Source: Cyclobacteriaceae bacterium (GTDB taxonomy: Bacteria > Bacteroidota > Bacteroidia > Cytophagales > Cyclobacteriaceae). From it: a stretch of 55,948 nucleotides of DNA. The translations under genes and the position numbers were made by a program. This document shows, in pieces, positions 1 to 55,948 of this stretch (positions are counted from its first letter, which is position 1; every line of letters begins with the position of its first letter). Where the stretch lies: NCBI GenBank assembly GCA_012033595.1, contig JAAUQL010000029.1, forward strand, positions 1 to 55,948, in the 5' to 3' direction. The notes beneath the pieces are model-generated. The model saw only the letters and a list, made by a program, of their open reading frames with translations, had not been told where the DNA came from and did no database searches.

Positions 1-1273
1 CTTGAGCTCAGGCACCGCTGGCGGATCTACCAAATACATACCCGTGACCAGGGAAATGCTAAAGTCAATTAAAAAAAACCAGTGTAAGGCAACTGCTTTC
101 GCTGTCTCAATACAATTTGGAACCCGCCGTTTTCAGCAAAGGTGTGCTGATGCTGGGAGGCAGCACCAATCTAAAAAAATGCGTTCCTTTTACGATGCCG
201 ACCTGTCGGGAATCACCGCATCCAATATTCCTTTTTGGTTCCAACACTTTTATAAACCAGGCAAGAAGATATCAAAATACGACGATTGGGAGCACAAGCT
301 CGACAAGATTGTAGAACGTGCACCCGAGTGGGATATTGGTTTTGTGGTAGGGGTACCGGCATGGGTTCAAATACTGCTCATCAAAATCATTGCCAGGTAC
401 AAACTGAAAAACATCCATGAAATATGGCCAAACCTCGCCGTATTTGTGCATGGCGGTGTTGCAATGGAACCTTATCAAAATAGCTTTAATACGCTGTTGG
501 GGAAAAAAATTGAGTTTATAGAAACCTACCTGGCTTCGGAGGGATTTCTGGCATTTCAGAGCAGGCCTGGCACAAATGCCATGAAGTTGGTGATCAACAA
601 TGGCATCTTTTATGAATTTATACCATTTAACGACACCAATTTTGATCAGGATGGAAATCTGAAGGCTGAGGTAGAAACACTGCTTATTGACGAAATTAAA
701 GACAACCAGGAATATGCACTGTTGATCTCGACATGTGCCGGGGCGTGGCGCTACCTCATTGGCGATGTAATTATGTTCACCAATAAATCGCTAAATGAAC
801 TGGTGATTACCGGACGTACAAAACACTTTTTGAGTATCTGCGGCGAACACCTTTCGGTAGATAATATGAATAAGGCCATCAGCCGCCTCGAAAAGGATTG
901 CAGCATAGATGTAGTAGAATTTACGGTGACAGGCTTATCGGTAAATTCATCATTTGGGCACCGCTGGTTTCTGGCCTGTGACCGCGACTATGATGAAGGG
1001 GAGCTTAAAAATGTGCTTGACCGTCATTTAAGGGCACTAAACGATGATTACAACATTGAAAGAAACCACGCCCTGAAATATATGGAATTGATCAAGGTTC
1101 CTACAAATTATTTTTATGAATGGATGAAAAGCATCGGAAAACTCGGGGGACAACACAAGTTTCCAAGAGTATTGAAGGGGGAAAATTATATTAATTGGGA
1201 AAATTTCCTGATTCAAAAAGGCCTGCTCCGTCCTGCGATGCTCGCGCAGAAGCAAATAGAAAATACAAGATGA
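1..1273 (+). CDS. GH3 auxin-responsive promoter family protein (acyl-adenylase), 5' partial, frame interrupted
   Basis: GH3 proteins are ANL-superfamily enzymes of roughly 500 residues that adenylate carboxylic acids; the bacterial substrate is not known. The visible part opens with the nucleotide-binding signature SSGTAGGSTKYIPVT, so about 80-90 N-terminal residues lie before the window. A GH3-typical segment, VFSKGVLMLGGSTNLKK, is encoded only in a different frame (about 117-180) from the flanking parts. Two poly-A tracts bound this segment: 8 A at 71-78 and 7 A at 173-179. One A fewer in the first and one more in the second restores one frame throughout. The C-terminal half is intact (VITGRTKHFLSICGEHLS, then PRVLKGENY). 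The TTG at 2 is not a true start. It converges on the lacI-type gene. Family assignment is firm; function is not. Confidence 0.8.
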   Translation, partial: LSSGTAGGSTKYIPVTREMLKSIKKNQCKATAFAVSIQFGTRRFQQRCADAGRQHQSKKMRSFYDADLSGITASNIPFWFQHFYKPGKKISKYDDWEHKLDKIVERAPEWDIGFVVGVPAWVQILLIKIIARYKLKNIHEIWPNLAVFVHGGVAMEPYQNSFNTLLGKKIEFIETYLASEGFLAFQSRPGTNAMKLVINNGIFYEFIPFNDTNFDQDGNLKAEVETLLIDEIKDNQEYALLISTCAGAWRYLIGDVIMFTNKSLNELVITGRTKHFLSICGEHLSVDNMNKAISRLEKDCSIDVVEFTVTGLSVNSSFGHRWFLACDRDYDEGELKNVLDRHLRALNDDYNIERNHALKYMELIKVPTNYFYEWMKSIGKLGGQHKFPRVLKGENYINWENFLIQKGLLRPAMLAQKQIENTR

Positions 1274-1338
1274 TAAAATAAAAAGTCCGATACTTAAAAA
1301 AAACCAAACAAGCTCCTGCTGCCATTTCCCGGCGATTG

Positions 1339-2345
1339 TCAAATGTGAGACGACTTTCGGATATTCAAAATACCATTCAATATTACCGTCTCGGGCTGGG
1401 CGATTTCGTTTTCGATATGCCTGAGCAGCAGCTTAGCGGCTATTTCGCCCATTTCGTGGGTCGGCTGTAGTACGCTGGTCAGGGGTGGATCTACCAAAGG
1501 TGCAAACGGAGACTCGGTAAAGCCGGTCACGGCTATATCTTCCGGTATCCTTATTCCCATTTCTTTCAGGCCGCGCATAGCGCCAAGGGCCACCATATCG
1601 TTGGCACAGGAAAGACCATCAGGAATATTGTCTGATTTCAGTATTTTCTTTGCCATTTGTTCTCCTTCCTCCATCATCAACCCGGTTTCTATAATCCAAT
1701 CTGGTCGATACGCGATTCTATATTTATCCATCGCCATTTTATACCCCTTTATCCTATTCTTGGCGAGCTGTAAATGTTGATATGCGGAGAGGTGAAAGAT
1801 TTTTTTTCTTCCGGATAGTATCAGATGTTCTGTAGCAAAAAATGACCATTTGGCATCATCAAAAATTACTTTTGAGGCCGGCAAGGTATCGTTGTACCGG
1901 TTGAAGAAAACAATTGGATACCCCTGGTCGATCAGTGATTTATAAAAGTCGATATTGCTTGTTTCTCTCGATAATGAAATAATCAGGCCATCCACCATGT
2001 TTTCGACCAGTGTATGTACATTGCTCAGCTCGGTTTGGTAGCTTTCATTAGATTGCATAATCAATACCTGGTAGCCTTTTTTAATGAGCACCTGTTGAAT
2101 GCCGATGATCACTTCCGGAAAGAACGCATTTACAAACTCAGGCACTACTACCCCGATATTGAAGGTTTTTTGTTGCATCAGCTTTTTGGCAATAGGGTTG
2201 GGAAAATAGCCCATCTCCTTCCCTACCCGTAAGATCCGCTCCTTAGTTTCTTTTTTATATCGTTGCGATCGTTGAACGCTTTGGACACTGCCGATATCGA
2301 AACGTTTAGTTTTTTGGCGACATCTTTTATACTTACATGCTTCAT
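1339..2345 (-). CDS. LacI-family transcriptional regulator (frame interrupted by one base)
   Basis: Local PUL regulator. The helix-turn-helix is read from ATG 2345 (MKHVSIKDVAKKLNVSISAVS, alternative ATG at 2351), the classic LacI N-terminus. The frame then stops after about 40 codons. The continuation (KERILRVGKEMGYFPNPIAKKL, then the periplasmic-binding-like sensor domain starting FNIGVVVPEF) lies one frame over. The break falls in the A-tract at 2251-2256; adding one A gives DIKKETKERILRVGKEMGYF, the expected hinge-side sequence. Repaired length is about 336 residues, normal for LacI/GalR proteins. It is divergent from the symporter gene, with three palindromic operators between them, so auto-regulation and control of the PUL are likely. 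Either a sequencing error or a recent null mutation; the former is favoured because similar indels recur in essential genes of this window. Confidence 0.85.
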
Positions 2346-2382
2346 TGTCATAAGGTTAAAATTAATCATTAAACATAATTAT

Positions 2383-2430
2383 CGAAAGCGCTTTCGTTTT
2401 CGAAAACGGTTTCGAAACCGTTTTCGAAAA
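2383..2430. promoter_or_regulatory. Triple palindromic LacI-type operator array
   Basis: Three 14-bp near-identical palindromes lie between the divergent regulator and symporter genes: CGAAAGCGCTTTCG (2383-2396), CGAAAACGGTTTCG (2401-2414) and CGAAACCGTTTTCG (2413-2426). The second and third overlap by CG and sit inside a perfect 34-bp palindrome at 2397-2430. The GAAAnCGnTTTC core is the usual LacI-family operator form with a central CG. No similar site was found elsewhere in the window, which suggests that transcription of the whole PUL is gated here. Confidence 0.85.
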
Positions 2431-2501
2431 TATTTTTTGTCCTTTTTATCCATTCAAGCAATTGTCAGTTCTATATTTCCTCTATAATCAATCCCAAAAT
2501 T

Positions 2502-4163
2502 GTGGCCAACTTAGACATTTGGACTATTTCCTTGTTTTCCCTCGTGGTATTTATTACAGGGATTTCTTTTGCCAAATCTGGCAACAACATGAAATCCTTT
2601 TTTGCTGCCGGTGGCTCCGTGCCCTACTGGATAAGCGGGCTTTCGCTCTTTATGAGTTTTTTTTCAGCCGGTACGTTTGTGGTCTGGGGATCTATCGCAT
2701 ATACCGACGGCCTGGTGGCCATTATTATCCAATGGACTATGTGCCTGGCAGGCGTGGTCATTGCGATACTGATAGCGCCAGGCTGGAACAGGACAAAAGC
2801 CATGACAGCGGCTCAATTTATCACAGAGCGTCTGGGCTATGATACGCAAAAAGTGTATACCTATCTCTTCTTGTTTATTTCCATCGTTACCACGGGCGCG
2901 TTTTTGTATCCCGTGGCCCGTATTGTAGAAGTTTCCACCGGCATTCCTTTGCAACATAGCATCATTGCCCTTGGGCTTATGATCACTATTTACACCACTG
3001 TGGGCGGCCTATGGGCCGTAATAGTCACCGATGTATTGCAATTTATCGTGCTAACTGCGGCAGTACTAATTGTAGTGCCGCTGGCACTGGACAAAGTAGG
3101 CGGATTTTCCAATTTTTCTGAAATGGCTCCAGAAGGCTTTTTCAGCCTGATCAGCGAAGAATATAATTGGTGGTTTATTGTGGCCATGGTATTTTATCAC
3201 ATAGTGTATATCGGAGGCAACTGGGCCTACGTGCAGCGCTATACTACCGTAGCAACACCACGTGAATCTACAAAAGTAGCTTGGCTTTTCAGTGGCTTGT
3301 ATTTGATCAGTCCGGTCGTATGGATGCTGCCTCCCATGATCTATCGGGTCATGAACCCTGAGCTATCCGGGTTGGCCGATGAAGGGGCATATTTGCTGAT
3401 TTGCAAAGATGTATTGCCGGCGGGACTAATGGGGCTGATGCTCGGTGGAATGATTTTCGCCACCTCCAGTTCGGTCAATACCACCATCAATATTTCTGCC
3501 GGAGTTTTCACCAATGACATATACGGCAAATTGTGGCCCCACACTTCGCAAAAGACCATAATGCATGTAGCCCGCTTTGCCACTATTGGCTTTGGAATAT
3601 TAACCATTGTAGTGGCCCTGCTGGTGCCCAACATGGGGGGCATAGTAGAGGTGGTGCTGTCGGTAGCTGCCCTTACAGGGGGAGCCATGTTTTTGCCACC
3701 GATATGGGCGCTATTCTCCCGGCACCAGACCGGCGTGAGTATCGTTTCCGCTACATTATTTAGCCTTTCGATCAATATTTTTTTTAAAATGTTTGCCCCA
3801 CGGTTGTTGGACATTACGCTATCGCGAAGTTCGGAAATGCTGACGGGAGTAGTGGCACCGGCGCTTGTATTGGTCATTTTCGAGCTGTACTACCGCATAA
3901 AAACCGAAGAGGTCAAACCCTACCAGCTTTATTTGATGGAGCGCGAAAAACGGATGGAAAAGGAAGGAACGGCAGAAGGTGCCATTGGACAGAGCAATAA
4001 ACGTGGTATGAAAATAATTGGTACCGGGATCATGGCCATCGGACTGATGGTGATAGGTCTTGGCATATTGGCTGATTTTGCCCATTTGCTCGTCATCAGC
4101 ATGGGTATAGCCATTTCTTTGGTCGCTGCGATGATTTTCCCATGGCAAAGAAAAATTAACTAG
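2502..4163 (+). CDS. Sodium/solute symporter (SSS family)
   Basis: Inner-membrane transporter of 553 residues with about 13-14 hydrophobic segments. The family couples Na+ entry to uptake of sugars, sialic acid, amino acids or similar solutes. The N-terminal SSS pattern is clear (SFFAAGGSVPYWISGLSLFMSFFSAGTF), as is the later GLMGLMLGGMIFATSSSVNTTINISAGVFTND-type region. The start is GTG at 2502; no in-frame ATG lies upstream and the N-terminus fits related proteins. It stops one base before the FAD oxidoreductase start. As first gene after the operators it probably imports the small product of the PUL, which the next gene may oxidise in the cytosol. The exact substrate cannot be read from the sequence. 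Confidence 0.88.
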   Translation: MANLDIWTISLFSLVVFITGISFAKSGNNMKSFFAAGGSVPYWISGLSLFMSFFSAGTFVVWGSIAYTDGLVAIIIQWTMCLAGVVIAILIAPGWNRTKAMTAAQFITERLGYDTQKVYTYLFLFISIVTTGAFLYPVARIVEVSTGIPLQHSIIALGLMITIYTTVGGLWAVIVTDVLQFIVLTAAVLIVVPLALDKVGGFSNFSEMAPEGFFSLISEEYNWWFIVAMVFYHIVYIGGNWAYVQRYTTVATPRESTKVAWLFSGLYLISPVVWMLPPMIYRVMNPELSGLADEGAYLLICKDVLPAGLMGLMLGGMIFATSSSVNTTINISAGVFTNDIYGKLWPHTSQKTIMHVARFATIGFGILTIVVALLVPNMGGIVEVVLSVAALTGGAMFLPPIWALFSRHQTGVSIVSATLFSLSINIFFKMFAPRLLDITLSRSSEMLTGVVAPALVLVIFELYYRIKTEEVKPYQLYLMEREKRMEKEGTAEGAIGQSNKRGMKIIGTGIMAIGLMVIGLGILADFAHLLVISMGIAISLVAAMIFPWQRKIN

Positions 4164-4164
4164 A

Positions 4165-6444
4165 ATGATTAAAGGAAATTTCGAGACAGAGGTTAGAAAA
4201 GGGCATCAGGTAAACCTGAGCACAGATTTGTTGGTGGCAGGTGGAGGAATGTCTGGTATTTGCACGGCCATTACTGCGGCTAGGGCGGGTATTCAGGTGG
4301 TTTTGGTACAGGATCGACCGGTTTTGGGTGGCAATGCCTCCAGCGAAATACGCTTGTGGATATTAGGTGCTACATCGCACATGGGCAACAATAACAGGTG
4401 GGCTCGAGAAGGGGGCGTGATCGACGAGATATTACTCGAAAACCTAAACAGAAACAAAGAAGGCAACACCCTGATACTGGATGCTATCCTGTTGGAAATG
4501 GTGGTAAAAGAGCATAACATCACCCTGCTGCTCAACACCGCACTGTATGATGTCTCCAAATCTGACGGCCACAACATCAAATGTGTATCGGCCTTTTGCA
4601 GTCAAAACTCCACTACATACATCATCGAAGCACCGTTGTTTTGTGACGCCTCGGGTGATGGAATTATGGCTTTTAAAGCAGGAGCGGCCTTTAGAATGGG
4701 CGCTGAAGACAAAGAAGAATTCGGTGAGTTGTTCGCTCCCGATAAGTCGTATGGCGAACTACTGGGTCATACGCTGTATTTCTACAGCAAAGCAGCCGAA
4801 GCACCCGTTAAATATGTTCCGCCTGCTTTTGCATTGGCCAATATTACCGAGCTGCCCAAGTACAAACTGCTCAACTCAGGCGACTATGGGTGTCGATTGT
4901 GGTGGATAGAATATGGCGGCAACCATGATACCGTACATGACACCGAAAAAATCAAATGGGAATTGTGGAAAATCATTTACGGTGTATGGGATTATATCAA
5001 AAACAGTGGGGAGTTTGCGGATGTCGATAACCTAACCCTGGAATGGGTGGGAACCATACCCGGCAAGCGTGAAAGCCGCCGGTTTGAAGGTCACTATATG
5101 TTGCGCCAGCAAGATGTGGTGGAACAGCGCAAATTTATTGACGCCGTGGCCTTTGGCGGCTGGAGCATCGACCTGCATCCTTCCGATGGTGTATATAGTA
5201 AATTGCCAAGTTGCAACCAGTTTCATGCTAAAGGCATATATCAAATCCCCTATCGCTGCTATGTGAGTCGCGATATAAACAACCTTTTTTATGCCGGAAG
5301 AATTATAAGTGCTTCCCATATTGCTTTTGGGTCTTCGCGTGTAATGGCCACCTGTGCCCATGGAGGCCAGGCAGTAGGCATGGCCGCTGCACTTTGCCTC
5401 AAAAAAAACCTGTCGCCGATAGCATTATTTGAAAATAACAATATGGCCGAACTCCAACAAAGGCTCAATATCTCCGGCCAGAGTATCCCGGGTATAGCTA
5501 TCGACCAAAAAAATGAAATGGTGGCTTTGGCCGATATCAGTGTTTCAAGTACATACGTGTTGAGGAATTTTCCGGAAAACGGCCCCTGGATGTCTTTAAA
5601 CAAGTCGATAGCACAAATGCTTCCTGTGCCCAAAGGAGAAAAGATAAGCCTGGAAGTGCTGCTGCTTGCCGACGCAGCTACGGAATTGATTTGCGAATTG
5701 AGGACAAGCTCCAAACCAGACAACCACACGCCCGACCTTACCCTGCAACAAAAGAAACTGCCTTTGCGGACGGGAGAACAAAAACTGACGATCGAATTTG
5801 ATGAAACTTTAGAGGAAGACAAATATGCATTTTTCACTTTCCTGGCCAACAGACATGTAAAAATAAAGGGTACAACCCACCGTGTTACCGGCATATTGAG
5901 TGTGTTCAACAAAGAAAACAAAGCCGTTTCAAACAGGGGAAAACAAGTACCGCCTCCGGGTATAGGCATCGACACCTTCGAATTCTGGACACCGGAACGC
6001 AGGCCACTTGGGCACAACATCGCCTGCTCCATCCATCCACCCGTTCAGGACTTCAGTTTTGCCAATTTAAACAACGGATACACCAGGCCATACCACAGCA
6101 GCAATGCCTGGGTGGCCGATCTCTGCGATACGGCTCCACGCCTGGAATTGAAATGGGAAAAGGCTGTACAAATGAGTGGAATACAATTGCACTTTGATGG
6201 AGATTTTGATCATCCGCTCGAATCATCACTTCAGGGGCATCCGGAAGCTATAGTTCCATTTGTTGTAAGGGATTTTAAAGTTTGTAATGAGCACGACGAG
6301 GTGCTATATGAAGCAACACAAAACCACCAAACCATCTGCAGAAAAGTATTTGAAAACCCCATATCAACAAACAAACTAAAAATTTACTTGCAGCATCCTT
6401 CGGGCGATGTACCTGCTGCATTATTTCATATACACCTGTTTTAA
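4165..6444 (+). CDS. FAD-dependent oxidoreductase (PF12831-type), cytoplasmic
   Basis: 759 residues. An N-terminal Rossmann FAD-binding motif (DLLVAGGGMSGICTAITAARAG, about residues 20-41) is followed by the family signature RPVLGGNASSEIRLW. Later family blocks are GKRESRRFEGH, SIDLHPSDG, and the C-terminal FAD-contact block FYAGRIISASHIAFGSSRVM. Residues from about 500 form a beta-rich extension whose end (NKLKIYLQHPSGDVPA) looks discoidin-like. There is no signal peptide, so it should act in the cytosol. It begins one nucleotide after the symporter stop, so translational coupling is likely and oxidation or reduction of the imported solute is a reasonable inference. It is a paralogue of the exported enzyme at 13897-15741. 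Substrate unknown. Confidence 0.85.
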   Translation: MIKGNFETEVRKGHQVNLSTDLLVAGGGMSGICTAITAARAGIQVVLVQDRPVLGGNASSEIRLWILGATSHMGNNNRWAREGGVIDEILLENLNRNKEGNTLILDAILLEMVVKEHNITLLLNTALYDVSKSDGHNIKCVSAFCSQNSTTYIIEAPLFCDASGDGIMAFKAGAAFRMGAEDKEEFGELFAPDKSYGELLGHTLYFYSKAAEAPVKYVPPAFALANITELPKYKLLNSGDYGCRLWWIEYGGNHDTVHDTEKIKWELWKIIYGVWDYIKNSGEFADVDNLTLEWVGTIPGKRESRRFEGHYMLRQQDVVEQRKFIDAVAFGGWSIDLHPSDGVYSKLPSCNQFHAKGIYQIPYRCYVSRDINNLFYAGRIISASHIAFGSSRVMATCAHGGQAVGMAAALCLKKNLSPIALFENNNMAELQQRLNISGQSIPGIAIDQKNEMVALADISVSSTYVLRNFPENGPWMSLNKSIAQMLPVPKGEKISLEVLLLADAATELICELRTSSKPDNHTPDLTLQQKKLPLRTGEQKLTIEFDETLEEDKYAFFTFLANRHVKIKGTTHRVTGILSVFNKENKAVSNRGKQVPPPGIGIDTFEFWTPERRPLGHNIACSIHPPVQDFSFANLNNGYTRPYHSSNAWVADLCDTAPRLELKWEKAVQMSGIQLHFDGDFDHPLESSLQGHPEAIVPFVVRDFKVCNEHDEVLYEATQNHQTICRKVFENPISTNKLKIYLQHPSGDVPAALFHIHLF

Positions 6445-6476
6445 TTATCCCATATTATGTTTAACCAAATCACAAA

Positions 6477-9400
6477 ATGATGAAAAAACTACAATTAATG
6501 CTCCTCCTAATGTTCATGGGGAGTTTGCTTCAGGCTCAGGAACGGGCCGTCACCGGAACAGTCGTCGATGATGGCGAAGCGCTTCCTGGTGTCAATGTCA
6601 TTATTCAAGGCACTTCGATTGGTACAGTAACCGATCTGGACGGTCGATTCAACATCATGGCCTCCAGTGACAATGTGCTGGTATTTAGCAGCGTCGGTTT
6701 TTTAAAAGAAGAAGTGCTGGTCGGCAACAAATCTGTTATCGAAGTATCTATGACGCCCGACATCACTTCACTCGATGAAATAGTGGTGGTGGGCTATGGA
6801 ACCCAGAAAAAAGAAAACCTGACCGGTTCGGTAGAGCAGGTAAAGGGTGCGACCTTAACCAAACAACCGGTGTTTCAGGCTTCTCAGGCTCTTACCGGTA
6901 CTGTACCAGGTGTTACCATTGTGCAAAATAGCGGCCAACCTGGCAGAGACATTGGCACCATCAGAATACGTGGCCTTGGTTCATTGGGCGATGGCTCCAA
7001 AAACGACCCCTTGGTGCTGATCGATGGCGTGGAAGGCGATATCAATGGCATAGATGCAGGAGATATTGAGAATATTTCTGTGCTGAAAGATGCAGCCTCC
7101 GCAGCCATATATGGCTCAAGAGCGGCCAATGGTGTTATCTTAATTACAACAAAAAGAGCAAAAGAGGGAAGGTTTGTAGTAGGATATAAGAATTACCTGG
7201 GATGGCAGGCTGTCACCGACAGGCCCAAATTTCTTGGAGGGCTCGATTTCCTCAAAAATGATGGTACAAGTACCCAGGCAGAGATCGATGACTATGCAGC
7301 CAACCTCGGCACAGACCCCGATCGCTACACCGATACAGACTGGGTGGATGAGTTGTTGAGTGAACGAGGTTTTATGCAATACCACCAGCTAAGCGCCACA
7401 GGAGGAACCGAAAGGGCGCTCCTGGCTGCTTCCATTTCTTTCCAGGATCAAAATGGCAATATTCCCAATTTCAATTTCAAGCGCTATAATGGCCGCTTTA
7501 ACTCAGGGCTAAAAATATCTGAAAAAGTAAGTGTCAATTTCGATATCAATTTTAGCCAGGCACTTACCACCGAGCCTTCCGAAGGATTGCAAAACATTAC
7601 CCGGCAGGCATTCAGGACGCCACCTATCTATTTTGTAAGGCACAGTGATGGATCGTGGGGCGATTCCTGGAACGGGCAAAACCCGGTTGCCTTTGCCAAA
7701 GCAGGTGGATTGAACACAGTGGAGGACAATTATTTGCGTACCATCTTAAAAATGGATTACAAACCATTGAAAGGATTGAACATATCACTGATGTATTCTC
7801 CCGAATATAAGGATGTATTTAGAAAAAGATTTGTAAGGACTTTTGAAACCATCACTGATTGGGACGTGAAAACCACTCGCACCGTACCCAACAGAAGCTC
7901 GTTGGAGCAACGAAATATCCGATCTTTTACCCACAACCTGAATGGAATCGTAAGCTATGATTTTGCCCTGGGCGACCATGATTTCACCGTATTGGGCGGC
8001 TACGAAATGATCAAGTACAATTGGGAAGAATTCCGTGCTTTCAGAGACCAGTTTGTATTGCAGGATTACCAGGTACTCAATGCAGGTTCAGAAGAAAATG
8101 ACAGCAACTATGGCACGGCCACACACAACGCACTGTTATCCTATTTTGGCAGGCTCAACTATGCCTACAAAAACAAATACCTTTTCGAAGCCAATGTACG
8201 CAGGGATTTGTCATCAAGATTCGCCGAAGACAACCGGGCATCTGTCTTTCCTTCTTTCTCGGTGGGATGGCGTGTGGCCGAAGAGGATTTTATGGAATCG
8301 GTTGGCGTGTTTAGCGATTTGAAATTCCGGGCTTCCTGGGGTCAATTGGGCAATCAGCAGATCGGCAGCGATTTTCCCTATGTTTCTTCCATCAGATTGG
8401 GCAGCAACAATTATGTGTTTGGCAATTCAATTTATACGGGAGCCACACAAAACGTACTCGCCAACCAGGCCATCCAATGGGAAACCACCGAGACCACCAA
8501 TCTTGGTGTAGATGCTTCATTCCTGGACCTCAGGTTGAATTTGACAGCAGAATACTACGTGCGTCAAACCAACGATATACTCCTTCAAATACCCATTCCG
8601 CTGAACGTTGGCCTCGATCCGGCAACTCAGAATGCGGCCAATGTCGAAAATCGCGGGTGGGATCTCTCCCTCGCATGGCAGGATGAAATCAATGATTTTA
8701 AATATAGCGCCCGGGTGATCGCTTCCAATTTCGAAAACGAAGTGACCAACCTGGCCGGTGTGGGACCTATCATCGACAATAATTCAATCATCGAAGTAGG
8801 ACATCCTATCAACTCGATTTTTGGAATGGAAACTCAGGGGATATTTCAGTCACAAGACGAAATAAACAGTGCTCCGCCACAGTACGGCACCTTAAAACCC
8901 GGCAACATTCGATATAAAGACCAACTGACGGTCGACACTAATGGCGATGGAGTGGGCGATGCAGCTGACGGAATCATCAATGCCGATGACCGGGTGATCA
9001 TAGGTAACCCCTTTCCGCAGATGAGCTATTCGTTTGACCTTGGCGTGGAGTACAAAGGTTTCGATGTCTCGGTGGCCTTTCAAGGGGTAGGAAAGCGCGA
9101 TGTCTATATGCAGGCCGATGCAGCCTGGGCACTCTTTAATGCAGGAAAAATACAGGAATGGCATGTTGCCGAATCATGGACTCCGGAGAATACGGGAGCC
9201 AAATTTCCGATAGCTGCACCCACCAGCGCTGGCAGCAACGATGCCAGAGCTTCGAGCACCTGGATATTCAACGGGGCATACCTCAGACTCCGCAATATCA
9301 ATGTCGGCTACGCGCTGCCTGGCAGCTTGTTGGAAAAAGCCCTGATCAGCTACGCAAGGGTTTACTTCTCTGGCCAGAATTTATTCACCTGGGACAATAT

Positions 9401-9497
9401 GCCCGATGGTACCGATCCTTTGGTGCCCAATGGAACCGATGGTGCGTACTATCCAATCGTAACCTCTTACACCTTTGGCTTGGAGCTTAAGTTTTAA
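6477..9497 (+). CDS. SusC/RagA-type TonB-dependent outer-membrane transporter
   Basis: 1006 residues. A signal peptide (first about 20 residues, ending LLQAQ) is followed by a carboxypeptidase-regulatory-like domain (VTGTVVDDGEALPGVNV, about 22-95). Next come the TonB-box-like DEIVVVGYGTQKKENLTGSV and the plug domain with RIRGLGSLGDG and DAASAAIYGSRAANGVILITTK. The rest is a 22-strand-type barrel ending in an aromatic residue (LELKF). Family role: energised import of oligosaccharides through the outer membrane together with the SusD lipoprotein encoded 28 nt downstream. Start at ATG 6477; a second ATG follows directly. No STN/secretin domain, so control by a hybrid anti-sigma route is not indicated; this fits the LacI regulator. 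Confidence 0.95.
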   Translation: MMKKLQLMLLLMFMGSLLQAQERAVTGTVVDDGEALPGVNVIIQGTSIGTVTDLDGRFNIMASSDNVLVFSSVGFLKEEVLVGNKSVIEVSMTPDITSLDEIVVVGYGTQKKENLTGSVEQVKGATLTKQPVFQASQALTGTVPGVTIVQNSGQPGRDIGTIRIRGLGSLGDGSKNDPLVLIDGVEGDINGIDAGDIENISVLKDAASAAIYGSRAANGVILITTKRAKEGRFVVGYKNYLGWQAVTDRPKFLGGLDFLKNDGTSTQAEIDDYAANLGTDPDRYTDTDWVDELLSERGFMQYHQLSATGGTERALLAASISFQDQNGNIPNFNFKRYNGRFNSGLKISEKVSVNFDINFSQALTTEPSEGLQNITRQAFRTPPIYFVRHSDGSWGDSWNGQNPVAFAKAGGLNTVEDNYLRTILKMDYKPLKGLNISLMYSPEYKDVFRKRFVRTFETITDWDVKTTRTVPNRSSLEQRNIRSFTHNLNGIVSYDFALGDHDFTVLGGYEMIKYNWEEFRAFRDQFVLQDYQVLNAGSEENDSNYGTATHNALLSYFGRLNYAYKNKYLFEANVRRDLSSRFAEDNRASVFPSFSVGWRVAEEDFMESVGVFSDLKFRASWGQLGNQQIGSDFPYVSSIRLGSNNYVFGNSIYTGATQNVLANQAIQWETTETTNLGVDASFLDLRLNLTAEYYVRQTNDILLQIPIPLNVGLDPATQNAANVENRGWDLSLAWQDEINDFKYSARVIASNFENEVTNLAGVGPIIDNNSIIEVGHPINSIFGMETQGIFQSQDEINSAPPQYGTLKPGNIRYKDQLTVDTNGDGVGDAADGIINADDRVIIGNPFPQMSYSFDLGVEYKGFDVSVAFQGVGKRDVYMQADAAWALFNAGKIQEWHVAESWTPENTGAKFPIAAPTSAGSNDARASSTWIFNGAYLRLRNINVGYALPGSLLEKALISYARVYFSGQNLFTWDNMPDGTDPLVPNGTDGAYYPIVTSYTFGLELKF

Positions 9498-9525
9498 TGG
9501 TCAAACATCAAAAAAAAAGAATATC

Positions 9526-11256
9526 ATGAAAAAATCATATAGAATATTGACGCTTCTTCTGGCCATATTTGCAGGAGGTGCATGCAATCAGGTACTCGAC
9601 CTGGAATCCCTATCGGAGCCTACGGATGCCACATTTTTCACCAATGCCCAAGAACTCGATCTTGCCATCACCGGTGTGTACAACTCGGTAATCTGGCAAG
9701 GTGGCTACAGCTTGCCCATGCAAGTAAATATGGACAACGCTGCTACTGACATCGGCCTGGTAAGGGGCGATTATGCCGGCTTTGAAGAACTTGGCGCCGG
9801 GTCGCACAGTGCGTCGACCAATGGATTCAAAAGTGTTTATAGCCATCTTTACCGGGGTATTGGCCGTGCCAACAACCTTTTGCAAAATATGGACAGGGCC
9901 AAAGACGTAGTGCCCGAGGCCGAATTCAATGAAATAAAAGGACAGGCGCTGGTATTGAGGGCATATTTCTACCATTACCTTATAGAACTGTTTGGCGATG
10001 TGCCTTACACTGAGGAATTGGCCAAATCACCGGCAGATGCGCTTTTGCCCAGGGTATCCAAAGCCACCATTGCCGAAACCATCATGGCAGACCTTGATGC
10101 GGCATCTGTTCTATTGCCCGATACACAATCAGACCCCGGCCGAATTACCAAAGGCTTTGCTCAGGGACTCAAGGCGCGGATTGCATTGTACAACGGAAAA
10201 TACCCTGAAGCTGCAAGCTCGGCAAAAGCCATCATTGACCAGAATATTTTTAAACTGGAATCAAATTATGAAAAGCTGTTCTCCAGAGCGGGGGAATCTT
10301 CACAGGAAATTATGTTTGTGATGCCGTTTAAGGAAGGATTTGCCACCACCCAATTTCCTCTGGCTCAGGGTTCCAGAAACCGGGGCGCTTACAGCACCGT
10401 GGTGCCCACCCAATCGATGATCGACAGCTACGAAGCAATCGATGGCTTGCCGATAGATGAGTCAGCTATTTATGACCCATCAAAACCATTCGAAAACAGA
10501 GACCCACGCCTCAAATCTTCTATCATTACCCCTCAAAGCGTATGGGCAGGACTCATCTTCGAATCGCACAAAGACTCAGTCACCTTTATAAATGCCGACG
10601 GCACTCCGGGCGGAGGAAACAAGGATTGCCGTAAAGTATCGTGGCCGGCAGCATTTTGCGGCTATTTGTGGAAAAAATATACCGATGAAGAAGCCCAAAA
10701 GATCAACCAGGTGATCAGCGATCAAAATTTCACCCTTATGCGCTTTGCCGAAATATTATTGATATATGCCGAAGCCAAAGTAGAACTGGGAGAAATCGAT
10801 GCTTCGGTACTTACAGCCATCAACAGGGTTCGGGCACGTGCATATGGGGCTGAGCTTGGCAACACAGCAGCCTATCCCGCTATCACCACCACCGATCAGG
10901 AAGCCCTTCGCATTGTGATCAGGCGGGAGAGAAAAGTGGAACTGGCCAATGAAGGATTTCGTTTGTTCGACATCCGCAGATGGCGCATAGCGGATAAAGT
11001 GGTGCCGGTCACCCTCTATGGTCGCATTCTCAATACGGCTACTGCCACCATGGTACCCTCTATCGATAGCGATGGCTTCGTGTCCTATTCTGGCGTGGAA
11101 AGTCAGTTTGACCTAAACACGGATCAACGATTTCCAAATGCTCAAAACCGCATTTTCACCAACCCGCGAGACTATCTATTGCCTATACCTCAGGCAGAAA
11201 TAGACACTTATCGTGGTCTGGGCTCCACCATAGAGCAAAACCAGGGCGGTTATTGA
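9526..11256 (+). CDS. SusD/RagB-family surface glycan-binding lipoprotein
   Basis: 576 residues. The chosen start, ATG 9526 (MKKSYRILTLLLAIFAGGACNQ), gives a canonical lipoprotein signal with Cys after AGGA; a longer frame extends back into the susC end but is not a signal sequence. SusD features follow: LSEPTDATFFTNAQELDLAITGVYN near the N-terminus, TPR-like helices with GQALVLRAYFYHYLIELFGDVPY, and the C-terminal RRERKVELANEGFRLFDIRRW and NPRDYLLPIPQAEI blocks. It partners SusC, capturing glycans at the surface. It is followed after 6 nt by a long stem-loop that may limit transcription into the downstream enzyme genes. Confidence 0.95.
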   Translation: MKKSYRILTLLLAIFAGGACNQVLDLESLSEPTDATFFTNAQELDLAITGVYNSVIWQGGYSLPMQVNMDNAATDIGLVRGDYAGFEELGAGSHSASTNGFKSVYSHLYRGIGRANNLLQNMDRAKDVVPEAEFNEIKGQALVLRAYFYHYLIELFGDVPYTEELAKSPADALLPRVSKATIAETIMADLDAASVLLPDTQSDPGRITKGFAQGLKARIALYNGKYPEAASSAKAIIDQNIFKLESNYEKLFSRAGESSQEIMFVMPFKEGFATTQFPLAQGSRNRGAYSTVVPTQSMIDSYEAIDGLPIDESAIYDPSKPFENRDPRLKSSIITPQSVWAGLIFESHKDSVTFINADGTPGGGNKDCRKVSWPAAFCGYLWKKYTDEEAQKINQVISDQNFTLMRFAEILLIYAEAKVELGEIDASVLTAINRVRARAYGAELGNTAAYPAITTTDQEALRIVIRRERKVELANEGFRLFDIRRWRIADKVVPVTLYGRILNTATATMVPSIDSDGFVSYSGVESQFDLNTDQRFPNAQNRIFTNPRDYLLPIPQAEIDTYRGLGSTIEQNQGGY

Positions 11257-11262
11257 TTATAT

Positions 11263-11313
11263 TTAATCAGGTCAAGCTGCTGATGACATAGTTCTGCAGC
11301 ATGACCTGATTAA
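11263..11313 (+). terminator. Stem-loop after susD (terminator or attenuating structure)
   Basis: Arms at 11263-11280 and 11296-11313 pair over 12 bp (TTAATCAGGTCA with TGACCTGATTAA), then an A/A mismatch, then 5 bp (GCTGC/GCAGC), with a 15-nt loop. It starts 6 nt after the susD stop and lacks a T-run. Such structures after susCD pairs often set lower expression of downstream genes; that role here is inference. Confidence 0.6.
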
Positions 11314-11319
11314 GTTTAG

Positions 11320-11336
11320 ATTTGCTGGCAGCAAAT
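11320..11336. promoter_or_regulatory. 17-bp perfect palindrome overlapping a possible -7 element
   Basis: ATTTGCTGGCAGCAAAT is a perfect odd palindrome centred at 11328. TAGATTTG at 11317-11324 matches the Bacteroidota -7 consensus TAnnTTTG and overlaps it, but no good -33 TTTG is seen 19 nt upstream. It could be an internal promoter with an operator for the enzyme genes, or simply a hairpin. Confidence 0.35.
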
Positions 11337-11428
11337 GTTGACAAAGCCAAAGCACAGACAACAATGAAAAAGTGCGATTGACAAAAAAAAGTTAATTACG
11401 GGCATTACGTTAAGCGTTATTGAAAATA

Positions 11429-12793
11429 ATGGTACATAAAATGAAAAATAGCCAATTTATTGGGCAGTTCTTCGCCTTCATGGCTTTAGCATGCTTCTCC
11501 TGTATGTCGAGCAATGAAAACACCAGACCTGTGCCACGAGCCGGAGTAGATGAGAGCAGCGCCTATCAGGTTTCGGTAAATGATATGAAGGTATTCACCG
11601 CTCATGAGCCATGTTACGGAGATACCATTTTTGCCACAGCGATCTGTGAAATCGATGGAAAATCCACCATTCGCATCAATTTTAAAGAACAAATCAGCAG
11701 CTACAGCATCAAGCCAAAAAGCAAAGCCATTGCAGGCTGGTTGGAGCACAATACCCTCACTTTTGAAATAGATAAACCACAAATGCTTTTGGTAGAGATC
11801 AATCACGAAAAACCGCTCTTACTGGCCTTGCTTCCCCTAGAACATCACCAACCTGACCCGGAAAGTGCGGATGTGATGTGGTTTGGGCCGGGGATTCATG
11901 AACCCGGACCGATATATCCTACTGATGGTCAAACCATATATTTGGCTCCTGGCGCCCTGGTAAAAGGGCGAATCTATGGCGATGGGGTGAAAAATGTAAA
12001 AGTGACAGGCAGAGGAATATTGGATGCCCGGGGATACACCAGCAAACCAGATAAAATATGTGCAATAGAATTTAAGAATAGTGATCACATTGCCATAGAG
12101 GGTATCGGTCTGCGGGCAGGAGCATGGTGGCAAACCTTGTTTGTAAAGTGCAACGATGTGAGTGTAGGCTGGATGCACCTACTCAGTTTTGGGTTGAATA
12201 ACGATGGAATCGATATAGATGGGGTCACCGATTTTCGAGCTCACGACTGCTTTATCGGCTGTGGCGATGATGGCTTTGGCTGGCATGCGGTAAATGCTGA
12301 AGCCAATGGTGAACCCCCTACTAAAAATTGCCTTGCCGAAAATTGTGTGATTTACAATGTCCATGCCGGCAATGGCCTGCGTGTAGGCGCTTCTATGGAA
12401 ACCACACTTTTCAGGAATATTGTATTTAAAAATATAGATGTTTTGCACCATGCCAATGCCGGTATTCGCAGCGACCATAGCGATTGGGCTTTATGCGAAG
12501 AAATCGTTTTTGAGCACTTTTATATCGAAAAACCAGGCAGACCCATCGAGATTCGCATAGAAAAAACAAGATACAGCAATGACACAGGCTATCGCGATGA
12601 ACGCGGCCACATCAACGGATTGTATTTTAAATATGTGACCGCCAACGGTGGTGAAGTGGTTTTGGAAGGATATGATGATAATCACCTGATCGAAAATGTG
12701 CATTTTATCCAATGCCTGAACGACGGGATACCTCTAGACGATATATCCAAAATCAAAGTAAATAATTTTGTAAAAAACGTGGTTTTTGAATGA
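11429..12793 (+). CDS. Right-handed beta-helix lipoprotein, GH28/GH49-like (polygalacturonase-like)
   Basis: About 455 residues. Possible starts are TTG 11420, ATG 11429 and ATG 11441; all lead into a hydrophobic segment (FMALACFSCMSS) with a lipoprotein-like Cys. After a beta-sandwich N-domain (to about residue 145), a parallel beta-helix carries GH28-like motifs: NNDGIDIDG (compare NTDGxD), GCGDDGFGWHA (compare GDDC) and NGLRVGAS (compare GHGxSIGS), with RIEKTRY (compare RIK). The paired aspartates are present but the GHG histidine is not in its usual place, so the bond cut is uncertain; dextranase-like (GH49) or related activity is possible. It overlaps the next gene by 4 nt (ATGA). Expected to act at the cell surface or periplasm on the PUL glycan. 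Confidence 0.7.
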   Translation: MVHKMKNSQFIGQFFAFMALACFSCMSSNENTRPVPRAGVDESSAYQVSVNDMKVFTAHEPCYGDTIFATAICEIDGKSTIRINFKEQISSYSIKPKSKAIAGWLEHNTLTFEIDKPQMLLVEINHEKPLLLALLPLEHHQPDPESADVMWFGPGIHEPGPIYPTDGQTIYLAPGALVKGRIYGDGVKNVKVTGRGILDARGYTSKPDKICAIEFKNSDHIAIEGIGLRAGAWWQTLFVKCNDVSVGWMHLLSFGLNNDGIDIDGVTDFRAHDCFIGCGDDGFGWHAVNAEANGEPPTKNCLAENCVIYNVHAGNGLRVGASMETTLFRNIVFKNIDVLHHANAGIRSDHSDWALCEEIVFEHFYIEKPGRPIEIRIEKTRYSNDTGYRDERGHINGLYFKYVTANGGEVVLEGYDDNHLIENVHFIQCLNDGIPLDDISKIKVNNFVKNVVFE

Positions 12794-13866
12794 TAAAAAC
12801 AAGGGCAATGCTACTGGCATTTTTGATATTTGCATCTTCCGGCCTGCCAGCCATCCAGGAACCATCAAAAGAAACTGCTTTTGAAATTCAGGCTCAAACT
12901 GGTGTGCAAATACTGGTAGAATTGCGAAGAAACGATCAGCGCATTCCCGATCATTATACCTCACACATCCTTACCCCGGTGTGCGCAGATAGTCTATGCT
13001 ATTTGGTAGAAATCGATATCCAATGGGACTTGCTGGGCAACTACCTCGGCTACCAGGTGCCGGCAGATCGCCCTCTTACCAAGTTTGATCATGAGCCATT
13101 TAGCGCCGACGATTATGCAAAGCTTCACAAAATCCTCGGAGACAAACATTCATTGCTGGCAGACAACAACGTAGCGGATCTCATCGACCACCAAACGCAA
13201 TTGGTTTCCAGTCAGGTAGATGCGATAACAGGTGCCACCAAAAAATCAGTTGAAAGAGCCATTGTTGGCGGTGCAGTGTATAGTACCTTCACGCTCTGGC
13301 ACATCGTAAATGGGGAAATCAGGCAAAAAACCTTGACCCATACCAAAAACTTGCTGAACGACGAGCTTTTAAAATCCTTTCTGAATTCGACGCACTACCC
13401 TTACCATTACTTCGCGATAGATGCACTTTCACCGGACTTATTCGTCAGCTACATGCCAGAAGTACTTGGGCTTATCGGGCACAACAATGTTTTTATTGCG
13501 CGATATGCGCTTGGCAAGCTTCCACCATCAGTTTGGGAAGGAGCCCTTTGGCAAGGGGAATTGATTGGCCTTTATCATCGATTGGATTACAAATCTCAAA
13601 GCCTGTTGCTGGACAAACTGGCGATGGTGGGGGTCAGCAGTGCCAGCATGGATACCCTCGCAACCCAGCTTGATAAGATGAGTGCCGATCAGCTGGAAAA
13701 AATGCAGCTTTTGTTGATGAACAATAAGAACGAAGTATCCCGCCATACCCTCAACCAGATCATTGCATTGGCTAAAAGCGACAATGAAACAGGTGCCCTG
13801 CGCGCTCAAGGCATGCTAAAGGCCATAGGACAGCAAGCAATACTGCAAGAGCATATACTTAAATAA
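12790..13866 (+). CDS. Exported protein with covalent-FMN (DxxTGAT) motif and helical C-terminal half
   Basis: 358 residues with a signal peptide (MLLAFLIFASSGLPA). Residues 144-150 read DAITGAT, an exact match to the Dxx(s/t)GAT flavinylation signature of FMN-bind domains (NqrC/RnfG type), where ApbE attaches FMN to the last Thr, here T150. The preceding 100 residues (YLVEIDIQWDLLGNYLGYQV and on) have the size of an FMN-bind domain, though I cannot confirm the fold. Residues from about 190 look like short alpha-helical repeats. It sits between a beta-helix enzyme (4-nt overlap) and an exported FAD oxidoreductase (30-nt gap), which suggests an electron carrier for the latter. No ApbE gene is in the window. 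If the motif were chance, this would be an uncharacterised secreted protein. Confidence 0.6.
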   Translation: MIKTRAMLLAFLIFASSGLPAIQEPSKETAFEIQAQTGVQILVELRRNDQRIPDHYTSHILTPVCADSLCYLVEIDIQWDLLGNYLGYQVPADRPLTKFDHEPFSADDYAKLHKILGDKHSLLADNNVADLIDHQTQLVSSQVDAITGATKKSVERAIVGGAVYSTFTLWHIVNGEIRQKTLTHTKNLLNDELLKSFLNSTHYPYHYFAIDALSPDLFVSYMPEVLGLIGHNNVFIARYALGKLPPSVWEGALWQGELIGLYHRLDYKSQSLLLDKLAMVGVSSASMDTLATQLDKMSADQLEKMQLLLMNNKNEVSRHTLNQIIALAKSDNETGALRAQGMLKAIGQQAILQEHILK

Positions 13867-13896
13867 TCTGCCAAATAGATAAACTTAAACCCTGAT

Positions 13897-15741
13897 ATGA
13901 TGAAAAAGGCCCTTATTATTACCATTTCGATATTGCTGATGGCAGGCTTTAGCTTTGCCGGGCACACGATTTTCGTTGAAGCCGAGTCATTTGGGCAAAA
14001 AGGAGGATGGGTCATCGACCAACAATCATTTGATGTGATGAAATCTTCTTACCTGCTGGCACATGGCATGGGCAGGCCGTTGGCCGATGCCTCCACCACC
14101 ATCGATATTCCTGCAAAAGGAACTTACTGTATTTGGATCCGGACTAAAGACTGGGCACCATTCCCAAAAGGGCCGGGGCAATTTCAGGTGCTTGTTGATG
14201 GCAAGCCCATCGACAAGGTCTTTGGCGCCGATGGCTCTGCCACTTGGAGCTGGTATGCGGGAGGGGTGCTGGCATTGGATCGGGGCAAGGTAACCCTGGC
14301 ACTTAAAGACCTAAGCGGTTTCGATGGCCGTTGCGATGCCATAGTTTTGAGCAGTGATCCACAGTTTGTACCACCCAACACATTGGATGAGCTTACGGCT
14401 TTTCGCAAAAAAATGCTTGGCCTTGGCGAATATCCGGAAGCGGCAGGCCATTTTGATCTGGTGGTAGTGGGTGGCGGCATGGCTGGCACCTGTATGGCCA
14501 TTTCGGCAGCACGAAAGGGACTAAAGGTGGCATTGATACAAAACAGACCGGTATTGGGTGGCAACAACAGTTCGGAGATCAGAGTACACCTGATGGGTAA
14601 CCTGGACAAAAACCACTACCCCACCCTGGGCAGAATAGTGCGCGAGCTCGACAACGGCGATCCGGGAAATGGCAACCCCGATGCCAAAGCCTATGGCGAC
14701 CAGCGCAAACTTGAAGTGGTAGCGGCAGAGCAAAATATCTCCTTATTTTTGAATACCCATATCTACCAAGTGGAGAAAGAAGGTGATATGATAGTGGCCG
14801 CAGTTGGCCGGCATATCGAAACCAACCGGGAACTGCGGTTTGAGGGCGCGTATTTTGCCGACTGCACCGGCGATGGCACACTGGGCTACCTCGCCGGCGC
14901 CGACTACCGCATGGGGCGTGAAAGTCGCAATGAAACCGGCGAATCTTATGCACCAGTAGTGGAAGACGATTTTACGCTGGGCACCTCCAATCTGTGGGCA
15001 TCATTGCCCACCGACACTGTTTCCAGCTTCCCTCCTACTCCATGGGCCATTCAGTTTTCCGACGAATACCACATCGATGATCATAAGGCCGATTGGCAAT
15101 GGGAGACTGGTTTTGGCAATTTCAATACCATCACCCAGGCAGAGGAGATTCGCGACCACAACCTAAGGGCCATTTATGGCAATTGGTCTTATTTGAAAAA
15201 CAACAAAAAAGAAAAATACGATAAATATGCCCTCGCCTGGGTAGCATATATCGGGGGAAAACGAGAGTCGCGCCGGCTACTGGGTGACCACATCCTTACC
15301 CAGATGGACATTGAGGAAGGTAAACAATATACTGACGGCTGCGTGACCGCCACCTGGACAATAGACCTGCATTTTCCCGAAGCCGAAAATTCAAAATACT
15401 TTGAAGGTGAGGAATTTTTTGCCTCCACCAAACACATCAAAGTACAGCCATATACCATCCCGTATCGCTGTCTGTACTCGCGCAACGTCAACAACCTGTT
15501 TATGGCCGGACGCGACATCAGTACTACCCATGTGGCCTTTGGCAGCACCCGCGTTATGCGCACTTGCGGCATGATGGGCGAAGCGGTAGGCTATGCGGCC
15601 TTACTGGCCAAAAAATACAACACCAGCCCCAGAGGTGTGTATGAACAGCACCTGCACGAGTTCAGACAAATGCTCGGAGGCAATACCCTGGAAATGCTCC
15701 CTGAAGAAATAGATATGGAAATTATAAACAAAAAACCATGA
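13897..15741 (+). CDS. Exported FAD-dependent oxidoreductase with N-terminal carbohydrate-binding-like domain
   Basis: 614 residues. Signal peptide MMKKALIITISILLMAGFSFA is followed by a beta-rich domain of about 135 residues (HTIFVEAESFG, YCIWIRTKDW, WSWYAGGVLALDRGKVTLAL) resembling CBM6/35-like jelly-roll modules. The PF12831-type FAD domain then starts at about residue 187 (DLVVVGGGMAGTCMAISAARKG, RPVLGGNNSSEIRVH). Family blocks GKRESRRLLGDH and FMAGRDISTTHVAFGSTRVMRTC are present. The same catalytic core as the cytosolic enzyme at 4165-6444 is thus deployed outside the cytoplasm and tethered to a sugar-binding-like module. Export of a large FAD enzyme with a Sec-like signal is unusual, as no twin-arginine is visible. 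The stop overlaps the sulfatase start by 4 nt. Confidence 0.82.
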   Translation: MMKKALIITISILLMAGFSFAGHTIFVEAESFGQKGGWVIDQQSFDVMKSSYLLAHGMGRPLADASTTIDIPAKGTYCIWIRTKDWAPFPKGPGQFQVLVDGKPIDKVFGADGSATWSWYAGGVLALDRGKVTLALKDLSGFDGRCDAIVLSSDPQFVPPNTLDELTAFRKKMLGLGEYPEAAGHFDLVVVGGGMAGTCMAISAARKGLKVALIQNRPVLGGNNSSEIRVHLMGNLDKNHYPTLGRIVRELDNGDPGNGNPDAKAYGDQRKLEVVAAEQNISLFLNTHIYQVEKEGDMIVAAVGRHIETNRELRFEGAYFADCTGDGTLGYLAGADYRMGRESRNETGESYAPVVEDDFTLGTSNLWASLPTDTVSSFPPTPWAIQFSDEYHIDDHKADWQWETGFGNFNTITQAEEIRDHNLRAIYGNWSYLKNNKKEKYDKYALAWVAYIGGKRESRRLLGDHILTQMDIEEGKQYTDGCVTATWTIDLHFPEAENSKYFEGEEFFASTKHIKVQPYTIPYRCLYSRNVNNLFMAGRDISTTHVAFGSTRVMRTCGMMGEAVGYAALLAKKYNTSPRGVYEQHLHEFRQMLGGNTLEMLPEEIDMEIINKKP

Positions 15742-17321
15742 GCATGAAAGCATTTTTACTGGAGATGATGGGTCTTGTGGTCATGTTGCCATTGTTGTCA
15801 GCCTGTAAAAAAGACCAGGCCGAAAATGCGGAAAGCCTCCAAAAACCCAATATCATCGTAGTACTGGCCGACGACATGGGCTACTCAGACCTTGGATGTA
15901 CCGGATCGGAAATCGCCACCCCAAACCTGGATCGGCTGGCACAAAACGGCCTATTGTTTACCCACGCCTACAATGCATCGCGTTGTTGCCCCAGTCGTGC
16001 CAGCTTGCTTACCAGACTTTATCAGCACCGGGCAGGGATTGGTTTTATGAATGGTGATATGGGTCTGCCCCAATACCAGGGATACCTCAACGACAAATGT
16101 GTGACCATCGCCGAGGTATTGCAGCAAAGCGGCTACCGCACCTTGATGTCCGGAAAGTGGCATGTAGGCGACAAGCCAGAGCAATGGCCATCAAATCGGG
16201 GTTTTGACCAGTTTTATGGTATTCCTGCCGGTGGTGGTCTGTACTTTTATCCATCAAAATTTGTCAACAGACCCATCTATCGCAATGGCGAGGCCGTCGT
16301 ACCAGATTCGGGCTCCTTTTATTCAACTGATAATTTCACCGATGAGGCCATCGATTTTATAGACAAGGCTAAAGAAACCAACCAGCCTTTTTTCCTATAT
16401 CTGGCCTATATAGCTCCGCACTTTCCCCTACAGGCTTTGCCCGAGGATATACGCAAATACCAGGGCAGGTATGACCAAGGCTATGCAGCAACTCGTGACA
16501 AACGACTTGCTCGCCAAAAAGAACTTAATATCGTGGACAGAGATGTCGTTTTATCCCCGGAGGATTTTCCCGATTGGGAACAGGTGGAGGATAAGGCTAA
16601 GGAAATCAGAAAAATGGAAGTTTATGCCGCTCAGGTCGATCGTTTAGATCAAAATATAGGCAAATTGATTGACTTTCTTCGGCATTCGGGACAGTTGGAA
16701 AATACGGTAATCTTTTTCCTTTCAGACAATGGCGCCAGTGCAGAAACATTTGAGCGGGCTCCCGAAGCGGAAATTGGCACGGCACATTCATTTACATCAT
16801 ATGGTCAACACTGGGCAAATGTAAGCAATACGCCATATCGCATGTACAAAAGCATGGAACATGAGGGAGGCATCATCACCCCTTTGATCGTGTACTGGCC
16901 CAAAGGTATAGCACAAATCGGCAAACTGATCGATACACCGGTGCATATTACCGATATCATGCCTACCTGTCTGGAGCTGGCCAATGCCAGATATCCTGAA
17001 CAATTCAACGCAAAAGACATCCTTCCATGTGATGGGAACAGCATTTTACCCCTTTTCCATTCGCCGAATACTGTGTCCAATAGGCATTTTTTTTGGGAAC
17101 ATATGGGCAACGGAGCTGTCAGAGTGGGCCATATGAAGTTGGTGCGCAGGCACCACCAACCCTGGGAATTGTATGACCTTGGTGCTGATGCTACCGAAAC
17201 GTACGATTTGTCAGGTCAGCATCCGCAGCAAGCCGAAGAATTGCAACAACGATGGCAAAAGTGGGCCGATGAACTCGGCGTGCAACCCTGGCCGATCACA
17301 GACAATAAAAAAGTTGAATAA
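15738..17321 (+). CDS. Sulfatase (S1 family) lipoprotein
   Basis: 527 residues. Lipoprotein signal ends LLSACKKD. The sulfatase N-terminal metal site is clear (NIIVVLADDMGYSDLGC), as is the formylglycine motif C83-C84-P85-S86-R87, where C83 would be oxidised by an anaerobic or FGE-type maturase encoded elsewhere. The usual LTG after the motif is LTR. Later motifs include SGKWHVG and FFLSDNGAS (metal and substrate residues). It hydrolyses sulfate esters, so the PUL substrate is probably a sulfated glycan, typical of algal polysaccharides. ATG overlaps the upstream stop (ATGA), so it is translationally coupled. Confidence 0.93.
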   Translation: MSMKAFLLEMMGLVVMLPLLSACKKDQAENAESLQKPNIIVVLADDMGYSDLGCTGSEIATPNLDRLAQNGLLFTHAYNASRCCPSRASLLTRLYQHRAGIGFMNGDMGLPQYQGYLNDKCVTIAEVLQQSGYRTLMSGKWHVGDKPEQWPSNRGFDQFYGIPAGGGLYFYPSKFVNRPIYRNGEAVVPDSGSFYSTDNFTDEAIDFIDKAKETNQPFFLYLAYIAPHFPLQALPEDIRKYQGRYDQGYAATRDKRLARQKELNIVDRDVVLSPEDFPDWEQVEDKAKEIRKMEVYAAQVDRLDQNIGKLIDFLRHSGQLENTVIFFLSDNGASAETFERAPEAEIGTAHSFTSYGQHWANVSNTPYRMYKSMEHEGGIITPLIVYWPKGIAQIGKLIDTPVHITDIMPTCLELANARYPEQFNAKDILPCDGNSILPLFHSPNTVSNRHFFWEHMGNGAVRVGHMKLVRRHHQPWELYDLGADATETYDLSGQHPQQAEELQQRWQKWADELGVQPWPITDNKKVE

Positions 17322-17333
17322 TCTAAACTCTAT

Positions 17334-19397
17334 ATGATGAAATCCTTTCGCAACCTACACTTCTTACTATTTTTTACAATGGTTTTTTGCCCTATGGCTG
17401 TGGCGCAGTCCGGCGTTACCAGCCTCAATGGCACCTGGAACTTTGCCCTTGATCCAACTCAATCGGGAGAGTCACTAGGATGGCCTAAGCCCTGGTCTCA
17501 TAGCGAAAGCGATACAAATGCGTATGGCAATGGTTGGGATATCGTCCAGGTTCCTCATTGCTATTCTATCGACCAACGATACGAGGGCTACATCGGCAAA
17601 GTTTGGTACCGAAAAATGTTTAAATATGAAGGAGACATCCGCGACAAGCATCTTCGAATCCGATTTGAAGCAGTTTTTTACAAATGTCGCATCTGGCTCA
17701 ATGGCCTGCTGGTGGGTTACCACGAAGGCGGATATACCCCTTTTGAATTCGACTTGGTGTCACAGCTTCAAAAAGGAAACAACTACCTGGCCATCGAAGT
17801 AGACAATAGTTGGGATCACACCACCGTGCCCGGCGCCAGGTTGGGAAACTATCCGAGTGATTTGCTTTATCCCTGGTGGGAATACGGGGGAATCACCAGA
17901 GATGTAAAGCTGATAGAAACAGCCAGAGTATATGTGGTCAAACAAAAGATCGAAGCAATACCCGACCTGAAAAAAGGTACCGCCGTGGTGAACGTAAAAA
18001 CCTGGATACGCAATACCGGAAACGCTCGAGCCACTGTGGACTGTCGATTGAGCCTAGAACAAAATGGCTCACCTATTTCGCCAGATAAAAAAAACAGTGA
18101 CATCACAAAGTCGGCGCAAGTACCGCCAGCCGCTATGCTGGTACTTGAGCAAATGCTTTCCCTACCGGCAGAGCAGGTTTCACTGTGGCATTTCGAACAC
18201 CCCGCCTTATATTTACTCAGCACCTCCCTGTCTGGCGACAATGCGCCGCATATCGAGCGCTTTGGTATCCGCAAGGTGGAATCGCGCCACGGCAAATTGA
18301 TGCTCAACGGGCAGGCCATTCGCGTGGGTGGAGCCAATCGCCATGCCGACCACCCACTTTATGGATCTGCCGACAATGAAGCATTGGCCAAATTAGATAT
18401 GAATATTATAAAAAATGCCAATATGAATTTTGCCCGCCTCAACCATACGCCCACTTCTACCGCATTTATGGATTGGTGCGACGAGCATGGTTTTATGGTG
18501 ATCTCCGAACCCGGCAACTGGCAAATATCACCACAGCAAATGTCTGATCCGGTGATTCGCGGCAAATTCATCAGCCAAATGACCGAGTTGATAGAGCGGG
18601 ACTGGAATCGCCCAAGCGTGGTTGCCTGGAGCATGGGCAATGAATATGCCTCCTGGACGGTGGAGGGCGATGCCTGGACAGCCGAAATGACTTCGATAGC
18701 CAAAAGCCTGGACAATACCCGGCTTATTACCTTTGTTTCGATAGGCGGAGCTGGTACAAAAGAAAACCTGGAGGTGGCGCACGATAGCTTTAGGTATTGC
18801 GATTTTCTGTGCATCAACACCTACGGCTCGGCAAAAGGTGCCTCAAACCTATTAGAAAACCTCCATGCAAAGTATCCCGACAAAGCAGTATTTATTGCAG
18901 AATTTGGTCAGCGTGCAGATCAACATTCCGAAGAGGAACGGATCGCCTACTTTACAGAAATGATGAAGATGGTTCGCCAAAAGGAATATGTAATCGGCAC
19001 GTCGTGGTGGTCGTACAACGACTATCGCAGCCGGTACCCGGGTACCCATGTCAACGGTTATCGCCCATGGGGATTGGTAAGCCCAGACCGGGAACCGCGA
19101 GGTCTTTTACAAGTCATGAAACAGGAATATGCCCCCATGCAGATGACCTTGCATAAAAGCGACAAAGAAGGACGGGTGAAGGTGAATATACTTGCGCGGG
19201 AAGACTATCCCTCGTACACGTTGAGCGGCTACACCCTCAGAATGAGCGATGCGAATGGCACTGAAATTAAACAAATTGAGCTAAAGACTTTGGCGCCAGG
19301 TGAAACGATTGACCTGGAATTGGACGAAATAAAGAAAGGAACGGTGTTTAGCATTATTTCACCTACCACTTTTAATGTCCTCGAAGAAACATGGTAA
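17334..19397 (+). CDS. Glycoside hydrolase family 2 (beta-galactosidase/glucuronidase-like), exported
   Basis: 687 residues with signal peptide (ending MAVAQS). Domains run sugar-binding jelly roll (SLNGTWNFALDP, IWLNGLLVGYHEGGYTPFEFDL), immunoglobulin-like (about 200-310), then TIM barrel. The general acid/base is E437 in SMGNEY and the nucleophile E523 in IAEFGQ. The short ending without a beta-galactosidase domain 5 resembles glucuronidase/galactosidase-like members of PULs. Exo-acting removal of a terminal beta-linked sugar is the family expectation; the sugar is not determined. It starts 12 nt after the sulfatase stop and is the last gene of the tightly spaced series. Confidence 0.9.
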   Translation: MMKSFRNLHFLLFFTMVFCPMAVAQSGVTSLNGTWNFALDPTQSGESLGWPKPWSHSESDTNAYGNGWDIVQVPHCYSIDQRYEGYIGKVWYRKMFKYEGDIRDKHLRIRFEAVFYKCRIWLNGLLVGYHEGGYTPFEFDLVSQLQKGNNYLAIEVDNSWDHTTVPGARLGNYPSDLLYPWWEYGGITRDVKLIETARVYVVKQKIEAIPDLKKGTAVVNVKTWIRNTGNARATVDCRLSLEQNGSPISPDKKNSDITKSAQVPPAAMLVLEQMLSLPAEQVSLWHFEHPALYLLSTSLSGDNAPHIERFGIRKVESRHGKLMLNGQAIRVGGANRHADHPLYGSADNEALAKLDMNIIKNANMNFARLNHTPTSTAFMDWCDEHGFMVISEPGNWQISPQQMSDPVIRGKFISQMTELIERDWNRPSVVAWSMGNEYASWTVEGDAWTAEMTSIAKSLDNTRLITFVSIGGAGTKENLEVAHDSFRYCDFLCINTYGSAKGASNLLENLHAKYPDKAVFIAEFGQRADQHSEEERIAYFTEMMKMVRQKEYVIGTSWWSYNDYRSRYPGTHVNGYRPWGLVSPDREPRGLLQVMKQEYAPMQMTLHKSDKEGRVKVNILAREDYPSYTLSGYTLRMSDANGTEIKQIELKTLAPGETIDLELDEIKKGTVFSIISPTTFNVLEETW

Positions 19398-19738
19398 TGA
19401 TTAATACATGCCAGAAAAAACAACCCATTTAACACTCACTTTTAGGGAAGTAGAGCGTGACCGTATTGTCTGGCCTGGCAGCAAAGCACAAATACAACCA
19501 AAAAGCCAAATGCTAAAAAACCGCATGGATTTTGAATTTTCAGATATTGGCATGTATTTGAGCATTGTCGCTAGAAGTTTGTGATTTTTGAATTTTCATA
19601 TGAGAAGATTTCCACTGGTTTAGCGTAAATGCATACAACCAGCGACTCAAAATAGTATGGCATGGACTATCCAACATTGCCAACACCATTGCGATTTATT
19701 TCCAGCAGCAAAAGCGGAATTGTTCCTCTTTTTTTTAG
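19398..19738. other. Intergenic stretch without a recognised gene
   Basis: 340 bp between the GH2 gene and the MITE-like element. AT-rich, no credible ORF, no tRNA, and no clear T-tailed hairpin seen. It may hold the PUL 3' end. Confidence 0.5.
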
Positions 19739-19890
19739 ATTTAAAATCCAATATCGTTTAGTTATGATTTTTCGACCCTGTGCGACCGCGGATGGGGTCG
19801 AATGTCTATAAAAAACATTGTTTGCTATAGACATATGACTCCTTCGGAGTCATACCCATTTCGCTAACTAAACGACATTGATTTAAAATC
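19739..19890. mobile_element. MITE-like element, 132 bp, with 16-bp TIRs and 10-bp target duplication
   Basis: Terminal inverted repeats CAATATCGTTTAGTTA (19749-19764) and TAACTAAACGACATTG (19865-19880) match at 15 of 16 positions. They are flanked by the perfect direct repeat ATTTAAAATC (19739-19748 and 19881-19890), as expected for a target-site duplication. Inside are three further perfect inverted repeats: TTCGACCC/GGGTCGAA (19771-19802), ATGTCTATA/TATAGACAT (19802-19834) and TATGACTCC/GGAGTCATA (19834-19854). There is no coding capacity, so mobilisation in trans would be needed. The 10-bp duplication fits IS4-like elements among others. It ends 24 nt before the quinoprotein start, so it may alter that gene's expression. 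Confidence 0.75.
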
Positions 19891-19914
19891 TGGATTTTAT
19901 TACTGTAAACACCT

Positions 19915-22050
19915 ATGGGAATTATATGCAAGCGTTGGTATTATTTGTCTATGGTTTTATTTTTTGTTTTTTCGTGTAAACGAAGTGAAAAACCCGCCTG
20001 GCAGGTAGCTGAAAACTGGCCCATTTATCTTGGAGACAAACACAACACGCATCGATCTTCCCTCGCGCAAATTAATAAGGAAAATGTACATAATCTCCAG
20101 CCTGCCTGGACATATAAAACCGGTGATAGCGATGCCAACTCCCAAATGCAATGTAATCCCATTATCATAGACGGCACCATGTATGGCTCTACGCCAAAGC
20201 TCAAGATATTCGCACTCGATGCGGCCACCGGCCAACAAAAGTGGATATTTGATCCGGCAGTGGCCACCGATTTTTCATTTAATGTGAACCGCGGGGTAAG
20301 CTACTGGGAAGATGGCGACGACAAACGCATCTTGTTTACTGCCGGCCCCTACCTTTTCGCGCTCAATGCGCACACAGGATATCCCATCCAAACTTTTGGT
20401 ATTTTCGGCAAAGCCTCCCTCAAATCCAAGCTTGGTGAATGGGCTCAATCTCTCTATGTGGTATCGACTACCCCTGGCATTGTTTTCGAAGATTTGCTTA
20501 TACTGGGCTCCCGTGTTTCTGAAGGCGCCTTGGCTGCTCCCGGGTACATTCGCGCTTATAATATCAGGTCTGGCGAAGTGGCCTGGACATTCAGAACCAT
20601 ACCAAAGCCAGGGGAATATGGCTACGATACCTGGCCCAAAGATGCTTATAAATCCATCGGAGGGGTGAACGCCTGGGCGGGTTTTGCGCTGGACGAAGCC
20701 AGGGGAATAGTATATGTGCCTACCGGATCTGCTTCTTACGATTTCTATGGCGGCAACCGAATAGGAGCTAACCTTTTTGCCAACTGTCTGGTAGCCCTCA
20801 ATGCCAATACCGGCGAAAGGATCTGGCATTATCAAACAGTGCACCACGACCTTTGGGATCGGGACTTGCCCGCTCCGCCAAACTTAATATCCATAGAAAA
20901 AAACGGCCAAAAGATCGATGCTGTGGCTCAAATCACAAAGAGCGGATTTGTGTTTGTCTTCGACCGTGAAACAGGGGAGCCGCTGTTTCCGATAGAGGAG
21001 CTGGCGGTGCAGCCCACGGATCTGGAAGGAGAAGAAAGCTGGCCTACGCAGCCATTCCCGGTAAAGCCACCACCTTTTGCAGGGCAGTCGCTCACGGCAG
21101 AGCATATTACAGACCTCAGCAAAGAATCGCATGATTATATTGCAGGTATACTGCCAAATGTAAAGACGGGGGAACAGTTTATTCCTCCCAGCAGGCAGGG
21201 AACAGTGATTTATCCGGGATTTGACGGTGGAGGAGAATGGGGCGGGGCGGCGTATGACCTGACCTCAGGCATGCTTTATGTCAATGCCAACGAAATGGCT
21301 TGGGTTCTCACCATGATCAAGCTCCAAACCGGAAGCTCCGCTAAACCTATGACGCTGGGCGAATCTACCTATTTGGCTAACTGTGCCATGTGCCACGGAC
21401 AAGATATGCTGGGAGACAAAACAGGTACCTATCCCTCATTGCGCGGGGTAACCCAAAAATATCGTGAAGACGAATTACGCAACATTGTAGAAAATGGCAA
21501 GAACTTTATGCCGGGTTGGAAACATCTGGGAGACAACAGAATACAAGCCGTAATTGATTTCGTCAATGGTAAACAGGAGCCAGCCGACGCGCACAGCATC
21601 GGCCTGGAAGACAATGAGGGGATCATACCCTATACCCATACAGGCTACAACCGCCTTCTCGATCCATATGGCTACCCGGCCATGAAACCACCCTGGGGCA
21701 CACTGACAGCCATAGATCTGAACCAGGGCGAAATCAGATGGCAGGTGCCCCTGGGCGAATTTGAGGAGCTTACTGCCAAAGGAATACCAAAGACCGGTAC
21801 CGAAAACTATGGTGGTCCGGCGATCACCGCTGGCGGACTTTTATTTATTGGCGCATCCAAAGACGAATATTTTAGGGCTTTCGATCTCTCCAGCGGTGCT
21901 GAGCTGTGGAAGTATAAACTTCCGGCAGGAGGATACGCCACGCCTGCCAGCTATGCCGTCGAAGGAAAACAGTATATTGTGATAGCATGCGGTGGTGGAA
22001 AAATGGGCACCAAAAGCGGAGACAGCTATATTTCCTTTTGCTTGCCGTAA
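19915..22050 (+). CDS. PQQ-dependent quinohaem dehydrogenase lipoprotein (membrane glucose dehydrogenase-like)
   Basis: 711 residues. Lipoprotein-type signal (MVLFFVFSCKRS). Propeller docking motifs recur: FALDAATGQQKW, ALNANTGERIW, AIDLNQGEIRW, AFDLSSGAELW. The mGDH-like block DLWDRDLPAPPNL is present. A cytochrome c domain is inserted near residues 485-565 with haem motif C490-A-M-C493-H494 and a candidate distal Met in NFMPGWKHL. The family oxidises sugars or alcohols in the periplasm and passes electrons to quinone or cytochrome. Same strand as the PUL but 517 bp downstream, beyond the MITE, so membership is plausible, not certain. No PQQ synthesis genes are in the window. Substrate cannot be told from sequence. 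Confidence 0.88.
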   Translation: MGIICKRWYYLSMVLFFVFSCKRSEKPAWQVAENWPIYLGDKHNTHRSSLAQINKENVHNLQPAWTYKTGDSDANSQMQCNPIIIDGTMYGSTPKLKIFALDAATGQQKWIFDPAVATDFSFNVNRGVSYWEDGDDKRILFTAGPYLFALNAHTGYPIQTFGIFGKASLKSKLGEWAQSLYVVSTTPGIVFEDLLILGSRVSEGALAAPGYIRAYNIRSGEVAWTFRTIPKPGEYGYDTWPKDAYKSIGGVNAWAGFALDEARGIVYVPTGSASYDFYGGNRIGANLFANCLVALNANTGERIWHYQTVHHDLWDRDLPAPPNLISIEKNGQKIDAVAQITKSGFVFVFDRETGEPLFPIEELAVQPTDLEGEESWPTQPFPVKPPPFAGQSLTAEHITDLSKESHDYIAGILPNVKTGEQFIPPSRQGTVIYPGFDGGGEWGGAAYDLTSGMLYVNANEMAWVLTMIKLQTGSSAKPMTLGESTYLANCAMCHGQDMLGDKTGTYPSLRGVTQKYREDELRNIVENGKNFMPGWKHLGDNRIQAVIDFVNGKQEPADAHSIGLEDNEGIIPYTHTGYNRLLDPYGYPAMKPPWGTLTAIDLNQGEIRWQVPLGEFEELTAKGIPKTGTENYGGPAITAGGLLFIGASKDEYFRAFDLSSGAELWKYKLPAGGYATPASYAVEGKQYIVIACGGGKMGTKSGDSYISFCLP

Positions 22051-22061
22051 GTCCCGGAAAT

Positions 22062-22093
22062 AAAAAAAAGCCCAGACACGACGCCTGAGCTTT
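22062..22093 (-). terminator. Intrinsic terminator after tRNA-Met, possibly bidirectional
   Basis: Arms 22067-22075 and 22085-22093 pair at 8 of 9 positions with a 9-nt loop. Read on the minus strand, the stem is followed by 8 T (22069-22062), 13 nt after the tRNA 3' end. Read on the plus strand it lies 16 nt after the quinoprotein stop but has only TTTAATT behind it. Confidence 0.75.
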
Positions 22094-22105
22094 AATTCCT
22101 ACCAG

Positions 22106-22179
22106 TAGCGAGGACGAGAGTTGAACTCGTGACCTCAGGGTTATGAATCCTGCGCTCTAACCGACTGAGCTACCTCGCC
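22106..22179 (-). tRNA. tRNA-Met (CAT), elongator type
   Basis: Full cloverleaf, 74 nt. Acceptor GGCGAGG pairs with CCTCGCT (first pair G-U), discriminator A, D-arm GCTC/GAGC, T-arm ACGAG/CTCGT with TTCAACT loop. Anticodon loop TTCATAA gives CAT. Initiator tRNA is unlikely because position 1-72 is paired and the anticodon stem lacks three G-C pairs. A tRNA-Ile2 read through lysidine cannot be fully excluded but the acceptor stem differs from that type. CCA is not encoded. Confidence 0.93.
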
Positions 22180-22193
22180 ATTTTTTGGGAGTG

Positions 22194-22224
22194 CAAACAT
22201 ACAAATATCATTTTTAAACACAAA
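22194..22224 (-). promoter_or_regulatory. Bacteroidota-type promoter of tRNA-Met
   Basis: On the minus strand TTTG (22224-22221) is followed after 19 nt by TATGTTTG (22201-22194), an exact TAnnTTTG, 14 nt before the tRNA 5' end. Spacing and both boxes match the -33/-7 consensus of the phylum. Confidence 0.75.
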
Positions 22225-22294
22225 TTCATTACCCAAAAGAATTTTGTAAGTAATTAGAATTATTCTATATTGAAATCATTAAAAAACATTTTTT

Positions 22295-22690
22295 ATGGAG
22301 AAGACAAAATTTGCTTTTGAATATGAGATAAACGCATCCAAAAAAATGCTTTATCCATACTTCACAACAGCTAGTGGTCTCGCACAGTGGTTTGCAGACG
22401 ATGTGAATGTAGATGAAGACAATATTTATAATTTTATATGGGAAGGCGAAGACCATAAAGCCAAAATGGTAAGCCATAGAACTAATTCTTCGGCCAGGTT
22501 CATTTTTTTGGAATCGGACAAGACAGAAGGAGCAGATCCCGATTGGGTAGAGTTCAGGATTGAGTTGAATGAAATGACACAGACTACTTTTATCAGAATT
22601 CATGAATATACCGAAATAGAAGACGCAGAAGAACAGGCTGAAGTATGGGAAGGCCTGTTGCTTACGCTAAAAGAAACTGTCGGAGGTTGA
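22295..22690 (+). CDS. START-like/SRPBCC domain protein
   Basis: 131 residues, soluble, no signal. The sequence follows the AHSA1/START-like pattern: FAFEYEINASKKMLYPYFTTASGLAQWFADDV at the N-terminus and a C-terminal helix WEGLLLTLKETVGG. Small proteins of this type are common in Bacteroidota, without a known function; the fold binds hydrophobic ligands. It stands alone on the plus strand between the divergent tRNA and the LPS-export permease gene (63-nt gap), so co-transcription with the latter is possible. Confidence 0.8.
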   Translation: MEKTKFAFEYEINASKKMLYPYFTTASGLAQWFADDVNVDEDNIYNFIWEGEDHKAKMVSHRTNSSARFIFLESDKTEGADPDWVEFRIELNEMTQTTFIRIHEYTEIEDAEEQAEVWEGLLLTLKETVGG

Positions 22691-22753
22691 ATTATTTTTC
22701 TTTTAGAATAATAATTTTGTGTTTGATAGGTTGACTTGCTATAGGACTATTTA

Positions 22754-24606
22754 ATGAAGAAAATCGACAAACTTATAATCGGGTCATTTTTGGGCCCGTT
22801 TTTTCTTACCTTTTTCGTTGTCATTTTTATACTGCTCTCGCAGTTCATGCTCAAGTACCTTGATGAAATCGTAGGCAAAGACCTCGATACCACCGTCATC
22901 ATGCAGCTCATCTTTTATTTCAGCATTTTCATGACACCCAATGCCTTTCCGCTTGCGGTGTTGCTTTCCTCATTGATGACATTTGGCAACCTGGGCGAGC
23001 ATTTCGAACTCACTGCACTCAAGAGTTCGGGAATTTCACTCATCAGGGTGATGGTGCCCATATTCGTTTTTTCCATTGCCCTTACAGGAGCTGCTTACTA
23101 TTCCAATAATTTTATCGTGCCAAAAGCCAACCTCAAAGCATTTAGCCTGCTGTACGATGTAAAGCAAATGAAGCCCTCTATGGAGTTGAAAGAAGGGACA
23201 TTCTATAATGGAATCGAAAATTATAGTATTAAAGTAGGTGAAAAATATCCGGACGGAAAATCGCTCAAAGACCTGGTAATTTACGATCATACCAGCGGAC
23301 AGGGCAACAAGCACATCACGCTGGCAGATTCGGGAAGGATGTACAATATCCTTAATGACCGATACCTGGTGCTCGAACTGTTCAATGGCTATACCTACCG
23401 CGAACAAACCAATACCCGTAGAAAACAGATCTCACAACCTATGCCCGACCCCCTGGTACGAAACAAATTCGAATCTCAAAAGGTGGTATTTAGCCTGGCC
23501 TCCTTCGATATGAAACGCACAAAAGAAGAACTGTTTTCCAGCAACAGGTTGATGAAAAACTCTACCCAATTAAAAGCCGATGTCGATTCGATGAAAACGG
23601 AATTTGTGGACAAAACCGAAGAAGTAAAAGAACATAGTTTTCAATTTTTCGATTTTCACCTTCAGGATATTGTCAAGGTGTACAAGGAGCAGGCTCGTAA
23701 ACGGGAAGAACTGGCACGCCGTCGCGACGAAGAAAAAATGAGGGGAATATATGCCGGAGATTCTTCTTATCAACAATACGACGATGAAGCTGAGGAATAT
23801 ATGGAGCAATATGCGCAAGACTCCAGCGCAACACTCAAAGACACGGCAGCAGCTATAAAAGATTTTATTCCCCTTGACACCGCCGGAGTGATTGTGAGCA
23901 AGGATGAGCAAATGGAAAATACCATTAGCAGGTTTCAAACCAAAGCTCGGGCAGGATTGCCAGGGCATCTCAAATTGGAAAACACCCGAAAAAAAGACCG
24001 CCTTAATACCAAGGATGGCCCGCCTGCAGATACCTCGAATGTGTCACAAAGTGATTCGGTACAAGCCATGGCTACTTTTGCAGAGCATATCCGCGTGGCA
24101 GATAGTGTAATGAGCAGCCCGGACGTAGTGAAAACCGCCTATAACAGGGCCCTACCCACGTGCGTTACGTGAAAAACAACATGATGATGCGCAATAGCCA
24201 ACTGGACACCCTCAAAACCGAAATTAACAAATACCAGCTCGAACAGTACAAAAAGCTGTCTTATGCCATCACCATCCTGATCATGTTCTTCATTGGCGCT
24301 CCTCTGGGAGCCATTATCAAACGCGGTGGCCTTGGCGTGCCGGTGCTGATATCGCTTTCTTTTTTTATTTTGTTCTATGTCATTTCTATGATCTGCGAAA
24401 AATGGACAAGAACCGACGTGATGGATCCTTTGCTGGCCGCATGGATGGCCAACATAATATTGTTCCCCGCAGGATTGTTTTTTATGAAACAAGCTAGAAA
24501 CGATGCCAGGCTATTCGAGACAGATTTTTATAGCGTTGTATTCGCTAAAATTAAAGCTTATTTCATTTCACTCTCGCTGATGGTGCGAAAGAGGCCCGAC
24601 AGATAA
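22754..24606 (+). CDS. LptF/LptG-family LPS export permease (frame interrupted)
   Basis: Inner-membrane permease of the Lpt system, which moves LPS to the outer membrane. N-terminal three membrane segments (IDKLIIGSFLGPFFLTFFVVIFILL, MQLIFYFSIFMTPNAFPLAVLLSSL, and one near residue 105) precede a beta-jellyroll and a long charged insert (about 270-440) common in Bacteroidota homologues. The three C-terminal segments (LSYAITILIMFFIGAPLGAIIKRGG and on) lie one frame over. The break is at about 24151-24158, where GCCCTACCCACGTG lacks one base; CTAACC would give NRALTHVRYVKNN, the expected sequence. Repaired length is about 617 residues. As Lpt permeases are essential, sequencing error is the favoured explanation. 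Confidence 0.87.
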
Positions 24607-24785
24607 TTGTGTCAATGCGCATATGTACCTGGTTAGTAGATGTGGGCAGGGAATACGTTGGGTTTGCTTATAATCGTAAAATTGGTCACATGTCCGAATG
24701 CTCATTCAAAAAAAAACGGCGCAAAAAAGTAAAAATCCTGGTTGAATGACCCGAAAACATGATGATAGGAGTTATTCAACAGGTT

Positions 24786-25379
24786 TTACTTATGCCTTCC
24801 GGCTAATACCTGTATCACTTCTTCCAGCTTTACATTTTTTGCTTCGAGCAAAACCAATAAATGGAACAGCAAATCGGCTGCTTCATTTTTGAATAAATGA
24901 TCGTTGCTGTCTTTGGCCTCTATCACAATTTCCACAGCCTCCTCTCCTACTTTTTGCGCGATCTTGTTTATGCCTTTGTCGAAAAGTGATTTGGTGTAGG
25001 ACTTATCGGCAGAACTGTTTTTTCTCTCTACGATGATATCTTGCAGGTAATGTAAAAACCGGGCATTAGGCTGATTTTGCTCATTGAAACAGGTGTCTGA
25101 TCCGGTATGGCAGGTCGGGCCCATTGGTTGGGCTTTGATCAGCAAAGTGTCTTGGTCGCAATCGGAAATCATGTCTTTCACCATTAAAAAATTGCCCGAA
25201 GTCTCTCCTTTAGTCCAGAGCCTTTTTTTGGTTCGGCTGTAAAAGGTCACCTTACCTTCCGCCTGTGTTTTTTCGAGTGCTTCTTCGTTCATATAACCCA
25301 ACATCAGCACATTGCCTGTTGACCAATCCTGGATAATAGCCGGAACGAGTCCGTCCCCTTTTTCAAAATTCAAATTCAT
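24786..25379 (-). CDS. hisIE: Bifunctional phosphoribosyl-AMP cyclohydrolase / phosphoribosyl-ATP pyrophosphatase
   Basis: 197 residues, steps 2 and 3 of histidine synthesis. The N-terminal HisI domain (to about 110) has the metal and substrate motifs SRTKKRLWTKGETSGN, DCDQDTLL and GPTCHTG. The C-terminal HisE domain (about 115-197) has SYTKSLFDKG, KVGEEAVEIVIEAK and EAADLLFHLLVLL. It ends the his gene group and starts 3 nt after the hisF stop. It converges with the lptF/G gene; the 179-bp gap between them holds an 8-bp inverted repeat (TCATTCAA/TTGAATGA) but no clear T-tailed terminator. Confidence 0.96.
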   Translation of the reverse strand: MNLNFEKGDGLVPAIIQDWSTGNVLMLGYMNEEALEKTQAEGKVTFYSRTKKRLWTKGETSGNFLMVKDMISDCDQDTLLIKAQPMGPTCHTGSDTCFNEQNQPNARFLHYLQDIIVERKNSSADKSYTKSLFDKGINKIAQKVGEEAVEIVIEAKDSNDHLFKNEAADLLFHLLVLLEAKNVKLEEVIQVLAGRHK

Positions 25380-25382
25380 TTT

Positions 25383-26144
25383 CTATAATTCAGTTCTCAT
25401 GGGTATTCCCCGTCCTTTTAGATAATTTTTCAGCGAAGGTATGGGTATTTCTTTAAAGTGAAAAATACTGGCCGCTAATGCGGCATCGGCAGCACCTGCT
25501 GTAAAGACATCGTAAAAATGCTCCATCGTGCCGGCACCACCGGATGCAATGACCGGAATATTCAATTTTCTCGAAATTTTGGCAGTCAAAGCGCTGGCAA
25601 ATCCGGTCTTTACGCCATCGTGATCCATGGAGGTGAGCAGTATTTCGCCTGCACCACGCTCCTGCGCTTCATAGGCCCACGCTTCGGTCACAATCTCCGT
25701 CGGGGTACGCCCACCATGGGTATGCACCATATTGCGTTGGCCGTAATCTTTGGTGTCGATGGCCACTACGACGCACTGGCTGCCAAACTGCAAGGCCAGT
25801 TCATCTATCAGTTCGGGTCGGCGCACAGCAGAAGAGTTGATGGATATTTTGTCTGCACCGGCGTTGAGCAAGGCGCTCACGTCTTGTACTGAGCTGATGC
25901 CCCCACCCACAGTAAAAGGAATATTGATCTCGCGGGCCACATTTCGGACCAGATCGACCAGTGTCTTGCGCGCCTCGACCGTGGCTGTAATGTCCAGAAA
26001 GACCAGTTCGTCGGCACCCTGTTGTGCATAGATCGCACCCTGCTCCACGGCATCTCCTGCATCGCGCAGCTCTACAAAATTTACACCTTTTACCGTCCTG
26101 CCGTCCTTTATGTCCAGGCAGGGTATAATTCGTTTTGTCAACAT
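25383..26144 (-). CDS. hisF: Imidazole glycerol phosphate synthase cyclase subunit
   Basis: 253 residues, (beta-alpha)8 barrel. Signature parts are [17 protein letters not shown] at the N-terminus (catalytic Asp in CLD), [10 protein letters not shown], the second catalytic Asp in STSMDHDG-like [12 protein letters not shown], and [12 protein letters not shown]. It makes imidazole glycerol phosphate and AICAR using ammonia from HisH (27067-27648). A 196-bp gap separates it from hisA; that gap carries a hairpin (TTTGCCAAT/ATTGGCAAA, 26232-26254). Confidence 0.97.
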
Positions 26145-26231
26145 ATTAAATAAAATCAGACATTTTGTTTTTGAAAAAATAAGGAGTGTCCTCAGAGCGT
26201 AAACGAACTAACCAATTGATAGCCCCTCTGA

Positions 26232-26254
26232 TTTGCCAATTTGGTATTGGCAAA
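26232..26254. repeat. Hairpin in the hisA-hisF gap
   Basis: Perfect 9-bp inverted repeat TTTGCCAAT/ATTGGCAAA with a 5-nt loop. No T-run on the minus side, so it is more likely an mRNA-stability or processing element than a terminator. The rest of the 196-bp gap has no gene. Confidence 0.5.
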
Positions 26255-26340
26255 ACTTCAATTATGGTGTCCATCTTCTAGACAAAATCCATTAAGGATC
26301 TTCTCACTCAACTATATCTTATTTCCCCAGCGCCCAGCAC

Positions 26341-27063
26341 CTAGCCTCTGCAAAACTGCTCCACTTCTTCCAGGCTTATTCTATTTTCATAAATGGCCTT
26401 GCCTACGATTACCCCATAAAGTGGCAATTTGTCCAGTTCGTAAATGTCGTCCATCGAAGCTACACCGCCACTGGCGATGATCTCAAGGCGAGGAAAGGCA
26501 ATCGCCATATCAGTGTAAAGATCCACAGCAGGCCCTGCAAGCACACCATCTTTGCTCACATCAGTGGTGATCACGTAGCGGATTCCTTTGGCCTGGTATT
26601 TCTCCAGAAAGTCATCCAAAGTCCATGAACTTCCTTCCTGCCATCCGCTGATGGCGATTTTCCCTTCGAGCACATCGGCCCCGAGTATAATTTTTTCGGA
26701 TCCAAATTTTTCCAACCAGGTCTCAAAAAGCTCAGGGTTCTTAACAGCAATGCTGCCGCCTGTCACCTGATGGGCTCCCGAGTCGAAGGCCAGTTGGATA
26801 TCTTCATCGGATTGCACTCCGCCGCCAAAGTCGATCTGTAAACTGGTATTTTTAGCTATATCTTCCAGCACTTTGTGGTTTTGGATTTTTTTCAGCTTTG
26901 CCCCATCCAGATCTACCAGGTGCAGGCGCGTGATACCGGCACCTTCAAACATTTTGGCCACTTCCAGTGGATCTTCATTGTATATTTTCTTTTGTTGATA
27001 GTCGCCTTTAGTCAGACGCACCGCTTTGCCATCGATAATGTCTATGGCCGGAATAATGATCAT
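26341..27063 (-). CDS. hisA: ProFAR isomerase (1-(5-phosphoribosyl)-5-[(5-phosphoribosylamino)methylideneamino]imidazole-4-carboxamide isomerase)
   Basis: 240 residues, barrel protein homologous to HisF. Catalytic Asp in IIPAIDIIDGKAVRLTKGDY and the second in ITTDVSKDGVLAGPAVDL; phosphate loops DFGGGVQSDED and IASGGVASMDDI are present. Starts 3 nt after the hisH stop. Fourth step of histidine synthesis. Confidence 0.97.
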   Translation of the reverse strand: MIIIPAIDIIDGKAVRLTKGDYQQKKIYNEDPLEVAKMFEGAGITRLHLVDLDGAKLKKIQNHKVLEDIAKNTSLQIDFGGGVQSDEDIQLAFDSGAHQVTGGSIAVKNPELFETWLEKFGSEKIILGADVLEGKIAISGWQEGSSWTLDDFLEKYQAKGIRYVITTDVSKDGVLAGPAVDLYTDMAIAFPRLEIIASGGVASMDDIYELDKLPLYGVIVGKAIYENRISLEEVEQFCRG

Positions 27064-27066
27064 ACT

Positions 27067-27648
27067 TTATAAATTCAAAAAGTTCTCTAAAATCTTTTGC
27101 CCCACCTGTCCGCTTTTCTCCGGGTGCCCCTGAATGGCGTAAAAATTATCCCGGTGAAGTGCCGCACTGAATTGATTGATATAGTCCGACTTGGCGATGG
27201 TTTCCGTACCCAATTCGCAATAAAAGCTATGCACAAAATATATAAATGCCTCATCGGGTAATCCCTGAAACAATGGACCCGTAGTATCAAAAAGCTTGTT
27301 CCAGCCCATGTGTGGTACTTTTAGCGCCCCTTCAAAGCGCTTCACACGCAGGTCAAATATGCCAAGGCACGCTGTATTATTTTCCTCTGAATGCGCACAC
27401 ATCAGTTGTTGCCCCAGGCAAATGCCCAGAAACGGCTGTTTGAGACCGACAATCAGCTTGTCGAGCTGCCGCGCCTTCAGATATTCCATGGCCGTACTCG
27501 CTTCGCCCACTCCGGGGAAAATAACCTTATCGGCCTTTTTGATGGTTTCGGGATCGTCGCTGACCACCGGCTCCACGCCAAGGCGATTGAGTGTATTGGT
27601 GACTGAAACCACATTGCCGGCGTTGTATTTTATAATGACGATGTTCAT
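27067..27648 (-). CDS. hisH: Imidazole glycerol phosphate synthase glutaminase subunit
   Basis: 193 residues, class I glutamine amidotransferase. Nucleophile in LGICLGQQLM, His and Glu in the C-terminal IQGHPEKSGQVG block; PGVGEAST forms the oxyanion strand. First gene of the hisH-hisA-hisF-hisIE group. hisG, hisD, hisC and hisB are not in the window and must lie elsewhere. No clear promoter was recognised in the 387 bp upstream. Confidence 0.97.
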   Translation of the reverse strand: MNIVIIKYNAGNVVSVTNTLNRLGVEPVVSDDPETIKKADKVIFPGVGEASTAMEYLKARQLDKLIVGLKQPFLGICLGQQLMCAHSEENNTACLGIFDLRVKRFEGALKVPHMGWNKLFDTTGPLFQGLPDEAFIYFVHSFYCELGTETIAKSDYINQFSAALHRDNFYAIQGHPEKSGQVGQKILENFLNL

Positions 27649-28035
27649 GTATAGTAACTGATTTGAATCAAAGGGAATAACATTTGATATTTGGAATAAA
27701 AATGGATTAGAACCAATGATAATGCGCTTTAGTAAAAATCATTATTCTTAAAAATAAATTATTGTCAGTTTACTGCTAATCTTCTATTCGATCCTTAAAA
27801 ACATTCACAAATTTATGAGAAACATGTAGGGCCAAGACATTTTGCCAAGCAGAATTGATAATCGCGCAAAATTCATTCATGTTTAAATTGCCCAATTTTA
27901 TGTGAATCACTTTTGGCGGCGGTTTATGAAGTAGAATTTTTGGCCTTTGTGATCATCGCTTTTTATTATAAAGATATGAATTTAAACTAGCATTCTCTCT
28001 CTCTGGTCTTAGCGTTTCGCTGAGACCAATCCCCT
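27649..28035. other. 387-bp gap between aroF and hisH
   Basis: AT-rich, no credible gene on either strand. It contains the aroF 3' hairpin at 28004-28028 and a CT-rich simple stretch (27994-28003). It presumably holds the hisH promoter, but no good -33/-7 pair was found. Confidence 0.5.
28004..28028 (-). terminator. Hairpin 7 nt after aroF, likely 3' end of the trp operon
   Basis: Eleven-bp stem TGGTCTTAGCG/CGCTGAGACCA (one G-U pair) with a 3-nt loop. Downstream on the minus strand is an AG-rich run and not a T-run, so it may act as a 3' processing end or with a factor. Confidence 0.5.
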
Positions 28036-29046
28036 TTAAAACGACTTCAACAACTCAAAAGTGGCCCGCATTTTACGGATCATCTGCTCTGATTCACGAA
28101 AGTCCAGGGTTTGCTGACCATCAGAAAATGCTTTGTAGGGATTGCTGTGCGTTTCGTAAATAATGCCATCTGCCCCGGCCATGATCGAGGCCAACGCCAA
28201 TGGCTCCACGTGCCTTCTGATCCCAATGCCATGCGACGGATCGGAAACTACGGGCAGGTGTGTTTTCTCTTTTAGAATAGGGATAGCATTCAAATCGAGC
28301 GTGTTTCGGCTGGCCGTTTCATAGGTTCTGATTCCGCGTTCGCAAAGAATCAGCTTTTCATTGCCTCCCGAAAAGACGTACTCTGCCGAATACAGCAATT
28401 CATCGATGGTGCCGGAGATGCCCCGCTTAATCATTACGGCCTTGTCTATTTGCCCGAGCGCGTCGAGCAGGTTGAAGTTCTGCGTGTTCCGTGCGCCAAC
28501 CTGAAACACATCGGTATATTCCAGCATGGGTTCTATCTGACTCACCTGCATCACCTCCGTCACTATTTTCATGCCGGCTGCTTTGGCATGTTTGTACCAT
28601 AACTGCAAGCCCTCAATGCCCATTCCACGAAAAGCATATGGCGAACTTCGCGGTTTGTAAACGCCCCCACGCATCATTTTAATGCCGTTGGCTTTGAGAT
28701 GCCCGATGGTTTCCAGGATTTGCTCTTCGCCCTCTATGGAACAAGGCCCGGCCATAATCGCCAGAGAACCATCACCAATGGCGATGCCATCGCCAAGATC
28801 AACTGCCGAAGGAACAACCTTCCACTTGCGCGAAACAAGCTTGTAACTGTCGGAAACGATATGTATATCGGCTATGCCGGACAAATTGCCGATCTGCCGG
28901 ATATCGAATTCTTTGCTGCCGATACCTATGAGGTAGGTTCCCTTTTGGGTAAGTACCTCATTGGCTTCGTAGTTAAAGCTATTTACCTTGTTGATAATCG
29001 CCTTCTTTTGTTCAGCGTCAATATTATTTTTTAGTTGAATAATCAT
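28036..29046 (-). CDS. aroF: 3-deoxy-7-phosphoheptulonate (DAHP) synthase, type I beta
   Basis: 336 residues, first step of the shikimate pathway. Residues 1-70 are a ferredoxin-like regulatory domain; the barrel follows with AIMAGPCSIEGEEQI, MMRGGVYKPRSSPYAFRG, GARNTQNFNLL, VMIKRG and PVVSDPSHGIGIR, all hallmarks of the AroF/KDO8PS-like group. No chorismate mutase domain. It overlaps trpA by 4 nt (ATGA), so it is the last gene of the trp operon and should respond to the same attenuator. Confidence 0.95.
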   Translation of the reverse strand: MIIQLKNNIDAEQKKAIINKVNSFNYEANEVLTQKGTYLIGIGSKEFDIRQIGNLSGIADIHIVSDSYKLVSRKWKVVPSAVDLGDGIAIGDGSLAIMAGPCSIEGEEQILETIGHLKANGIKMMRGGVYKPRSSPYAFRGMGIEGLQLWYKHAKAAGMKIVTEVMQVSQIEPMLEYTDVFQVGARNTQNFNLLDALGQIDKAVMIKRGISGTIDELLYSAEYVFSGGNEKLILCERGIRTYETASRNTLDLNAIPILKEKTHLPVVSDPSHGIGIRRHVEPLALASIMAGADGIIYETHSNPYKAFSDGQQTLDFRESEQMIRKMRATFELLKSF

Positions 29047-29840
29047 GCTTTTCCTTTGACTGATTGTATAAATCCGAATATATCCTGTTCCATATTTTTT
29101 GTATTGCTGAGCAGTTGAATAAATGCCGAACCAATGATGGCTCCCGAGGCATGGGCACTGGCCTGGTCGAAAGTGGCCTTATCGGAAATTCCAAAACCGA
29201 TCAATGTCGGATTGTTCAACTTCATGGCTTTGATGCGCTCGAAATATGCCAATTGAGATGACGAAATCCCTGCCTTTGCCCCTGTGGTGCTTGCAGAAGA
29301 CACCATATAAATAAATCCCCGTGAATTTCCATCAATCTCCCGTACCCGGGCATCGGAGGTCTGTGGAGTAATTAGAAATATGTTTAAAAGTCCATGCGCT
29401 TCGAAAACATTTTTATAACCTTCGAGGTATTCCTGCATGGGCAAATCGGGCAAAATCACGCCATCGATACCAATTTCGGCACATTTCTTACAGAAAGCTT
29501 CAATCCCATATTGTAGCACAGGATTGATGTAGCCCATCAGAATGATGGGGATGTCGACTGATTTTCGGATGTCGCCCAACTGGTCAAATATCAATTGCAG
29601 CGAAATGCCATTGTCGAGCGCGACTTTGTTGCTCTCCTGGATGGTCGGCCCGTCAGCCACCGGATCTGAATAGGGAATGCCCACCTCTACGATATCTGCA
29701 CCGGCCTTGGCCAAGTGCTCCACGATGTGTGCGGTATCATCGATTGCCGGAAACCCGGCGGTGAAATACACTGAGAGTATCCGCTCCTTCTTTTGCTCAA
29801 AGAGCTCCTCTATTCTGTTTTTTGTCATTGTAATAGACAT
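29043..29840 (-). CDS. trpA: Tryptophan synthase alpha subunit
   Basis: 265 residues. Catalytic residues in VEVGIPYSDPVADGPTIQ (Glu and Asp) and phosphate-binding GFGISDKATFDQA and GAIIGSAF. Cleaves indole-3-glycerol phosphate and passes indole to TrpB. It lies 163 nt downstream of trpB, a gap that carries an AAC-rich repeat tract. Confidence 0.97.
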   Translation of the reverse strand: MSITMTKNRIEELFEQKKERILSVYFTAGFPAIDDTAHIVEHLAKAGADIVEVGIPYSDPVADGPTIQESNKVALDNGISLQLIFDQLGDIRKSVDIPIILMGYINPVLQYGIEAFCKKCAEIGIDGVILPDLPMQEYLEGYKNVFEAHGLLNIFLITPQTSDARVREIDGNSRGFIYMVSSASTTGAKAGISSSQLAYFERIKAMKLNNPTLIGFGISDKATFDQASAHASGAIIGSAFIQLLSNTKNMEQDIFGFIQSVKGKA

Positions 29841-29970
29841 GGTTTTTATTCTAATTATTTAAATAAGTCAAAAGGCGGATATTTGAAATAATCCATTGAT
29901 GAATGGCAAGTATTGCTGCCCTGAACCGAGTGCTAACCCAGTTTCTGAATTTATCGAAAATTGATTTTGA

Positions 29971-30007
29971 GCTAACTAACAACCATCAACCAACAACCGA
30001 CAACTAA
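29971..30007. repeat. AAC-rich dispersed low-complexity repeat (trpB-trpA gap)
   Basis: A tract built of CAAC/CAACC-like units. Related tracts occur, on one strand or the other, at 34033-34080, 37855-37890 and 52991-53030, always in intergenic gaps. Function unknown. Confidence 0.55.
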
Positions 30008-31185
30008 TACCCCCCCCACTTGATATACGTCTCCAAATCTTTATCTCCTCTTCCCGAAAGGTTCACGACAATAATATCATCTTGCTCAAAGCTCATTTTG
30101 TCCAGTGCAGCCAGGGCATGTGCCGATTCTATGGCCGGAATGATCCCTTCAAGCCTGCTGAGCAAAATACCCGCTTTCATCGCTTCTTCGTCCGTGGCAC
30201 TGTAAAATTGCCCCCTACCCGACTCGAACAAATGCGCATGAACTGGCCCAATGCCCGGATAGTCCAATCCTGCCGAGATAGAATATGGCTCTACCACCTG
30301 GCCGTCGCTGGTCTGCATCAAAAGCGTCTTGGATCCATGAAGCACCCCGGGTTTCCCAAGCACCGTGGTGGCTGCCGATTCACCACTTTGGTTGCCGAGA
30401 CCGGCCGCTTCTACGGCGATCAGTTGCACATCATCCTGATCGAAATAATGGTAGAAAGCCCCAGCGGCATTGCTGCCCCCGCCGACACAGGCCACTACAA
30501 AATCCGGGTTTTCCCTGCCTTCTGTCTCCTTCAACTGCCACTTGATCTCTTCGCTAATCACAGACTGAAAGCGCGCCACCATATCGGGGTAAGGATGTGG
30601 CCCTACCACCGAACCAATGATATAGTGGGTATCGACCGGATGGTTGATCCAGTGACGCATGGCCTCGTTGGTGGCGTCTTTGAGGGTTTTGCTGCCACTC
30701 CTGGCCGGGCGTACTTCAGTACCCAAGATGCGCATCCGCTCCACATTGGGTCTTTGTCTGGCCATATCTACTTCGCCCATATACACAATACACTCCATCC
30801 CCATTAGCGCACAGACCGTTGCCGTAGCTACGCCGTGCTGTCCGGCACCGGTTTCGGCTATAATTTTTTGTTTACCCAATCGTTTGGCAAGCAAAATCTG
30901 GCCAACGGTATTATTGACCTTGTGCGCACCGGTATGGCAAAGGTCTTCCCGCTTCAGATAGATCTTCGACTGGTATTTTTCTGATAAACGCGTGGCATAG
31001 TACAATGGCGTAGGCCGACCCACATAGGTCTTGAGCAGGTGATCAAACTCTTGCCTGAAGCTCGCATCCTGAAGTATGCTCAGGTAATTTTGCCTCAACT
31101 CTTCCACATTGGGAAAAAGCATTTCAGGAATATAGGCTCCACCAAAATTGCCGTAGTACCCACGGCTGTCAACTTCTATTTTCAT
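30004..31185 (-). CDS. trpB: Tryptophan synthase beta subunit
   Basis: 393 residues from ATG 31185 ([21 protein letters not shown]). A longer in-frame extension from 31248 has no family counterpart and was rejected. PLP lysine in [16 protein letters not shown], glycine loop [10 protein letters not shown] and [14 protein letters not shown] are present. Condenses indole and serine to tryptophan. Confidence 0.97.
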
Positions 31186-31255
31186 ACCTTTTAATTCAAA
31201 TCTCAATTCAGTTACAATCTTTGCCAATAAACTGCCGCTATTGCCCATTATTGGC

Positions 31256-31434
31256 CATTATTGCGAGCCCTTTTTCAGGGCGCTGCAATCTCTGTCAATC
31301 TGCAACCCGGCCTGGCGCAGGTAGGGATGCTGCAAATGAACAACATCCGAGGCAATCTGACCGCTCTTTGCGGCTTGGCTATGGACAACAGACAGATTGC
31401 CACACTTTGCGAAAAGCGAAGTTCGCAATGACGG
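31256..31434. repeat. Paired REP-like palindromic units (ATTGCGAG...GCAATCT) between trpF and trpB
   Basis: Two inverted units flank the 275-bp gap. The left runs CATTATTGCGAG (31256-31267), a small hairpin, then GCAATCTCTG. The right, on the other strand, runs CCGTCATTGCGAA (from 31434), a small hairpin, then GGCAATCTGTC. Each unit is itself palindromic (ATTGC/GCAAT around a hairpin). This resembles the widespread TCATTGCGAG-type interspersed repeats of bacterial genomes. Confidence 0.6.
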
Positions 31435-31460
31435 TAGTTCAATTATTTGGCCTGGAGACG

Positions 31461-32090
31461 TCATATTTCAAACATTTTCAGCTTCCTGCTCAGCTCCCCC
31501 AACATCCCCAAATCCTTTAACCCCGGCTCGATCTCGAACTTACTGTTCACATCGATCGCTTGGATTTTCGACACCTCCAGTTTATTTAAATCATCAATAT
31601 TTTCCAGGCTGATTCCCCCACTCAAAAAGTACGGTATGTTCAATGCGTACTTCTGTAACATGGCCCAGTCAAATGCGCGCCCAGAGCCACCATATTGACT
31701 TGTCTTGGTATCGAAAAGGAAGAAATCCACCACCATTTCGTAAGGCTTTAGTATTTCAAAATCAAAACCTTCCTCTACATGAAAGGCTTTGATCACCCCT
31801 AAATTCGGACTTTGCAAGCCTTCGCAAACTTCAGGCGATTCACTTCCGTGAAGCTGCACAACGTCCAGCTTGAACTTTTCGACCATATCCTGCACCACAT
31901 CTACGGATTCGTTTACGAAAACACCTACCTTTTTAATAGATTTTTCATGGAATGCGGGCATCTTAAAATCGTGTCCGATGAAGCGGGGTGATTTGGGGTA
32001 GAAAATAAAACCGATATAGTCCGGCTGCAAAGCCATCACTTCGGCGATATTGTCCCTCAATCCGCAAACTTTCCATCTGAGCCTGCTCAT
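31461..32090 (-). CDS. trpF: Phosphoribosylanthranilate isomerase
   Basis: 209 residues from ATG 32090 (MSRLRWKVCGLRDN), chosen because the catalytic Cys motif KVCGLR normally lies at the N-terminus; an upstream extension would overlap trpC. Starts one nucleotide after the trpC stop, so coupled. Family blocks YIGFIFYPKSPRF, VVQLHGSE, PYFLSGGISLENID and IDVNSKFEIEPGLKD (catalytic Asp) are seen. Confidence 0.96.
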   Translation of the reverse strand: MSRLRWKVCGLRDNIAEVMALQPDYIGFIFYPKSPRFIGHDFKMPAFHEKSIKKVGVFVNESVDVVQDMVEKFKLDVVQLHGSESPEVCEGLQSPNLGVIKAFHVEEGFDFEILKPYEMVVDFFLFDTKTSQYGGSGRAFDWAMLQKYALNIPYFLSGGISLENIDDLNKLEVSKIQAIDVNSKFEIEPGLKDLGMLGELSRKLKMFEI

Positions 32091-32091
32091 C

Positions 32092-32895
32092 TTATCTTGC
32101 CTGCTGGATTTTTTTAACCTTTTGTATAAAATCCGCACACGCCGCCCCCGGACGACTGTGAGACATAAAATGCTCGCCGATCAAAAAGCCTTTGAATCCA
32201 TGCTTTTGCAATTGGACAACGGTCTCCGGATTGCTGATGCCGCTTTCGGAAATCTTCACAAATCCATTTGGAATATCATCTGCTAACTCGATGGAGGTTT
32301 CCACACTTACGTTGAATGTTTTCAGGTCGCGGTTGTTCACCCCTACCACATTGAGGTGCTCGTTGAGATGGCTCCTGAGTTCCTCACCGTTGTGAACTTC
32401 CATAAGCACTTCCAGTCCGAGCGATCTGGCAAATTGTGCCAGGGTTTTCAGTCGCTCCGGAGTCAAAGCCGCTGCAATGAGCAATATCGCATCGGCTCCA
32501 ATCGACTTGGCTTCTACGATTTGATATTCATCGATGGTGAAATCCTTTCGGAGTATAGGACAAAAATTGAACTTTCGGGCGGTGGTCAGGTCTTCGTTTT
32601 TTCCACCGAAGAACTCCCCATCTGTCAGAATAGAAAGTGCCGAAGCGCCGCCCTGCATGTAGCTGATGGACGTTTGCTCAATGGAGACAAACTCATGGAT
32701 CATGCCTTTGGAGGGTGATTTTCGTTTGATCTCAGCGATGATGCCAACCTTATCGTCGCGCAAAAGGTACTTTCTGAGCGACACACATTCAGATGGAAAA
32801 TAGATGCTTTTTTCCAGCAGTTTGGTTGGATAAAGGCTTTTACGCTCTGCAACTTCCTTTTCTTTTTGGGCAATTATTTTGTCAAGTATATTCAT
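32092..32895 (-). CDS. trpC: Indole-3-glycerol phosphate synthase
   Basis: 267 residues. Motifs: IIAEIKRKSPSKGMI (catalytic Lys), ALSILTDGEFFGG, ILRKDFTIDEYQI, VGVNNRDLKTF and SESGISNPETV. Stand-alone, not fused to trpF, which follows at 1 nt. Converts CdRP to indole glycerol phosphate. Confidence 0.97.
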   Translation of the reverse strand: MNILDKIIAQKEKEVAERKSLYPTKLLEKSIYFPSECVSLRKYLLRDDKVGIIAEIKRKSPSKGMIHEFVSIEQTSISYMQGGASALSILTDGEFFGGKNEDLTTARKFNFCPILRKDFTIDEYQIVEAKSIGADAILLIAAALTPERLKTLAQFARSLGLEVLMEVHNGEELRSHLNEHLNVVGVNNRDLKTFNVSVETSIELADDIPNGFVKISESGISNPETVVQLQKHGFKGFLIGEHFMSHSRPGAACADFIQKVKKIQQAR

Positions 32896-32936
32896 ATTTT
32901 AATTTTTAGCATTTTTTGCATGGTGCTTTCTTTAGA

Positions 32937-32991
32937 TCAGACAATAGTCAGACCGGCAATCAAGCCTTGATACGGTCTTACTATCGTCTGA
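32937..32991. repeat. 55-bp imperfect palindrome between trpD and trpC
   Basis: Outer arms at 32937-32954 and 32974-32991 pair at 16 of 18 positions; a small inner stem ATCAAG/CTTGAT sits at the tip. Transcribed within the operon, this would be a very stable hairpin. It could be a repetitive extragenic palindrome or a processing/stability element. Confidence 0.65.
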
Positions 32992-33032
32992 CCTACTAAC
33001 CTTTCTATAAAAAACCAGTTGACATAAATCCC

Positions 33033-34022
33033 TTATATCCCCATCAAAGTCTTAAAACTCTTCAACGCTGCGCCTGATTCAAGCGAAACACGTGCTTTAT
33101 CGACTGCCCCTTGCAGTCCCAATGAACTATCGGAGCAATAGAGCGCCATACCGGCATTGGCCAGCGCCACTTCTTTCTGTGCGCGGGTCGATCGGTTTTC
33201 CAAAACAGATAGAAATATCCCGGCGGCATCTTCAACCGTCTTGCCACCAGACAATTCCTCTGGTTTGTAGGTATCCAAACCAAGATCTGCCGGACTAACA
33301 ATCTGTTGGTCGCTTGGTGTCAATATTTTAAAATTTCCCGTAAGGGAAACTTCATCGTACCCATCGAGGGCATAAATGACCATAAAGTCCGTGTCGGTCT
33401 GCTGAAACAAATAGGCATACAAACGAGCCAATTCCAGACTAAAAACCCCGGTCAATTGCTTTTTGGGAAAGGACGGATTGACCATTGGTCCGAGCATATT
33501 GAAAAAGGTCTTTACGCCCAGCTCCCTTCGTACCGGCGCAACGTTTTTCATGGCCGGGTGAAACATAGGTGCATGCATATAGCAGATGCCACTTTGGTCG
33601 AGCGAACGCTTCAATTTGTCCACGTCATTGGTGAACTCATAACCAAAATATGCGAGCACGTTTGACGAACCGCACACCGAAGAAACACTGTTGTTGCCGT
33701 GCTTGGCCACATTTTGTCCTGCTCCAGCCACAATAAATGATGCCAGGGTAGAAATATTGAATGTGTCCTTGCCGTCGCCGCCTGTGCCGCACAAATCAAT
33801 AGCATCGTATTCGGCAATAGCTACCGGAAGGCAAAGTTCCAGCATGGCCTCCCTGAAACCTGTGAGTTCATCCACTGTGATGCTGCGCATAAGATAAACC
33901 GTGAGAAAGGCCGCCATCTCGGAGTTATTGTATCTGCCCTGGGCCAGGTTGCCCAGAATCTCCTTTGCCGTTTTGCGATCCAGAGATTTATATTCAAAGA
34001 GTTTATTCAGTATGTCTTTCAT
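33033..34022 (-). CDS. trpD: Anthranilate phosphoribosyltransferase
   Basis: 329 residues. PRPP and substrate motifs: DLCGTGGDGKDTFNISTLASFIVAGAG, KHGNNSVSSVCGSSNVL, MFHPAMKNVAPVRRELGVKTFFNMLGPMVNP and YALDGYDEVS. Second step of tryptophan synthesis. 102 nt after trpG. Confidence 0.97.
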   Translation of the reverse strand: MKDILNKLFEYKSLDRKTAKEILGNLAQGRYNNSEMAAFLTVYLMRSITVDELTGFREAMLELCLPVAIAEYDAIDLCGTGGDGKDTFNISTLASFIVAGAGQNVAKHGNNSVSSVCGSSNVLAYFGYEFTNDVDKLKRSLDQSGICYMHAPMFHPAMKNVAPVRRELGVKTFFNMLGPMVNPSFPKKQLTGVFSLELARLYAYLFQQTDTDFMVIYALDGYDEVSLTGNFKILTPSDQQIVSPADLGLDTYKPEELSGGKTVEDAAGIFLSVLENRSTRAQKEVALANAGMALYCSDSSLGLQGAVDKARVSLESGAALKSFKTLMGI

Positions 34023-34032
34023 GTTCGTTTTT

Positions 34033-34080
34033 TAGTTGATCGTCGTTCGTTGATGGCTGATTGTTGTTGGTTATTGTAGC
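34033..34080. repeat. GTT/AAC-rich dispersed repeat (trpG-trpD gap)
   Basis: GTTGAT- and GTTGTTGG-like units directly upstream of trpD, followed by a CCAGCACCC-type stretch (about 34098-34118) that also occurs near 26328-26345. Same family as the tracts at 29971, 37855 and 52991. Confidence 0.5.
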
Positions 34081-34124
34081 TTTAGCCTGCAAAATACAAG
34101 AACCCAGCACCCGGCATCTGGAAG

Positions 34125-34706
34125 CTAGTCCCTATTTTTTTCCAGCCAATTTTGCATCAATTTTATTCCATTTTCAGTCAGGATGGATTCGGGATGAAAC
34201 TGCAGGCCGCGCACATCGTGCGTTTTGTGGCTCAGGCCCATCACTATGCCTTTATCATCTTCGGCAATTATCTCCATTTCACCATTGACTGTGGAGGCAT
34301 CTACTGCCCAGGAATGGTAGCGACAAACCATAAACTCATTGGGGACATCCTGAAACAGATAGTCATCCTTTGCCAAAACCTGTACCCTGGTGCCTACGCC
34401 ATGCAGCACATCGGTCATGTTGTACAAGGCAGCTCCGTACACTTCTCCAATCGCCTGATGGCCAAGACAAATACCCAAAATGCTTTTACTTGCTCCATAG
34501 GTACGTACCAAATCCAGCAAAATACCAGCCTCTGAAGGAATGCCCGGACCGGGACTCAGGAGGATTTTGTCGTACCCGCCGACAGCTTCGAGGGCGATTT
34601 TATCGTTGCGGTACACATCCATCGAATCCCCATAACCCAGCTCACGGATGATGTGCACCAGGTTGTAGGTAAACGAATCGTAATTGTCCAATACCAATAT
34701 TCTCAT
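34125..34706 (-). CDS. trpG: Anthranilate synthase glutaminase component
   Basis: 193 residues from ATG 34706 (MRILVLDNYDSFTYNLVH). Nucleophile Cys in LGICLGHQAIGE, His/Glu in LQFHPESILTENG, oxyanion strand LLSPGPGIPSEAG. Pairs with TrpE. Not fused to trpD. Confidence 0.97.
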   Translation of the reverse strand: MRILVLDNYDSFTYNLVHIIRELGYGDSMDVYRNDKIALEAVGGYDKILLSPGPGIPSEAGILLDLVRTYGASKSILGICLGHQAIGEVYGAALYNMTDVLHGVGTRVQVLAKDDYLFQDVPNEFMVCRYHSWAVDASTVNGEMEIIAEDDKGIVMGLSHKTHDVRGLQFHPESILTENGIKLMQNWLEKNRD

Positions 34707-34799
34707 CAATTTAAATATTTCATTTTAAGCTCACGGCGAAACTTAACCAGGCAATTGTTGTCCTTATATAGCTGAGGCTGTGCCGGTCGCATTTTAATA

Positions 34800-36218
34800 T
34801 CAATTATCCATTTTGTCTGCCTGCACTATCGCCGTACGCAATGCGGCCAATTTATTATTGACCTCCTGCAGCTCATTTTCCTGTTTCGATTTTTCTACCA
34901 CCCCGGCACCTGCCTGATAATACAGCGTGTTGTTCTTGCTGAGAAAAGACCTGATCATGATGGCATGGTTGAACTCACCATTGAAACCCAGAAAACCTAT
35001 GGCACCACCATAATGACCGCGTCTGGTGTTTTCGTATTTATCGATCAGGTCCATGGCCATTGGCTTTGGTGCACCTGACAGTGTACCTGCCGGAAAGGTA
35101 TCGGCCACCATCTGAATGGTATCTGCCCCATCGTTGAGTTTGCCGACAACTTTTGAAACCAAATGGATGACGTGTGAGTAGAATTGCACTTCTTTAAACG
35201 TTTCCACTTTCACATTCGAGCCGTTTCTGCTCAGGTCATTTCTTGCCAGATCCACCAGCATTACGTGCTCCGATGTTTCCTTTTCATCTTCCGATAATTT
35301 TTGTGCCAGCTCGGCATCGGCCTGATCGTTTCCTGTACGCCTAAAGGTGCCGGCAATTGGATAAATAATGGCTTTGCCGTCCTTAATCACGATCTGAGCC
35401 TCCGGAGAGGAACCAAAAATCTTAAAGCTACCATAGTCGAAATAGAATAGGTAGGGTGAAGGATTAACAGACCTGAGCGATCGATAAACATTGAATTCAT
35501 CGCCAAGAAAGCTGGACTTAAACCTTCGGGACAGTACTATCTGAAAGACATCGCCACGGTGGCAATGCTCTTTGCCTTTGGTAACCATATCGATATATTC
35601 GGCATCAGAGACATTGGAAGATTCGTCATTTTTCCATTGAAAGCGGTAGTCCGGATAATTTTTACTTCTCACCATATCGGCTATTTCAGGGAGGTTGCTT
35701 GCTTCGGTGTCGCCTTCTGCCTGATGGTCGAAGAGGTACATTTCATTTTTGAAATGATCAATTACGATGATGTTTCGATACACCGAATAGTGGATATCGG
35801 GAATGGCGTATTCGTCTTTCTTGCCCTCCGAAAGGTGAATATCTTCAAAGTACTGCACCGCATCGTAGCCAACATAACCAAACAGTCCGTTCGTGATGAA
35901 TTTAAACCCCGCATCCTGAGTCTGAAAGGCACTCATAAACTCACTCAGCTCTTTGATGGCTTGTATTGGCTCAGCCAGCTTCCTGCGCTCCACTTCGCCA
36001 TGGGGCCAGGAAAGATGCAAGTCATGGTCTTTTAGTTTGAAAGAGGCCATAGGATTGCAACAAATATAGCTGTAGCTGTTTTCGGCTCCGTGGTAATCTG
36101 AGCTTTCGAGCAAAATGGAGTTGGCATATTTGTCGCGCAGTTTTAGGTAAATGCTTACCGGAGTTACCATATCGGCCAGCATGCGCAAGTGTGTACTATG
36201 TAAGGTTGTCTTTTTCAA
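34800..36218 (-). CDS. trpE: Anthranilate synthase component I
   Basis: 472 residues. Start is TTG 36218 (reads MKKTTLHSTHLRMLADMVTPVSIYLKLRD); the feedback-type motif LLESSD follows, and no upstream ATG is in frame after the attenuator. Chorismate-binding blocks FQIVLSRRFKS, PSPYLFYFDYGSFKIFGSSPEA, PIAGTFRRTG, ARNDLSRNG, DTFPAGTLSGAPKPMAM and GAIGFLG are all present. The start lies about 19 nt after the attenuator T-run, so read-through controls the whole operon. Confidence 0.97.
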   Translation of the reverse strand: MKKTTLHSTHLRMLADMVTPVSIYLKLRDKYANSILLESSDYHGAENSYSYICCNPMASFKLKDHDLHLSWPHGEVERRKLAEPIQAIKELSEFMSAFQTQDAGFKFITNGLFGYVGYDAVQYFEDIHLSEGKKDEYAIPDIHYSVYRNIIVIDHFKNEMYLFDHQAEGDTEASNLPEIADMVRSKNYPDYRFQWKNDESSNVSDAEYIDMVTKGKEHCHRGDVFQIVLSRRFKSSFLGDEFNVYRSLRSVNPSPYLFYFDYGSFKIFGSSPEAQIVIKDGKAIIYPIAGTFRRTGNDQADAELAQKLSEDEKETSEHVMLVDLARNDLSRNGSNVKVETFKEVQFYSHVIHLVSKVVGKLNDGADTIQMVADTFPAGTLSGAPKPMAMDLIDKYENTRRGHYGGAIGFLGFNGEFNHAIMIRSFLSKNNTLYYQAGAGVVEKSKQENELQEVNNKLAALRTAIVQADKMDN

Positions 36219-36236
36219 TTTTTCCTGTTTTTAGAC

Positions 36237-36266
36237 AAACAAAAAGGCTCGCCGAACGACGAGCCT
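36237..36266 (-). terminator. trp attenuator terminator hairpin
   Basis: Minus-strand stem AGGCTCGTC/GGCGAGCCT (9 bp with one G-U) and GTTC loop at 36266-36245, followed by TTTTTGTTT. A competing pairing is visible: GGCTGAACG at the leader stop (36302-36294) can pair with CGTTC (36258-36254) and AGCC (36249-36246), which would break the terminator. A ribosome stalled at the Trp codons would leave that segment free; a ribosome reaching the stop would cover it. Confidence 0.85.
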
Positions 36267-36296
36267 ATATCTATTTTTTGCACATAAGGATTCCGT

Positions 36297-36359
36297 TCAG
36301 CCAAGATGTTCTCTTCTATGCCACCACCAGATTCCTATATGAAATATTCCTTTTTTCAT
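36297..36359 (-). CDS. trpL: trp operon leader peptide (20 aa, three consecutive Trp)
   Basis: ATG 36359 to TGA 36297-36299. The peptide reads MKKGIFHIGI, then WWW, then HRREHLG. The three tandem TGG codons are at 36329-36321. It lies between a promoter-like pair and a T-tailed hairpin, 80 nt ahead of trpE. Position, tandem Trp codons and the downstream terminator together are the textbook arrangement for ribosome-mediated attenuation. Confidence 0.9.
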   Translation of the reverse strand: MKKGIFHIGIWWWHRREHLG

Positions 36360-36366
36360 TGAGCGC

Positions 36367-36397
36367 CAAAATAGGAAAGCAGATATGAAATGCAAAA
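36367..36397 (-). promoter_or_regulatory. Probable trp operon promoter
   Basis: Minus-strand TTTTG (36397-36393), 19 nt, then TATTTTG (36373-36367), close to TTTG-N19-TAnnTTTG with one T missing. Transcription would start within a few nucleotides of the trpL ATG, so the leader mRNA would have a very short 5' end. Confidence 0.45.
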
Positions 36398-36613
36398 GCT
36401 TTTTATATTTTTTAATTCCACATGATCACAAAATTTAATTTGCCCGGGTTTCCGGAGGGCTTATATATTTATATAAAAGCCATGAATTATAAATAAAGTC
36501 TAAATGTTGTACAATGAAATCAGCTTTTTATTAAATTATGATTGATTTTTAAAAGACGGAATTTCAGTGGAATATTTTTTACATCCCATCAAATTATATA
36601 ATCTCAAATCAAC

Positions 36614-37513
36614 ATGGATTTAACGTACAGTAAGTTTTTGGCCGTTTGGCAAATAATCGCCCTCAGCCTCAGTGCCGTTTCTTTTATCGTAGCTATTCTT
36701 ATTCTTATCATCCACAAAATCAGGTTTTCATCCATCTCGGATTATAAGCAAAAGTACGACTATCTGGCCTCCAACGATTCCAGAATGGTGTTTATGTCAA
36801 TTGTAGCCTTTGCTGTCGGGCTTACCCTCATCATCAATACAGTCTATGACGATACGGTAGCTGTGAGCGTGGTATGGTTTTTTGTTCGAATGTTTATAGC
36901 GCTGTGCATAGGCACGCTCATAATCTACATCTCCTATTTGATGATGCGCTTTGCCTATCCGACTACTTTGGAAAAGAAAATGAAAAAGTGGCGATATAAG
37001 CCAAGGGTAAACAGCAAAACCGGCCATACGATGAAATTGCTGAGTGAAGATGAGGAAGATGTGCATCTTGACGAGGGAATGCAGGCTGAAGAAAATGTAT
37101 TTTCGGTAGATTACGATGTGTGGGTAGATGAAGAAACGGGTGATGTACAAATAGAAAAATATCCCGGACACTTGATTGCATACCAGTGCAACTCTTGCGG
37201 TTTTAAGACCATGAAACTGATCAAAGAAGAAATAGTGATAGCCCCCACTGAACATGCTGACGGAGAAATGATCAAAAACTACCAATGCAACTATTGCAGT
37301 GCCAAAAGGAGCAAAACGGTAAAAGTGGCCAAGCTATCTCAAAGTGAGTCACACTATAAATTGCCTGCCCACCTGCATTTTAAAAATGAAGAAAAAGTAG
37401 ATTTGGTAAGCCTTGAAATTCACATCAGCACTGGCAAAACCAGGATGTTTGAATTCAATTCCACTAAACAAGCGAGTGAATTTTTGAAAGAATTTAAGGT
37501 AGAAGAGGAGTAG
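36614..37513 (+). CDS. Uncharacterised membrane protein with CxxC...CxxC tail
   Basis: 299 residues. Three membrane helices in the first 120 residues (FLAVWQIIALSLSAVSFIVAILILII, MVFMSIVAFAVGLTLIIN, VWFFVRMFIALCIGTLIIYISYLMM), then a cytosolic region. The tail has paired cysteines, YQCNSCGF and YQCNYCSA, about 40 residues apart, spaced like a zinc ribbon, and a final basic/hydrophobic part. I recognise no family. It is transcribed away from the trp leader and has no close downstream partner on its strand. Confidence 0.7.
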   Translation: MDLTYSKFLAVWQIIALSLSAVSFIVAILILIIHKIRFSSISDYKQKYDYLASNDSRMVFMSIVAFAVGLTLIINTVYDDTVAVSVVWFFVRMFIALCIGTLIIYISYLMMRFAYPTTLEKKMKKWRYKPRVNSKTGHTMKLLSEDEEDVHLDEGMQAEENVFSVDYDVWVDEETGDVQIEKYPGHLIAYQCNSCGFKTMKLIKEEIVIAPTEHADGEMIKNYQCNYCSAKRSKTVKVAKLSQSESHYKLPAHLHFKNEEKVDLVSLEIHISTGKTRMFEFNSTKQASEFLKEFKVEEE

Positions 37514-37576
37514 TTGATGGGTGGGAATCTATAGGCTAAAGTCTATAAGCTTGCACGAACACCGAACCACGCTCCC

Positions 37577-37606
37577 CATCAGAGTCACCTGCAAGGGACT
37601 CTGATG
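37577..37606. repeat. Perfect 10-bp-stem hairpin
   Basis: CATCAGAGTC (37577-37586) and GACTCTGATG (37597-37606) pair perfectly around a 10-nt loop. No T-run follows on either side. It abuts the 21-bp repeat array by 7 nt. Confidence 0.65.
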
Positions 37607-37613
37607 TACAACA

Positions 37614-37781
37614 TTTCAAGTTGGCTCCTAACGTTTTCAAGTTGGACATTTCTCATTTGAAGTTGCATCCTACCGTTTTCACATTGGACATTTCTCATTT
37701 GAAGTTGGATCCTACCGTTTTCACATTGGACATTGCTCATTTGAAGTTGCATCCTACCCATTTGATGTGCTCTATATAGAT
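37614..37781. repeat. 21-bp tandem repeat array, about 7-8 units
   Basis: Seven consecutive 21-bp units from 37614 to 37760 plus a degenerate eighth to about 37781. Each begins TTTCAAGTTGG, TTTGAAGTTGC or TTTCACATTGG. Units alternate between two types ending CATCCTACCGT or ACATTTCTCA, giving a 42-bp higher-order period. No spacers, so not CRISPR. The minus strand is open for 70 codons with a 14-residue repeat, expected from a 42-bp period free of stops. Confidence 0.85.
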
Positions 37782-37854
37782 TCGCAGCATTCATCAAGCC
37801 TTAATTACAGGCTACAACCAACAGCCTGAAGCTTACAGCAACGAATACCTTGTT

Positions 37855-37890
37855 TTTGGTTGATTGTTGATCGCTGTCAGTTGTTGTCGT
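37855..37890. repeat. GTT-rich dispersed repeat tract
   Basis: GTTGATTGTTGATC-like units, same family as the tracts at 29971, 34033 and 52991; here 40 nt past the coaW stop. Confidence 0.5.
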
Positions 37891-37930
37891 AAACAAACAG
37901 CTTGCAGCTTATGGCTTACTGCTTGAATCC

Positions 37931-38749
37931 CTACTTGCCCATTTCAGCTTTGATGGCTGCGCCAATGGCTGTTCCAAATTCGGCATTGTTTGGCACGATA
38001 AAATTGACCTTGTACAACGCGCCCACGCCATCCACTACCTTTCTGATCAGCGGCAATATCGATAATTTTCCGGTCAGCACGATGTCTTCCACTTGCTCGG
38101 CTCTAGCTGCTGAAATCCCCAATATGGCTATGGTCTGCCCTACCAGGTTGATAATGGCCATGGCAATATCGCTATCTGTGGCCTCGTCCGATACTTTCCC
38201 AAAATTCGAAGCTGTAGCCGACTCGGGCAGTCCGATCAATGCTCCTCCGGCGATATCTCCGACGGTGAGGTCGATCATGCCGAGACGGCCTTTGGATGCT
38301 TTGTCCATCAATGTACGGATAGTAGTAATGTTCAAAAGCTTTCTGGACAGCCCGACCATTGTGCCTCCACCTACGCCACTGCCACCCCAGTGCTGTATCA
38401 ACCCATTATTTACATGCACCAATGCAGTGCCTGTGCCCATGCTTATAACCATCGCCTTATCGAGTCCGGACAGGTAAGCGCCTGCTGTACCAATAGAATC
38501 GAATTCATCTATTTTTCTTATCGGTATGCCAAGCAACTTATCTTTGATTTGGGTGGAGCCTACCCCCGTGGCAGCAATCATTTCTATTTGCGAAAGCGGC
38601 AAATCGACCATCTCGACAAATTTGCCCAATGCCCCGGCAGCAGACGTTATGGGATCGTCAGCCTTTACAGAAACCGGATTGAGGATTTGTCCTTTGCGAA
38701 GACCTACGATATCGGTAGTAGTTCCGCCAATGTCAATGCCAATGATCAT
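37931..38749 (-). CDS. coaW: Type II pantothenate kinase
   Basis: 272 residues, ASKHA fold. N-terminal phosphate loop IGIDIGGTTTDIVGL, then MGTGTALVHV, GGSGVGGGTMVGLSRKLL and a C-terminal FGTAIGAAI adenosine motif. The order and spacing match staphylococcal CoaW, including the TASNFGKV block. Phosphorylates pantothenate, first step of CoA synthesis. The BadF/activase group shares the fold, but the match to type II PanK is closer. It stands alone on the minus strand. Confidence 0.82.
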   Translation of the reverse strand: MIIGIDIGGTTTDIVGLRKGQILNPVSVKADDPITSAAGALGKFVEMVDLPLSQIEMIAATGVGSTQIKDKLLGIPIRKIDEFDSIGTAGAYLSGLDKAMVISMGTGTALVHVNNGLIQHWGGSGVGGGTMVGLSRKLLNITTIRTLMDKASKGRLGMIDLTVGDIAGGALIGLPESATASNFGKVSDEATDSDIAMAIINLVGQTIAILGISAARAEQVEDIVLTGKLSILPLIRKVVDGVGALYKVNFIVPNNAEFGTAIGAAIKAEMGK

Positions 38750-38945
38750 ACAAGGTTTGCTTTAAATACAAATAAATACCCAGGGTGAAATTATGGATAA
38801 TAATCGTTATGCGGGCATTGGGTAAGTTTAAATCTTTTCGCACCGGCCGCCATGCCTTGAAGCAAATGGCTTCTGCACCTTGTCAAAAAAACATGTTCCT
38901 CCATCAAATCTTGGACAAAAAGATTTTATTCAACAAAGAATACGC

Positions 38946-38953
38946 TACTTTTG
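38946..38953 (+). promoter_or_regulatory. Possible -7 element
   Basis: TACTTTTG matches TAnnTTTG, 41 nt before the ATG at 38994. The -33 box is poor (TTTT 18 nt upstream). Confidence 0.35.
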
Positions 38954-38993
38954 GGCAAACATGGACAGAAGAAATTTTTAAACATTTTGCAGT

Positions 38994-39368
38994 ATGGAAT
39001 TTAAGGAATTGGAAAAACTCATCACTGAAATAGCTGATCAAAACAAGCTAAATAAGGAAATGGTCATTGAAAACCTGGCAGATATCCTGAAAATAAAATA
39101 CGGCATATCTATAATGGACAAGGAGCGAGATCTGATAGATGAAGTTAAAAATAAGGTAATCACCAAATTGTACAACCTTGAAAACCACACGTGCAGTGCT
39201 GATGGTCAGCTGGAAAAGACCTTTAAACTCGACATGCTTGAGGCCGATTATCTGGGCTCCGCCATGGATGAACTGCAACGCGAAGGATTGGTGATTTCTG
39301 AGCAATTCAAAATGAGCCTCACCAAAGAAGGCATCATGAAATTCAAAGAATTTTATGGCGAAATTTAA
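38994..39368 (+). CDS. Small uncharacterised protein, winged-helix-like C-terminus
   Basis: 124 residues, soluble, charged, no signal. The N-terminal half is helical (ELEKLITEIADQNKLNKEMVIENLADILKI). The C-terminal part, LGSAMDELQREGLVISEQFKMSLTKEGIMKFKEFYGEI, reads like a winged-helix recognition unit (helix, short turn, beta hairpin, helix). I recognise no named family. Its stop codon overlaps the convergent 39365-40687 stop in the shared TTTAA. Confidence 0.65.
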   Translation: MEFKELEKLITEIADQNKLNKEMVIENLADILKIKYGISIMDKERDLIDEVKNKVITKLYNLENHTCSADGQLEKTFKLDMLEADYLGSAMDELQREGLVISEQFKMSLTKEGIMKFKEFYGEI

Positions 39369-40687
39369 TGGGTAACTCTAAATTTTTCTTTGATTTCTAT
39401 TGATGATCGGGCTTTTTCTGGTGTGATTTTCCGCTGATCATATTGTTGAAGGGTAGCCAAATCTGCCGTTACCTCCAGACCCTGTGGCACATTACTTTCT
39501 GAAAACGGCACGATTTCGATATCGAGTCGCAATTTATCGCCAGACGCCAAGGATCTTAGGGTACGCCCATAATCCAACAAAAAATCACTGATGCCAGCCT
39601 TAAACTGCTGATAAAGCGCCTCATCCTTTTCTATACCCTGCTTTTGCTCTATGGTCAGCTCCTTTCCAGGACGCTGAAAATACACCCGATTTTTAGAAAT
39701 AGGCGAAATGACCTTTACGTTTACCACAGCACCATAGCCTTCTAGCATATCATAGTTGGCTTGGTTGATTATAAAATAAGTTTCTGAGAGGTCGCGGCTG
39801 TAGTACCGGTCGAAAATACTGATGAACATTTCCATATCTGCCGATTTGCCCTTTGCTTCCTCCCGCGCAATGGTAATGCGCCTGATATATTCTTCCTTAT
39901 TGATTTTACCTATTCTAAATGCTTCAACATCCTTCCTTAAAACTTCAGCCGAAATAGACGCTGAGCTTGACATTTTTTTATCATCGACTCCACTGCCATG
40001 CCCTGGCATCAGCATCTTGCCTGGTGATTTTTGCTTGATGACGATCTTTTCCTCGGCTTGCAGTTGACCAATCAGGTCGGCGTAGTCGGTCATGAAGGTG
40101 AGCATGATCTCTTCCCAGTTTACATTTTCACTTTTTGACTCGACGGACGTACCGATCGTAAGTTCTCGACGCCCCCCCACTATATCTTCTGTTTCATTTT
40201 GGCCCGATGAGTTTTGCCTGTGCTGTTCCCGCAATGCTTCGGCCTGCCGTCTTGCCTCTTCAACCTGCATGTTTATTTGCTCCCTTTGTATCCTGATTTG
40301 CCTAATCTCATCTCTATGCTGTTCTACTTGCTGTGTCGCCTCTTGCACCTGTCTTTCCATTTCTTCCCTGTCACGCTCACTAATCTCGCTTTCATCCTCG
40401 AATTCGAAGTGAAAATCAAAATCTTCTATTTGTGGAGGTTCAGGGATGGAAAATACCATATTTGGGCCGCCATGAAAATAGACGAGATGTTCTGGAATGG
40501 TAAACACCACCCCATAGCCGGCTATATAATTGGCCTCGATGGCATTGCCGCCAAAAAAACTTTCAGAGCTATCTTTAATCAGGGTGGCTAATATATTTCT
40601 GGCAATTTCCAGATCACGGTTCATCTTTTTTTCATCAAATTCATTGGCTTGCCTGAACCCAAAGATCAAGAGCAACATACAAATCAT
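39365..40687 (-). CDS. Uncharacterised exported coiled-coil protein of an ECF sigma operon
   Basis: 440 residues. The N-terminus MICMLLLIFGFRQANE is a short signal-like segment; if the GG at about 40692 were GGG, the start would move to an ATG giving MKRVIMICMLLLIFG, a better signal, so one missing base is possible. Two related domains, roughly residues 20-110 and 215-420, flank a Glu/Arg/Gln-rich coiled coil (about 105-170). The second has YFIINQANYDMLEGYGAVVNVKV, matching YIAGYGVVFTI near the first. It is third in the series sigma factor, TM anti-sigma-like protein, this protein. No function known. Confidence 0.65.
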   Translation of the reverse strand: MICMLLLIFGFRQANEFDEKKMNRDLEIARNILATLIKDSSESFFGGNAIEANYIAGYGVVFTIPEHLVYFHGGPNMVFSIPEPPQIEDFDFHFEFEDESEISERDREEMERQVQEATQQVEQHRDEIRQIRIQREQINMQVEEARRQAEALREQHRQNSSGQNETEDIVGGRRELTIGTSVESKSENVNWEEIMLTFMTDYADLIGQLQAEEKIVIKQKSPGKMLMPGHGSGVDDKKMSSSASISAEVLRKDVEAFRIGKINKEEYIRRITIAREEAKGKSADMEMFISIFDRYYSRDLSETYFIINQANYDMLEGYGAVVNVKVISPISKNRVYFQRPGKELTIEQKQGIEKDEALYQQFKAGISDFLLDYGRTLRSLASGDKLRLDIEIVPFSESNVPQGLEVTADLATLQQYDQRKITPEKARSSIEIKEKFRVTH

Positions 40688-40747
40688 GATTACCTTTTCA
40701 TCGTCTTTATTTTTAAAATGTCTTCAACAGGGCTTTGGCCGCCCATA

Positions 40748-41569
40748 TTAGTTTTTAGTATTGTAATTGATGGTGCTGATCAGGCTCGCCAATACCTGAT
40801 CCGTTTTTTGTTTTTGAATTGACTGCGAAGCTTTCAGTTCGATCAGATTGTTTTGAATCAAAGCCAGGTCTTCACTTCGCTGCTCCTGAACAAAATCATT
40901 GAATTGTGTAAGCATGGTTTTGAAATATGCTTGCTGCTGTGCTGCAGATAGCGTCAGATAGCCCCTGACCAACTCGGCATTTCTACGCTCCAGTTCTTCA
41001 AGAAATTTTTCAAGATCATGGTCTGTGATGGTATTGGATTGATCCTGCTTTACCACCTTATACAATGAAGTTTCGAGTGCTGTAAATTTTTCTTGAAATG
41101 AACTGTCCCGGGTATTTAATTTGTCCAGAATTTCATTGTTGTTTTCTGCTATTGCCTGTGCCACCAGCGCTTTGAAGTGAGCATCGCTGAGTTGTGCTTC
41201 TGATGTGGTATCTAAATGTCCAAAACCCAACATTATACCCTGCCGGTTCATGGAAATGGTAAACCCTGCCAGATATCCGACCATTACCAGTAAAATAAGG
41301 GTTGCAGCTATCGCCGTGACGGGTCTAAGCAAAATGAGTCCCTTACCTGATTTTTTGGTTGCGCTGCGATTGCCCCAAATAGGAAATGGCTCCATCACAT
41401 CTTTATCGGTCAACGCTTGCAATTGGGTTCTAAGGGCTTTTAGCTCTTCAAACTCATGTTTGAGCTGCTGGTCTTTTTGCATTTTTTCTTCGAATGCACG
41501 TCGCTCTACAGCGCTTAGCTCTCCGTAGAGATAATCTGTCATTTCTTTATTAAAATCTGTTTGCTTCAT
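40748..41569 (-). CDS. Anti-sigma-factor-like single-pass membrane protein
   Basis: 273 residues. A cytosolic N-terminal helical part (FNKEMTDYLYGELSAVERRAFEEKM) has the layout of anti-sigma domains, without the zinc-binding HxxxCxxC. One membrane segment follows (VTAIAATLILLVMVGYLAGFTI, about 83-104). The extracytoplasmic part is helical and coiled-coil-like. It begins 7 nt after the sigma factor stop, so inference as its anti-sigma factor rests mainly on context. Confidence 0.7.
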   Translation of the reverse strand: MKQTDFNKEMTDYLYGELSAVERRAFEEKMQKDQQLKHEFEELKALRTQLQALTDKDVMEPFPIWGNRSATKKSGKGLILLRPVTAIAATLILLVMVGYLAGFTISMNRQGIMLGFGHLDTTSEAQLSDAHFKALVAQAIAENNNEILDKLNTRDSSFQEKFTALETSLYKVVKQDQSNTITDHDLEKFLEELERRNAELVRGYLTLSAAQQQAYFKTMLTQFNDFVQEQRSEDLALIQNNLIELKASQSIQKQKTDQVLASLISTINYNTKN

Positions 41570-41576
41570 CGTGTGC

Positions 41577-42164
41577 TTAGATTTTATAGTTCAACTCACT
41601 GTTTTCCAACATTTTTTTCAAAGCCTTCAAGCCATAGTACAGGCGCGACTTTGCAGTATTTTCAGAAATATTCAATACTTCCGCAATCTCCCTGAATTTC
41701 ATGCCTTCATACTCCTTCATGATCAGTACCGTCTTTTGATCCGCAGGAAGCTGATTCAGCATCTCTGCCAACATTTCAGTTTTCTCCTTATTGCCGTACT
41801 CTTTCTCGGGATTTCCTGCCTTCGAAGCGATATTAGCCACTTCATCATCACCAAAAATCGAAAACCATCTATTCCTCTTTCTCCGGCGGTCTTCTTCTCG
41901 ACAATGGTTAAGTGCAATTTTATACAACCAATATTGAAATTGTTCAGACGCTTTCAGATGGCTTATTTTCTGATAAACCACTATAAATGTTCTCTGAGTC
42001 ACTTCCATTGCCAGGTCGTGATCTGCGAAATACTTAAGCGAAAAATTATATATGCGCTTAAACCACAAGCCCACCAATTTGCCATAAGCATGCTCATCTC
42101 CGCCTTGTGCTTTTTCAATCAAACTCTTGCTATGGCTTATCGCGATATTTTCGAGAACCTCCAA
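41577..42164 (-). CDS. ECF RNA polymerase sigma factor (sigma-70 family)
   Basis: 195 residues. Sigma2 region with LWFKRIYNFSLKYFADHDLAMEVTQRTFIVVYQKI and sigma4 with LNQLPADQKTVLIMKEYEGMKFREIAEVLNISENTAKSRLYYGLKALKKML. Start taken as TTG 42164; no in-frame ATG is near. Directs transcription in response to an envelope signal relayed by the membrane protein encoded next. Confidence 0.92.
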   Translation of the reverse strand: MEVLENIAISHSKSLIEKAQGGDEHAYGKLVGLWFKRIYNFSLKYFADHDLAMEVTQRTFIVVYQKISHLKASEQFQYWLYKIALNHCREEDRRRKRNRWFSIFGDDEVANIASKAGNPEKEYGNKEKTEMLAEMLNQLPADQKTVLIMKEYEGMKFREIAEVLNISENTAKSRLYYGLKALKKMLENSELNYKI

Positions 42165-42471
42165 TTTTTATATGTTTATACCAAGGATGCACGATTGAGG
42201 AAAATAGTTTTAACTCATGCAGTTTTTTTTATTCAATATACCAGGAAGCCGCCCGAAATGTATATCATTATCCTTCCTGCTGTATCTAATATCATCAAAT
42301 AGATGGATTGTAAGCGCTTTTCTGGCATGGTTTAACGCTTAAAGAAGGCTGAAATGCCTTTTTCACCGTTCGCCAAATATGGGCGAACAGAAAATAAAAT
42401 TGATGAATGGTGAAATACTTCAGAAAGAGAGTGGATCGCGTAAATTCAAAAGAAACGAGGATTAAGGATGT
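42165..42471. other. 307-bp gap with a 7-bp-stem hairpin
   Basis: Between the His-rich transporter 3' end and the ECF sigma gene. Contains GTTCGCC/GGCGAAC (42368-42388, 7-nt loop), perhaps the transporter's transcript end, though no T-run follows, and the small palindrome AAGCGCTT near 42309. No gene. Confidence 0.5.
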
Positions 42472-43236
42472 TTAAAGCCCCAAAAACATAATTGCCAGAC
42501 CCGAGAGGCAGATGGTACCACCGGCGATAGCATGGGTATAGCGCTCCAACTTTCCGAGCTTGGCCAATCCTATACCCCAGGTTGATACCAACACAATAGA
42601 TAACATGGTAAACAAGGTGGTGACAGCGAATACGATTACCACCATATACATGCCCATCAGGCTGCTTTTGGCAGCAGGGTACATAAGCAGGGGTATCAAA
42701 GGCTCACATGGGCCGAGCACAAATACAGCAAATAAAATCCATGGGGTAATGTCCCTGGCCTTCGTCTTGATGCTACCGGCAGGTGACAACTGCATGTCCT
42801 TATTGAACATATGATGATGATGAACATGGGCATGCTCCAGCGTATGATCGTGCGGATGTTCATGAACAAGTCCCGAACTATGGACATGGATGTGACTGTG
42901 CGATTTATGCTTAAATGCTCTGTGAATGCCCCAAATAAAATAAGCGAATCCGAAGCCAATCAGAAGCCAGGCGGCCACCGTACCCCTATACGCCTCCAGG
43001 GCTTCAAGCTTCATCACTTCGGCTCCCAGGTAAATACCCAATAGGCCTAGCAAGACGGAGCTTAGTACATGACCCATTCCGCAAAGCAGGGTGATCCATG
43101 TAGTCTTGAGCATGGTCCAATTTCGCACTTTGGCCATCATGACAAAGGGCAAATAGTGGTCTGGCCCCAGGGCAGTATGCACCAGGCCAATGGTAGCCGC
43201 AGTCCAGCAAAGCACTATGATTTCGGAATCGATCAA
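42472..43236 (-). CDS. His-rich metal transporter-like membrane protein (UreH/NicO-TauE type)
   Basis: 254 residues, six or more membrane segments. TM1 carries HTALGPDHYLPF, close to the HxxxxDH signature of nickel/cobalt permeases, and TM2 has CGMGHVLSS. Between TM3 and TM4 lies a loop with very many His (HSHIHVH, HEHPHDH, HAHVHHHH), a likely metal-binding stretch. ALFAVFVLGPCEPLIPLL-type second half repeats the first. Nickel or cobalt (or other divalent metal) movement is inference; direction unknown. No urease or hydrogenase gene is nearby. Confidence 0.7.
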   Translation of the reverse strand: MIDSEIIVLCWTAATIGLVHTALGPDHYLPFVMMAKVRNWTMLKTTWITLLCGMGHVLSSVLLGLLGIYLGAEVMKLEALEAYRGTVAAWLLIGFGFAYFIWGIHRAFKHKSHSHIHVHSSGLVHEHPHDHTLEHAHVHHHHMFNKDMQLSPAGSIKTKARDITPWILFAVFVLGPCEPLIPLLMYPAAKSSLMGMYMVVIVFAVTTLFTMLSIVLVSTWGIGLAKLGKLERYTHAIAGGTICLSGLAIMFLGL

Positions 43237-43248
43237 TTTATAATAAAT

Positions 43249-43295
43249 GAAAAACAGCTTTTAAGCAATGTGCAAAGCTAATTATTAAAAGCTGT
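43249..43295 (-). terminator. Perfect 11-bp inverted repeat with T-run after the EEP nuclease gene
   Basis: ACAGCTTTTAA and TTAAAAGCTGT (43254-43264, 43285-43295), 20-nt loop. On the minus strand the stem is followed by TTTT, 36 nt past the nuclease stop and just ahead of the transporter start. Could be a terminator or an operator of the transporter gene. Confidence 0.55.
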
Positions 43296-43330
43296 AAATT
43301 AAACGCGATGAATAAAAAACCAAAGTAAAA

Positions 43331-44314
43331 TTACAGGAAAAATTCCGCTATGATTGGAGCATGATCCGATTCGGGATATAATATATCGGACGCGAAGGCT
43401 ATAGACTCATCATGGAGCATTTCGTTGTGAATTTCGGTTGATTTGTAAAATTCCAGCATATTTCGCGAAATTAGCAGATGGTCAATCATTTCTCCCCTGC
43501 CCCGGTGAAATAGCGAATATCGAGCGCTTTCGGGAATACCATTTTCACATGGATACATTACCCTGTTGGCCAAAGTGGCATTTCCGGTGTGTTCTACCAA
43601 GCCACGAATGGCCATGACGGGTACTTCATTCTGATCAGCATTGAAGTCGCCACAAACTACGATATAGGCATCCGGATCGCGATCGAAAATCTCATCAATG
43701 ATCACCCTGGTTTCGAGTGCCTGGCCAACCCGCTTCATCGATGACACAAAGTAACCTTCTGCCCAACCACTTGCTGTTTTCCAGGAATAGTTGTCGCGTT
43801 TTTGTCCTTTTATATTGGTGGGGATTTTTGATTTCAGATGCAGGTTGAGCAAATACAGCAAGCGCCCGCCGGGCAATTTGATTTCGGCACTCAGTATTGG
43901 CCGCTCCCAAGCGACCTCGTCAGCTTCCTGTTCTGGGGGCTGGGCCGTTACGGTGCGATAAAGCGGTGCTGGAATAAAGGTGTTTTTGAACTGGCCATAA
44001 GTCTTGATTTCAAATTTACTGAGTATCACCAGATTGCGCTCATCATACACCTGAAAATTGTCCTTTGTTTTGGTGGAAGCGGAAAAATATTGATCATATG
44101 GTGTGCCTTCTATCAGTTTGTTCAAGGCCAACAATTGCCGGGGCTGGCCGTCGGTTTCTTGTCCATTGACCTCCTGAAGACACAAAATATCAGCGTTTAT
44201 TCGCAACAACTGTGGCCGCATAATAGCAATGCGCTGCGCCAGCGTGGGTAACTGGCCTGGTATATCATCAAAATTTTCGAGGTTGAAGGTTGCTATCCTT
44301 AGGGCTTGTCTCAT
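43331..44314 (-). CDS. Endonuclease/exonuclease/phosphatase (EEP) family protein
   Basis: 327 residues from ATG 44314 (MRQALRIATFNLENF), chosen because the EEP core starts there; upstream in-frame Met codons only add an unconserved tail. Core residues: N in ATFNLENF, E in LQEVNG, GDFNAD, and SDHAPI (final Asp-His). Metal-dependent phosphoesterase; nucleic acid or lipid phosphate substrate unknown. No signal peptide with this start. Confidence 0.85.
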   Translation of the reverse strand: MRQALRIATFNLENFDDIPGQLPTLAQRIAIMRPQLLRINADILCLQEVNGQETDGQPRQLLALNKLIEGTPYDQYFSASTKTKDNFQVYDERNLVILSKFEIKTYGQFKNTFIPAPLYRTVTAQPPEQEADEVAWERPILSAEIKLPGGRLLYLLNLHLKSKIPTNIKGQKRDNYSWKTASGWAEGYFVSSMKRVGQALETRVIIDEIFDRDPDAYIVVCGDFNADQNEVPVMAIRGLVEHTGNATLANRVMYPCENGIPESARYSLFHRGRGEMIDHLLISRNMLEFYKSTEIHNEMLHDESIAFASDILYPESDHAPIIAEFFL

Positions 44315-44544
44315 GGCGGTGTGTGGTTTGGCGTTTTTTGTAGATTGCTTGTGGATGGATTTTGCAACAGTTACCATATCCCGGATACAAGGCAAATCTG
44401 ATTCACTGTGCTATGGGCATGCCACAAAAAAGCAAACGTAAGAAGCAAGGTTAAGTTTGCTCTTTTCCTTCCGGACTTTCAATGATAAAGGAGAGGGTTT
44501 TTGCGATGAAATAAGCTGAACTAAAGGATAAATTGACTACAGTT

Positions 44545-45288
44545 CTATTTCAAATCTTCCCATAAGGCTCCGGCTTTTTGGGCGTATGACGAATTACTTG
44601 CTTTGAGCTCCTCCAACAAAGGCAGGGCCTTTTGCTTTTGCTCTATCGACAAGTAACATAGTGCGAGGTACCACCTGGCTCCTGCAGCATAGACCGATTG
44701 GTCGGCTATAATCTTGTCAAAGATACCAATCGCTGAATCATATTTTCCAACGGCCTGGTAGGCATTGGCCAGGATATAATCCGTCAATTCATTTTTTCTT
44801 TCGCCAGGCAGGCCATTGATCAATTGAATGGTCTGGACATACTCTCCGCGGTCGTAGTGGGTAAATATATGTTCAATAGAATTTTCTTCGGCACCAGCGC
44901 TTCTGGTAGTTTCGGGAATGTAGTTGTAGGGCTGATAGTACGACGTAACCAAATTGTCGTATCCAGAATCCAGGTAGGAGTATATCGAAATGCCTGCAAC
45001 GATAAAAAAGGCTACCGTGGCTGCCACGGCGAGCCATCTGGGATTGAGCATTTCGGTTTTACCCTTATACCGCGGAAGTTCGGCACATTGCTCGTCCCAG
45101 TCTTGCATTTTTTTAAGTAATTCATTTCTGCCTGAATACTTAATGCCATCAGCAAGGATTTTATACTCTTCAAAATCCATGACTTTATTTGATAAATTTC
45201 CTTTTTGCGAGGCCTCATCAGTGAAAGACCGAGGCAAGCCGGCAATAAATTCATCAAATTCTTCGAGTGCTTTTTGGTGTTTGTCCAT
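44545..45288 (-). CDS. Single-pass membrane protein with TPR-like tail, partner of the ECF sigma factor
   Basis: 247 residues from ATG 45288 (MDKHQKALEEFDEFIAGL). A cytosolic N-terminal part of about 85 residues, one membrane helix (WLAVAATVAFFIVAGISIYSYL), then TPR-like repeats (DYILANAYQAVGKYDSAIGIFDKII, AGARWYLALCYLSIEQKQKALPLLEEL). It starts 8 nt after the sigma factor stop and fits the anti-sigma position, but has no zinc motif. Confidence 0.72.
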   Translation of the reverse strand: MDKHQKALEEFDEFIAGLPRSFTDEASQKGNLSNKVMDFEEYKILADGIKYSGRNELLKKMQDWDEQCAELPRYKGKTEMLNPRWLAVAATVAFFIVAGISIYSYLDSGYDNLVTSYYQPYNYIPETTRSAGAEENSIEHIFTHYDRGEYVQTIQLINGLPGERKNELTDYILANAYQAVGKYDSAIGIFDKIIADQSVYAAGARWYLALCYLSIEQKQKALPLLEELKASNSSYAQKAGALWEDLK

Positions 45289-45296
45289 TTTCGTTA

Positions 45297-45860
45297 TTAG
45301 TTGAGGGAGTCCAACTCTCCTTTGAAAATTTGCCTTAATCTGATCAGACATTTGTACTTTAGATTCCTGACCGTCTGTTTGTTCTTATATTCCATCAATT
45401 CAGATATTTGATCCATTGTTTTTTGATGATAATAAAACAATTCCAAAATACGCCTGCAAGGTTCCCCTAACTGGATAAGGCTATTTTCTACTCCCATCAT
45501 TTTTTTTTCATACTCATCATCAAACTCATTTATATAAATATCTCTTTCGTCGAATTGATAGTCGCTGTCATAGCTATCATTTTTCTTTTGTTCCCTTCGC
45601 AATTCGAGTATTTTATGCTTTCCGATACTGAAAATATAGGTCTTAACTTTTGAAGTAAATACTTTGAGTTTACCAATGATTATGTTCTCATAAAATACAA
45701 TCATTGTCTGCTGAAAAACTTCTATTGCTTCATCTTCAGTGCATTTATGTGTATTTATAGACCACGCCAGGAACTCCTCCCGGTATTTGGTATAAATTTT
45801 CCTCAGTTCCTTATCAGCATCTGCATTTTTGATCCGATCGATCAATGAATGTTTCTCCAT
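45297..45860 (-). CDS. ECF RNA polymerase sigma factor
   Basis: 187 residues. Sigma2-like part with CTEDEAIEVFQQTMIVFYENIIIGKLKVFTSKVKTYIFSIGKHKILE, then an acidic linker and a sigma4-like part (LGEPCRRILELFYYHQKTMDQISELMEYKNKQTVRNLKYKCLIRLRQIF). Divergent from the sigma factor at 41577, so two independent ECF modules lie within 4 kb. Confidence 0.88.
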   Translation of the reverse strand: MEKHSLIDRIKNADADKELRKIYTKYREEFLAWSINTHKCTEDEAIEVFQQTMIVFYENIIIGKLKVFTSKVKTYIFSIGKHKILELRREQKKNDSYDSDYQFDERDIYINEFDDEYEKKMMGVENSLIQLGEPCRRILELFYYHQKTMDQISELMEYKNKQTVRNLKYKCLIRLRQIFKGELDSLN

Positions 45861-46211
45861 TCGTTACTCTATGATTATTTTCGGGTAAGGTCACCCCTTT
45901 TTTTAATTTATTTTTTCAATCTGAATAATAGGACTGCAGGATGGTGCCTGATTTAAAAAAAACATCAGGTGCTGGGTGTGTGCAGCATTTTTCTGAATCT
46001 TCACTATCCATAAAAAATGCCGGACTACAAATAATGATGTTGATCCTCCAATCCACTTAACAGATGGCAATATTACGATTTTTTAGCATTGAACGCCCAA
46101 TCTACGTTATCCATTTTTTTGGCAATATGGATTTCAGGCACAGCGGAAAGATGCGCATCCAAATGAGATGGATGCTAAGGCGTGGCGATTAACACCGGCG
46201 AAATAAATGAA
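45861..46211. other. 351-bp gap between the ECF sigma gene and murA
   Basis: No credible gene. Holds a hairpin GCATCCA/TGGATGC at 46155-46175 (37 nt past the murA stop, no T-run), perhaps the murA transcript end, and the sigma gene's upstream region. Confidence 0.5.
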
Positions 46212-47519
46212 TCAGTTAATTCTTTTAATATCCGCTCCAAGGGCACGTAGGCGGGCATCAATTTGTTGGTAGCCTCTATCTATCTGTTCCACGTTGTGGA
46301 TTTCGCTAAGCCCCTCCGCACTTAGGGCTGCCAGTAAAAGTGCCACCCCGGCACGAATGTCGGGTGAGGTCATTTTTATTCCCCGTAAGGGAAATTTCCT
46401 ATCCAGTCCGATTACTGTGGCGCGGTGTGGGTCACATAAGATGATCTGTGCGCCCATGTCTATAAGCTTATCGACGAAAAACAGGCGACTTTCGAACATC
46501 TTTTGATGGATAAGCACGGTACCTTTGGCCTGGGTAGCTACCACCAGTATAACGCTGAGGAGGTCGGGGGTAAGTCCGGGCCAGATTGCATCTGAGATTG
46601 TCATGATGGATCCATCAATAAAGGTATCCACTTCGTACGATTCCTGCTTTGGGATGTGAATGTCGTCATTGCGAAATTCCATGGCTATGCCCAATTTGGC
46701 AAAGGCATCGGGAATCATCCCCAGGTGTGCGATACCGGCATTTTTTATGGTTATTTCAGATTTGGTGAGGGCGGCCATACCAATGAAAGAGCCAACTTCA
46801 ATCATATCGGGAAGCAGGGTGTGCTCGGTGCCTTGAAGTTCGCGCACCCCTTCGATGGTGAGCAAATTGGAACCAATACCGTTAATTTTGGCTCCCATGC
46901 TATTGAGCATTTTGCATAGTTGCTGCAAGTAAGGCTCACATGCGGCATTGTAGATGGTGGTGATACCGGTAGCCTTGACCGCCGCCATCAGAATATTTGC
47001 CGTCCCTGTAACCGATGCTTCGTCCAACAGCATATAGGTGCCGGTAAGTTTTGAAGCGTCTATTTTAAAGAGGTGCTGTTTGTAATCGAAATTGAGTACC
47101 GCTCCTAATTTTTGAAAGCCTAAAAAGTGTGTATCGAGCCTGCGGCGGCCAATTTTATCTCCTCCGGGTTTTGGTATTTTGGCTTTACCAAAACGAGCAA
47201 GCAATGGCCCCAGTATCATAATAGAACCACGCAGGGAGGCCGCCTTTTGCTCGTAGGCTTCGGTCTGCAAAAAATCCATATCGATGTTGGAAGCGGTAAA
47301 ACGCCAGGAATCGCCATGGAGTTTTTGCACTTCCACCCCAAGTTCGCCCAAAAGCTCTATGAGTTTGTTTACATCCCTGATGTCCGGGACATTATGGATC
47401 GTAACAGGTTCTGCGGTCAACAGGGTGGCACACAACACCTGTAATGCTTCGTTTTTTGCACCTTGCGGTGTAATATCACCCTTCAGGGATTTACCGCCGA
47501 CAACACTAAAAGAAGTCAT
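46212..47519 (-). CDS. murA: UDP-N-acetylglucosamine 1-carboxyvinyltransferase with Asp at the catalytic Cys position
   Basis: 435 residues; first committed step of peptidoglycan synthesis. Family blocks QGAKNEALQVL (Lys22-type residue), SLRGSIMILGPLLARFG, TDLLS-type LTPDLLSVILVVATQAKG and SPDIRAG are intact. The active-site loop reads PGGDKIGRRRLD: D121 replaces the Cys115 of E. coli. This change is known in naturally fosfomycin-resistant MurA enzymes. ATG overlaps the upstream DUF4290 stop by 1 nt (TAATG). Confidence 0.96.
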   Translation of the reverse strand: MTSFSVVGGKSLKGDITPQGAKNEALQVLCATLLTAEPVTIHNVPDIRDVNKLIELLGELGVEVQKLHGDSWRFTASNIDMDFLQTEAYEQKAASLRGSIMILGPLLARFGKAKIPKPGGDKIGRRRLDTHFLGFQKLGAVLNFDYKQHLFKIDASKLTGTYMLLDEASVTGTANILMAAVKATGITTIYNAACEPYLQQLCKMLNSMGAKINGIGSNLLTIEGVRELQGTEHTLLPDMIEVGSFIGMAALTKSEITIKNAGIAHLGMIPDAFAKLGIAMEFRNDDIHIPKQESYEVDTFIDGSIMTISDAIWPGLTPDLLSVILVVATQAKGTVLIHQKMFESRLFFVDKLIDMGAQIILCDPHRATVIGLDRKFPLRGIKMTSPDIRAGVALLLAALSAEGLSEIHNVEQIDRGYQQIDARLRALGADIKRIN

Positions 47520-48226
47520 TAATTTCTCCTTCTGCGGCCTCCGCTGTTATTGTTGTTTCTTCTGTTATTGTTTTTGTTGGACGGCCTGTTGCTATTATTA
47601 TTATTATTGTTGTTGCCATTGCTCACATTGCCTGATTGCTGCACAGGATTGGCCATCCGCCGGTCTTTGATCATGGAATCAAAAAGGGATTCGCTTTTTA
47701 CTCTTTCCAAATCAATGGTGAGTGCTCCTTTTGACAGGGTCTCAATGTTTTTAATAATCGTCACATCTTCGACATTGTCCTTGTTCCAGGTGTTCTGAAA
47801 ACTCTTCATTAGCCGGCCAATATGGATGATGGCACCTTCCCTTTCTTCAGGGTCTTCCAATTTTATGGCTTCCAAAATCAATAATTGGATGTTTCTGCCA
47901 TAATGCTTGAATCTGATATCTCCGGTGACATATCCAAGCCGGTTTGGTTTTTTATAAAGCAATTCCTTTTCAGGTTTTGGAAATGGACCATCGATTTCGA
48001 GGTCGAAATCGGACATGATATAGAGATCGTCCCAAAGTTTTTGTCCACTTTCCTGGGCATCGCGGGGTACAGGGTTGATGAGCTTCATAAGATCTACCAA
48101 TACATAGGCCGATTCTGTCCTTAGCTCCTTGTCTTCAAAAGTTTTGATGTGCTCTATGAGCATTTGCATATTCCGGCCATATTCCTTAAGAATAAGGGCT
48201 GGCCTTGTTGTATTATAATTATTCAT
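47519..48226 (-). CDS. DUF4290 family protein with Asn/Arg-rich tail
   Basis: 235 residues. A conserved helical body (EYGRNMQMLIEHIKTFEDKELRTESAYVLVDLMKLINPV, repeated in part by HYGRNIQLLILEAIKLEDPEEREGAIIHIGRLM) is followed from about residue 200 by a low-complexity Asn-rich then Arg-rich tail, encoded by AAT/AAC runs. Found upstream of murA in many Bacteroidota; function unknown. A basic disordered tail suggests nucleic-acid or cell-wall polymer contact, as inference. Confidence 0.85.
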   Translation of the reverse strand: MNNYNTTRPALILKEYGRNMQMLIEHIKTFEDKELRTESAYVLVDLMKLINPVPRDAQESGQKLWDDLYIMSDFDLEIDGPFPKPEKELLYKKPNRLGYVTGDIRFKHYGRNIQLLILEAIKLEDPEEREGAIIHIGRLMKSFQNTWNKDNVEDVTIIKNIETLSKGALTIDLERVKSESLFDSMIKDRRMANPVQQSGNVSNGNNNNNNNSNRPSNKNNNRRNNNNSGGRRRRN

Positions 48227-48286
48227 TTATTGTTGTTTTTAAAATTCCCACTCAGGATAGAAGGTCGAGGCTTGCTCAGATATGAT

Positions 48287-50538
48287 CTATGAATGTATCT
48301 TTAGTTTAGCAAAGCTAAGCAATAATGTTTTTTCTCCAAAATTATCAAAGAGAACCTTCGCTTTTCTATTGGCTCCTTCGGTATCGATATGTTGCACTTT
48401 ACCAAAACCAAATTTAGGATGTTCCACATTCATTCCTGCCAACAATCCACTGGTATCGCTGGCGGCAAAATCTTCTGACGGCGTATGCGTATAATTACTG
48501 CTTACCGGGTTGGGAGCAGTTTTTTTCACGCTTGAAACCAATGATTTTGCATAGTGCATCGAGCTGGGCGGCAATATGGGCTCCTTGTGAAATTTGCGAC
48601 TCGACTTGACAAACCTTGCGTCTATCTCTTCGAGAAAGCGGCTGGGCTCACAACTCTTCAGCCTGCCAAAGCGGTATCGTGAGGTGGCGTAGGTTAAAAA
48701 CAATTTGCGCTCGGCCCTGGTAATAGCCACATAAAACAGGCGACGTTCTTCTTCAAGGTCTGCCCTGCTGCTCAGCATCATTGCGATGGAAAAAGGTCTT
48801 CCTCCATGCCTACAAGATAAACATTCTTAAATTCCAGTCCTTTTGCCATGTGAATGGTCATCAGGGTCACCTTATCGGGATCTTCATCTTTGTCTTCATC
48901 TACACTGGTGAGCAGGGCTACTTCCTGCAAAAACGCGCCGAGACTTTTGTCTTTGTTTTCTTCGTTATCGACAAATTCTTTGATGGCATTGAGCAATTCC
49001 TGCACGTTTTCATAGCGGCTGAGCCCTTCTATGGTCTTGTCTTCGTACAGTTCGCGCAAAAGACCCGATTGCTTGGTAATGTAGCTGGCGGCTTCGTAAG
49101 CGTCTTTTCGTTGCACTTCTACCATAAAACTCCTGATCATGGTGGCAAACTGATCGATGGCATTGGTAATGCGGCCTGGCATATGCTTAAATATAGAGCT
49201 GACTACTTCCCAAAGGCTCACATTGTTTTCACTGGCCGCCACAATCATTTTATCGACACTACCCGGACCGATGCCTCTTTTTGGCAGATTGATAATGCGC
49301 CGCAAGGCCTGTTCATCATTTTGGTTGATGACAAAACGCAAATAGGCGATGATGTCTTTGATCTCTTTGCGCTGGTAAAAAGACAATCCTCCTATGATTT
49401 TGTATTTGACATTGGTGCGGCGCAAAGCTTCTTCAATGGCTCTGGACTGTGAGTTGGTGCGGTAAAGGATGGCTACCTCCTGGTTTCTGACTTGAAAATT
49501 CAGCTTCTCTTCGAATATGGAGTTGGCTACCAGCTTCCCCTCCTCGTTGTCGGAGTTGGCCTTGATCAACTCGATCAGCTCTCCATCCTCGTTGGCAGTC
49601 CAGACGTCTTTTTGAAGTTGTGCTGTATTATTACGGATCACGGCATTGGCCGCATTGACGATCACTTTGGTAGAACGGTAATTCTGCTCCAGCTTAATGA
49701 CCTTCAGCTCGGGATAGTCCTTTTCGAAATTGAGTATATTTTTGATATCCGCCCCACGAAACGCATAGATACTTTGAGCATCGTCGCCTACTATACACAC
49801 ATTCTGATGTACTGCGGACAAACGCTTGGTGATGAGGTACTGCGACAGGTTGGTGTCCTGAAACTCATCGACAAGTACATATCTTAATCGGTGTTGATAT
49901 TTATTCAATACATCTACATGATCTCTGAAAAGTACATTGGTATTGAAGAGCAGATCGTCGAAATCCATGGCAGAGGCTTTGAAACAACGCTCGCAATACA
50001 GCTTGTACAATTTCCCCATATGAGGTTTCATAGCACTTTCATCGTCCGCCTGATATACGGGGTTGTTGAGATATTCCTGCCATGAAACCAGGCGGTTTTT
50101 GGCACCGGAAATCCTGTTGAGCACCACGTTGGGCTTGTACACCTTATCATCGAGCTGTAAGTCTTTCACAATCTGTCTGATAAGTGTTTTGGAATCTTCG
50201 GTGTCATAGATCGAAAAATTGCCCGGGTACCCCAGTTTTTCCGCTTCGTATCTCAATATTCTGGCAAATACCGAATGGAAAGTGCCCATCCAGATATTCC
50301 TGGCCTCAGTTCCTACCAGTGTTTCTATTCGCGCACGCATTTCGGCCGATGCCTTATTGGTAAAAGTAAGAGCAAGTATATGAAAAGGATCTACCCCTTT
50401 GGATTGGATCAGATGGGCTATCCTTAGCGTCAATACACGTGTTTTTCCAGACCCCGCTCCCGCTATTACCATACATGGCCCTTCTGTATTCAACACTCCC
50501 TCCCGCTGAGGGTCATTCAATGTCTTGAGATAATCCAT
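48287..50538 (-). CDS. UvrD/PcrA-type SF1 DNA helicase (frame interrupted)
   Basis: About 750 residues. The first part (to 48778) has Walker A VIAGAGSGKTRVL, LALTFTNKAS, DEFQDTN, GDDAQSIYAFRGA, QNYRST and MTIHMAKGLEFKNVYLVGMEEDLFPSQ, then TGA. The next frame continues at once with MMLSSRADLEEERRLFYVAITRAERKL, motif VI, ending 48287. Family proteins read FPSQMxLxSRxDLEEERRLFYVA in one frame; CAATGATG lacking one A (CAAATGATG) accounts for the break. Motif VI is needed for ATP hydrolysis, so a true split is unlikely. Role: 3'-5' helicase in repair and replication. Confidence 0.92.
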
Positions 50539-50946
50539 TATTTGTTTTTTTGAGGCCGAAAGTTACAAATATTATTTAGGGTGGCTCAATAAATTAAGAA
50601 TCGGCATCCAAAAACTTTTTCGCCCGTTTGATAGTTTGCCCGACAAAAAGTCTATTCATGCAAGACCTTCGCCGGGCAAAATGAAAGCTATTCGATTCGC
50701 AATTTTTTGGGCATGAACCAGAAAAACGCGAAGCGTCAGGGAAAAAATAGTCAATTAGCATTGACTGCACGACCGCTTACTGGCATGGAGCGTGATTATT
50801 ATCCTCCATATTATATTACATGAATACCAATTGCCAGCATTAGCATGCGCAGCTCTTGTATTTTATAAACAAATTTGCCATCGCTAATTTGATCAGCCAG
50901 CAGGTTTCACTGTAGCAATGTGCATATTCAAAACTCAAATATTTAG
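50539..50946. other. 408-bp divergent gap
   Basis: Between the helicase and DUF3109 genes, both transcribed outward. No credible gene. An 8-bp inverted repeat TTTGCCCG/CGGGCAAA spans 50635-50680 with a 30-nt centre. Both promoters must lie here; none was confidently recognised. Confidence 0.5.
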
Positions 50947-51534
50947 ATGATCGTAATAGATAAAACCGTAATATCAGATGAAATCGCCGACAACTATTTT
51001 TTGTGCGATCTGAACAAATGCAAAGGAGGTTGCTGCGTAGAAGGTGACCTCGGTGCACCACTCGAAGATGACGAATTGCTGAAGTTGGATGAAATATATG
51101 AAAAAGTGAAACCATACCTTTCTGCTGAAAGTATAGCAGCGATAGAACAACAAGGAAAATATATATTTGACGAAGACGGGGAATATTCTACCCCCACCAT
51201 TAATGGAAAAGAATGTGCTTATGCCATCTACGATGAACGTGGCATACTAAAATGTGGCATAGAAAAAGCCTATGAGGAAGGCAATTCGAAATTTAAAAAG
51301 CCGATTTCCTGCCACCTCTACCCCATCAGGGTTACCAAATACGACAACTACCACGCACTCAACTACGACCGCTGGGAAATTTGTCTGCCTGCCTGCGAAC
51401 TTGGACGAAAGACCAAATTGCCGCTATACAAATTCCTGAAAGAACCTCTGATCAAAAAATTTGGCAAACTCTGGTATCAGAAACTATGTTTTGCCATAGA
51501 ATCGCCAAAAGAAGCTGTCACCCACAAGCCGTAA
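50947..51534 (+). CDS. DUF3109 family Cys-rich protein
   Basis: 195 residues. Conserved cysteines: [11 protein letters not shown] near the N-terminus, then [23 protein letters not shown] and CLPAC. This pattern is the YkgJ/DUF3109 type, thought to bind zinc or iron-sulfur. Function is not established. Single gene; 109 nt before map on the same strand. Confidence 0.85.
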
Positions 51535-51643
51535 GTCCAACGACAACATTCAGTCTACGATCATAAACATAGAAGCAGAAAATATTAACTTTGTGAAATT
51601 TTTATTGTCAATAAGCCATCAGCAGGCTTAATACACATTTGGA

Positions 51644-52426
51644 ATGATCAAATTAAAAACAATCGAAGAAATAGAATTGATGAGGCAAAGTGCTCAGCTG
51701 GTGTCAAAGACCCTGGGCATGCTGGCTACGGAAATCAGACCTGGGGTTTCTACCCTCTACCTCGATAAATTGGCCGAAATATTTATTCGGGATCATCATG
51801 CAGTGCCCGGCTTCCTGGGTTTGTACGATTTTCCCAATACGCTATGCATGAGTGTAAACGAGCAAGTGGTGCACGGTATTCCAAATAAAAAACCACTCGC
51901 CGAAGGAGACATTGTATCCATAGATTGTGGAGTGCTGCAAAATGGATTCTACGGAGACCACGCCTATACATTTGCAGTCGGAGAAATAGCCCCCGAAATC
52001 CAGCAACTGCTGGAGGTGGCAAAACAAAGCCTTTATCTGGGCATAGAGCAAATGATAGCAGGAAACCGCATCGGTGATATTAGTTTTGCCATACAACGCC
52101 ACAACGAAAAATATGGCTATGGAGTGGTGCGTGAGCTTGTGGGTCACGGGCTTGGCCGCAAAATGCACGAATCACCTGAAGTGCCCAATTTTGGCAAAAG
52201 AGGCCGGGGACCCGTAATCAAAAATGGACTGGTGATCGCCATTGAACCTATGATTAATCTGGGCACTAAAAATGTGAAACAACTAAGCGACGGCTGGACT
52301 ATAGTGACTGCAGACGGCAAACCTTCGGCACATTTCGAACACAATGTGGCCGTGGTAAACGGCAAGCCGGAGATACTCTCCACTTTTGACTTTATCGAAG
52401 AGGCGCTGGTGAAAATTAATCAATAA
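51644..52426 (+). CDS. map: Methionine aminopeptidase, type I
   Basis: 260 residues. Removes the N-terminal Met from new proteins. Metal ligands: D in VSIDCGVLQNGFYGDHAYTF (two Asp), His in VGHGLGRKMHE, Glu in AIEPMINLG and Glu in FEHNVAVV. His in EQVVHGIPNK is also in place. Type Ia length, no zinc-finger extension. Confidence 0.96.
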   Translation: MIKLKTIEEIELMRQSAQLVSKTLGMLATEIRPGVSTLYLDKLAEIFIRDHHAVPGFLGLYDFPNTLCMSVNEQVVHGIPNKKPLAEGDIVSIDCGVLQNGFYGDHAYTFAVGEIAPEIQQLLEVAKQSLYLGIEQMIAGNRIGDISFAIQRHNEKYGYGVVRELVGHGLGRKMHESPEVPNFGKRGRGPVIKNGLVIAIEPMINLGTKNVKQLSDGWTIVTADGKPSAHFEHNVAVVNGKPEILSTFDFIEEALVKINQ

Positions 52427-52442
52427 TCTTAACCTCTAAGTT

Positions 52443-52991
52443 TTGAAATATTGCAGCAAATGTGGAAGTAGCCACATCGCCCTACTCGTACCCGAAGGCG
52501 ACACCTACGAAAGATTTGTATGTGGCAATTGCCAAAGCATTTTCTATGCAAATCCTCGCATGATTGTGGGATGCCTGCCCGTGTATGAAGATAAAGTAAT
52601 GCTATGCAAGCGAGCCATAGCACCACAACATGGCCTGTGGAACTTGCCGGCCGGATTTCTTGAAAACGGTGAAAAAGCCGAAGATGGCGCAGCCCGCGAA
52701 ACACTGGAGGAATCACAGGCAAAGGTAAACATCATTAAACTACACGCTGTATTTAGCCTGCCCAAAGTCAACCAGGTGTATCTATTGTTTTTGGCACAAT
52801 TAAAAGACCTGCATTTTGGCCCGACCAAAGAAAGCCTGGAGGTAAGTCTTTTTGCCCAGGAAGATGTGCCATGGAAAGATATTGCCTTCCATTCCACCAC
52901 CTACGCACTCGAACGATACTATTCGTATGGAAAAGACTTTGAAGGTGTACATGTAGGCAGCTACGAAGGCAAACAGAAATGGGAAGCGTGA
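52443..52991 (+). CDS. NUDIX hydrolase with N-terminal zinc ribbon
   Basis: 182 residues. TTG start at 52443 leads straight into the zinc ribbon (KYCSKCGSS, VCGNCQS). Nudix box GFLENGEKAEDGAARETLEESQA matches Gx5Ex7REUxEE, but the usual Gly after EEx is Gln. NADH pyrophosphatase-like architecture; substrate unknown. 16 nt after map, so likely co-transcribed. Confidence 0.85.
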   Translation: MKYCSKCGSSHIALLVPEGDTYERFVCGNCQSIFYANPRMIVGCLPVYEDKVMLCKRAIAPQHGLWNLPAGFLENGEKAEDGAARETLEESQAKVNIIKLHAVFSLPKVNQVYLLFLAQLKDLHFGPTKESLEVSLFAQEDVPWKDIAFHSTTYALERYYSYGKDFEGVHVGSYEGKQKWEA

Positions 52992-53030
52992 TGATCGTTG
53001 TTAGTTGATTGTAGATCATTGTTGGTTTTC
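52991..53030. repeat. GTT-rich dispersed repeat tract
   Basis: GATCGTTGTTAGTTGATTG-like units starting at the NUDIX stop, same family as 29971, 34033 and 37855. The convergent 110-bp gap has no other recognised signal. Confidence 0.5.
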
Positions 53031-53101
53031 GACACAACGATCAGGCGTCAACCATTATCAAGGCGGGTTCGTTGCTGTAGGATGCTGGTTGTAGCTTGCT
53101 T

Positions 53102-53512
53102 TTATTTCACCAATGTCACCCCTGTGCGCGCAAGAGAAAGAATGCCGCCTTGTATTTCACAAACATTTTTGAAACCTGCCTGCCGCATGTACCCGGCAGC
53201 ATTTCTACTCCTGATTCCTGTTTTACAATAGACATAGTAGGTTTGGTCTTTGTCCAGCTTATTGATTTCTTCTGTGAAATTTTTGCTGTAGATATCCATA
53301 GACCTGGCGCCCTGCACATGACCCGAGTTATACTCAGCAGGTGTGCGCACATCCAGAATCACCGCCTTGCTTTTGTCGGCCTCTGCAAATTTTTTCGATT
53401 CCATTACACAAGCTGAGGAAGATTGTGGAGAATTGCCACCGGCGTTCAAAAGATTGAAAGCAACGACTGCCACCAGCAGCGGAATGAGTATATACAATAT
53501 TTTTTTGTTCAT
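53102..53512 (-). CDS. Membrane-anchored or exported rhodanese
   Basis: 136 residues from ATG 53512 (MNKKILYILIPLLVAVVAFNLL). One hydrophobic N-terminal segment, then a single rhodanese domain with VILDVRTPAEYNSGHVQGA and active loop YCKTGIRS. The sulfur-carrier Cys is present, so it should accept persulfide in the periplasm. 14 nt after the DUF6691-type gene; last of the sulfur operon. Confidence 0.88.
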   Translation of the reverse strand: MNKKILYILIPLLVAVVAFNLLNAGGNSPQSSSACVMESKKFAEADKSKAVILDVRTPAEYNSGHVQGARSMDIYSKNFTEEINKLDKDQTYYVYCKTGIRSRNAAGYMRQAGFKNVCEIQGGILSLARTGVTLVK

Positions 53513-53526
53513 GATTGAAAATGATT

Positions 53527-53936
53527 TTAATGAGGTAATTTTTCCTGAAACAATCCGTAAACCCATGTTCCTAACAAGGCAAATAAGAGCGTGACGATAA
53601 AAACACTATACCCATTACCGATGAGCGCGAAATGGGGCCCGGACAAGCCCCGGTCAATGCCCAGCCAAAACCAAATATAAGCCCGCCATAGATAGCAGCT
53701 TTGTTATATGGCTTCACCGGAAATTTTATGTTTTGTCCATCTATGGCTTTCACATTCCATTTTTTCAAAAGACCGATAGAAATAGCGCCTACCAGAATGG
53801 CAGAACCAATAACGCCATACATATGGAAAGATTGAAAACGAAACATCTCCTGAATCCTAAACCAGGAAATCACTTCTGCCTTGGTAAGCACCACTCCGAA
53901 AACCATCCCAAATACCAGGTACTTTAAGTTTTTCAT
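53527..53936 (-). CDS. YeeE/YedE-type membrane protein (DUF6691), frame interrupted
   Basis: About 137 residues from ATG 53936 (MKNLKYLVFGMVFGVVL). Four membrane segments. The conserved block WALTGACPGPI is in the first frame, which then runs to an early stop. One frame over, the continuation FALIGNGYSVFIVTLLFALLGTWVYGLFQ matches the family C-terminus, ending 53527. One T added to ATTTCG (about 53630) repairs it. The family, with its YeeE partner, takes up thiosulfate or another sulfur compound. Confidence 0.82.
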
Positions 53937-53946
53937 TTGAACAGAA

Positions 53947-54504
53947 TTACAAGATGAGAGGTAAAACAAGATGGGTCATCAGCAAACCCCCAACAAAAAA
54001 GCTGATGGTGGCAACCAAAGAACCAAACTGAAGGTTGGACAAGCCCGAAATGGAATGCCCCGAAGTGCACCCATTAGCATAGCGTGTGCCAAAGCCTACT
54101 AAAAACCCGCCCAGGCACATAAAAACAAAGCCTTTGACACTCAGCAGATTTGCCCAACTAAATAAATCGGCAGGCAGGTAAGAATCAAATTGCTTTACGC
54201 CCAGGGCACTCAGATCGGTTACAGTCTCTTGCGATATTTCAACTTTTGCATCTCCCAGCATCCACTGAGCAGCGATAAGTCCACCAATCAATATGCCTCC
54301 GACAAAGGCAAGGTTCCATTTTTCATTTCTCCATTCGTATTTGAAATATTCAATGTTCATAGGAACACACATGGCACAAATGTGTCTGAGTGAAGACGAA
54401 ATGCCCAGTGCTCTATTGCCAAAAACCAACAACAACGGCACCATTAATCCTATCAAAGGCCCGGCGACATACCAAGGCCATGGTTCATGTATCAAATCGA
54501 TCAT
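53947..54504 (-). CDS. YeeE/YedE family membrane protein (sulfur transport)
   Basis: 185 residues. Membrane segments with the family signature GFGTRYANGCTSGHSISGLSNL (conserved Cys) and an internal ICAMCVPM. Homologous to half of the thiosulfate importer TsuA; half-size proteins are often encoded as pairs, as here with the gene 10 nt downstream. Thiosulfate or similar as substrate is inference. Confidence 0.87.
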   Translation of the reverse strand: MIDLIHEPWPWYVAGPLIGLMVPLLLVFGNRALGISSSLRHICAMCVPMNIEYFKYEWRNEKWNLAFVGGILIGGLIAAQWMLGDAKVEISQETVTDLSALGVKQFDSYLPADLFSWANLLSVKGFVFMCLGGFLVGFGTRYANGCTSGHSISGLSNLQFGSLVATISFFVGGLLMTHLVLPLIL

Positions 54505-54519
54505 TTCATTTGGTTTAAG

Positions 54520-54561
54520 CCTGCATAATTAATTGAAAAAATGAACAATAAAAGATGCAGG
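54520..54561. promoter_or_regulatory. 7-bp inverted repeat ahead of the YeeE gene
   Basis: CCTGCAT (54520-54526) and ATGCAGG (54555-54561), 28 nt apart, start 16 nt before the YeeE start. Could be a regulator site or an mRNA structure; short arms make it weak. The rest of the 247-bp gap up to 54751 shows nothing else. Confidence 0.3.
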
Positions 54562-54751
54562 AACGGTACTACCCTCATGCATACTTATAAAAACTAAGCA
54601 AAATTGAGGATGTTTTGGCAACCAGGCCGGATCAGTAATTTCTTAACGCAACCACCTTGATAAACACCACGTTGGAAATAAAAAGGCACAAAACAAAGGG
54701 TACAAGCATGACACCTGCACCCTGATTTGTTTCATTGATTTGTCCGATGGC

Positions 54752-55090
54752 TTATTCTATTTCGCCAGACCAACCCATCATGCCCATACGAACATTATTG
54801 ATGTCGGCAAAGCCCATGTGCGCCATTTGCCCGCACGCGGTTTTGCTGCGATTACCGCTGGCGCAATACACATAATACGTCTTATTTTTGTCCAGCTTTT
54901 CGAGCTTGTTGACAAAATCCGGAGACATCACATTGATATTGAGCGAGTTTGGTATATGGCCACTTTGGTGCTCTCCTTCGGTACGAACATCGATCAAGCC
55001 TATAGAAGATCCATTGCTTTTGATGATTTGCTCCAATTCACCGCAGTCTACGGTCTGGTAAGCTTCCTGAGTTTTCGAGAAGAAATTCAT
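54752..55090 (-). CDS. Single-domain rhodanese
   Basis: 112 residues, cytosolic. SIGLIDVRTEGEHQSGHIPNSLNINV and active loop YCASGNRSKTA with the catalytic Cys; GQMAHMGFADINNVRMGMMGW closes the domain. Moves sulfane sulfur between carriers; 41 nt after the MBL-rhodanese gene. Confidence 0.93.
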   Translation of the reverse strand: MNFFSKTQEAYQTVDCGELEQIIKSNGSSIGLIDVRTEGEHQSGHIPNSLNINVMSPDFVNKLEKLDKNKTYYVYCASGNRSKTACGQMAHMGFADINNVRMGMMGWSGEIE

Positions 55091-55131
55091 AAATTAAATT
55101 TTGGTTTTTTGTTAATAAATTATTTAAGTTT

Positions 55132-55948
55132 TTAAAGTTTGAGCGATTCCAATTTTTCATTTCTCAGAGTGGTGGGACATTTCCCGGCGATCAAAGGCAC
55201 TCCTTCAGCCTGCCTGATTTTGGCAAAACCACCATGGATATTTCGAATGTTTTTAAACCCATTGCTGGCTAAAAGCGATGAAGCAATCATAGAGCGATAG
55301 CCGCCAGCACAGTGTACCAGGTATTTGCCATTTTTATCCAATTCGCCAAGGCGATTTTCAAAATCAACAAGCGAAATATTGATTGCGCCAGATACATGCT
55401 CTGTTTCTGCTTCGGTGCTGCGCCTTACATCCAGCACTTCGTACCCTTCGTTAACCAATGACATCATCTCATTCGCTTCTATCGAAGTAATGGTTTGTAT
55501 TGCCTTGCCGGAATTTTTCCAGGCTTCTACCCCACCTTCCAGATAGCCAAGCACATTTTCGAAGCCCACACGAGCCAGACGCAGTACAGATTCGTACTCT
55601 TGCCCCGGCTCGGTGATTAGTACCAAGGCTCGGTCTATGGGAATAAGTGAACCTACCCACACTGCATATTGGCCGTTGAGTGGTATGTTGAGCGAATACC
55701 TGAGCGATGCGGTTTCGTATAGGTTTTCATTGCGCGTATCAAGTACCAAAGCCCCATCGTTGATGGCCTTTTCAAAATCTGCCAGCGACAAGGGATTAAG
55801 ATTCTTTTTGAGTACTTCGTCGATATTTTTGGTATCCTTCGCGATTGATCCTCGCATTTCGAATGAGCTGGAGGAGTGCTATGCCATCTGTCACCACGTC
55901 GATAAACTGTGCTTTGCTCATGACTGCAGCGCATAATCATTTTGCGCT
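55132..55948 (-). CDS. MBL-fold persulfide dioxygenase-like protein with tandem rhodanese domains, 5' partial, frame interrupted
   Basis: The clean part (from 55857) covers two rhodanese domains. The first (about 55575-55800) lacks a catalytic Cys (VLITEPGQEYE); the second has YLVHCAGGYRS. Family proteins of about 460-470 residues have an N-terminal metallo-beta-lactamase fold that oxidises persulfides; that part is off-window. The link (AQNDYALQS, MSKAQFIDVVTDGIA, PPAH, NARINREGYQK, NIDEVLKK) is spread over all three frames between 55838 and 55948. Adding single bases at several short homopolymers joins these pieces in family order. Five or more indels in 110 nt point to poor sequence at a contig end. 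Confidence 0.78.

Follow-up and report, generated by a model that had tools for sequence, protein, structure and literature searches.

A predicted ribosome-mediated attenuator of the trp operon in a Cyclobacteriaceae bacterium and its recurrence in Bacteroidota

The region ahead of trpE in the Cyclobacteriaceae bacterium considered here is best explained as a ribosome-mediated transcription attenuator of the trp operon, a reading that draws its support from comparison and folding and to which we assign a probability of roughly 90%. The region lies in a window of 55,948 nt, by which we mean the whole stretch of DNA analysed, and this window is one contig of an assembly of 5.75 Mb over 234 contigs. 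A prior sequence-only reading had proposed an attenuator with a terminator and an antiterminator, and that proposal is well supported by comparison and by in-silico folding. The elements it had named are present on the minus strand (Table 1): a promoter-like pair, a 20-aa leader ORF with three tandem TGG codons, a T-tailed 9-bp hairpin, and a competing segment at the leader stop that pairs over 9 bp with the terminator hairpin.

The gene count is revised. Where nine genes had been claimed, we count eight recognisable ones, trpE-G-D-C-F-B-A and a DAHP synthase, all on the minus strand. On the same strand, 387 nt past the DAHP synthase, lie four his genes, namely hisH, two of the His_biosynth type and one PRA-CH/PRA-PH, and the 387-nt gap holds no ORF longer than 44 aa on the operon strand. 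The gene upstream of the trp leader, at 36614-37513 (+), is divergently oriented, and the leader hairpin is therefore not that gene's terminator. Its 299-aa product has, by eye, a hydrophobic N-terminal part and two CxxC pairs, and searches of NCBIfam and Pfam returned no match for it. An intergenic tandem array at 37612-37758 consists of 3.5 copies of a 42-base unit with 91% matches.

Table 1. Features of the trp leader and operon, in window coordinates.
Feature	Coordinates	Strand	Basis
-33-like element TTTG	36393..36396	-	sequence; relatives' TTG placement
-7 box TATTTTG, 7-nt variant of TAnnTTTG	36367..36373	-	sequence, relatives
Leader peptide ORF MKKGIFHIGIWWWHRREHLG, 20 codons, stop TGA	36297..36359	-	sequence
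Three tandem Trp codons TGG TGG TGG; the third and the next C also pair with the start of segment 2 (helix 1:2)	36321..36329	-	
Helix 1:2 of the free RNA: pre-Trp and Trp codons with stop and post-stop region	36277..36344	-	minimum-energy fold
Segment 2 (GCTGAACGG), spans leader stop TGA; antiterminator 5' strand	36293..36301	-	
Antiterminator 3' strand (TCGTTCGGC), covers terminator loop and top of both arms	36251..36259	-	
Intrinsic terminator hairpin, 9 pairs (6 G-C), loop 4, tail TTTTGTTTGT	36245..36266; T tail 36244-36241	-	
trpE, anthranilate synthase component I, TTG start as listed	34800..36218	-	
trpG	34125..34709	-	
trpD	33033..34022	-	
trpC	32092..32895	-	
trpF	31461..32138	-	
trpB	30004..31248	-	
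trpA	29043..29840	-	
DAHP synthase (PRK08673 / DAHP_synth_Bsub), overlaps trpA end	28036..29046	-	

In the mechanism that we propose, transcription would begin a few nucleotides ahead of the leader ATG, and translation of the leader would be started by a ribosome at or near the mRNA 5' end. When charged tRNA-Trp is scarce, this ribosome would stall on the three Trp codons and open helix 1:2, freeing segment 2, which lies about 18 nt downstream and outside the stalled ribosome. The free segment would base-pair with the terminator loop and the stem just beneath it as the hairpin emerges from RNA polymerase, and the antiterminator so formed would block the terminator and allow the operon to be transcribed. 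With Trp plentiful, the ribosome would instead reach the stop codon and cover segment 2, and the terminator would form; the same outcome is expected of an untranslated leader, in which helix 1:2 would sequester segment 2. The start of transcription, the translation of the leader and the Trp-dependent read-through are what we infer from this arrangement.

Folding of the window is consistent with this scheme. The antiterminator pairing of GCTGAACGG with TCGTTCGGC comprises 9 bp, two of them G-U, and the longest perfect Watson-Crick run within it is only 5. The ribosome was modelled by blocking all RNA up to its leading edge, with a footprint of 15 nt from the start of the P-site codon. With no ribosome, the RNA folds into helix 1:2 and the terminator; with a ribosome at each of the Trp codons, the predicted fold contains the antiterminator and lacks the terminator; with a ribosome at the stop codon, the terminator is predicted again. 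In silico, a ribosome on the Trp codons of the window thus releases an antiterminator incompatible with the terminator, and the equilibrium folds of relatives show this more weakly. A simple terminator scan of 35700-37000 reported 2 sites against 1.1 in shuffled sequence, the second being the same inverted repeat on the plus strand.

The tandem Trp codons, on whose conservation the sequence-only reading had staked itself, are widespread before trpE in relatives. We collected 210 trpE upstream regions, comprising 50 of 51 strong TrpE matches (own genome, genus, family and order), 80 of 115 further family genomes, and 80 named loci kept of 579; 13 were dropped as redundant by upstream sequence, leaving 197. 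An ATG-started ORF of 8-45 aa with WW or WxW occurs within 400 nt of trpE in 185 of the 197, and 166 of these leaders carry WWW, 14 WW and 5 WxW. Among 250 control genes of the same family, the 400 nt upstream contained a short ORF with WW or WxW in 13 cases and one with WWW in none, and composition-shuffled trpE regions gave a mean of 2.0 WW/WxW ORFs per 197 and no WWW. A T-tailed hairpin follows 184 of the 185 leaders, one of which (L045) appears to be spurious. In 94 of 166 leaders (83 of 108 outside L072-L141) a C follows WWW, which makes WWWH frequent. In the window's own genome, the pattern TGGTGGTGGCAY has 13 matches against 4 for its reversal; ten of these sites, one of them the window's own, were read in frame and yielded no second convincing Trp leader.

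The twelve regions that fall outside this count are of several kinds. Two (L171 and L068) have WWW after a non-ATG start. Four others (L096, L097, L114 and L132) have a WWW leader and hairpin 512-573 nt upstream of trpE, displaced by an inserted gene that was identified in L096 and L132. In these two it is a small GIY-YIG gene (Pfam PF01541) between hairpin and trpE, a position in which it would fall under attenuator control. The remaining six have no such leader within 400 nt, and come from the own family (L016) and the order (L030, L034, L036, L044 and L047). Beyond this sample, a phylum sample of 198 contained 66 genomes whose TrpE match reached E<=1e-90, and from these we hand-picked 40 trpE regions: 20 belong to the class, including one of the own order, and the other 20 to different classes of Bacteroidota. 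A Trp-rich leader precedes trpE in 37 of the 40, 29 of them with WWW or longer, and all three misses lie outside the class. The T-tailed hairpin follows in 36 of the 37.

The prediction of near-leaderless translation, also made in the sequence-only reading, is supported by promoter spacing. The -7 box in the window is one base short of the TAnnTTTG consensus, which the genus mates G002-G005 carry in perfect form and which a further genus mate, G001, also lacks. A sigma-70 promoter scan of the window did not report the trp leader promoter, as expected for a promoter of Bacteroidota type. In 128 of 184 relatives, a candidate leader ATG has a perfect TAnnTTTG at most 60 nt ahead of it, and for the outermost leader ATG this holds in 117 of 184, against 9.3 in shuffles; 116 of the 128 relatives with a perfect box also have TTG some 16-26 nt upstream of it. 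The box ends 4-9 nt ahead of the leader ATG in 72 of these 128, against 6 of 29 control genes with a box, a rough control, as few genes (29 of 260) contain the box and starts were set at the first in-frame ATG. In Flavobacterium psychrophilum, the -7 box is reported at -12 to -5 (PMC9723704), and relatives whose box ends 4-9 nt before the ATG would thus have a 5' UTR of 0-5 nt. On the same promoter-based grounds, we predict a transcription start near 36362 in the window and a 5' UTR of about 3 nt, and leader translation is probably near-leaderless. Two published studies give about 3.7% of 5' UTRs as shorter than 10 nt in B. thetaiotaomicron (PMC7366714) and 5.5% of examined mRNAs as leaderless in F. 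psychrophilum (PMC9723704).

The leader segment matches its own terminator much better than shuffled or swapped controls do. In comparative tests that are uncorrected for relatedness apart from the collapsing of identical loops, the leader segment and its own terminator had a mean duplex energy of -17.2 kcal/mol, against -12.7 kcal/mol for permuted terminators (the lowest of 5000 permutations reached -13.5) and -11.1 for shuffled segments. A perfect Watson-Crick run of at least 6 to the loop region was present in 110 of 184 relatives (6.9% of shuffled and 18% of swapped pairs), and one of at least 7 in 77 of 184 (1.7% of shuffled and 8.6% of 4000 swapped pairs). The 110 relatives with a run of at least 6 use 66 different helix sequences. 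When one genome was kept for each distinct loop (113), own pairs still beat permutations (z = 18), and with GC-matched swaps the own pair lay above the swap mean in 89% of 179 cases.

Covariation could be followed in an alignment of seven genomes (six of the genus, one of the family) in which the antiterminator and helix 1:2 were taken from the window. Pairing of the window's 9-bp antiterminator holds in 96.8% of cells and drops to 22-52% when the helix is slid; two of the seven sequences each break one pair. Two antiterminator pairs change on both sides, a number reached by 104 of 500 shuffles and so no more than chance can give; the covariation score, reached by 4 of 500, does stand out from the shuffles. 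In G001 and G002, a G-to-A change in the middle base of the stop codon (TGA to TAA) is accompanied by a C-to-U change in the terminator loop, which may reflect a single event. A 2x2 table of stop codon against loop base across relatives holds only 36 cases and is weak. For helix 1:2 the paired share of cells is 69%, compared with 34-56% at slid positions, and eight of its pairs change on both sides, which none of 500 shuffles reached; across relatives, its energy with its own partner is -14.5, against -11.2 with permuted partners.

The position of this pairing follows the Trp codons more closely than the stop. For the 78 relatives whose perfect run reaches 7 or more, the median distance from the last Trp codon to the helix start is 18 nt (10-90% range 16-21, sd 2.7). 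The last Trp codon was taken as the end of the first WWW, WW or WxW run, a definition that places a few multi-run leaders (e.g. L007) off by a few codons. Measured from the stop codon in the same 78, the helix start has an sd of 8.7, and distance from the Trp codons is uncorrelated with stop position (r = -0.03). Seventeen of the 78 have their stop at an atypically short or long distance, and among these the sd is 2.3 when measured from the Trp codons, against 15.1 when measured from the stop. The helix start is thus fixed relative to the Trp codons wherever the stop lies, as expected if the stalled ribosome is the ruler. None of 184 leaders has its stop less than 12 nt from the Trp codons. 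TGA serves as the stop in 69 of the 73 leaders whose stop falls at +22 to +24, within the helix zone, against 37 of 111 leaders with the stop elsewhere; these counts, uncorrected for relatedness, tell more than the table of stop codon against loop base. Segment 2 should remain accessible with a ribosome on the Trp codons and be covered, at least in part, once the ribosome is at the stop.

Folding of relatives is less telling. With a finished hairpin, equilibrium folding produced the switch in 6% of 184 relatives and 0% of 920 shuffled sequences, and with a ribosome at the Trp codons most relatives kept the terminator. We rejected these equilibrium folds as proof of the switch, since the finished terminator wins in most; a switch there would have to be kinetic. 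In this run the free RNA of the window kept 0.6 of the pairs and fell short of the free-RNA state, because the automatically drawn hairpin carried extra outer pairs. When the RNA was cut 2 nt past the loop and a ribosome placed at the second Trp codon, the antiterminator (at least 7 pairs) formed in 100% of 184 relatives, and also in 66% of 1840 shuffled linkers. The combination of antiterminator on at Trp and off at the stop appeared in 76% against 27% of shuffled linkers, and with the free RNA also off in only 29% against 6%. With no ribosome, the antiterminator formed in 64% of the cut RNAs; helix 1:2 thus fails to block it in most of the predicted free RNAs, and the evidence for helix 1:2 as a brake is therefore weaker, the window included. 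The window's own cut-RNA fold is not clean, with 13 pairs between linker and hairpin in the free RNA, 15 when stalled and 6 at the stop. As a model, cut-RNA folding is better than equilibrium folding but not specific.

Other explanations would have to account for the same observations. The region might hold an ordinary intergenic terminator and a chance ORF, with no regulation, and short upstream ORFs with two nearby Trp codons do arise before 13 of 250 control genes; given that WWW precedes trpE in 166 of 197 regions and none of 250 controls, that no co-directional gene lies upstream to be terminated, and that complementarity to the own partner exceeds the controls, we find this barely credible. 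A terminator and antiterminator pair alone would equally serve a T-box or a Trp-binding protein, with the Trp ORF incidental. Such non-ribosome regulation is highly improbable: no T-box model is among the Rfam entries at E<=10 for the region, which apart from RF00513 look like chance, only a tRNA is matched in the window at gathering score, and 20 relatives' loci match no Rfam family. The ORF with tandem Trp codons is moreover nearly universal, and the pairing is spaced from those codons.

It is also conceivable that termination is constitutive and the leader mainly yields a product acting in trans, either a small RNA like rnTrpL or a peptide like peTrpL of Sinorhizobium meliloti. The attenuated trpL RNA of that species is reported to begin with ATG and to act in trans (PMC7298713), and a near-leaderless leader with a terminator has the same layout. 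Against this stands the wide variation of the peptide outside WWW among relatives, set beside conserved cis pairing, distance ruler and stop-codon choice, and we regard a mainly trans-acting leader as very unlikely. A role in trans in addition to cis attenuation may exist and is compatible with the conservation evidence. The attenuator acting in cis, read by a ribosome on the Trp codons, is the explanation that we retain.

As a class, the Trp attenuator in Bacteroidota is already known as a prediction. RF01692 (Bacteroid-trp, 'Bacteroidete tryptophan peptide leader RNA') was listed in 2010 by Weinberg (PMC2864571), Bacteroid-Trp RNA is named before the trp operon of F. psychrophilum (PMC6414381), and clues for leader-peptide attenuation before amino-acid operons are reported in a further paper (PMC9723704). 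The earlier impression that the element was undescribed holds only in part: RF01692 covers such elements in other Bacteroidota, and its model misses the lineage of the window. The model found no match in the window region at E<=10 (gathering score 49 bits) and none at gathering score in 20 relatives' loci. Across the phylum it matched 29 of 296 genomes under strict filters, all in the same class, and had no match in any of 12 genomes comprising the window's own and others of its family or order. The window shares with the family a Trp-rich leader, trp genes downstream, a host in Bacteroidota and helix 1:2. The ten RF01692 loci that we read have the same anatomy: all precede trp genes (nine trpE-like and one trpB-like frame, by eye) and carry WWW in nine leaders and WW in one; most end the leader with a GTCGTGA segment whose complement lies in the terminator loop, and have a TAnnTTTG-like box close to the ATG. 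The RF01692 model ends in the 5' arm of the terminator, and so covers helix 1:2 but not the terminator or antiterminator, and its helix sequences are of TCGTGA type, whereas the window has GCTGAACGG.

The best Rfam match of the leader region by bits is RF00513 (Trp_leader), at 20.1, below the gathering score of 41. The window differs in that its pairing takes in the stop codon and has the terminator loop at its centre, and in its predicted near-leaderless start. It shares with E. coli trpL the Trp codons in the leader helix, the terminator, and an antiterminator that excludes the terminator; the E. coli leader has two Trp codons and the window three. The alphaproteobacterial S. meliloti rnTrpL/peTrpL resembles the window in that its RNA, ahead of trpE, opens directly with the leader ORF, and differs in that a leaderless trp leader and a function in trans are reported there (PMC7298713), whereas leaderlessness in the window is predicted. 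In the parts available to us of the open-licence literature on attenuation in the phylum, we did not find the Cytophagales form, the phylum-wide reach, the distance rule or the loop-centred helix.

A related arrangement was observed before hisG. Of 36 Cyclobacteriaceae regions, 31 have a short His-rich ORF ahead of hisG, whereas such an ORF precedes 5 of 251 control genes. The 36 regions are L292 (G000:C211), with the ORF about 72-144 nt before the hisG match, L293-L297 of the genus and L298-L327 of the family. By eye, the hisG leaders fall into two layouts: some have a T-tailed hairpin, and others (e.g. ...VHHFHHSS-stop) lack a visible terminator and carry a tight hairpin of UUCCUC/GAGGAA type at their stop codon. 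Leaders of the window's genus contain a GUGGG that is able to pair with a CCCAC immediately ahead of hisG, a pairing that would suit translational rather than transcriptional attenuation. A cmscan of five genus hisG loci found no relevant Rfam family at E<=0.5.

As far as sequence can tell, the trp design recurs more widely in Bacteroidota than RF01692 covers. That family finds only some cases (29 of 296 genomes under strict filters), set against Trp-rich leaders in 37 of 40 trpE regions, and this partial coverage, together with a model that stops before the complete terminator, implies that regulation of Trp synthesis is under-annotated in the phylum. We tentatively suggest, at somewhat less than even odds, that most trpE-headed trp operons of Bacteroidota share one ancestral and largely leaderless attenuator. 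Its ribosomes would start at the RNA 5' end without reliance on Shine-Dalgarno pairing, the Trp codons and an antiterminator built around the terminator loop would be separated by a fixed ruler of about 18 nt, and the leader stop would often lie in the switch helix. Classical attenuation needs a ribosome close behind RNA polymerase. If the suggestion is true, it would mean effective transcription-translation coupling from the first codon in Bacteroidota. A conserved ribosome ruler before trpE in much of the phylum would make both coupling and leaderless initiation testable by simple reporters, in a phylum without general use of Shine-Dalgarno sequences.
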